Origin: Pectobacterium sp. CFBP8739
GTDB lineage: Bacteria; Pseudomonadota; Gammaproteobacteria; Enterobacterales; Enterobacteriaceae
Assembly (NCBI RefSeq): GCF_013449375.1
Contig: NZ_JACDRR010000032.1
Span: 1-37,265 of the forward strand
Length of the DNA stretch: 37,265 bases
Direction: 5' to 3'
The position numbers and the translations under genes were made by a program. The notes under the pieces are model-generated. The model did no database searches and was not told the DNA's origin. It saw only the letters and a list, made by a program, of their open reading frames with translations. Numbering within the stretch: the stretch's first letter is position 1; each line of letters starts with the position of its first letter. This document shows, one piece after another, positions 1 through 37,265 of this stretch.

Positions 1-40
1 CCGCCTGACAAGCGCTAAATGCAAAAAAATTATCGTTTGT
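1..40 (-). promoter_or_regulatory. Partial rRNA operon P1 promoter (-35 and UP element)
   Basis: Read on the minus strand, this edge gives an A/T-rich UP-like stretch followed by TTGTCAGGCGG. The hexamer TTGTCA lies at 6-11, and the preceding A/T tract at about 12-35. E. coli rrnB P1 has an UP element followed by TTGTCAGGCCGG, and rrnB lies just downstream of murI, which is the neighbour here. The -10 box and the rRNA genes would lie outside the window. The call rests on this motif plus synteny; no rRNA sequence is visible. Confidence 0.6.
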
Positions 41-62
41 CTACTATTCACCCACAAAGCCA

Positions 63-920
63 TCAAAGTGGTAGTTTTTCCAGCGAATCGAAGCCATAAC
101 GCTGCAATATTGGCCACAGCGTCGCGACTTTAGGTGTAATCGTCAGGCAATAAACCAGATTCTTATCTGTCGAAAGCGGTGGATTATCCAGATTAGCAAT
201 GAGCCACGCGGTTCTTCTGGCAATCGCGGCACCGGAATCGACAAGACGCGTGCCATCTGGCAATGCCGCTTTCAGCTCTTCTGCTAACAACGGAAAATGC
301 GTACAACCTAGTACAACCGTATCTGGCGGCTCCGGTAAACGCAGCCAGGGACGTAGAATTTTTTGCAGTTCGGAAATGGAAATCGTCTCCCCCTGCAATT
401 TCGCTTCTGCCAATTCAACCAGCTCTGACGACCCCAGCGACAAAATCTGGCAATCCGTCGCAAAACGGGCAATCAGTTCGTGCGTATAGGGGCGTTGAAC
501 CGTTGCGCGCGTCGCCAGTAGGCCAACAACGCCGTTGCGCGTCAGCTTAGCTGCCGGCTTCACCGCAGGAACGACTCCCACGACAGGGAAAGTAAAACGC
601 TCACGTAACGCTGGAAGGGAGATCGTACTCGCCGTATTACAGGCAATCACAACCAGTGCGAGCTGATGGCGTAGTTGAACTGCGTTAACAATCTCAACTA
701 CGCGCTCGATAATAAACTGCTGTGATTTCTCACCATAGGGAAACGCTTCGTTATCGAATGCGTATATATAGTGAAGATCCGGCAAAAGTTGCCGGATTTC
801 ATCATAAACAGACAGCCCGCCTACGCCGGAATCGAAGACCAGAACCGTAGGACGGGATGGCAGGTTAGAAGGTATAGCTTCCGGTGAGATAGTATTCTCG
901 CCCTGCCGTGCGGTAGCCAT
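63..920 (-). CDS. murI: Glutamate racemase MurI
   Basis: Cytoplasmic racemase that makes D-glutamate from L-glutamate for the peptidoglycan stem peptide. The 285-residue product matches the E. coli length. Residues 29-36 read FDSGVGGL, with the catalytic Asp30-Ser31 pair. The two catalytic cysteines are Cys94 (in ACNTAS) and Cys206 (in GCTHFP). The start was set at the ATG preceding ATARQGEN because it corresponds to the E. coli start; an in-frame upstream extension of 15 codons is possible but unlikely. The first 56 bases lie inside the 3' end of btuB in another frame, the same overlap seen in E. coli, so translation of the two is probably coupled. The next gene downstream should be an rRNA operon. 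Confidence 0.97.
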   Translation of the reverse strand: MATARQGENTISPEAIPSNLPSRPTVLVFDSGVGGLSVYDEIRQLLPDLHYIYAFDNEAFPYGEKSQQFIIERVVEIVNAVQLRHQLALVVIACNTASTISLPALRERFTFPVVGVVPAVKPAAKLTRNGVVGLLATRATVQRPYTHELIARFATDCQILSLGSSELVELAEAKLQGETISISELQKILRPWLRLPEPPDTVVLGCTHFPLLAEELKAALPDGTRLVDSGAAIARRTAWLIANLDNPPLSTDKNLVYCLTITPKVATLWPILQRYGFDSLEKLPL

Positions 921-2721
921 ATGCCGTCTCATAATCTTTATCAAACAGGTTGGCGATTCTACCACGAACTGTCAGATGAGAGGTGATCGGATATGAGGCT
1001 GCGAGATCCACAGTGCTATAACTTGGCAAGCGGCGCTGTTTAGCATTCCATAATGTAGGACTGTTATCATATCGCTTACCGTTGTACTGATAGGAAATAT
1101 TCACATCAATATCAAACATCGTCCAATCAACCTGATATGAGGCTTTTTGTTTAGAACGACGTGGTAATACTGTATTATCTGAATCACGGCGAGGATCTAA
1201 GTATTCAAGAGTAAATCGATGACTCAGGATCCCTGTATCAATATTGCCTGCCCATTCGATACCTTTAATCGTCGCCTTGTCGGTATTGAAATACTTATTC
1301 GTAATACCATCAAAATCGATCAGATTATTAATTTCATTGTGATAAGCCGATAGTCGCCATGATAACGCACCTGTCAATCCTTCAAGACCCGCTTCCCATT
1401 GTGACGACTCTTCCGCTTTAATATCTTTGCTCCCCCAGGCTCCATATATTTGTCCAAATGCTGGTGCCCGGAATGCCGTACCATAAGACAAAGTAAAGCG
1501 ATAATCAGGTACAAACTCCCACCCCAACCCAGACTGCCAAGTATTATGACGACTATACTGGGTACTATCATCAGTACGAACAGCACCTTCCAGCGTTAAC
1601 TGCTCGAAATAGCGTTGTTGAGCCGTCAAATACAGTCCGGTATTTTCACGCGAATGGAATTCGCTACTCGTTCCAGGCTTTTTCTCTTCTCTACGCCAAT
1701 CCACGCCGCCGCTGACTGTACCTGAACCAACCTGCAGTGTATTTCCCCATTGCATACTGCGCTGGGTAATTTCATCCATCGAATACCCTGGGAAATAGTT
1801 ACCAGTTTCCGCCGTATAATTGTAGTCCTTATATGTCTGATAACTACCGACTAACTGAGAATTCAAACCGTCGTGTTGAAATCGGAAGCCGGTATCAAAA
1901 TTCTGAGAATACAATTGACGTTTATCGGAACTACCAGCAAAAACCTGATCATAATCCGTCGTATTGCTGTATCCATAAGAACGAAAGAAACCATTCAAGC
2001 TATCACTAAATCGATGTTCTATACTGCCCCAAATCGATTTACTGCGAAAACCGTCTCTATCCGCATCAGCGGGAACCGAAGAAGAAGGATAAACGTTATA
2101 TCCTTGCGTTTCTTCAAACGCACCAGCCAATGTCACAGAAGTATTCTCCCCCAGATGTTGGCGAATGTTTCCATCATAAATCTGGTAATGCCGCGACCCC
2201 ATCCCTGATTCTAGTTTTCCACCTTCATCCTCTTTTTGAGTAACAATATTAACAACGCCACCAATTGCTTCCGGCCCATAAACGGCAGAACGAGGACCGC
2301 GAATATATTCGATTCTCTGTACTAAGGATAAAGGTATTTGACTAAAATCGATGCTCCCCGTCACGCCAGGAGAAGCCATACGGATGCCATCAACTAAGAC
2401 CAAAACATGACTGGAGTTGGTTCCACGAACAAACATTGAGCCTAGTTGTCCTCGGCCACCATTCTCAGCAATATCCACCCCAGGCAAACGACGCATGACA
2501 TCTGTCAGACTTTTCGCCTGCCAGCGGTCAATATCTTCACGAGCGACCACATCAATGGGCGCCAACACCGAAGACACCGGCTGTGCGAAACGATTGGCCG
2601 TTACAACCATGTCATCGGTATTTTTTTCCGATGACGAATTTGGAGATGAACTGTTTTCCTGCGCCCAGCCAGAAAATGCCGTGACGGAAAGCGCCGTCAG
2701 CAGCGAAATTTTTTTAATCAT
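865..2721 (-). CDS. btuB: Vitamin B12 outer-membrane receptor BtuB
   Basis: TonB-dependent outer-membrane barrel that imports cobalamins; the E. coli protein is also the receptor for phage BF23 and E colicins. The product has 618 residues (614 in E. coli). It shows a signal peptide cleaved near residue 20 (GWA/QE), a TonB box DDMVVTA at 36-42, a plug domain with the RGTNSSHVLVLVDG segment, and a 22-strand-type barrel ending in an aromatic residue (SYTF), as needed for BAM insertion. It is preceded by a cobalamin riboswitch and a MetJ-like site and overlaps murI. By eye the coding sequence is richer in A+T than its neighbours, which may reflect diversification of a phage/colicin receptor, although E. 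coli btuB is also moderately A/T-rich. Confidence 0.97.
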   Translation of the reverse strand: MIKKISLLTALSVTAFSGWAQENSSSPNSSSEKNTDDMVVTANRFAQPVSSVLAPIDVVAREDIDRWQAKSLTDVMRRLPGVDIAENGGRGQLGSMFVRGTNSSHVLVLVDGIRMASPGVTGSIDFSQIPLSLVQRIEYIRGPRSAVYGPEAIGGVVNIVTQKEDEGGKLESGMGSRHYQIYDGNIRQHLGENTSVTLAGAFEETQGYNVYPSSSVPADADRDGFRSKSIWGSIEHRFSDSLNGFFRSYGYSNTTDYDQVFAGSSDKRQLYSQNFDTGFRFQHDGLNSQLVGSYQTYKDYNYTAETGNYFPGYSMDEITQRSMQWGNTLQVGSGTVSGGVDWRREEKKPGTSSEFHSRENTGLYLTAQQRYFEQLTLEGAVRTDDSTQYSRHNTWQSGLGWEFVPDYRFTLSYGTAFRAPAFGQIYGAWGSKDIKAEESSQWEAGLEGLTGALSWRLSAYHNEINNLIDFDGITNKYFNTDKATIKGIEWAGNIDTGILSHRFTLEYLDPRRDSDNTVLPRRSKQKASYQVDWTMFDIDVNISYQYNGKRYDNSPTLWNAKQRRLPSYSTVDLAASYPITSHLTVRGRIANLFDKDYETAYGYRTAGREYYLTGSYTF

Positions 2722-2728
2722 TGTTAAA

Positions 2729-3003
2729 GCATCCGAGAAATAATAAGGATGCCGCAGGCTCTGTTAATAGCACGCGATATGCAGAACCAATTGCGACGTA
2801 TTCCGGCAGGTCTTCGGGCTTGGATGCCGTTGTCCCACAAATCGTCAACGACGGTAGGGGATACAACGAAAGCGATGACTTCCCATCCTCAAAAGTTGAA
2901 GACAGTGTCTGCATAATAATGCTATCGCCGGGGCATTCCTTACCGCTGCGCGTCAGCTCCAGATTTACACTGGATTCCCTTTTAACTTGTGGTACAAGGC
3001 CGG
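2729..3003 (-). promoter_or_regulatory. Cobalamin (AdoCbl) riboswitch of btuB
   Basis: The minus-strand leader closely matches the E. coli btuB leader. It has GGGAATCCAGTG (plus 2968-2979), the GCTGACGCGCAGCGGTAAGG core (plus 2938-2957), and the B12 box AAGCCCGAAGACCTGCC (plus 2805-2821). The expression platform is a hairpin with GCATCC/GGATGC arms (plus 2729-2734 and 2747-2752), ending 7 bases before the start codon, where it would mask the ribosome-binding site. Binding of adenosylcobalamin is expected to shut off BtuB synthesis, mainly at translation initiation. Confidence 0.93.
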
Positions 3004-3009
3004 ACGCTC

Positions 3010-3038
3010 ATCCTACAATCGCGAATTGTGGAAGTCTA
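3010..3038 (-). promoter_or_regulatory. Putative btuB promoter
   Basis: On the minus strand, TAGACT (plus 3033-3038) is followed after 17 bases by TAGGAT (plus 3010-3015). Transcription would start about where the riboswitch begins. The hexamers match the sigma-70 consensus at 4/6 positions each. The -35 hexamer lies inside the MetJ-like palindrome. Confidence 0.5.
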
Positions 3039-3045
3039 GACTTCT
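3030..3045. promoter_or_regulatory. Candidate MetJ operator (two met boxes) at btuB
   Basis: Two adjacent 8-mers, GGAAGTCT and AGACTTCT, match the met box AGACGTCT at 6/8 and 7/8 positions. Together they form a palindrome with GAAGTCTAGACTTC at its core. Two tandem boxes are the minimum unit bound cooperatively by MetJ dimers. The site covers the -35 of the proposed btuB promoter, so MetJ with S-adenosylmethionine would repress B12 uptake. Binding is inferred, not shown. Confidence 0.5.
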
Positions 3046-3076
3046 ATATCATTACAGGATAATCACGTAACAAAAC

Positions 3077-3104
3077 TGGACATCCTGGCCGGATTCCCTA
3101 CAAT
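3077..3104 (+). promoter_or_regulatory. Putative trmA promoter
   Basis: TGGACA (3077-3082) and TACAAT (3099-3104) are separated by 16 bases and each match the sigma-70 consensus at 5/6 positions. They give a start near 3111, about 38 bases before the trmA ATG. Confidence 0.6.
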
Positions 3105-3148
3105 TCCCAGCCAATAACACCCTTTTAGACGCTGTTGACGAGAAAATC

Positions 3149-4252
3149 ATGACGCCAGAAATCCTGCCCATCGAACAATACGACGACCAGCTTGCAGAGA
3201 AAACCGAGCGTCTGCGTGGGCTAATGGCACAGTTCAATGCACCAGAGCCTGTCGTCTTCCGTTCTCCCGTCAGCCACTATCGGATGCGTGCCGAATTTCG
3301 CATCTGGCACGAGGGTGACGAGCTTTACCACATCATGTTTGACCAGCAAACCAAACAGCGTATTCGGGTCGACCGCTTTCCGGCAGCCAGCGAGTTAATC
3401 AATCGCCTGATGCCGGCGCTGCTTGCCGCCATTCAGCCCGATGCCGTCCTGCGCCGCAAACTGTTTCAGATAGACTATCTGTCCACCCTGAGCGGCGAAG
3501 TGATCGTTTCACTGCTGTATCACCGCGCTCTGGATGAGGAGTGGCAGGAGCATGCCCGTGCACTGCGCGATAGCCTGACAGCGCAGGGTTTCCGTCTACA
3601 ACTGATTGGCCGTGCGACAAAAACCAAAATCTGCCTCGACCGCGATTATGTCGATGAATGCCTGCCAGTTGCGGGGCGGGATATGATTTACCGCCAGGTA
3701 GAAAACAGCTTCACGCAGCCGAATGCGGCAATCAATATTCAGATGCTGGAATGGGCGCTGGACGCGACAGCAGGGTCGACAGGGGATTTGCTGGAGCTGT
3801 ATTGCGGTAACGGCAATTTTTCACTCGCGCTGGCAAGAAATTTCGAACGTGTACTGGCAACCGAGATCGCCAAGCCATCCGTTGCGGCAGCACAATATAA
3901 TATCGCGGCGAACCAGATAGAGAACGTGCAGATTATCCGTATGGCAGCAGAAGAATTTACGCAAGCCATGCAAGGCGTGCGTCAGTTTAACCGCCTACAG
4001 GGCATCGATCTGAAGAGCTACCAGTGCGAGACCATTTTTGTTGACCCGCCGCGCAGCGGGCTGGATGACGAAACGGTGAAACTGGTTCAGGCGTATCCAC
4101 GTATTCTTTATATTTCCTGCAACCCGGAAACGCTAAGCCATAACCTACAAACGCTCTCGGAAACCCACAACATTCGCCGTCTGGCGCTGTTCGATCAATT
4201 CCCTTACACCCACCATATGGAGTGCGGCGTGCTGTTGGAAAAACGTCAGTAA
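3149..4252 (+). CDS. trmA: tRNA (uracil-5)-methyltransferase TrmA
   Basis: S-adenosylmethionine-dependent enzyme that makes ribothymidine (m5U54) in the T-loop of tRNAs; the E. coli enzyme also modifies tmRNA and has a separate RNA-folding role. The 367 residues align almost end to end with E. coli TrmA. The SAM-binding motif is [13 protein letters not shown] (about 211-223), the Pro-rich catalytic loop is [10 protein letters not shown], the nucleophile is Cys324 in SCNPET, and the general base is Glu358 in HHMEC. The gene is divergent from btuB and convergent with yijD. The ATG at 3149 reproduces the E. coli N-terminus (MTPE). Confidence 0.97.
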
Positions 4253-4261
4253 CGCATGCAA

Positions 4262-4283
4262 GCTGGCGGGCTACCCTGCCAGC
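4262..4283. terminator. Hairpin between convergent trmA and yijD
   Basis: GCTGGCGGG (4262-4270) pairs with CCTGCCAGC (4275-4283) around a CTAC loop, with one G-U pair. It lies 10 bases after the trmA stop and 9 bases beyond the yijD stop. No T-run follows on either strand, so intrinsic termination is uncertain. Confidence 0.4.
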
Positions 4284-4291
4284 ATCACCGG

Positions 4292-4678
4292 CTATAACGT
4301 CTCGCTCTCGTCTGCGGATACGGAATCCGACTCTTTTCTGCGGCGCAGTTTCAGGCCAATCCAGAAAACCAACACCACGCACAGGATTGACGGAATAAAG
4401 TTCGATCCAATGGCGGGGTATTCCACACGCACGATGGTACTGTAGATCAATATTCCCAGTAGAAAGCTGGCCGCTGCCAGCATCGGAATACCTTCCGGCA
4501 TACTGTGGTGCAAATAGCGTTGATGCAGGCAGTAAATGGACAAGGCCAGCGCAATCAGGGGAAAAATCGAAAACGGAACAATACTACTGAACAAAGCGGC
4601 GAATGCGCCATTGACGGATAAGCCCGTCATCAACGCCAGTACCAGCGTGCCTTTTTCTTGGTGAGGTTTTTCTGTCAT
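4292..4678 (-). CDS. yijD: YijD-family inner-membrane protein (DUF1422)
   Basis: A 128-residue membrane protein that aligns with E. coli YijD (119 aa) over nearly its whole length. Shared motifs include [32 protein letters not shown] and [11 protein letters not shown]. About four hydrophobic segments are visible (near residues 13-32, 34-50, 61-80 and 92-110), with a basic C-terminal tail. It lies 35 bases downstream of fabR on the same strand and is probably cotranscribed with it, as in E. coli. Its molecular function is unknown, and nothing in the sequence suggests an enzyme. Confidence 0.92.
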
Positions 4679-4713
4679 GGTTTCTCCCTTTTCATGTTGT
4701 TGGTATAGAGGAT

Positions 4714-5343
4714 TTATGGCACGGTAAAACTACTATCGTGTTCTTTTCTGTACCAGTAATACGCCCCTTTGGCGATCATCCGCAGTTGCAGTACCAGCCG
4801 TTCTTCCAGTTGTTTACGTTGCTCCAGAGAAACATCCAGCGCCTCTGCTCCCGCACTGAAAACAATGGTCACCATCGCTTCCGACTGCGCTTCTGCGAAG
4901 CTACGGGGAATATGGTTTTCTACCTCAAGGTAATCCGCCAGTTCAGCGATAAAATGCTGAATTTCGCGCGCAACTGCCGCACGGAAAGCCGCCGACGTTC
5001 CTGAGCGCTCACGCAGCAACAGCCGGAACGCATTAGGATTATTGCCGATAAATTCCATGAAGGTGGCAACCGACGTCCTGATTACGCTACCGGTCTTGGC
5101 AATACGCTGCCGAGCTTGTCGCATTAACTGGCGCAGCATCAGCCCGCTTTCGTCAACCATTGTCAGCCCCAGTTCATCCACGTCACGAAAATGACGATAA
5201 AAAGATGTCGGCGCGATACCCGCTTCACGGGCAACTTCACGCAGGCTCAGGCTGGCAAAACTGCGCTCAGCGCTTAACTGGCTAAATGCAGCTTCAATAA
5301 GGGAACGACGAGTCCGTTCTTTTTGTTGTGCTCTGACACCCAT
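4714..5343 (-). CDS. fabR: HTH-type repressor FabR (unsaturated fatty acid synthesis)
   Basis: TetR-family repressor that, with unsaturated acyl-ACP or acyl-CoA, represses fabB and fabA and so sets membrane fluidity. The 209-residue product starts at [13 protein letters not shown], the exact E. coli start. An in-frame upstream stretch of 54 codons lies in the promoter region and is discounted. The N-terminal HTH reads [20 protein letters not shown] (about 29-48), the typical TetR recognition helix with SFYRHF. The C-terminal ligand domain is closely conserved through [10 protein letters not shown]. The gene diverges from sthA and is followed by yijD. Confidence 0.96.
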
Positions 5344-5365
5344 TATGCTGCCCAAATGATCTACT

Positions 5366-5391
5366 CCCCTTTCCAGAGGGGCACTATAGCA
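5366..5391 (-). promoter_or_regulatory. Putative fabR extended -10 promoter with inverted repeat
   Basis: On the minus strand TGCTATAGT (plus 5383-5391) is an extended -10 element. Just downstream, plus 5366-5370 CCCCT and 5377-5381 AGGGG form an inverted repeat around the expected start site. No convincing -35 is seen, as is common for extended -10 promoters. Confidence 0.45.
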
Positions 5392-5491
5392 AATTTTATT
5401 GTCCGCAGAATGAGACAAAGTTTGCCATATTAAGAATGTGAGAATCTGTTTCCATAGTAAAGGCAGGGATGATTGGGTTCTGCCGTCGTCG

Positions 5492-5514
5492 ATGTTACAA
5501 TGCACAATGTTACA
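5492..5514. repeat. Direct repeat ATGTTACA upstream of sthA
   Basis: ATGTTACA occurs at 5492-5499 and again at 5507-5514, a 15-base period, 41 bases before the sthA start codon. It could be a pair of half-sites for an unknown regulator or chance; no known operator was recognised. Confidence 0.4.
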
Positions 5515-5554
5515 GTCGCGTTATTAATTTGTATAAAAACAGGTTTAACCTACC

Positions 5555-6961
5555 ATGACTCTACAACATCAATTCGATTATGATGCCATTGTGATTGGTT
5601 CCGGTCCCGGCGGTGAAGGTGCAGCAATGGGATTGGCCAAGCACGGTGCCAAAATTGCGGTGATTGAACGTCACTACAATGTCGGCGGCGGCTGTACCCA
5701 CTGGGGTACGATTCCTTCCAAAGCCCTCCGCCACGCCGTCAGCCGTATTATCGAGTTCAATCAAAACCCCCTCTACAGTGACAACTCCCGCATTATCCGT
5801 TCCTCATTTTCCGACATCCTGCGCCACGCCGACAGCGTAATTGGTCAGCAAACCCGTATGCGACAAGGATTTTATGAGCGTAACCAGTGCGAGTTGTTTT
5901 CCGGTGAAGCCAGCTTCATCGATGCACATACGATTGCCGTTCACTACCCAGACAACACCCATGAAACGCTGACCGCCGCGAATATCATTATCGCGACCGG
6001 TTCACGTCCGTATCATCCGGCAGACGTCGACTTCAATCACCCGCGTATTTACGACAGCGACTCGATTCTGCAACTCGACCATGAGCCCCAGCACGTCATC
6101 ATCTATGGCGCGGGCGTTATCGGCTGCGAATATGCTTCTATCTTTCGCGGCCTGAGCGTGAAGGTCGATTTAATCAATACCCGCGATAGGCTGCTGGCGT
6201 TTCTCGATCAGGAAATGTCGGATGCCCTGTCCTACCATTTCTGGAACAACGGCGTGGTGATTCGCCACAACGAAGAGTTCGAGAGTATTGAAGGGCTGTC
6301 TGACGGCGTTATCGTTAATCTGAAGTCAGGCAAAAAGATGAAGGCGGACTGCCTGCTTTATGCCAACGGACGCACGGGGAATACGGAAACGCTGGGGCTG
6401 GAGAATATTGGCCTGAGCACCGACAGCCGCGGCCAGCTCAAGGTCAACAGCATGTACCAGACGGCGCTGGCACATATTTATGCCATTGGCGATGTCATCG
6501 GCTATCCCAGCCTGGCATCTGCGGCGTACGATCAAGGGCGACTCGCCGCACAGGCGATCATCAAAGGCGATGCCAGCGCGCATCTGATCGAAGATATCCC
6601 AACCGGCATTTATACCATCCCAGAAATCAGCTCCGTGGGGAAAACCGAGCAAGAGCTCACTGCAATGAAAGTGCCTTATGAAGTCGGGCGGGCACAGTTC
6701 AAACATCTGGCACGGGCGCAGATTGTTGGGATGAATGTGGGGAGTTTGAAGATTCTGTTTCACCGTGAAACGAAACAGATTCTGGGTATTCACTGCTTTG
6801 GTGAGCGCGCTGCGGAGATTATCCACATCGGGCAGGCCATCATGGAACAAAAAGGTGAAGGCAATACTATCGAATATTTCGTTAATACTACCTTCAACTA
6901 TCCAACCATGGCAGAAGCGTATCGCGTAGCGGCGCTGAACGGGCTTAACCGCTTATTTTGA
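5555..6961 (+). CDS. sthA: Soluble pyridine nucleotide transhydrogenase SthA (UdhA)
   Basis: FAD-containing cytoplasmic enzyme that moves reducing equivalents between NADPH and NAD+, draining excess NADPH. The product has 468 residues (466 in E. coli). The FAD Rossmann motif [10 protein letters not shown] begins near residue 15, the second nucleotide-binding motif is [12 protein letters not shown], and the ATG...[14 protein letters not shown] segment binds FAD. The family resembles lipoamide dehydrogenase but lacks its redox disulfide: Cys47 is present in [13 protein letters not shown], while the second cysteine position is Thr52. This supports transhydrogenase rather than dihydrolipoamide dehydrogenase. 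The gene diverges from fabR, and its last 9 bases overlap the convergent end of oxyR. Confidence 0.96.
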
Positions 6962-7861
6962 CAGGTTTTCCATATAGCCCTGCATATGTTCGCGGATGGT
7001 ATCGGCAAGTTGCTCATACCGTCCGCGCAGCGGTGAGCCAGGGCGATACACCAGCGCGATAGTGCGTTTGGGCTCCGGTTTATAGCATGGCAAATAGCAG
7101 ACACCATCGCGTTCGCGTTCGCGCGGAACCGACAACGACGGGAGTAGCGTAATACCGCTTCCAGCTGCGACCATGTTGCGCAGTGTCTCTAGGCTGGTCG
7201 CTCGGAAATGCGTATCTTCATCCGCCCCTGCCTGAAAACAGAAGCCCATCGCCTGATCGCGCAGGCAGTGGCCGTCTTCCAGCATCAGTAGTTTTTCACC
7301 CGACAGATCGGACATCGCCACACGTTCGCGGTTCGCCCACGGGTGATCCTGATAAATGGCCAGTTTCATCGGTTCATCAAAAAGAGGAACTTCGATAAAG
7401 GCTTCGGACTCTTTCACCATCGCGAGAATGGCACAGTCCAGTTTGCCGCTGTCCAACTGAGCCAGTAACTGGTGGGTCTGTGCTTCATGCAGGTACATTT
7501 CGAGTTTAGGAAACGTGCGATGAAGCATTGGAATAATGTGCGGCAACAGATAAGGCCCCACCGTGGGGATCAAACCAATATGCAGAGGCCCGGACATGGT
7601 TTCACCTTGTTGGCTCGCCATTTCTTTTAGTACCTTGACCTCGCGTAATACCGTTCGCGCCTGCTCTACCAGCAACAATCCCGCTTGCGTAAACAAGACT
7701 TTGCGACTGGTTCGCTCCAGTAGCATCACGCCGAGTTCATCTTCCAGTTTACGAATCTGTCCACTGAGTGTTGGCTGACTCACATGGCAGGAATCTGCCG
7801 CACGCCGAAAGTGCCGATGTTCTGCCAATGCGACAAGATACTCTAAGTCCCGAATATTCAT
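6953..7861 (-). CDS. oxyR: Hydrogen-peroxide sensor and activator OxyR
   Basis: LysR-type regulator that is oxidised by H2O2 and activates peroxide-defence genes. The 302-residue product starts at [14 protein letters not shown] behind AAGGAG, identical to the E. coli start; an in-frame 28-codon upstream extension is discounted. The HTH covers about residues 15-35 ([18 protein letters not shown]). The redox cysteines that form the sensing disulfide are at exactly Cys199 and Cys208 ([12 protein letters not shown]). The C-terminus is shorter than in E. coli by a few residues. The stop codon overlaps sthA tail to tail. In E. coli oxyR follows argH; here metF is the next gene upstream. Confidence 0.97.
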
Positions 7862-7880
7862 TATTATTCTCCTTATTATG

Positions 7881-7917
7881 ATAGCTAACGGCGATAAATA
7901 GGATACCAACGAACGAC
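7881..7917. promoter_or_regulatory. Candidate OxyR autoregulatory site
   Basis: On the minus strand the pattern GTCG-N7-GTAT-N7-ATCG-N7-CTAT fits the OxyR consensus ATAG-N7-CTAT-N7-ATAG-N7-CTAT at 12 of 16 positions. It lies 20-56 bases before the oxyR start, as expected for autorepression. The match is imperfect, and no OxyS-like sRNA was found beyond it. Confidence 0.4.
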
Positions 7918-8219
7918 AATCTCTATCAACATCCCAAGCGAACAATCCCTTTCCACCGAAACATGTGTGCGTATTCTAGCCACCTGTCACGCTATACCGA
8001 GCAGGCTAATATATTCAAGTGATTTGATGATGACAGCATTTTGTGTCTCTTCGTCAGGCGATCATGATGAACACCAGGAAACATGACATGTAGGCTAAAA
8101 GTTCATCAATAAGGTGAGTAAAAAGTGGATAGGGTGCAGAAAATCGGGTAGGACGCCGCTCAGCAAAACGATGGGAAAGCGACGTAGTCTCTAACGATTG
8201 AGCTAAAACGGTTGAATAG
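7918..8219. other. Intergenic stretch between oxyR and metF, no gene recognised
   Basis: About 480 bases separate oxyR from metF. No protein with a ribosome-binding site, no tRNA and no OxyS homologue were seen in this part. In E. coli this interval holds katG, ppc, argE and argCBH among others; no remnant of these could be recognised. The right-hand part of the interval (8220-8292) holds a degenerate hairpin repeat listed separately. Confidence 0.5.
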
Positions 8220-8292
8220 GAATCTCATCCCTGAGACTCCCCCTTTTCATGGCCATAGTAAGTGAGGTTGAAAGGTATATTCCTATACCCTT
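8220..8292 (-). repeat. Degenerate copy C of the multi-hairpin intergenic repeat
   Basis: Read on the minus strand, this follows the order of copies A (9538-9608) and B (29366-29440). There is an A/T-rich stem (plus AAGGTATA...TATACCCTT, one bulge), then a CAAC...GGCC block aligning base for base with the GAAC-stem-GGCC block of copy B, then a TCTCA/TGAGA stem (plus 8223-8234). The middle stem no longer pairs well. It starts about 50 bases downstream of the metF stop. Confidence 0.45.
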
Positions 8293-8344
8293 ATTCTTCA
8301 TCACCGTGTACGACCTCGTTCTTCCTGAAATGTTACGCGCTGTC

Positions 8345-9306
<962 letters not shown>

Positions 9307-9459
9307 ATATAGAAAATGACGTAATCCGCTTAAAGAGTCAACGTTTTTCAGCACGACAAACCGTGATGATTGCTCACGGTAAATGAAAAAATTTCATGAT
9401 GGATCAGGAGTGGTGACTTTTATACACAAACCCAGAAGTATCGTGGGTTGTGCCGTTAT

Positions 9460-9683
9460 CCGGCGTAAAAAATTATGCTGAGGAGAGTACGGGCTTAGGA
9501 TGAGCCGCATGGACGCGGCGAAAGCTTGCGCCACGTCGGACAAAAACGTCAGAGACGTTTTTGAACAGCACGTGTGCTGGCCCGGAGGGCGAGCCCCATT
9601 TATGGGGCGAGTAATCGTGTCGCAAGCGGTCCGTGAAGCCTGATACCGACGAAGGCATCGCGCAGCGACATAATTCACGCCGG
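9460..9683. repeat. Inverted-repeat-flanked element enclosing hairpin repeat copy A
   Basis: The left end CCGGCGT...AATTATG (9460-9477) is repeated inverted at the right end, CATAATT...ACGCCGG (9669-9683), with a small spacing difference. Inside are consecutive stems: GCCGC/GCGGC (9504-9519), CAAAAACGTC/GACGTTTTTG (9541-9563), AGCAC/GTGCT (9567-9578), GCCC/GGGC (9580-9590) and GCCCCAT/ATGGGGC (9593-9608). No open frame with a ribosome-binding site is present, so this looks like a non-coding MITE-like or structured-RNA element. No clear target-site duplication was seen. Confidence 0.55.
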
Positions 9684-9695
9684 AAAGCTAGGGGT

Positions 9696-9750
9696 CACGG
9701 GGCGTGCGGCGTGGAGCCGCCCCGTGTCGGGCGCGTGCTACGGAGTAGCA
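9696..9750. other. Two further strong hairpins downstream of the phosphodiesterase gene
   Basis: CACGGGGCG (9696-9704) pairs with CGCCCCGTG (9718-9726), and TGCTAC (9736-9741) pairs with GTAGCA (9745-9750). They lie in the noncoding interval between metF and the transport operon, 75 bases or more past the operon's last stop codon. No T-run follows, so they are not simple terminators. The whole 9440-9800 stretch is G+C-rich and self-complementary. Confidence 0.5.
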
Positions 9751-9824
9751 TGAAAATGCTAGTAGTATCGCGCACGAAACCATTGCCCATCCGGCATAAA
9801 TATAACTAAGGGAGATGGCTCCCC

Positions 9825-10586
9825 TCAGCCACAGGGAAAATCGTGAAAATGTACGGTATGACCTTCTTCTGTCGTCAGAAAAATGGCGTATTGCGGGGCT
9901 TCCAGACTGGTTTCGAATCCGGGTGCGAAACGCAGGGCGGACTGATGGTTGGTGCCGCGTACCGTGCTAAACGATATTCCTCGCCAGTTGCCGCTAGCAG
10001 GCCGATGCACGTGCCCTGCAGAAATATGCAGCACATTGCCGAAACGATGGCACACCTGATACAGCGCGTCTGCCGCCTCGGAAGCCAATCGAACGCTATC
10101 CAGCGCCGGAAGCCCGATCGACATCGGAGGATGATGCAAGAACAGGAACACGTTCTTTTCTTTCGCAGCCTGAAGCTGTTGCTCCAGCCATGCCAGCCTC
10201 GCAGAACACAGCGTTCCGGCGACCTCGCCGGCCTGCAACGAGTCCAGCAGAATGACGCAATCATCCCCCACAGACGTCACGTTCTGCACAAACCCATTTT
10301 CATCCGCCAGCGTCGGGAACTGAGCCAAAAACACCTCACGGTCGTCGTGATTCCCCATCGTCACACACCAGGGAAGCTGCAATTCAGCCAGCGCCGAGGC
10401 CAGAAACGTATAGGATGCCGCACTGCCGTCATCGGACAGATCGCCGGAGATCACCACCAGATCGGTATCACAGTGGTGTGCGTTGATATCGGCAATCGCC
10501 GCCTTCAACTGCTGCTCAGGATCGCGACCATGCAAATTGCCGCCTTGTGCGGTCAGATGAAGGTCGGAGAGTTGAATCAGTTTCAT
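9825..10586 (-). CDS. GpdQ/CpdA-type metallophosphodiesterase
   Basis: A 253-residue class III cyclic-nucleotide/phosphodiester phosphodiesterase of the calcineurin fold. Two-metal ligands appear in the family order: Asp8 and His10 (SDLHL), Asp49 (SGDLSD), Asn79-His80-Asp81 (GNHDD), His151/152 (HHPP), and His192 and His194 (GHVH). This spacing is close to Enterobacter GpdQ, a glycerophosphodiesterase, and also to cAMP phosphodiesterase CpdA. There is no signal peptide, so it acts in the cytoplasm. The start is the ATG before KLIQLSDLHL, with GAGGATAAT upstream; 14 earlier in-frame codons are discounted. It is the last gene of the transport operon, 47 bases after the LacI-type gene, so its substrate is probably what the importer brings in. 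The substrate itself is unknown. Confidence 0.85.
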   Translation of the reverse strand: MKLIQLSDLHLTAQGGNLHGRDPEQQLKAAIADINAHHCDTDLVVISGDLSDDGSAASYTFLASALAELQLPWCVTMGNHDDREVFLAQFPTLADENGFVQNVTSVGDDCVILLDSLQAGEVAGTLCSARLAWLEQQLQAAKEKNVFLFLHHPPMSIGLPALDSVRLASEAADALYQVCHRFGNVLHISAGHVHRPASGNWRGISFSTVRGTNHQSALRFAPGFETSLEAPQYAIFLTTEEGHTVHFHDFPCG

Positions 10587-10633
10587 ATTATCCTCGGTTT
10601 TCACTATCCACGCGTTCTCGCCCGTCACTGCCG

Positions 10634-11638
10634 TTACGCCGACTGGCGGCGGATGAGCGGGGCAGCCACTTTCGCTCTACACGCAGGTTCTTGTACCTGA
10701 GACTGGCGTCGATCGAGCAACGCCAACGCCTGCGCAGCCATCGTTGCAGGATCCTGACGAAAGGTCGTCAGCGCATAGGCATCCCATCCTGCGGCCGGAA
10801 TATCATCAAATCCGATCACCATGAGATCCTGCGGAACAGCCAGGCCATACTGCTTTGCGCGATCGATCACACCGAACGCGACTAAATCGTTAACACAGAA
10901 CACCGCATCTGGCCTGACGGCTTCAGGAAGCGAAAACAGCGTCTGCCCGACCACCAGCCCATCGTCATAATCCGTATCGCCACCACGTACCACGGCCACA
11001 GACAGCCCTAAGGCTCGCGCCTCATCACAAAATGCCTGTTCACGTTCAATGATATTGGGCGTTGCCGAGGCCGCTCCGGCCAGCGCCAGGCGCGTTCTGC
11101 CCGATGAGGCAAACAGCCGCGCCGCCATGCGTGCGGCGGTGTCATTATCAATGTGTACGCTGTCGCACGCCGGTTCGTGCCGACCGATGACAATCAGCGG
11201 CTGACCGTTCAGCTGTGCCAGCTCAACAAACTCTTTCGGCGGCGAGCCAGAAAGCACAATCGTCGCTTCCGCACGATGTCCGAATAGAATGGAGCGCGCG
11301 GCCGCCATCGCTTCCCGCACATGGCCGGTATTGATGAGAACGGGAATTGAGCCGCGTTGAATTAACGCCTGCGACAGTTCCGCCACCAGATTGGCACGAA
11401 ACCCAACTTCGGGGTGTGTCACCACCAACCCAACCAGACGGCTGCGGTTCGTCAGCAGGCCACGCGCCAGATCGTTAACCTGATAACCCAACTCCTGCGC
11501 CGCCGTCATGACTTTGGCATAGGTGGCAGCCGACACACTGGCGCCAGGGGTAAAACTGCGGGATACCGCCGAGCGCGATACCCCAGCCCGACGCGCCACA
11601 TCCTGTGCGCTAACGTAGCCCTGCTTACCTGCCGTCAT
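10634..11638 (-). CDS. LacI-family transcriptional regulator of the transport operon
   Basis: A 334-residue regulator. The N-terminal HTH reads VSAQDVARRAGVSRSAVSRS (9-28), followed by a hinge helix near LARGLLTNRS and a periplasmic-binding-protein-like effector domain. Diagnostic segments are VGLVVTHPEVGF, PDAVFCVNDLVAFGV and VIGFDDIPAAGW. The stretch after the recognition helix (FTPGASVSAAT) departs from the usual LNGSxxVSxxT. The ATG overlaps the permease stop codon as ATGA, so translation is coupled and the regulator is made with its targets. Probable operators are the palindromes upstream of the ATPase gene. The effector is unknown, possibly the imported compound or its breakdown product. 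Confidence 0.88.
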   Translation of the reverse strand: MTAGKQGYVSAQDVARRAGVSRSAVSRSFTPGASVSAATYAKVMTAAQELGYQVNDLARGLLTNRSRLVGLVVTHPEVGFRANLVAELSQALIQRGSIPVLINTGHVREAMAAARSILFGHRAEATIVLSGSPPKEFVELAQLNGQPLIVIGRHEPACDSVHIDNDTAARMAARLFASSGRTRLALAGAASATPNIIEREQAFCDEARALGLSVAVVRGGDTDYDDGLVVGQTLFSLPEAVRPDAVFCVNDLVAFGVIDRAKQYGLAVPQDLMVIGFDDIPAAGWDAYALTTFRQDPATMAAQALALLDRRQSQVQEPACRAKVAAPLIRRQSA

Positions 11639-12441
11639 TTCCCTATCCTTGCCATTACGTCGGCTTTCAAAAAACGCTCCACCACCAGCATGAACAGCAC
11701 AGAAGGAATCAGCAGCACCAGCGCGGTAATGGAAGCGATCTGGTAGTTGCCGCCCGCCCCCGCGGTGTAAAGCAGCAATGGCATCATCTGCACATCTGGT
11801 GCTCCCACAAAGTAGCTGCCGGTAAATTCATCCAGCGATTCGAGGAAAACGAAGATGGCTGATGCCATCAGCCCCGGCATAGCCAGCGGCAGAGTGATAT
11901 CGACAAAGGCACGCCACGGCCCGGCACCAATCGACCGTGCCGCCTGTTCCATTTCACGCCCCACCGCCGAGAACGCCGCCGAAGCAATCCAGACGGCAAA
12001 CACCAGTCCGTGAACCGTGTGAACCAGCACGACACCCAGCAGCGTGCCATTTAGCCCCCACTGATAGAACAAGCGAGCGATATTGACGTACACCGTCAGG
12101 TTCGGAAACGCCTGTGGGATCAGGAATACCAGCAGTATCAATCCGCGAGCAGGCAGCGGCAGACGCGCCAGCGCATATCCCGCCGGAATCGCCAGCGACA
12201 GCGAAGCCAGCACGGTAAACACCGCCACCAGCACGCTATTTCCCAGCGCTTCCCAGGCCACACCGCGCGGTGAAAACACGCGTTTCCAGAAGGCGAAGCC
12301 CCAGTCATTGGGCAGCAGGTGAGGATAAAACCATTTTTCCGCCACCGACCACAGTAGGAGGTTAGCCAATGGCCCAAAGATCAAGAAGATCAGCGTCCCC
12401 AGAATCAGCATTCTCGGGATCCACCACCGTACGTTCTTCAT
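11635..12441 (-). CDS. ABC importer permease, second subunit
   Basis: A 268-residue inner-membrane protein with about six hydrophobic segments, the first at residues 10-31 (PRMLILGTLIFLIFGPLAN). The cytoplasmic EAA-type loop that contacts the ATPase reads EQAARSIGAGPWRAFVDITL (about 166-185), followed by PLAMPG. This layout is that of the PotC/PhnV-like member of iron(III)/polyamine/phosphonate-type importers. The start codon overlaps the stop of the first permease (ATGA) and its own stop overlaps the LacI-type gene, indicating tight translational coupling. Substrate cannot be read from the permease. Confidence 0.85.
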   Translation of the reverse strand: MKNVRWWIPRMLILGTLIFLIFGPLANLLLWSVAEKWFYPHLLPNDWGFAFWKRVFSPRGVAWEALGNSVLVAVFTVLASLSLAIPAGYALARLPLPARGLILLVFLIPQAFPNLTVYVNIARLFYQWGLNGTLLGVVLVHTVHGLVFAVWIASAAFSAVGREMEQAARSIGAGPWRAFVDITLPLAMPGLMASAIFVFLESLDEFTGSYFVGAPDVQMMPLLLYTAGAGGNYQIASITALVLLIPSVLFMLVVERFLKADVMARIGK

Positions 12442-13277
12442 GCTTTATCCCTCATGTTCAAGCGGAGATAAATCACGGCAAACAGACTGGTCATCAACAG
12501 GGAAATCACCCCCAACGCATTCGCCACGCCATAATCGCCGTAGGCGTTAATGCGAAAAGCAATATTGGCAGTTAGCATCGTCGGCGACTGGGCATTGATC
12601 ATCATCGGTACGGACAGCACCGACATCATGGTGACGAAAGAGAGAATGAGCCCGGTGAGCAGCGTTTGCCCAACCTGAGGCACCACAATTTCACACAGGA
12701 TACGCAAGCGCGATGCACCTAAGTTACGGGCAGACTCGATCATCGTGCGATCCAGCGATGCCATCGCGCCCGCGACCAGCAGCGCCACAAACGGCGTCTG
12801 TTTCCAGACAAAGGCGAACACAATGCCACGCCAGTCCAGCCAGTTGCTGGCACTGGCCATATCGACAATGCCGAGCGTATCCAGTGCGCCATTCAGCCAG
12901 CCGTTCTTAGCCAGAAACGTGCGTAAAATTTGCCCGGTCACGATAAACGGAATAAACAGCGGCCAGCGATAGACCCAACGCAACAGCGCCACCATACGCG
13001 GGCTTTCCCCCAGAGTCAGGTAGCCGCCGATCATGACGGAAAGCAGGCCAATCAGCAGCGTTGAGAGGCTCACTATCAATAAAGTAAACAGGATATCGGG
13101 CAGATACAGCGTCAATGCCGTGACAAAATTATCAATGCCCACGCCATTCTGACTGACAAAAGCGCCCCCAACCGACAGCCCCAGCGGCGTGATAAAACAG
13201 ACCGCCACCACTGCCAGCGCGGGTAGCACAAGCGCGATACCCGCCAGTCGGGAAGAAAATTGGGATACGTGCAACAT
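12438..13277 (-). CDS. ABC importer permease, first subunit
   Basis: A 279-residue inner-membrane protein with about six membrane segments, the first around residues 11-35 (AGIALVLPALAVVAVCFITP). The EAA-type coupling loop is ESARNLGASRLRILCEIVVP (near 185-204). It belongs with the PotB/PhnU-like permeases. It is 69 bases downstream of the binding-protein gene and overlaps the second permease by 4 bases. The heterodimer of the two permeases should form the translocation pore used by the binding protein and ATPase of this operon. Confidence 0.85.
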   Translation of the reverse strand: MLHVSQFSSRLAGIALVLPALAVVAVCFITPLGLSVGGAFVSQNGVGIDNFVTALTLYLPDILFTLLIVSLSTLLIGLLSVMIGGYLTLGESPRMVALLRWVYRWPLFIPFIVTGQILRTFLAKNGWLNGALDTLGIVDMASASNWLDWRGIVFAFVWKQTPFVALLVAGAMASLDRTMIESARNLGASRLRILCEIVVPQVGQTLLTGLILSFVTMMSVLSVPMMINAQSPTMLTANIAFRINAYGDYGVANALGVISLLMTSLFAVIYLRLNMRDKA

Positions 13278-13346
13278 GAAGGTCTCCGCGCTCTGGCTTT
13301 ATCCTGCCAGAGCGCATGTAATGCGAAGGGTTCTAAGCCAGTGGCA

Positions 13347-14480
13347 CTATTTCGCCATCGCCTGCTCATACGCGTTTAAAATCGCGGTGTGGTAAGGCGC
13401 GATAGGGAACGTCTTGCCTTTGCTCGCCAATTCATCCGGCGTTACGTCTGTGAAAAGACGCTGCCATACCGCGGGTTTTAGCTCGGCCTGAACGTACTTG
13501 GCATCGATCCCCGGATACCAGTTAAAGCGTTCCACAATCCCTTCAGCCTGTACTTTGGCGCTGGTTGCCAGTTCAACAAACTGCTTAGCCAGTTCGCGGT
13601 TCGGTGCCTGCGCGGGGATGACATAGTGCATCGGCTGCCCCGGCATACCGGGCGCAGGCAGCAGTAATTTGAAATTATCCGGCAGTTGTCCGCTCGCTTT
13701 CCAGGAATAGAACATATCGACCCACACCGGCCCCATCGCGATTTCACCGCGGCTCAGCATATCGAGCGTGCCCGCGTTGCCCGGCGTCAGCGTCACGTTC
13801 TTGTTAAAGGCTTTCAGGCGTTCAAACGCCGGCTGCCATTTCTGCGCTTCCGCCTCATCAAACGGCCCATTCATCAGCTTCTGAGCATCGCCGCCGTAAG
13901 CGTAAATCCAGCCCATGACGAAGCTCACGCCCGATGCGCCGCCTTTAATCCCGTTGTAGCCGAACATTTTCGGATGCGCGGCAGCCCACTGTTGAATTTC
14001 GTCATAGCTTTTAGGCGGATTCGCGACCATGCCAGGGTTATAGGCCAGCGCCGTCTGGCTACTGAACATCGGCATGACGTAGCCTTTTACGTCTGTGCCC
14101 ATGGCTTTATCCGCCGCGGCCATGTTAACCAACTTGCCACTGGCGATATCGTCGCGATATTTCAGCAGGTCACCCTTTTGCACCATCGGGCCGACAAATT
14201 TCTCATGCACGACTGCCACATCGGTGTCCCAGACTTTGGCACCTGCGGCCTGCTGTGCATTGAAACGCTCTAGAATCTTCTGCGACCCCGCATCACCCGG
14301 TCCGGTGCCGACGGCACGTACTTTTACGCCGGGATGCTGCTTCTCAAACAGCGGCCCCAGATACTCATTGACATAGTCGACCATGTTTTGGTCACCCGCC
14401 GTCAACACCGTTAATTCCTGTGCCTGTACCACCGCCAGTGGCGTACTCATCATCAGCGTTGCAGCAAAAATGCGTTTCAT
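13347..14480 (-). CDS. Periplasmic solute-binding protein of the ABC importer
   Basis: A 377-residue family-1-type extracellular solute-binding protein. The N-terminus MKRIFAATLMMSTPLAVVQA is a signal peptide with cleavage expected before QELTVL. The mature part starts with the usual beta strand (LTVLTAGDQNMVDYV) and carries YGGDAQKLMNG and GEIAMGPVWVDMFYSW, which are typical of this fold. It loosely resembles the YnjB/polyamine/iron-binding clade; no metal-binding tyrosine pair was recognised, so an organic or phosphorylated ligand is more likely. The start was placed at the second Met (five codons into the longest frame) because it begins a standard signal peptide. Second gene of the operon, 22 bases after the ATPase. 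Confidence 0.85.
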   Translation of the reverse strand: MKRIFAATLMMSTPLAVVQAQELTVLTAGDQNMVDYVNEYLGPLFEKQHPGVKVRAVGTGPGDAGSQKILERFNAQQAAGAKVWDTDVAVVHEKFVGPMVQKGDLLKYRDDIASGKLVNMAAADKAMGTDVKGYVMPMFSSQTALAYNPGMVANPPKSYDEIQQWAAAHPKMFGYNGIKGGASGVSFVMGWIYAYGGDAQKLMNGPFDEAEAQKWQPAFERLKAFNKNVTLTPGNAGTLDMLSRGEIAMGPVWVDMFYSWKASGQLPDNFKLLLPAPGMPGQPMHYVIPAQAPNRELAKQFVELATSAKVQAEGIVERFNWYPGIDAKYVQAELKPAVWQRLFTDVTPDELASKGKTFPIAPYHTAILNAYEQAMAK

Positions 14481-14502
14481 CTCATTTGTCTCCAATTCAG
14501 GA

Positions 14503-15669
14503 TCAGGCCGTCAGGCCGGGAAGCGAGGAATAACGTGAAGGGATATCCGATACCGCTGGCGAAGACATCGCCTCTTCTGCCAGCGGGAAAAGAAACAGCG
14601 CCTCGGCAGGGATCTGCACCGCAACCCGCTGCCCAATGGCATACGGATGCGCAGCGTGAACCTGTATCCGCCAAGAGCCGCTGGAAATCGTATGCAGCCA
14701 ATATCCACCGGGGTAACTTTGTGCCTGCACTGTACCGTAACGCATCAACATACCGGGCTGGATGAGCGGAACCTCTGCCGCATCGTAAAGACAAGCCGCT
14801 TCCGCACGAAAGCGCGCTTCTATCGGGCCGGGCTGTAGCGACGTATGTGCTGGCACCAGCGAGTGACTTTCGGCATCACCGGAAATCATCAGCGTATCGC
14901 CGTCATAACGCGCCTCCAGCACCAGCCGATTCTCTGCGCCCATAAACGCCGCGACAAACGAACTGGCCGGATGGTGGTACACCTCTTGCGGGCTACCCGC
15001 CTGCATGATGCGACCCTGATTCAAAATCACGATGCGATCTGCCATCACCATCGCTTCTTCGCGATCGTGCGTCACGTGGATCGCCGTCAATCCCAGACGC
15101 TGTTGCAGCGCACGGATTTCATCACGCAACTGTAGGCGAATGCGGGCATCCAAATTGGAGAGCGGTTCGTCCAGCAGCAAAATATCGGGTCTCACCGCCA
15201 GTGCACGGCCCAACGCGACGCGCTGACGCTGTCCACCGGACAGTTCCGCAGGCTTACGGGCACTCAGCCCCGCCAACCCGAGCATGGTTTCCAGTTCCGC
15301 CACGCGGCTGGCAATCTCCGCATGCGGCACACGGCGCAAACGCAGCCCGTAAGCAATATGCTGTGCCACCGTCATATGCGGCCACAGTGCGTAACTCTGA
15401 AACACCAGCGCCATTCCACGTTTCTCCGGTGGCGCTTGCGTCATATCCTGTCCGTTAACACGAATAGTCCCTGAACGCGGCGATGAAAACCCCGCGACCG
15501 TACGCAGTAACGTCGTCTTGCCACATCCTGATGAACCGAGCAACGCCACGAATTCGCCCTGCGCGATCTCCAGATGGATATCGTTCAATACGGCGGTCGT
15601 GCCGTACCCAACGTGTAGATGGTCGATAACAATGTGCGGGGCTGCCGCAGGGGAAGTATTTTTTTGCAC
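14503..15669 (-). CDS. ABC importer ATPase (PotA/FbpC/PhnT type)
   Basis: First gene of the operon. Using the GTG start, 388 residues: Walker A GSSGCGKT near 45-52, Q-loop FQSYALWPH, signature LSGGQ at 143-147, Walker B ILLLDE at 163-168, D-loop SNLD, and switch His201 in HVTHD. The C-terminal 130 residues form a TOBE-type domain, as in PotA/FbpC/PhnT transport ATPases. The start is unclear: no ATG fits. A TTG at 15693 gives 396 residues, while GTG at 15669 has a weak GGA upstream and is preferred. The chosen start overlaps a perfect palindrome, a likely operator. Substrate unknown. Confidence 0.85.
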   Translation of the reverse strand: MQKNTSPAAAPHIVIDHLHVGYGTTAVLNDIHLEIAQGEFVALLGSSGCGKTTLLRTVAGFSSPRSGTIRVNGQDMTQAPPEKRGMALVFQSYALWPHMTVAQHIAYGLRLRRVPHAEIASRVAELETMLGLAGLSARKPAELSGGQRQRVALGRALAVRPDILLLDEPLSNLDARIRLQLRDEIRALQQRLGLTAIHVTHDREEAMVMADRIVILNQGRIMQAGSPQEVYHHPASSFVAAFMGAENRLVLEARYDGDTLMISGDAESHSLVPAHTSLQPGPIEARFRAEAACLYDAAEVPLIQPGMLMRYGTVQAQSYPGGYWLHTISSGSWRIQVHAAHPYAIGQRVAVQIPAEALFLFPLAEEAMSSPAVSDIPSRYSSLPGLTA

Positions 15670-15678
15670 AGCTGTGCA
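15665..15678. promoter_or_regulatory. Perfect 14-bp palindrome, candidate operator
   Basis: TGCACAGCTGTGCA is a perfect even palindrome covering the proposed GTG start of the ATPase gene. LacI-family operators are even palindromes with flanking TG...CA arms, though usually with a central CG rather than the GC seen here. It could let the operon's own LacI-type regulator block initiation. Confidence 0.45.
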
Positions 15679-15735
15679 TTCCGCGATAATCAAACAATGC
15701 GCCGATTGTGCGGTGAGATCGTGTCAGTGGCGTGT

Positions 15736-15748
15736 TGTCATCATGACA
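15736..15748. promoter_or_regulatory. 13-bp palindrome TGTCATCATGACA upstream of the transport operon
   Basis: A perfect inverted repeat (6+1+6) 67 bases beyond the proposed ATPase start and 58 bases from the other palindrome. A further half, TGTCAT (minus strand, plus 15753-15758), follows nearby. Likely a regulator site; whether it is for the embedded LacI-type protein or another factor is unknown. Confidence 0.4.
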
Positions 15749-15827
15749 TTTCAATGACACGGCTTACGAGGAGGATGACGGGGGACATTTTTGGCGAACA
15801 GAAAAACGGGAAAATGTATCTGGAGTA

Positions 15828-15859
15828 TTGGCCATCTCCCACTGTGTGGAGATGGCCAA
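15828..15859 (-). terminator. Hairpin after metL
   Basis: TTGGCCATCTCC (15828-15839) pairs perfectly with GGAGATGGCCAA (15848-15859) around an 8-base loop. It begins 26 bases past the metL stop codon. A real T-run is missing on the minus strand (TACTCC follows), so it may terminate weakly or protect the 3' end. Confidence 0.6.
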
Positions 15860-15885
15860 CAATGCTGCCGCGATTACAGAAGATT

Positions 15886-18321
15886 CTACAGTAACTGCGC
15901 CAAACGGTTTAGGTCAGACTGAAGCGCACCTGCCGTAACATCGCGCCCCGCCCCCGGCCCACGAATAACCAGCGGGTTATCCCGATACCAGCGGCTTTCT
16001 ATCGCAAATACGTTATCACCCGGTAACAGCGACGCCAGAGGATGATCGGGGCGAACGGCTTCAACGCCCACGCGCGCTTTACCGTTGCTGTCAAAGCGTG
16101 CGACATGACGCAGAACCAAACCCATCTCCTGTGCCGCTTCCAGACGGCGCAGCATCTGCTCGTTCAGCGAATCGCCATTCTCGAAGAAGTAATCGACGGA
16201 ACCCTGTTCACAACCCGGCGGCACCAGCGACTCAACCCGAACCTGACTAGGTTCGATGTCATAGCCCGCCTCACGCGCCAGAATCACCAGCTTGCGCATG
16301 ACGTCCTGACCAGAGAGGTCAACGCGTGGATCCGGCTCGGTCAACCCCTGCTGGCAAGCCTGATCGACCAGATCGGTGAACGGTACAGTGCCATCGAACT
16401 GCAAGAACAACCAGGAGAGCGTGCCGGAGAAAATCCCGCTAATCGCCAGAATACTGTCGCCGCTTTCACGCAGATCACGCACCGCAAAGTTGACCGGCAA
16501 CCCTGCGCCGACGGTCGCGTTATACAACCAGTGGCGATCCGTTTTCGCGAACGCATCGCGGATCTGGCGATAGTTATTGCCACCGGATGCACCGGCCAGT
16601 TTGTTGGCGCTGATGACGTGGAAACCATAGCTGGCGAAGTCCAGATACAGATCGGCGACGGAATCACTGGCGGTGACGTCCAACACCACCAAATCATCGA
16701 AGGGGTGCGCACGCATCCACAGGAACAGATCTTCACCATCCCGCTCCTGCGCTTCACTTTCAAAGAAGGCCAACGCCCGGCTGGCATCCAACCCATCATA
16801 GTTCAGCAGGCTGCGCGTACTGTCCACCACGCCAGCCAGAACAAACTCAAAGCCGGTACGTGCAGACAGATTGCTCTGCTCACGCGCAAACAGCTCCAGC
16901 CAGCGTGAACCAATATTTCCTTTGCCGAACAGCACCAGACCGATGCGCTTCTCTGCACGGAATAGTGAATGGTGCAGCCCGCGAATCAAGTGTTCCGTTG
17001 GACCGACACGCAGCACCGCCACCAGACTGATGCCATCATCGGCCTGGCGGACAAATTCAATCGGCTGATCTTTCAACTGCTGATAGAACCGGTGGCTATG
17101 CAGCGGATTTTTACCCACGCCTGCACCGACCATCGCGACCATTGCCAGTCCGTCACGCTGGTTGAGTTCAACGGGTAACGCAGCCTGTGCCAGCAGTTGC
17201 AGCGCGCTATCCACCACTTCGGAGGTGTAGCACAGTTGCAGCAGGTTACGATCCTGATGAGCGCCGATTGCCAACGGTTTCAACTGCGCACGGTTCAGAA
17301 GCTGTTCGACTTCTTTTTGTAGCAGCGCAAAATCGTGTTCTGAAGGAACCTGAACTTCAATCAGGCACACGTCATCATGGCTGGTGACAATTTTGGCGCC
17401 CGAGCCTGAGGCCAGCACGCGTTCGATACGCGTCGACCCCTGTTCAGGCTGATAACTGCAACGCAGTTGTAAGTCGATATCGCTACCGGAAACGGGCTGC
17501 AAGGTACGCGTATGCAGTACCGGCGCAGCCAGACGCGCCAGTTCACTGGCTTCATCCAAACGCAGCAGCGGCAGCAGGCAAGCATCTTTCACTTTGCGCG
17601 GATCGGCGCTATAAACCCCAGCGACGTCGCTCCAGATAGTCACACGTTCAACCCCCGCCAGCGCACCAATTTGCGTAGCAGAGTAGTCACTTCCATTGCG
17701 CCCCAGCAGCACCGTTTCACCCGCTTCATTACGGCAGATAAAACCGGTTACCACCAAGCGCTGCCCTACATGTTGCGTCAGATATTGCTGCAACAGCGGC
17801 CAGGAACGGCCTTCATCAACCTGCGGCTGCGCGGCACGTTCCGCGCAGAGAAAATCGCGCGCATCCAGCCAGGCCGCATTCATATCCAACTGATTCAGTA
17901 CAGCGGACATCAGACGAGCCGACCAAATTTCACCGTGCCCAACCACTTCGGCGTAAACGGCATCGGTAATCTTGCCATCCAACAGCGTAGCCAAACGCTC
18001 CAGGTCGCGAATAAACTGGGCGGTCAGCGCTTCTGCCGCTTGCGCAGGCAGGAGGCCGGCGATCAGCTCACTTTGATAACGGCGTAACGCCTGCTGAACT
18101 TGATGCGCCGACAGACGATCGCTCTGACTGAGTTTCAACCAGCTAATCAGTTGGTTTGTGGTACTGCCCGCAGCAGACACCACCATCAAATCACCGGGGT
18201 GGCTATACTCCGCCATAATACCGGCTACGCGCAGGTAACACTTCACATCGGCCAGACTGCTACCGCCAAACTTATGCAGTTGTCGGCCCGTTACCGATGG
18301 CGCTACTCCTAATGCACTCAT
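15886..18321 (-). CDS. metL: Bifunctional aspartokinase II / homoserine dehydrogenase II MetL
   Basis: Cytoplasmic enzyme that catalyses the first step (aspartate phosphorylation) and third step (aspartate semialdehyde to homoserine) of the methionine branch. The product has 811 residues (810 in E. coli). The kinase domain begins with HKFGGSSLAD (16-25) and contains GRNGSDYSAT. A regulatory linker follows. The dehydrogenase domain starts near residue 460 with the NAD(P) motif LFGKGNIGS and carries VISANKLAGASGG and SGTLSWLF. MetL in E. coli is not feedback-inhibited but is repressed by MetJ. It follows metB after a 2-base gap, so the two are cotranscribed and probably translationally coupled. 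Confidence 0.97.
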   Translation of the reverse strand: MSALGVAPSVTGRQLHKFGGSSLADVKCYLRVAGIMAEYSHPGDLMVVSAAGSTTNQLISWLKLSQSDRLSAHQVQQALRRYQSELIAGLLPAQAAEALTAQFIRDLERLATLLDGKITDAVYAEVVGHGEIWSARLMSAVLNQLDMNAAWLDARDFLCAERAAQPQVDEGRSWPLLQQYLTQHVGQRLVVTGFICRNEAGETVLLGRNGSDYSATQIGALAGVERVTIWSDVAGVYSADPRKVKDACLLPLLRLDEASELARLAAPVLHTRTLQPVSGSDIDLQLRCSYQPEQGSTRIERVLASGSGAKIVTSHDDVCLIEVQVPSEHDFALLQKEVEQLLNRAQLKPLAIGAHQDRNLLQLCYTSEVVDSALQLLAQAALPVELNQRDGLAMVAMVGAGVGKNPLHSHRFYQQLKDQPIEFVRQADDGISLVAVLRVGPTEHLIRGLHHSLFRAEKRIGLVLFGKGNIGSRWLELFAREQSNLSARTGFEFVLAGVVDSTRSLLNYDGLDASRALAFFESEAQERDGEDLFLWMRAHPFDDLVVLDVTASDSVADLYLDFASYGFHVISANKLAGASGGNNYRQIRDAFAKTDRHWLYNATVGAGLPVNFAVRDLRESGDSILAISGIFSGTLSWLFLQFDGTVPFTDLVDQACQQGLTEPDPRVDLSGQDVMRKLVILAREAGYDIEPSQVRVESLVPPGCEQGSVDYFFENGDSLNEQMLRRLEAAQEMGLVLRHVARFDSNGKARVGVEAVRPDHPLASLLPGDNVFAIESRWYRDNPLVIRGPGAGRDVTAGALQSDLNRLAQLL

Positions 18322-18323
18322 TC

Positions 18324-19484
18324 TTACCTCTTGGCTGCGGCTTGAAACGCACGATCCAGATCGGCAACCAGATCATCACCGTCTTCAATACCAGTGGAAA
18401 TACGCAGTAATGTCTCAGAGATACCCGCCGCAGCACGTGCTTCTGGCGCCATACCCGCATGCGTCATCGTTGCGGCATGAGAAATGAGGCTCTCAACCCC
18501 GCCCAGCGATTCCGCCAGCGTGAACAGCTCCAGCGACGCCAGAAAACGACGCAGGGTGTCTTCATCCCCATCCAACTCAAAACTTAGCATAGCGCCAAAA
18601 CCAGATTGTTGACGGCGGGCAATATCATGGCCGGGATTGTTCGGCAGTGAAGGATGATATAGCGCTTTCACCAATGGCTGAGTCTGCAAAAACTCAACGA
18701 TTTGTTGCGCGTTACGCTGCGCGGCGGCCATACGCGGCGCCAACGTACGCAGACCGCGCAGCAGCAAATAGCTGTCAAATGCCGCTCCCGTGACACCGAT
18801 GTTGTTCGCCCACCAAGCCAGTTCGGTCATGGTATCGGCATCTCTGCCAATCACGGCACCCGCGACGACATCAGAATGGCCGTTCAGGTACTTGGTACAG
18901 GAATGCACCACCAGATCAGCACCCAATTCCAGCGGCTTTTGCAGCGCAGGGCTCAGGAAAGTGTTATCCACTACGCTAACCGCACCCGCTTCCCGCGCAG
19001 CCTGACAAATCGCGGCAATATCGACAACGCGCAGCAACGGATTACTTGGGCTTTCCACCAGCACCAGCTTCGGCTTTTCTGCCAATGCCGCATTGAGCGC
19101 ATCGGTATCACTTTGATCGACAAATTTGACGCGAAACGCACCGCGCTTGCTCAGGCTATCAAACAGACGATAGCTGCCGCCGTAGCAATCATGTGGCGCA
19201 ACCAGCAGATCGCCAGGACGCAGGAACACCGTGCAAACCAGCATAATCGCTGACATCCCGCTGCTCGTCATTACCGCACCCGCGCCGCCTTCCAGTTCGG
19301 CAAGCGCACGTTGTACGACATCACGCGTGGGGTTGCCGCGACGCGAATAGTCATGCGCGCGTGGCTGGTTGAATCCGGTGAAGTTATACGTGCTGGAAAG
19401 GTGAATGGGGGGGACGACGCAACCGTACTGTTCGTCATCATTTAACCCACTGCGGACTGCGATCGTTGCCTGTTTACGCGTCAT
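18324..19484 (-). CDS. metB: Cystathionine gamma-synthase MetB
   Basis: PLP-dependent cytoplasmic enzyme joining O-succinylhomoserine and cysteine to give cystathionine. The product has 386 residues, the same as in E. coli. The PLP lysine is Lys198 in HSCTKYLNGHSD. The substrate/PLP segments YSRRGNPTRD (46-55) and SSGMSAIM (74-81) are intact. The family also includes cystathionine beta-lyase and gamma-lyase, but the pairing with metL and metJ and the close match to E. coli MetB settle the assignment. First gene of metBL, transcribed from a promoter whose -35 TTGACG (plus 19549-19554) sits in a met box, with a poor -10 TACTCT 17 bases further on. Confidence 0.97.
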   Translation of the reverse strand: MTRKQATIAVRSGLNDDEQYGCVVPPIHLSSTYNFTGFNQPRAHDYSRRGNPTRDVVQRALAELEGGAGAVMTSSGMSAIMLVCTVFLRPGDLLVAPHDCYGGSYRLFDSLSKRGAFRVKFVDQSDTDALNAALAEKPKLVLVESPSNPLLRVVDIAAICQAAREAGAVSVVDNTFLSPALQKPLELGADLVVHSCTKYLNGHSDVVAGAVIGRDADTMTELAWWANNIGVTGAAFDSYLLLRGLRTLAPRMAAAQRNAQQIVEFLQTQPLVKALYHPSLPNNPGHDIARRQQSGFGAMLSFELDGDEDTLRRFLASLELFTLAESLGGVESLISHAATMTHAGMAPEARAAAGISETLLRISTGIEDGDDLVADLDRAFQAAAKR

Positions 19485-19545
19485 CGGTTCATTTCCTGGC
19501 TGGAGACTGAAAAGAGAGGAACTTAAGAGTAAACGCAGATCTAAT

Positions 19546-19577
19546 AGACGTCAACACATCTAGACATCTAAACCTCT
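19546..19577. promoter_or_regulatory. MetJ operator between metB and metJ (four met boxes)
   Basis: Four contiguous 8-mers, AGACGTCA, ACACATCT, AGACATCT and AAACCTCT, match AGACGTCT at 7/8, 6/8, 7/8 and 6/8. AGACATCT starts at 19562, and the last box ends at 19577. The array overlaps the -35 of metB and a metJ promoter (TAGACA 19561-19566, then TATAGA 19583-19588, 16 bases apart), so MetJ would repress both directions. One extra base separates the second and third boxes on my reading. Confidence 0.85.
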
Positions 19578-19671
19578 TTGCGTATAGATTGAGCACGGGC
19601 AGAATAACCGTTAGAATCGTGGCATTTCATGACAGATGCTGTCTTCATTAGATTAATTTTTAAGGTATCCC

Positions 19672-19989
19672 ATGGCTGAGTGGAACGGCGAGTATGTCAG
19701 CCCTTACGCTGAACACGGTAAAAAAAGCGAGCAAGTCAAGAAGATAACAGTATCTATCCCGCTGAAAGTATTGAAGATACTGACTGACGAACGCACGCGT
19801 CGTCAGGTGAACAATCTGCGCCATGCCACCAACAGCGAGCTGCTGTGTGAGGCGTTCCTGCACGCGTTCACGGGCCAACCGTTGCCGAACGACGAAGACC
19901 TGCGTAAAGAACGCGGTGATGAAATTCCTGAAGCTGCGAAAGTCATCATGCGTGAAATGGGTATCGACCCAGATACGTGGGAATACTGA
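19672..19989 (+). CDS. metJ: Methionine repressor MetJ
   Basis: Ribbon-helix-helix dimer that binds tandem met boxes when loaded with S-adenosylmethionine and represses methionine genes. The product has 105 residues, as in E. coli, and is nearly identical over the DNA-contacting beta strand [14 protein letters not shown] (23-36) and the helix carrying [20 protein letters not shown]. Divergent from metB across the shared operator and followed by a strong terminator. Targets visible in the window are the metBL-metJ, metF and (candidate) btuB operators. Confidence 0.98.
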
Positions 19990-20019
19990 TCGCGTTTGCA
20001 CTATCGATTTTCTTGCTAA

Positions 20020-20043
20020 CCCCGCCTCCCCCGGCGGGGTTTT
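20020..20043 (+). terminator. metJ terminator
   Basis: CCCCGCC (20020-20026) pairs with GGCGGGG (20033-20039), followed by TTTT. It lies 31 bases after the metJ stop: a standard intrinsic terminator. Confidence 0.88.
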
Positions 20044-20179
20044 GCTATGCAGAGAGTCCCGCTCAACACATCACTCCTCATTAACCTGAATCTCCGCCGT
20101 TCGCGCTTCCACTCCAAAATATTGCCAGCTGGGGTTATCGTTATCGTAGTAAAGGGCTGCGGGGTGCAGGGATGGATAG

Positions 20180-20488
20180 CAGGACGTTAATAGCAGAAAT
20201 CAAGGCCTTACCGGACATATCGAACTGCTGATAGAGATGGGTCAGGATATTCCCACCGTGTCGTCAGTAGGCCAGTTGGCAAAAAGCGCAGAATACGCTG
20301 GGTATACGTGGGCGATTGTTGATATCGATGTGACGCGTTTAATGGGCGGTTCAGAAAAAATTAACGTCACGCTGCCTAAATCGCTGATTGACCGAATTGA
20401 TCGTTGCGTAGCGAGTAGTCCTGAATTTAAAAGTCGTTCGGGTTTTCTCGCACAGGCGACATTAGAGCGAATCTCGTCTTCTCGGTGA
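20180..20488 (+). pseudogene. Truncated hicB-type antitoxin (C-terminal RHH part only)
   Basis: The frame opens after a TAG at 20177, and its first ATG is at 20237 (83 codons), with no good ribosome-binding site. The readable product GHIELLIEMGQDIPTV...YAGYTWAIVDIDVTRL...KINVTLPKSLIDRID...SRSGFLAQATLERI matches the second half of long HicB antitoxins. It contains the end of the partial RNase-H-fold domain and the ribbon-helix-helix DNA-binding domain. The first 60 or so residues are missing, and no hicA toxin is adjacent. It occupies the place of yiiX in E. coli. It may be a dead remnant or an orphan DNA-binding protein; the lack of a start signal favours a remnant. Confidence 0.7.
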
Positions 20489-20524
20489 ACAATTTCTCGA
20501 TGAACAATTTCTTGATGAACAATG
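20486..20524. repeat. 15-bp tandem repeat at the hicB stop codon
   Basis: TGAACAATTTCTCGA, TGAACAATTTCTTGA and a partial TGAACAATG follow each other from the hicB stop codon onward. The period is a multiple of three, so each unit places another TGA in the same frame (20486, 20501, 20516). Confidence 0.75.
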
Positions 20525-20541
20525 CTGGCACGCCAGAAACA

Positions 20542-20567
20542 ACAAAGGCACCTGTCGGTGCCTTTGT
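20542..20567 (-). terminator. rpmE terminator (possibly bidirectional)
   Basis: ACAAAGGCACC (20542-20552) pairs with GGTGCCTTTGT (20557-20567) around TGTC. On the minus strand it is followed by TGTTTCT, downstream of rpmE. In the plus direction it would also end transcription reading through hicB. Confidence 0.8.
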
Positions 20568-20614
20568 CGAAAGTTACTATGCCAAAAAGGACGATGTCCG
20601 TTGGCCAGTAAAAC

Positions 20615-20830
20615 TTATTTTTTGCTGCCTGGAACGGAGAAACGCTTGTTGAAGCGCTCAACACGGCCACCAGTATCAACAACACGTTGCTTACCGGTGT
20701 AGAACGGGTGGCAGGCGCCACAAACGTCCAGGTTCAGGTCATGACCCACAGTAGAATGGGTTTTGATCACATTACCGCAAGAGCAAGTCGCAGTAATTTC
20801 AACGTAATTCGGGTGAATACCTTTTTTCAT
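20615..20830 (-). CDS. rpmE: 50S ribosomal protein L31 (zinc-binding form)
   Basis: A 71-residue ribosomal protein that bridges the 50S and 30S subunits. The zinc-binding cysteines of the C+ form are all present: Cys16 and Cys18 (CSCGN), Cys37 and Cys40 (CGAC). The C+ form is normally replaced by RpmE2 when zinc is scarce. Divergent from priA, with a terminator hairpin downstream. Confidence 0.97.
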
Positions 20831-21004
20831 GGGGAAACCTCAGTTAAGGCCGTGTCGCTATCCAGCCCTGTTCCGCCAGACACCACACGAAAGTTGTATA
20901 AGTAAGTTTCATTATGCAAACGGCACAATGGCGGCGGATCATACAGAATCCGCTACCCTGATGCAATCGCATCCACACATTATCCCTCGCAGCATGTACA
21001 CTAG

Positions 21005-23302
<2,298 letters not shown>

Positions 23303-23590
23303 CGCTTCCTATTAGATCATTTTTTTTTTTGGCCGCGCTTTTTTTGCGAGCGGCGTCGAGAACACGATATTCATCACACTTTCTGTGCAAATTAAGCAAC
23401 AAAACCTGCTCTCAATCTGTTATCACTGTCGGCGCAGGCAGTATGCTGAGGCTGGTCATGTACTGACATACCGTGCCACTCAGTCGGTATACCGCGCCGA
23501 AAAGCATTACCCGTCATCATAGAGAGTCAGCAGGCAGGAGCGTTCTGCTGACAGTCAGCGCCAGTTAACGCTGACGCAAGGAGAAAAGCG
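23303..23590. other. Intergenic region priA-cytR with T homopolymers
   Basis: Contains T11 at 23320-23330 and T7 at 23339-23345 separated by GGCCGCGC, with no clear stem before the first tract. No small gene, operator or sRNA was recognised. The long homopolymers are unusual for this window and prone to length change, but they lie outside any gene. Confidence 0.5.
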
Positions 23591-24634
23591 TTGAAGCAGA
23601 AGAAAGGCGTCACCACGGCGACGATGAAAGACGTGGCGGATGAAGCAGGCGTTTCCACCGCGACCGTATCCCGAACGTTAATGAACCCAGAAAAAGTCTC
23701 TGCGACCACCCGCAGGAAGGTCGAGCAGGCCGTCATCGCCGTTGGCTATTCGCCCCACGCGCTCAACAGGAACCTCAAGCGTAACGAGTCACGTACGATC
23801 CTGACGATAGTCCCAGATATCTGCGATCCTTATTTCTCTGAAATATTTCGCGGGATCGAGGAAACGGCAGCCGAACACGGCTATCTGGTGTTGATTGGCG
23901 ACTGTGCCCACCAGCATCAGAAAGAAAAAACCTTCGTCGATCTGATTATTACCAAGCAGATCGACGGCATGCTGTTACTCGGTTCCAATCTGCCGTTTGA
24001 CGCAGGGCAAGAAGAGCAGCGTAATCTGCCGCCAATGGTGATGGCGAATGAGTTTTCACCGGATCTGGCTCTGCCCACCGTGCATATCGATAACCTGACC
24101 GCCGCCTTTGAAGCCGTACATTATCTGCATCAGGCGGGTCATCAGCGCATCGCCTGTATTGCCGGCCCAGAGCACATGCACCTGAGCCAATATCGCCTAC
24201 AGGGCTATATTCAGGCCCTGCGGCGCAACGGGATTCTTATCGATAATCAGTATATCTTTCGCGGTGATTTCACCTACGAAACCGGAATGAATGGCCTGAT
24301 TGCGCTGATGCAGCACCCACAGCCACCCAGCGCGATTTTCTGTCATAGCGATCTTATGGCGCTGGGCGTGCTGGCGCAGGCCAGAAAGATGGGACTGGCT
24401 ATCCCGCGCGACCTTTCCGTCGTCGGTTTCGATGATATTGAACAGGCGAAATACAGTTGGCCTCCGCTGACGTCTGTCGCCCAACCGCGTTATCAGATCG
24501 GACGCGAGGCAATGCTGTTACTCTTAGAGCAGTTGCAAGGTAACACAGTACAAAGCGGCTCCCGCCTGTTGTCCAGTGAACTGGTCATACGCGACAGCGT
24601 CGCTGCGCCGAATTACGCCCGTAACAGGCTTTAA
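23591..24634 (+). CDS. cytR: Nucleoside-regulon repressor CytR
   Basis: LacI-family repressor that acts with CRP on nucleoside uptake and catabolism genes and is induced by cytidine. The product has 347 residues. The HTH is TMKDVADEAGVSTATVSRTL (11-30), and the effector domain carries NESRTILTIVPDICDPYFSE and IITKQIDGMLLLGS, nearly identical to E. coli CytR. The start is a TTG at 23591, 7 bases after AAGGAGAAA; it gives MKQKKGVTTATMKDV, matching E. coli MKAKKQETAATMKDV, and no ATG would keep that N-terminus. The last 10 or so residues diverge. Downstream ftsN follows after 89 bases, as in E. coli. Confidence 0.95.
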   Translation: MKQKKGVTTATMKDVADEAGVSTATVSRTLMNPEKVSATTRRKVEQAVIAVGYSPHALNRNLKRNESRTILTIVPDICDPYFSEIFRGIEETAAEHGYLVLIGDCAHQHQKEKTFVDLIITKQIDGMLLLGSNLPFDAGQEEQRNLPPMVMANEFSPDLALPTVHIDNLTAAFEAVHYLHQAGHQRIACIAGPEHMHLSQYRLQGYIQALRRNGILIDNQYIFRGDFTYETGMNGLIALMQHPQPPSAIFCHSDLMALGVLAQARKMGLAIPRDLSVVGFDDIEQAKYSWPPLTSVAQPRYQIGREAMLLLLEQLQGNTVQSGSRLLSSELVIRDSVAAPNYARNRL

Positions 24635-24723
24635 GACTTCAGGTGCTGGTCAAATATTTGAGGGTTCAGTAACATGACTCCCTAATTATGTTAATTCCCT
24701 AATCAATTCACAGCGAAACAACC

Positions 24724-25629
24724 GTGGCACAAAAAGACTACGTGAGCCGAGGACGTTCATCAGGGACGCGTCGGAAAACGACAAATAGCCGGAAAAAAGG
24801 CAAGGCTTCAGGTGCATCAAAAACGATGATCGCACTGGCTGTTGCCGTTTTGGTCACCTTCGCGGGCGGTCTGTACTTTATCGCCCATAATAAACCCGAC
24901 GAGTCCCCCGTCCTGCCGCATCAGAATGCAGGCAAAGGTAACGGGCTGCCACCTAAACCGGAAGAACGCTGGCGCTACATCAAAGAACTGGAAAACCGTC
25001 AGTTGGGCGTCACGACGCCAACGGAGCCTTCTGCGGGCGGCGAGATTCAATCGCCAGTGCAATTGACGGATGAACAGCGCCAACTGCTGGAGCAGATGCA
25101 GTCTGATATGCGTCGTCAGCCAACGCAGCTTTCCGAGGTGCCGTATAACGACCAGACGCAGGTTCCGCGCTCTCAGGTGACGATCAAGCCGTCGACACAA
25201 CCGATGCAGCAGCCGCCTGTCGTGATGACACAGCCTACCACGCGGGCACCGACTATCACGCAAACGACGCCTGTTGTTCCAAAGCAAGATATTCCAAAGC
25301 AAGAGATTCCAAAGCAAGACATTGCAAGACAGGAAACGCCAAAACAGGATGCGCCGAAGCAACAGCCGATCAAGCAGCCTGAAGCGCCAAAAGTCGAAAA
25401 AAACCAACGTTGGGCGATTCAGTGTGGTTCCTTCAAAACCCTGGATCCTGCCGAATCGGTGAGAGCGCAACTGGCGTTTGCCGGTATCGAAAGCCGTATC
25501 ACCTCCAACGGTGGCTGGAACCGCATTATGCTGGGGCCTTACAACAACCGTGCTGCTGCGGATAGCATGATCCAACGCCTGAAGAGCGCGGGCGCATCAA
25601 ACTGTATTCCTCTTGCCAGCGGGGGTTGA
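24724..25629 (+). CDS. ftsN: Cell-division activator FtsN
   Basis: Bitopic inner-membrane protein that triggers septal peptidoglycan synthesis. It has 301 residues from a GTG start. A basic cytoplasmic tail (1-33) precedes a membrane segment about 35-54 (MIALAVAVLVTFAGGLYF). The essential periplasmic E domain includes Trp83, Tyr85 and Leu89 in ERWRYIKELENR. A Pro/Gln-rich linker follows, and a SPOR domain (about 228-301) has Cys234 and Cys294 positioned for a disulfide. The linker carries pentapeptide repeats of the PKQDI type at 186-215, encoded by 15-base repeats; E. coli FtsN has a Gln-rich linker without these. The sigma-32-type promoter of hslVU starts within its last codons. Confidence 0.96.
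   Translation: MAQKDYVSRGRSSGTRRKTTNSRKKGKASGASKTMIALAVAVLVTFAGGLYFIAHNKPDESPVLPHQNAGKGNGLPPKPEERWRYIKELENRQLGVTTPTEPSAGGEIQSPVQLTDEQRQLLEQMQSDMRRQPTQLSEVPYNDQTQVPRSQVTIKPSTQPMQQPPVVMTQPTTRAPTITQTTPVVPKQDIPKQEIPKQDIARQETPKQDAPKQQPIKQPEAPKVEKNQRWAIQCGSFKTLDPAESVRAQLAFAGIESRITSNGGWNRIMLGPYNNRAAADSMIQRLKSAGASNCIPLASGG
25279..25366 (+). repeat. In-frame 15-bp repeats in the FtsN linker
   Basis: CCAAAGCAAGAYATT-type units occur at 25279, 25294 and 25309, with degenerate copies to about 25366. They encode PKQDI, PKQEI, PKQDI, ARQET, PKQDA and PKQQP. Because the period is 15, length change keeps the frame and only alters linker length. Confidence 0.8.
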
Positions 25630-25654
25630 AAAACCCCACGCCTTCCCCCATCTA
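25625..25654 (+). promoter_or_regulatory. Sigma-32 (heat-shock) promoter of hslVU
   Basis: GTTGAAA (25625-25631), 14 bases, then CCCCATCTA (25646-25654) match the RpoH consensus CTTGAAA-N(11-16)-CCCCATnT at nearly every position. The -35 includes the ftsN stop codon TGA (25627-25629). E. coli hslVU is a known RpoH operon. Confidence 0.85.
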
Positions 25655-25667
25655 TAACATCAATGTG

Positions 25668-25692
25668 CCCCGAATCATGCGGGGATCTTTTT
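25668..25692 (+). terminator. Hairpin with T-run in the hslV leader
   Basis: CCCCG (25668-25672) pairs with CGGGG (25680-25684), followed by ATCTTTTT. It lies downstream of the sigma-32 promoter and 21 bases before the hslV start. It may stop ftsN transcripts and, in the heat-shock transcript, act as a 5'-UTR stem that stabilises the mRNA or attenuates. Confidence 0.6.
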
Positions 25693-25712
25693 CTTCAAAC
25701 GGGGACTGACTC

Positions 25713-26243
25713 GTGACAACAATTGTAAGCGTACGCCGCAACGGCCAGGTGGTCATTGGCGGTGATGGACAAGCCACTCTGGGCAACACCGTGATGAAAG
25801 GCAACGTGCGTAAGGTACGCCGCCTCTACCATGACCGCGTCATCGCCGGTTTCGCAGGCGGCACGGCGGATGCCTTCACCCTTTTTGAGCTTTTTGAACG
25901 CAAGCTGGAATTGCACCAGGGCCATCTGGTGAAAGCCGCCGTCGAGCTGGCGAAAGATTGGCGTACCGACCGTATGCTACGCAAACTAGAAGCCCTGTTG
26001 GCCGTCGCAGACGAAAATGCTTCTCTGATCATTACCGGTAATGGCGATGTCGTGCAGCCTGAAAACGATCTGATCGCTATCGGCTCCGGCGGTCCTTATG
26101 CGCAGGCCGCCGCACGCGCTTTACTGGAAAACACCGAGCTGGGTGCGCGTGATATCGTCGAAAAATCTCTGGGAATTGCGGGCGACATCTGTATCTATAC
26201 CAACCAGTTCCACACGATAGAAGAATTAGCCTCCAAGGCGTAA
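25713..26243 (+). CDS. hslV: ATP-dependent protease subunit HslV (ClpQ)
   Basis: Proteasome-beta-like peptidase that assembles as a double hexamer capped by HslU. The product has 176 residues from a GTG start, as in E. coli. After removal of the initiator Met the N-terminal Thr ([11 protein letters not shown]) is the catalytic nucleophile. [21 protein letters not shown] and the C-terminal [10 protein letters not shown] are intact. Nine bases separate it from hslU, with which it forms the heat-shock operon. Confidence 0.98.
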
Positions 26244-26252
26244 GGATCAACT

Positions 26253-27584
26253 ATGTCTGAAATGACCCCGCGCGAGATAGTCAGCGAACTCGATAGCTAT
26301 ATCATCGGCCAGCATAAAGCAAAACGCGCCGTTTCCATCGCGCTGCGTAACCGCTGGCGCCGTATGCAGTTGGACGAAGCACTCCGTCATGAAGTGACGC
26401 CTAAAAATATTCTCATGATCGGTCCGACCGGCGTGGGTAAAACCGAAATTGCTCGCCGTCTGGCGAAACTCGCCAACGCGCCGTTCATCAAAGTGGAAGC
26501 CACCAAATTCACCGAAGTGGGCTATGTCGGTAAAGAAGTTGACTCCATCATCCGCGATCTGACGGATTCTGCGATCAAGATGGTGCGCCTTCAGTCTATC
26601 GAAAAAAACCGCTTCCGTGCGGAAGAGATGGCAGAAGACCGCATTCTGGATGTACTGATTCCACCAGCAAAAAACAACTGGGGGCAGGCGGAAAGCACAC
26701 CAGAACCTTCCGCTGCACGTCAGGCATTCCGCAAGAAACTGCGTGAAGGCCAGTTGGACGACAAAGAGATCGAGATCGATCTGGCTGCCGCCCCCGTTGG
26801 CGTCGAGATCATGGCACCGCCGGGCATGGAAGAGATGACCAATCAGCTCCAGTCCATGTTCCAGAATCTGGCAGGCCAAAAGCAGAAAGCCCGCAAGATC
26901 AAAATCAAAGACGCCTTCAAACTGCTCATAGAAGAAGAAGCCGCCAAGCTGGTGAACCCGGAAGAGCTGAAACAGCAGGCGATTGAGGCCGTTGAACAGC
27001 ACGGTATCGTCTTCATTGATGAGATCGACAAGATCTGTAAGCGTGGTGAAAGCTCCGGTCCGGATGTGTCCCGTGAAGGCGTTCAGCGCGATCTGCTGCC
27101 GCTGGTTGAAGGCTGCACCGTGTCCACCAAACATGGTATGGTCAAAACCGACCACATCCTGTTTATCGCCTCCGGTGCGTTCCAGGTTGCCAGCCCGTCC
27201 GATCTGATTCCTGAATTGCAGGGACGTCTGCCGATTCGCGTGGAATTGCAGGCGCTGACGACGGAAGATTTCGAGCGCATCCTGACCGAACCGAGCGCCT
27301 CGCTGACCGAGCAGTACAAAGCGCTGATGGCGACGGAAGGTGTGGATATTTCGTTCACGGCCGATGGCATCCGCCGTATTGCCGAAGCAGCCTGGCAGGT
27401 AAACGAAAGCACCGAGAATATCGGCGCACGCCGTCTGCATACCGTGATGGAGCGTCTGATCGAAGACGTGTCTTACGACGCCAGCGAAATGAACGGTCAA
27501 AGCGTTACCATTGACGCAGATTACGTACGTAATCATCTGGATGAATTAGTAGCAGATGAAGATCTGAGTCGATTTATCTTATAA
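26253..27584 (+). CDS. hslU: ATP-dependent protease ATPase subunit HslU (ClpY)
   Basis: AAA+ unfoldase that feeds substrates such as SulA and RpoH to HslV. The product has 443 residues, as in E. coli. Walker A is GPTGVGKTE with Lys63; Walker B is IVFIDEIDK near 250-258; the I-domain (about 110-230) contains the charged [17 protein letters not shown] region; the arginine-containing sensor segments are present. The C-terminus ends in SRFIL, the tail that inserts into HslV pockets. Followed by a strong terminator. Confidence 0.98.
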
Positions 27585-27614
27585 TCCGTTTTCGCGGATC
27601 GCACGATTAACGAT

Positions 27615-27647
27615 AAAGTGGGAGGCGTTGGCCTCCCACTTTTGTTT
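27615..27647 (+). terminator. hslVU terminator
   Basis: AAAGTGGGAGGC (27615-27626) pairs with GCCTCCCACTTT (27631-27642) around GTTG and runs into TTTGTTT. It lies 30 bases after the hslU stop. A textbook intrinsic terminator, and readable in both directions. Confidence 0.92.
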
Positions 27648-27729
27648 CTGACACCGCCATCACTGACTTTTCTTGTTTATAAACGGATGATTCACGCAAT
27701 TGGATCGTCAATAAAAATTGAAGCGCACC

Positions 27730-28647
27730 ATGACCTTATCAACCCATAGCAGCAAAACCAAAGCCTGGCTGGATAGTCTGCGTCCAAAAACGTTGCCACT
27801 CGCTTTCGCATCTATCGTCACTGGCTCGGCGATTGCAAGCTGGCATAGCAGCTTTAAACCAGGCGTAGCATTACTGGCGTTGTTGACCGCCGGACTGCTG
27901 CAAATCCTTTCCAATCTGGCGAACGACTATGGGGATGCGGTAAAAGGCAGCGATACCGCGGATCGTATCGGGCCGCTGCGCGGTATCCAGACCGGTGCCA
28001 TTACACTGGTGCAACTGCGTAATGCGCTGATCGTGACGGTGGTGCTCACCATTATTTCCGGCGTGAGCCTGGTGATTCTGGCGTGTGAAAAGCCGGCGGA
28101 TATCTTTGGTTTCCTGATTTTAGGACTGCTGGCGATTTTCGCCGCCATCACCTACACCGTCGGTAACAAGCCCTACGGTTACATTGGGCTCGGCGATATC
28201 TCGGTGCTGATTTTTTTCGGCTGGCTCAGCGTCGCCGGGTCGTATTATCTGCAAACTGGCCACTTCGACAGTATCGTGATGCTACCTGCCACGGCCTGCG
28301 GTCTGTTGGCGACAGCGGTCTTGAACATCAATAACCTGCGTGATATCGACAACGATCGCATCAGTGGCAAGAACACGCTGGCGGTGCGCCTCGGCGCGGA
28401 AAAAGCGCGTTTCTACCACACGATGCTGCTGTTACTGGCGCCGGTTTGTCTCGGTCTGTTTGCCACGTTTTATCTGCACAGCCTAGCGGGTTGGCTCTTT
28501 ATTCTGACGCTCCCGTTGCTGATTAAGCAGGCGTGCTATGTGCTGCGTGAAACCAGCGCATTCAGCATGCGTCCGATGCTGGAAAAAACGGTGAAAGGCG
28601 CGCTGCTGACCAACATTCTGTTCGCCGTGGGTGTGATACTGAGTTAG
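27730..28647 (+). CDS. menA: 1,4-Dihydroxy-2-naphthoate octaprenyltransferase MenA
   Basis: Inner-membrane UbiA-family enzyme that prenylates and decarboxylates DHNA to demethylmenaquinone. The product has 305 residues (308 in E. coli), with eight or nine membrane segments. The first aspartate-rich motif is NLANDYGDAVKGSDTADR, followed by IGPLRG; the second is NINNLRDIDNDRISGKNTL. The ATG at 27730 was chosen because it places KAWLDSLRPKTLPLAF at the E. coli distance from the start; a TTG four codons earlier is possible. The ribosome-binding site is weak for both. Confidence 0.95.
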   Translation: MTLSTHSSKTKAWLDSLRPKTLPLAFASIVTGSAIASWHSSFKPGVALLALLTAGLLQILSNLANDYGDAVKGSDTADRIGPLRGIQTGAITLVQLRNALIVTVVLTIISGVSLVILACEKPADIFGFLILGLLAIFAAITYTVGNKPYGYIGLGDISVLIFFGWLSVAGSYYLQTGHFDSIVMLPATACGLLATAVLNINNLRDIDNDRISGKNTLAVRLGAEKARFYHTMLLLLAPVCLGLFATFYLHSLAGWLFILTLPLLIKQACYVLRETSAFSMRPMLEKTVKGALLTNILFAVGVILS

Positions 28648-28718
28648 TGCGGGTCAAGTGAGGCGGGCGAAAAGTGGTGCGTATTTACTGATGCGCATCA
28701 AGTTAACATTTGATGATT

Positions 28719-28748
28719 TTGCCAACAGCCGCCAGAAAGGGATATACT
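28719..28748 (+). promoter_or_regulatory. Putative rraA promoter
   Basis: TTGCCA (28719-28724), 18 bases, then TATACT (28743-28748). Each hexamer matches sigma-70 at 5/6. A GCCGCC/GGCGGC inverted repeat brackets the -10. E. coli rraA is sigma-S-controlled in stationary phase; the sequence cannot tell sigma-70 from sigma-S. Confidence 0.6.
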
Positions 28749-28753
28749 CATGA

Positions 28754-29266
<513 letters not shown>

Positions 29267-29303
29267 TAGCGTTGAATTGTCAGGGATTGATGGCGTCGAG
29301 CGA

Positions 29304-29476
29304 TGATAATGGGTAGATCGTAAAGATGTGGTAAATACATCCTTGTACCCTCGAGCCGCGCAATATGAATCTCATCCTGAGATTCACCCTTACAGGGCCG
29401 TCGCAAGCGACGTTCAAAAGCGTCACTGACGCTTTTGTCCATGGCGCGGACGCTTTACTCTTGTATCCCATTATCA
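29304..29476 (-). repeat. Inverted-repeat-flanked element with multi-hairpin repeat copy B
   Basis: TGATAATGGG (29304-29313) is repeated inverted as CCCATTATCA (29467-29476); a looser match extends to a shared GTAAAG. Inside are perfect stems: TGAATCTCA/TGAGATTCA (29366-29386), CCCT/AGGG (29387-29397), CGTCGC/GCGACG (29399-29412) and CAAAAGCGTC/GACGCTTTTG (29415-29437). The order and spacing of the stems, read on the minus strand, match copy A. It fills the gap between the convergent genes rraA and zapB. No open frame with a start signal was found. Confidence 0.6.
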
Positions 29477-29523
29477 CCGTTCTACTTCAGTGAAACAGGC
29501 TTCTTAGGCTGTCAAAAGCCCTA

Positions 29524-29763
29524 TTAGACTTCTTCCATTTTGCCTAACAGCGCGCGTAAGCGCTCTTGCCATACCACTTGCTCTTCTTTCAACTGTTCGT
29601 TCTCGCGCACCAGCGCATCACGTGAACTAGCTGCCGCCTGAACATCCTGCGACAGCGCGTTGTTCTGCTCTTTCAGCTCTTCAATTTCCATTTGCAACAG
29701 CGTGATGGTATCAATCGCCTGCTGAACTTTCGCTTCCAGCTTTTCAAACACTTCAAATGACAT
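29524..29763 (-). CDS. zapB: Cell-division protein ZapB
   Basis: Small cytoplasmic coiled-coil protein that links ZapA-FtsZ to the Ter macrodomain via MatP. The product has 79 residues (81 in E. coli) and is almost entirely coiled coil; [20 protein letters not shown] and [15 protein letters not shown] are nearly identical to E. coli. The ATG at 29763 follows AAGGGGTTTGA. Divergent from glpF. Confidence 0.97.
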
Positions 29764-29907
29764 TCTTCAAACCCCTTTTAATCGCAACAAGGCAAAGATC
29801 GGTTAACGCTGGCCTTCGGACTCTGTAACCAACACCCAACGGTGTCGCCATCCGCCCGTAAACATAATCCTGACCGCAGGACGGCTGGCAAGACAGACCA
29901 TAGCGAA

Positions 29908-29936
29908 ATTGTATGTAGCCAACCGCCACCTGTCTA
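29908..29936 (-). promoter_or_regulatory. Putative zapB promoter
   Basis: On the minus strand TAGACA (plus 29931-29936), 17 bases, then TACAAT (plus 29908-29913). Each hexamer matches at 5/6 with optimal spacing. It gives a leader of about 137 bases. Confidence 0.65.
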
Positions 29937-29987
29937 GCGCACATCCCCCACTACACGAGTGTGGCAGCTTTTCTAACGTAACACTAT

Positions 29988-30092
29988 CAGTACAAACCGA
30001 AAAACGGGCAGTACAAACCGAAAAACGGGCAACGCGAGTTGAAAAACAAGCTGCATAAACGGAAAAAGCGAGTGGCATAGACTGAAAACGAC
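29988..30092. repeat. Five 21-bp tandem repeats with phased A-tracts
   Basis: Units of 21 bases start at 29988, 30009, 30030, 30051 and 30072. The first two are identical (CAGTACAAACCGAAAAACGGG); the rest drift but keep an A4-A5 tract at the same place. A 21-base period is two helical turns, so the A-tracts lie on one face of the DNA, as in intrinsically curved DNA. The array lies between zapB and glpF, 52 bases beyond the zapB -35. Short frames across it have no start signals. Confidence 0.8.
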
Positions 30093-30228
30093 TCCTGTTC
30101 GCTTCCTCATTACTCCTATGGTGTTAATAAATTTAACCTGAGCGTTACTCTCAGCGGTGGACAAAAAACCACCATGAGCCATTTTATAAGCGAATTCGCT
30201 CATTTTTTTGACGAACAACACACATTTT

Positions 30229-30262
30229 AATTTCGATATTTCTCGATTTCGAGCATTAACGA
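30229..30262. promoter_or_regulatory. Candidate GlpR operator upstream of glpF
   Basis: The stretch includes TTTCTCGATTTCGAGCATTA with palindromic CTCGA/TCGAG arms, resembling GlpR half-sites (TTCG...CGAGCAT) known from glp operons. It lies about 95-125 bases before the glpF start. A weak CRP half-site TTCACAT follows nearby. The match is by eye and promoter hexamers could not be fixed. Confidence 0.4.
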
Positions 30263-30354
30263 TAAATTCACATCATAAATACATTTAAAACAGAGGATGC
30301 CCCCAACGGTATCCTTAGACCTAAAACTCTGTACGTTACCTAGCAGGAAAAAAT

Positions 30355-32759
<2,405 letters not shown>

Positions 32760-32780
32760 TCCAGCCACAAATATCAACAT

Positions 32781-32807
32781 CGGGCGCGTTTGTCGCGCCC
32801 GTTTTTT
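32781..32807 (+). terminator. glpFK terminator
   Basis: CGGGCGCG (32781-32788) pairs with CGCGCCCG (32794-32801), followed by TTTTTT. It separates glpFK from glpX. Confidence 0.9.
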
Positions 32808-32901
32808 CCCTCCCGCTCAACCGCCACGCTCCCCCGTTGTGATAAAATCGCAGCCACATCCTAATGTTGCTCGTTTAAGAACCGAGATACCGGGGCGACC
32901 A

Positions 32902-32936
32902 CGGTGCGAGGCATCCCTGCGGGAACCTCATCACCG
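32902..32936. other. Nested hairpin in the glpK-glpX interval
   Basis: CGGTG-c-GAGG-ca-TCCC-tgc-GGGA-a-CCTC-at-CACCG folds into a 13-bp stem with two small internal loops. It lies in the 252-base gap before glpX, about 75 bases upstream of the glpX start. It may be an intergenic repeat copy or a leader RNA element; no function is recognised. Confidence 0.5.
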
Positions 32937-33011
32937 CGTTTCCCCTAAAATTCAGGCTTAAGTGACTAACATAAGGCCACTCCTTTCCCGAACGACAACA
33001 GACAGGTATTT

Positions 33012-34022
33012 ATGAAACGTGAATTAGCCATCGAGTTCTCGCGCGTCACCGAAGCAGCCGCGCTGGCAGGCTATAAGTGGTTAGGTCGTGGCGACAAGAA
33101 TGCCGCCGACAATGCCGCCGTACAAGCGATGCGCATCATGCTGAATCAGGTCAATATCAACGGTCAGATCGTCATTGGCGAAGGGGAAATTGACGAAGCA
33201 CCTATGCTGTTCATCGGTGAGCAGGTCGGCACTGGCAAGGGCGATGCCGTAGACATCGCCGTCGATCCGATTGAAGGCACGCGGATGACGGCAATGGGTC
33301 AGGCGAATGCGCTGGCCGTGCTGGCCGTTGGCGAAAAAGGCGCATTTCTGCACGCGCCAGACATGTATATGGAAAAACTGATCGTCGGGCCTGAAGCGAA
33401 AGGCGCGATTGACCTCAACCTACCGCTGGCAGACAACCTGGGTAATATCGCACTGAAGCTGGGCAAACCGCTCAGCCAGTTAACCGTGACGACACTGGCT
33501 AAACCGCGCCACGATGCCTGCATCGCGGAAATGCAACAGTTGGGCGTGAAAGTGTTCGCCATTCCAGACGGCGACGTGGCCGCATCCATTCTCACCTGCA
33601 TGCCGGAGAGCGAAGTTGACGTGCTGTACGGCATCGGCGGCGCGCCAGAAGGCGTGATTTCAGCAGCAGTTATCCGCGCGCTTGATGGCGACATGCAAGG
33701 ACGTTTGCTGGCACGTCATCAGGTTAAAGGCGATAGCGCTGAAAACCGCCGTATCGGTGAAGATGAGCTGGCACGCTGCCGTCAAATGGGCATCGAAGCC
33801 GGCGATGTTCTCAAGCTTGATGATATGGCGCGTAACGATAACGTGATTTTCTCCGCGACCGGCATCACCAAAGGTGACTTACTGGACGGGATCGCGCGTA
33901 AAGGCAACATGGCCACCACAGAAACGCTGCTGATCCGTGGCAAATCCCGCACGATCCGCCGGATTAAATCGACGCACTATCTGGATCGCAAGGATCGCAC
34001 TCTGCACGAGTTCCTGCTGTAG
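33012..34022 (+). CDS. glpX: Fructose-1,6-bisphosphatase class II GlpX
   Basis: Mn-dependent gluconeogenic phosphatase of the lithium-sensitive phosphatase fold. The product has 336 residues, as in E. coli. Metal and substrate motifs: GEGEIDEAPMLFIGE (about 56-70), VDPIEGTRM (about 85-93), and YGIGGAPEGVISA. In E. coli it is the third gene of glpFKX; here a strong terminator and 252 bases separate it from glpK, so it probably has its own promoter, although none was identified with confidence. Confidence 0.97.
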   Translation: MKRELAIEFSRVTEAAALAGYKWLGRGDKNAADNAAVQAMRIMLNQVNINGQIVIGEGEIDEAPMLFIGEQVGTGKGDAVDIAVDPIEGTRMTAMGQANALAVLAVGEKGAFLHAPDMYMEKLIVGPEAKGAIDLNLPLADNLGNIALKLGKPLSQLTVTTLAKPRHDACIAEMQQLGVKVFAIPDGDVAASILTCMPESEVDVLYGIGGAPEGVISAAVIRALDGDMQGRLLARHQVKGDSAENRRIGEDELARCRQMGIEAGDVLKLDDMARNDNVIFSATGITKGDLLDGIARKGNMATTETLLIRGKSRTIRRIKSTHYLDRKDRTLHEFLL

Positions 34023-34101
34023 CTGACCACCGATCGGCAGACTGATTGTTTCACAGTTGTTAATAAATGGCGTATCGTAGATGCACGAATATTGGCGTCG
34101 A

Positions 34102-34179
<78 letters not shown>

Positions 34180-34197
34180 CAACAGGAGCAGAAAAAT

Positions 34198-34944
34198 ATG
34201 GCTGAATGGGTGACAGGCAAAGTGGTTCAGGTGGAAAACTGGACAGAAAGTCTGTTTAGCATTCGAGTTCATGCGCCCACCGATGCATTCACTGCTGGGC
34301 AATATGGCAAACTGGCACTGGAGATTGAGGGTGAGAAAGTGCAGCGCGCGTATTCCTACGTGAATGCGCCCAGCGATCCCACGCTTGAGTTCTATCTGGT
34401 GACGGTGCCCGAAGGCAAGCTCAGTCCTCACCTGCATGCGCTACAGCCGGGCTCAGATGTCCTGATCGTCAAAGAAGCTGCCGGCTTTTTCGTGCTGGAA
34501 GAGGTTCCTGATTGTGAAACGCTGTGGATGCTGGCAACTGGGACAGGCATTGGACCGTATCTTTCCATTCTTCAGGAAGGTAAGGATCTGGAGCGCTTTA
34601 AGAACATCGTGCTGGTTCACGCCGCTCGATTCTCACACGATTTGAGCTATCTGCCGCTAATGCAGCAATTACAGCAGCGCTACCACGGCAAGCTGCGTAT
34701 TCAAACGGTAGTCAGCCGGGAAGAGGAAGCGGGGTCGCTGACAGGCCGCATTCCTCAGCTTATCAGCAACGGTTCGCTGGAAGCTGCCGTGGGCTTGCCG
34801 ATGGATGCGGCAACCAGCCACGTCATGCTGTGCGGCAACCCACAGATGGTACGCGACACCCAGCTGTTGCTGAAAGAAGAACGGCAAATGACCAAGCACC
34901 TGCGCCGCAGACCCGGTCATATGACTGCCGAAAACTATTGGTAA
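34198..34944 (+). CDS. fpr: Ferredoxin/flavodoxin-NADP+ reductase Fpr
   Basis: Cytoplasmic FAD enzyme that passes electrons from NADPH to flavodoxin and ferredoxin, induced under superoxide stress in E. coli. The product has 248 residues, as in E. coli. FAD-binding RAYSYVNAPSD (about 49-59) and the pyrophosphate/NADP region ATGTGIGPYLSIL; the nicotinamide-side CGNPQMVRDT; C-terminal aromatic Trp248, which stacks on the flavin. A repeat element ends right before its ribosome-binding site, so its promoter either lies upstream of or within the element. Confidence 0.97.
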   Translation: MAEWVTGKVVQVENWTESLFSIRVHAPTDAFTAGQYGKLALEIEGEKVQRAYSYVNAPSDPTLEFYLVTVPEGKLSPHLHALQPGSDVLIVKEAAGFFVLEEVPDCETLWMLATGTGIGPYLSILQEGKDLERFKNIVLVHAARFSHDLSYLPLMQQLQQRYHGKLRIQTVVSREEEAGSLTGRIPQLISNGSLEAAVGLPMDAATSHVMLCGNPQMVRDTQLLLKEERQMTKHLRRRPGHMTAENYW

Positions 34945-34961
34945 ACAACCGGTTATTTTAA

Positions 34962-35384
34962 TTAGCGGCGGAAGCGAAACGGCTCCGCCGCTGCGCCAAA
35001 GCGGTTTTCCCCTTTTGTGCCGAGAAAAACGCCGCAGTCGAGCAGCGTCATCACGACAATCAGGATCGGCAAGAAACGGCCAAGTCCCCACTGCCAGATG
35101 GATGAGAACATCGTCCAGTTCCCCGAAGCCAACATCCACGCCACCACTAGCAGCAGCGCCCACCAGCCGCTCTTATTGCGGTCGTGCAGCCGTTTCACCA
35201 TAATCGCCGCCGTCGGCCACAGCAATACCACCAAACCAAACGCCGTCGATTGCGTATCCAGCCAGCTTTGGCCGGATAGCGTAAACAGCACCGCCATCAG
35301 CGCGACCCAAATGGCCATCCAAAGCCAGAAATCACGACGGCCAATGCGGCCTTTAAACGAGAAGCACCATTGCTGTAATGTCAT
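34962..35384 (-). CDS. yiiR: DUF805 membrane protein YiiR
   Basis: A 140-residue inner-membrane protein of the DUF805 family. The family N-terminus WCFSFKGRIGRRDFWLWM and the KRLHDRNKSGWW motif are clear, and four hydrophobic segments follow. Position and size match E. coli YiiR (146 aa), between fpr and yiiQ and convergent with fpr. The function of the family is unknown. Confidence 0.88.
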   Translation of the reverse strand: MTLQQWCFSFKGRIGRRDFWLWMAIWVALMAVLFTLSGQSWLDTQSTAFGLVVLLWPTAAIMVKRLHDRNKSGWWALLLVVAWMLASGNWTMFSSIWQWGLGRFLPILIVVMTLLDCGVFLGTKGENRFGAAAEPFRFRR

Positions 35385-35515
35385 TAACGATAACGTCCTG
35401 AATTATCGGCCTGTCTGACCGAATTAATCTGTATTTTACGCTGGCTGATTTTACCTCAACCGAGACAGTTGCCCGCAATCTTTACGCGATTTTTGTCAGC
35501 CACGTGCGATTTCTC

Positions 35516-35587
35516 ACAACGACGTAGTTATTTTGACAACGACGTAGTTATTTTGACAACGACGTACTTGTTTTGACAACGACGTAC
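35516..35587. repeat. 20-bp tandem repeats upstream of yiiQ
   Basis: ACAACGACGTAGTTATTTTG is repeated at 35516 and 35536, then ACAACGACGTACTTGTTTTG at 35556, and a partial ACAACGACGTAC at 35576. Each junction creates a perfect -35 hexamer TTGACA (35533, 35553, 35573). There are no spacers, so this is not a CRISPR array. Confidence 0.9.
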
Positions 35588-35602
35588 AAATGCCGCTTTA
35601 AT
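35573..35602 (+). promoter_or_regulatory. Putative yiiQ promoter using the last repeat
   Basis: TTGACA (35573-35578), 18 bases, then TTTAAT (35597-35602, 5/6). The -35 is contributed by the last tandem repeat unit. A start near 35609 would leave a 54-base leader. Confidence 0.55.
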
Positions 35603-35662
35603 CAAACGTATTCCGCCGTTATTGACCTAGACATTTTATAAATGTGGCTAACCTGAATCCCT

Positions 35663-36262
35663 ATGACACGAAAACGCATCGCTTCACTGTTGGTTTTATC
35701 ATCGCTGGTGCTGTACCAGACCCACGCGGGAGCCGATCCGACGTTCCCGCCCAAGCCCTCAGCCAATGCGCCGTACCTGCTGGCCGGTGCTCCAACCTTC
35801 GATCAAACCATCACGCAGTTCCGTTCCCGCTACAACCTGAGTAACCCAACGCTGCCAATCGGTGAATTTCGGGTTGTCGACACCGGTAATATCACCAGTA
35901 TGCTGACTCGTGCCGCCAGCCGTATCAACGACCACCTCTATGCTTCAACCGCGCTGGAAAAAGGCACCGGGAAAATCAAAACGCTGCAAATCACCTGGCT
36001 ACCGCAGCCACATAGCGATCAAGAGACCGCTGCGCGTCGTAAGCAGGCTATCGACTATATGGCCGCGCTGGCACGCACGTTCGCCCCATCGCTGACGGAA
36101 GAACAGAGCGTGAAAAAAGTCACCGAACTGCTGGAAAAGGGCAAAGGAAAGCGCTTTTATCCGCAAACGGAAGGCGCCTTGCGTTATGTTGTTGCAGATG
36201 ATGGCGAAAAAGGGCTAACTTTTGCTGTTGAACCGATTAAGCTAACGCTATCTGAACCGTGA
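35663..36262 (+). CDS. yiiQ: Periplasmic DUF1454 protein YiiQ
   Basis: A 199-residue protein, as in E. coli YiiQ. A signal peptide covers about residues 1-23 (KRIASLLVLSSLVLYQTHAG), with cleavage near AGA/DP. The mature part carries APYLLAGAPTFDQTITQFR, ASTALEKGTGKIK and TEGALRYVVADDGEKGLTFA, nearly identical in E. coli. Its function is unknown. The ATG at 35663 lacks a strong Shine-Dalgarno; a GTG at 35644 is in a different frame and gives only a shadow. Confidence 0.93.
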   Translation: MTRKRIASLLVLSSLVLYQTHAGADPTFPPKPSANAPYLLAGAPTFDQTITQFRSRYNLSNPTLPIGEFRVVDTGNITSMLTRAASRINDHLYASTALEKGTGKIKTLQITWLPQPHSDQETAARRKQAIDYMAALARTFAPSLTEEQSVKKVTELLEKGKGKRFYPQTEGALRYVVADDGEKGLTFAVEPIKLTLSEP

Positions 36263-36402
36263 TCAACACGGTAATTCATGACGAAAAACAGAGCCACGGT
36301 CACATTTCGTCTCTATACTGTGGGCAGGTCATATTGCCTGACGGCAGTAAAATTTATGCGTAGATTCACTAACGCATTGATTTATTAAACTTTACTTATT
36401 AA

Positions 36403-37209
<807 letters not shown>

Positions 37210-37224
37210 GCATTGACAGAAAAC

Positions 37225-37244
37225 GGACGGACATCTGTTCGTCC
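37225..37244. terminator. Hairpin after tpiA
   Basis: GGACGGAC (37225-37232) pairs with GTTCGTCC (37237-37244), one G-U pair, 15 bases after the tpiA stop. No T-run follows within the window, so it may be a terminator stem with a poor tail or a 3'-end structure. Confidence 0.45.
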
Positions 37245-37265
37245 AGTAAAAATCCACCTCTTCAA

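Follow-up and report, generated by a model that had tools for sequence, protein, structure and literature searches.

What is taken up by an ABC importer encoded together with a LacI-family regulator and a cytoplasmic phosphodiesterase, and what becomes of the compound inside the cell? The window, a stretch of 37,265 nucleotides from Pectobacterium sp. CFBP8739, contains such a combination. Six minus-strand genes, for an ATPase, a solute-binding protein (SBP), two permeases, a LacI regulator and a calcineurin-like phosphodiesterase (PDE), form one operon flanked by metL (15886-18321) and metF (8345-9286). This layout, proposed in a preliminary description of the DNA, is borne out by the open reading frame coordinates and by Pfam, which confirms the family of each of the six genes (Table 1); the span given there, 9825-15750, is right in its gene set but ends 57 bases past the ATPase reading frame. 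The two permease genes overlap by 4 bases, as do those of permease B and LacI, and the remaining gaps measure 7 or 22 bases (ATPase/SBP), 69 bases (SBP/permease A) and 5 or 47 bases (LacI/PDE). The alternative ATPase start at GTG 15669 falls within the predicted operator. For the SBP, ATG 14480 is favoured, giving a protein that begins MKRIFAATLMM, with the signal peptide judged by eye, and ATG 10586 is the likelier start of the PDE because it agrees with relatives. A phosphatase gene is missing from the window operon, which weighs against the reading proposed below.

Table 1. Features of the operon and its predicted operator in the window
Feature	Position	Strand	Basis and remarks
ABC importer ATPase	14503-15693	-	PF00005; start uncertain, TTG 15693 or GTG 15669
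Periplasmic solute-binding protein (SBP_bac_8/SBP_bac_1)	ORF 13347-14495, likelier 13347-14480	-	Pfam
ABC permease A	12438-13277	-	PF00528
ABC permease B	11635-12441	-	PF00528
LacI-family regulator	10634-11638	-	PF00356 + PF13377
Calcineurin-like PDE, SpdA/GpdQ/Rv0805 group	ORF 9825-10628, likelier 9825-10586	-	PF00149
Predicted LacI operator, perfect palindrome TGCACAGCTGTGCA	15665-15678		exact match in window

We consider it likely, judging from sequence comparisons, that through this operon, under the control of LacI, a small phosphate diester enters the cell, is cleaved in the cytoplasm and is then dephosphorylated. The SBP, the two permeases and the ATPase would bring the diester into the cell, import being the direction suggested by the protein family, and the PDE would hydrolyse it to a phosphomonoester in the cytoplasm. 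A phosphatase would then convert the phosphomonoester to an alcohol and phosphate; in some relatives this may be the IMPase-family gene of the operon (IMPase, inositol monophosphatase), and in the window's host presumably a chromosomal enzyme. As to control, we infer that TGCACAGCTGTGCA, where the ATPase gene begins, is the binding site of LacI, and that the regulator keeps the operon repressed as long as neither the imported compound nor its product is bound to it. The class of the substrate is likewise deduced from the enzymes described below.

The PDE displays the D-x-H, GD, GNHD, H and GHxH metal ligands of calcineurin-like class III enzymes (PF00149, 53.4 bits). The ligands D8, H10, D49, N79, H151, H192 and H194, numbered from the M at 10586, are invariant in all 34 aligned sequences including the window's, and no signal peptide was seen by eye, in agreement with what had been read from the window at first. 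The best curated model is SpdA (NF050112), whose equivalogs hydrolyse 2',3'-cNMP and not 3',5'-cNMP, yet the score of 238.8 bits lies below the equivalog cut-off of 400; the CpdA model (PRK11148) gives 106.2 bits against a cut-off of 225. The metal ligands are also those of the closest solved structures, 2zo9, entered as a phosphohydrolase and presumably GpdQ, and 2hy1 (Rv0805), at scores of just 93.8 and 70.9 bits. SpdA of Sinorhizobium meliloti is described as a class III, cytoplasmic 2',3'-cyclic nucleotide phosphodiesterase, slow on 2',3'-cAMP (Km 3.7 mM), and is discussed at the cyaD1 locus in relation to cAMP signalling; an importer is not named in the available part of that account (PMC4222275).

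The position occupied by the PDE is variable among relatives. By profiles, this enzyme slot contains an SpdA-like PDE in 42 of the 102 loci with this SBP, a 2H cyclic phosphodiesterase in 33, a metallo-beta-lactamase-fold (MBL) protein in 4, a GDPD in one and none of these in 22. Four unrelated phosphodiesterase folds interchange at this one position. With the profile scores and distances chosen here, none of the 102 loci carries two phosphodiesterases; a looser search revealed a second calcineurin-like gene, missed by the profiles, next to the 2H gene of the sister loci L206 and L207, so the rule of one enzyme per locus is not absolute. The same search gave weak GDPD matches (33 bits) near L135 and L150, both counted as having none. 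The 2H proteins, absent from the window, keep both HxT/S motifs in 21 of 21 cases, and their closest solved relative is a cyclic phosphodiesterase, 1fsi (E 2e-23), which we take to be that of Arabidopsis. The closest solved relative of the MBL proteins is Apyc1 (7u2s, E 5e-19), which acts on 3',5'-cyclic nucleotides; among NCBIfam models RNase Z scores higher (74-96 bits) than the cyclic-nucleotide model (33-48 bits), all under cut-off. For three of the four slot folds, the closest curated or solved relatives (SpdA, 1fsi, Apyc1) are cyclic-phosphate enzymes; the slow action of SpdA on 2',3'-cAMP, the 3',5'-cyclic substrates of Apyc1 and the RNase Z scores weigh against the reading. Since this is the chemistry that the interchanging enzymes share best, a five-membered cyclic phosphate is perhaps the likeliest class of substrate, for example a 2',3'-cyclic nucleotide, inositol 1,2-cyclic phosphate or glycerol 1,2-cyclic phosphate.

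An IMPase gene accompanies the importer in 22 of the 102 loci, at several positions; 7 of these genes precede the ATPase gene, and all 7 have their own operator with 0-1 mismatch. In two Mesorhizobium soli genomes whose locus has no PDE, an unlinked PDE with 54% identity to the alphaproteobacterial query adjoins an IMPase gene; no operator with up to 2 mismatches was found near these pairs (L227-L228), a point against the proposed scheme. The loci are related, and counts among them are not independent. The counts and the SBP tree omit L191, L193, L194, L195, L198, L199 and L214 (contigs shared with other rows), L069 (a copy of L082), and L087 and L109 (genes split between frames); L100, L116 and L092, references with stop codons, are left out of parts of the locus comparison.

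The LacI regulator scores above cut-off with both PF00356 (43 bits) and PF13377 (96 bits), and its recognition helix is presumably SRSAVSR, as placed by LacI anatomy. The DNA-binding region is conserved among loci with the common operator. The palindrome overlapping the ATPase start is the only site with 0-1 mismatch in the draft genome, 2-mismatch sites occurring at about background. A predicted operator with 0-1 mismatch is present in 77 of 84 LacI-bearing relatives, 0.8-1.9 kb before the SBP gene and around the ATPase start. Among 397 Rhizobiales genomes, 38 contain the exact sequence, and in each of them it has importer and/or phosphoesterase genes next to it; the reversed pattern used as a control gave 0 sites across all 397. 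A phosphodiesterase and/or phosphatase is contained in 32 of the 38 operator-bearing clusters, and their importers vary, Ugp included: in Neorhizobium galegae the exact operator precedes UgpB/A/E/C genes, each of them above its NCBI cut-off, and in a second rhizobial genome it precedes UgpB/UgpA homologues. Three operons that carry this operator contain both GDPD and IMPase.

The importer itself gives little guidance to its ligand. The SBP has no UgpB match at E 1e-3 and reaches 51 bits with the PRK11622 model (cut-off 203); among solved binding proteins a sequence search finds only weak maltose- and polyamine-binding matches, so that the ligand is not readable from homology. Ugp models score under their cut-offs throughout (UgpA 31/335, UgpE 21/297, UgpC 325.5/432 bits), as do Phn models (PhnT2 346.9/457.7, PhnU2 64/593, PhnV 72.9/358.7 bits), and permease and ATPase score about equally well with models for polyamine, molybdate, sulfate and iron.

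These data leave the alternatives with unequal weight. Instead of the cyclic compound, the substrate could be a linear glycerophosphodiester or a sugar phosphodiester, of the Ugp or the agrocinopine type, with the rest of the scheme unchanged, a reading that we regard as possible though on the whole doubtful. The operator before Ugp genes, the GDPD of one family member and the GDPD-IMPase operons under the same operator suit linear glycerophosphodiesters equally well; GpdQ, the closest solved relative of the PDE, is a glycerophosphodiesterase, and an importer, a phosphodiesterase and a phosphatase are also combined in the acc operon (PMC4526662). Against it stand the SBP with its lack of a UgpB match and the common 2H alternative (33 of 102 loci), which is not known to act on linear glycerophosphodiesters. 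That the transporter carries an unrelated solute such as a sugar, polyamine or metal, with the PDE a passenger, for instance a housekeeping enzyme for cAMP or 2',3'-cNMP, appears improbable. The undiscriminating model matches of the importer, the 22 loci with no recognised phosphodiesterase nearby, which also count against our preferred reading, and the presence of PDE-superfamily matches (E 1e-3) in 283 of the order's 295 genomes are consistent with a passenger. The exchange of one phosphodiesterase fold for another in the same slot, the IMPase genes with their own operator and the phosphoesterases in 32 of the 38 operator-bearing clusters speak against it.

Uptake of a phosphonate such as 2-aminoethylphosphonate, offered alongside phosphodiester uptake in the preliminary description, is very improbable. 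The best NCBIfam matches of the ATPase and permease B are indeed PhnT2 and PhnV, but both are under cut-off, PhnV far under, the accessory enzymes are phosphodiesterases and phosphatases, and the 25 commonest of the 103 neighbour families include no C-P bond enzyme. The phosphodiester half of that proposal, with hydrolysis inside the cell, gains from the four folds in the slot and from the IMPase partner with its seven operators. A PDE usually found apart from this transporter had been taken to count against the proposal, and here the picture is mixed: 60 of the 102 transporter loci lack this PDE, but in 38 of them another phosphodiesterase is present. The suggested search for linked catabolic genes brought no shared pathway in the Pfam tally, which covers 103 of 203 flanking genes. 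The 25 most frequent families include no shared inositol, nucleoside or glycerol catabolic pathway and none that would name the alcohol, a point against our preferred reading; the most frequent family is LysR (6/103).

Two known systems resemble the proposed one. In the E. coli ugpBAECQ operon, which is under PhoB control, a cytoplasmic phosphodiesterase accompanies the ABC importer. It differs from the window operon in its binding protein, in the fold of its phosphodiesterase and in its PhoB instead of LacI control; the window operator does precede Ugp genes in the two rhizobial genomes. In the Agrobacterium acc operon for agrocinopine uptake, AccF is GDPD-like, AccG is IMPase-like and AccR is not of LacI type. 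The window family shares with acc an ABC importer, a cytoplasmic phosphodiesterase, a (here predicted) repressor and, in the window's relatives, a phosphatase partner, but its enzymes are calcineurin-like, 2H or MBL and only rarely GDPD, and the window operon, with no phosphatase gene, falls short of the acc-type set of importer, phosphodiesterase and phosphatase. As far as the source describes it, acc consists of the importer AccA-E, the phosphodiesterase AccF, the phosphatase AccG and the repressor AccR, whose effector is the cleavage product (PMC4526662); binding of pyranose-2-phosphate of the AccA type is one of the features of that system. The window operon would work like ugpBAECQ or acc but is neither; the earlier remark that this pairing could not be named as a characterised system needs the qualification that both systems operate in the same way. 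No description of the gene set or operator was found in the literature searched.

The same gene order recurs in eight loci of named Pectobacterium (L080-L086, L109), in L070 of the same genus and in three Symbiopectobacterium/Serratia-labelled loci (L087-L089). The nearest named genomes are Pectobacterium, and a search of E. coli for DNA at least about 85% identical to the operon gave no match. SBP-family relatives occur at 447 places in a collection with one genome per species, 80 of which were kept for comparison. In the binding-protein tree the window SBP lies inside an alphaproteobacterial family, beside Cereibacter/Rhodovulum, a position suggesting that the Pectobacterium operon was probably acquired horizontally; a gene cluster of a soft-rot plant bacterium apparently came from soil bacteria. 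More tentatively, and with somewhat less than even confidence, we propose that one LacI subfamily and one operator govern a guild of cyclic-phosphate-ester importers in Proteobacteria, in which the importer, the ring-opening phosphodiesterase (SpdA-type, 2H, metallo-beta-lactamase, GDPD or large calcineurin-like) and the phosphatase (IMPase or DSP) are exchanged, and from which Pectobacterium took one operon of alphaproteobacterial origin. Such a guild would give cyclic phosphates, for example 2',3'-cyclic nucleotides and inositol 1,2-cyclic phosphate, an uptake route of their own. If the explanation is right, a single regulator subfamily would be tied to five types of phosphodiesterase and two of phosphatase, and the SBP family with its 447 places would receive a proposed function class. 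Phosphate diesters, perhaps the cyclic ones released by RNases or phospholipases, would then serve as nutrients in soil and decaying plants, and the operator would serve to find further members.

Eleven further 1-mismatch sites were inspected in five genomes. L268 and L271 lie before an importer, and L273 has a DeoR-GDPD pair on one side and a Ugp-like importer on the other; the rest adjoin genes with no evident link.

The operon had been described as six minus-strand genes lying between metL and metF with 4-base overlaps or short gaps; this arrangement stands: two gene pairs overlap by 4 bases and the others are separated by 5–69 bases. Its genes match the Pfam models ABC_tran, SBP_bac_8/1, BPD_transp_1 (both permeases), LacI with Peripla_BP_3, and Metallophos. 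Among named representative genomes, Pectobacterium species provide the top matches to the substrate-binding protein (SBP), at 97–99% identity, and the SBP search also recovers the gene arrangement in genomes labelled Symbiopectobacterium or Serratia (87%). When the window's family was sampled at one genome per genus (60 genomes), the second permease turned up at E 1e-60 in three: the window, a locus with the identical gene set (L326) and a locus carrying a metallo-beta-lactamase-fold (MBL) enzyme (L325).

The window SBP is 70–75% identical to its nearest alphaproteobacterial relatives, 57–66% to more distant alphaproteobacterial ones and 58–60% to four gammaproteobacterial relatives. A maximum-likelihood tree of 102 loci nests the Pectobacterium group within the alphaproteobacteria, adjoining Cereibacter and Rhodovulum (support 100/98). 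Judged from these relationships, horizontal transfer into the Pectobacterium group is the simplest account of the operon's presence there. No near match to the operon was found in the E. coli genomes searched, and different genes follow metL in the single strain inspected. In E. coli strain 7/2 (L324, 4167–6002, within a stretch that does not include metF), metL is followed by a gene annotated as hypothetical and by one for a bifunctional metallophosphatase/5'-nucleotidase. Phosphoesterase genes may be drawn to the position behind metL.

The 102 loci, window included, exclude seven on contigs shared with other entries (L191, L193, L194, L195, L198, L199, L214), a copy of L082 (L069) and two with frame-split genes (L087, L109), where the splits in operon genes reflect either decay or sequencing error. 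Profile searches within 4.5 kb of the SBP gene (5.5 kb for MBL) place an SpdA-like calcineurin-like phosphodiesterase (PDE) in the enzyme slot of 42 loci, including one weak member (L211, 33% identity), and a 2H enzyme in that of 33. An MBL-fold protein takes the slot in 4 further loci and a GDPD in 1, leaving 22 without any of these. By profile and at these distances, two slot enzymes occur together in 0 of 102 loci; a looser search adds a second calcineurin-like gene of a different kind beside the 2H gene in the sister loci L206 and L207, and a weak GDPD match (33 bits) in two enzyme-free loci (L135, L150). For representative 2H proteins the Pfam matches are CPDase and 2_5_RNA_ligase2, both HxT/S motifs are kept in all 21 aligned, and the cyclic phosphodiesterase 1fsi is the top solved match of their profile. 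The MBL proteins are nearest to Apyc1 among solved structures and, below cut-off, to RNase Z among NCBI models. On the tree, enzyme labels require 18 changes in all, with single-label counts of 14 for SpdA-type, 14 for none, 4 for 2H and 1 for MBL; fewer are forced when well-supported branches alone are counted. Since the changes fall mostly between SpdA-type and none, the slot enzyme is often lost and rarely exchanged. Six further loci (L075–L079, L230) carry other calcineurin-like PDEs, 32–41% identical to that of the window, adjoining different ABC importer genes; the pairing is therefore found in more than one lineage.

In a Rhizobiales sample picked independently of the gene set, the SBP is present at E 1e-60 in 26 of 297 genomes, with an SpdA-type enzyme at the locus in 7, 2H in 9, GDPD in 1 and none in 9. 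We searched ten genomes with an enzyme-free locus for a PDE elsewhere. Three (G299, G303, G304) encode an unlinked PDE 53–54% identical to the query and three more (G300, G305, G310) one at 35–41%, a level also reached in genomes with 2H genes; in the other four none was found at E 1e-35. The unlinked PDE of G303 and G304, both Mesorhizobium soli, adjoins a gene for an inositol-monophosphatase-family phosphatase (IMPase), and the operator described below was sought at these pairs with up to 2 mismatches and not found.

An IMPase-family gene is also present in 22 of the 102 loci (Pfam Inositol_P on representatives), and the top solved matches of its product are inositol-1-monophosphatases/SuhB. 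Its place varies: the gene is found between LacI and PDE, in 2H loci before the ATPase, and behind LacI in L071, L074 and L325, three MBL loci from gammaproteobacteria. The window operon has none.

The upstream regions share a palindrome, TTGCACAGCTGTGCAA, whose 14-base core is exact at 15665–15678 in the window. The window's genome holds no second core match at 0–1 mismatch; when up to 2 mismatches are allowed, it has 9 sites in all, compared with 7 for the reversed control. A LacI gene scoring above 200 accompanies 84 of 101 relatives, and 77 of these 84 have a predicted site (0–1 mismatch) 0.8–1.9 kb before the SBP gene, the exceptions being L074, L099, L112, L113, L147, L149 and L154; among relatives lacking such a LacI, 4 of 17 have a site. 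All seven IMPase genes upstream of the ATPase (L112, L113, L115, L118, L124, L126, L129) have their own 0–1-mismatch site. The gammaproteobacterial L071, L074 and L325 carry TGAACACGTGTTCA in place of the window-type palindrome, and the LacI helix is altered in L071 and L074 (SRAAVSR and SRAVVSR versus SRSAVSR). Over the first 66 residues, identity to the window LacI is 69–79% for seven window-family LacIs, 59–68% for those of six other operons, 50–52% for two gammaproteobacterial ones and 27% for an unrelated LacI. In L125, L133 and L145 a 1-mismatch site precedes the SBP gene by about 2.77 kb; in the first two it falls at the start of a 501–506 aa protein that by eye resembles a secreted one.

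Of 397 Rhizobiales genomes, 38 contain the exact core and none the reversed control. Close kinship among many of these genomes means that the counts exceed the number of independent events. All 38 surroundings were inspected, with genes assigned by profile similarity, many profiles deriving from one sequence.

Gene sets at the exact operator core in Rhizobiales genomes
Gene set	Clusters	Remarks
Window-type operon	19/38	SpdA-type or 2H enzyme in 14, without in 5
ATPase, binding protein, fused permease, MBL protein, DSP-like protein, LacI	9/38	DSP (second phosphatase type) called from a motif read by eye
Different importer, GDPD, IMPase	3/38	
Another fused-permease importer, DSP	3/38	two also with IMPase, large calcineurin-like protein and Na/Pi transporter
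IMPase, importer	1/38	
LacI-PDE pair without importer	2/38	
UgpB/UgpA	1/38	

Of the 38 clusters, 32 include a gene for a phosphodiesterase, a phosphatase or both, in L310 at 6.4 kb from the site; representatives match Pfam GDPD, Inositol_P, Lactamase_B, Metallophos, Na_Pi_cotrans and DSPc. N. galegae has a second exact site 134 bases before UgpB, UgpA, UgpE and UgpC genes (above NCBI cut-offs).

The common denominator of these variants, as predicted from gene content, is import of a diester, which would be cleaved to a monoester from which phosphate would then be removed. Cyclic phosphates best match the SpdA-type, 2H and perhaps MBL enzymes; linear glycerophosphodiesters fit GDPD, the kinship with GpdQ and the Ugp link. 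Within the phosphodiester reading we favour cyclic over linear substrates at about an even chance. In the Agrobacterium agrocinopine uptake operon acc, which follows the logic proposed here, the effector is the cleavage product (PMC4526662); by analogy, the product may therefore be the inducer of the window operon. The substrate of the window operon, its effector and the sign of its regulation are all inferences.

Near-operators with one mismatch lie before a second importer in Rhizobium SL86 (L268) and N. galegae (L271), whose binding protein matches that of the GDPD and IMPase operons L306 and L307 at 550–556 bits. In the same two genomes (L266, L270), TGAACAGCTGTGCA, also a 1-mismatch near-operator, lies between an FAD-linked oxidase gene and, by eye, a NUDIX-like gene. 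The window-type locus of Pseudochelatococcus (G301) is without a PDE; elsewhere in this genome (L273) a DeoR-GDPD pair and a UgpC/UgpB-like importer flank a 1-mismatch site. In L312 (4980–7088), the PDE gene of a LacI-PDE pair is broken by what by eye is a transposase-like stretch.
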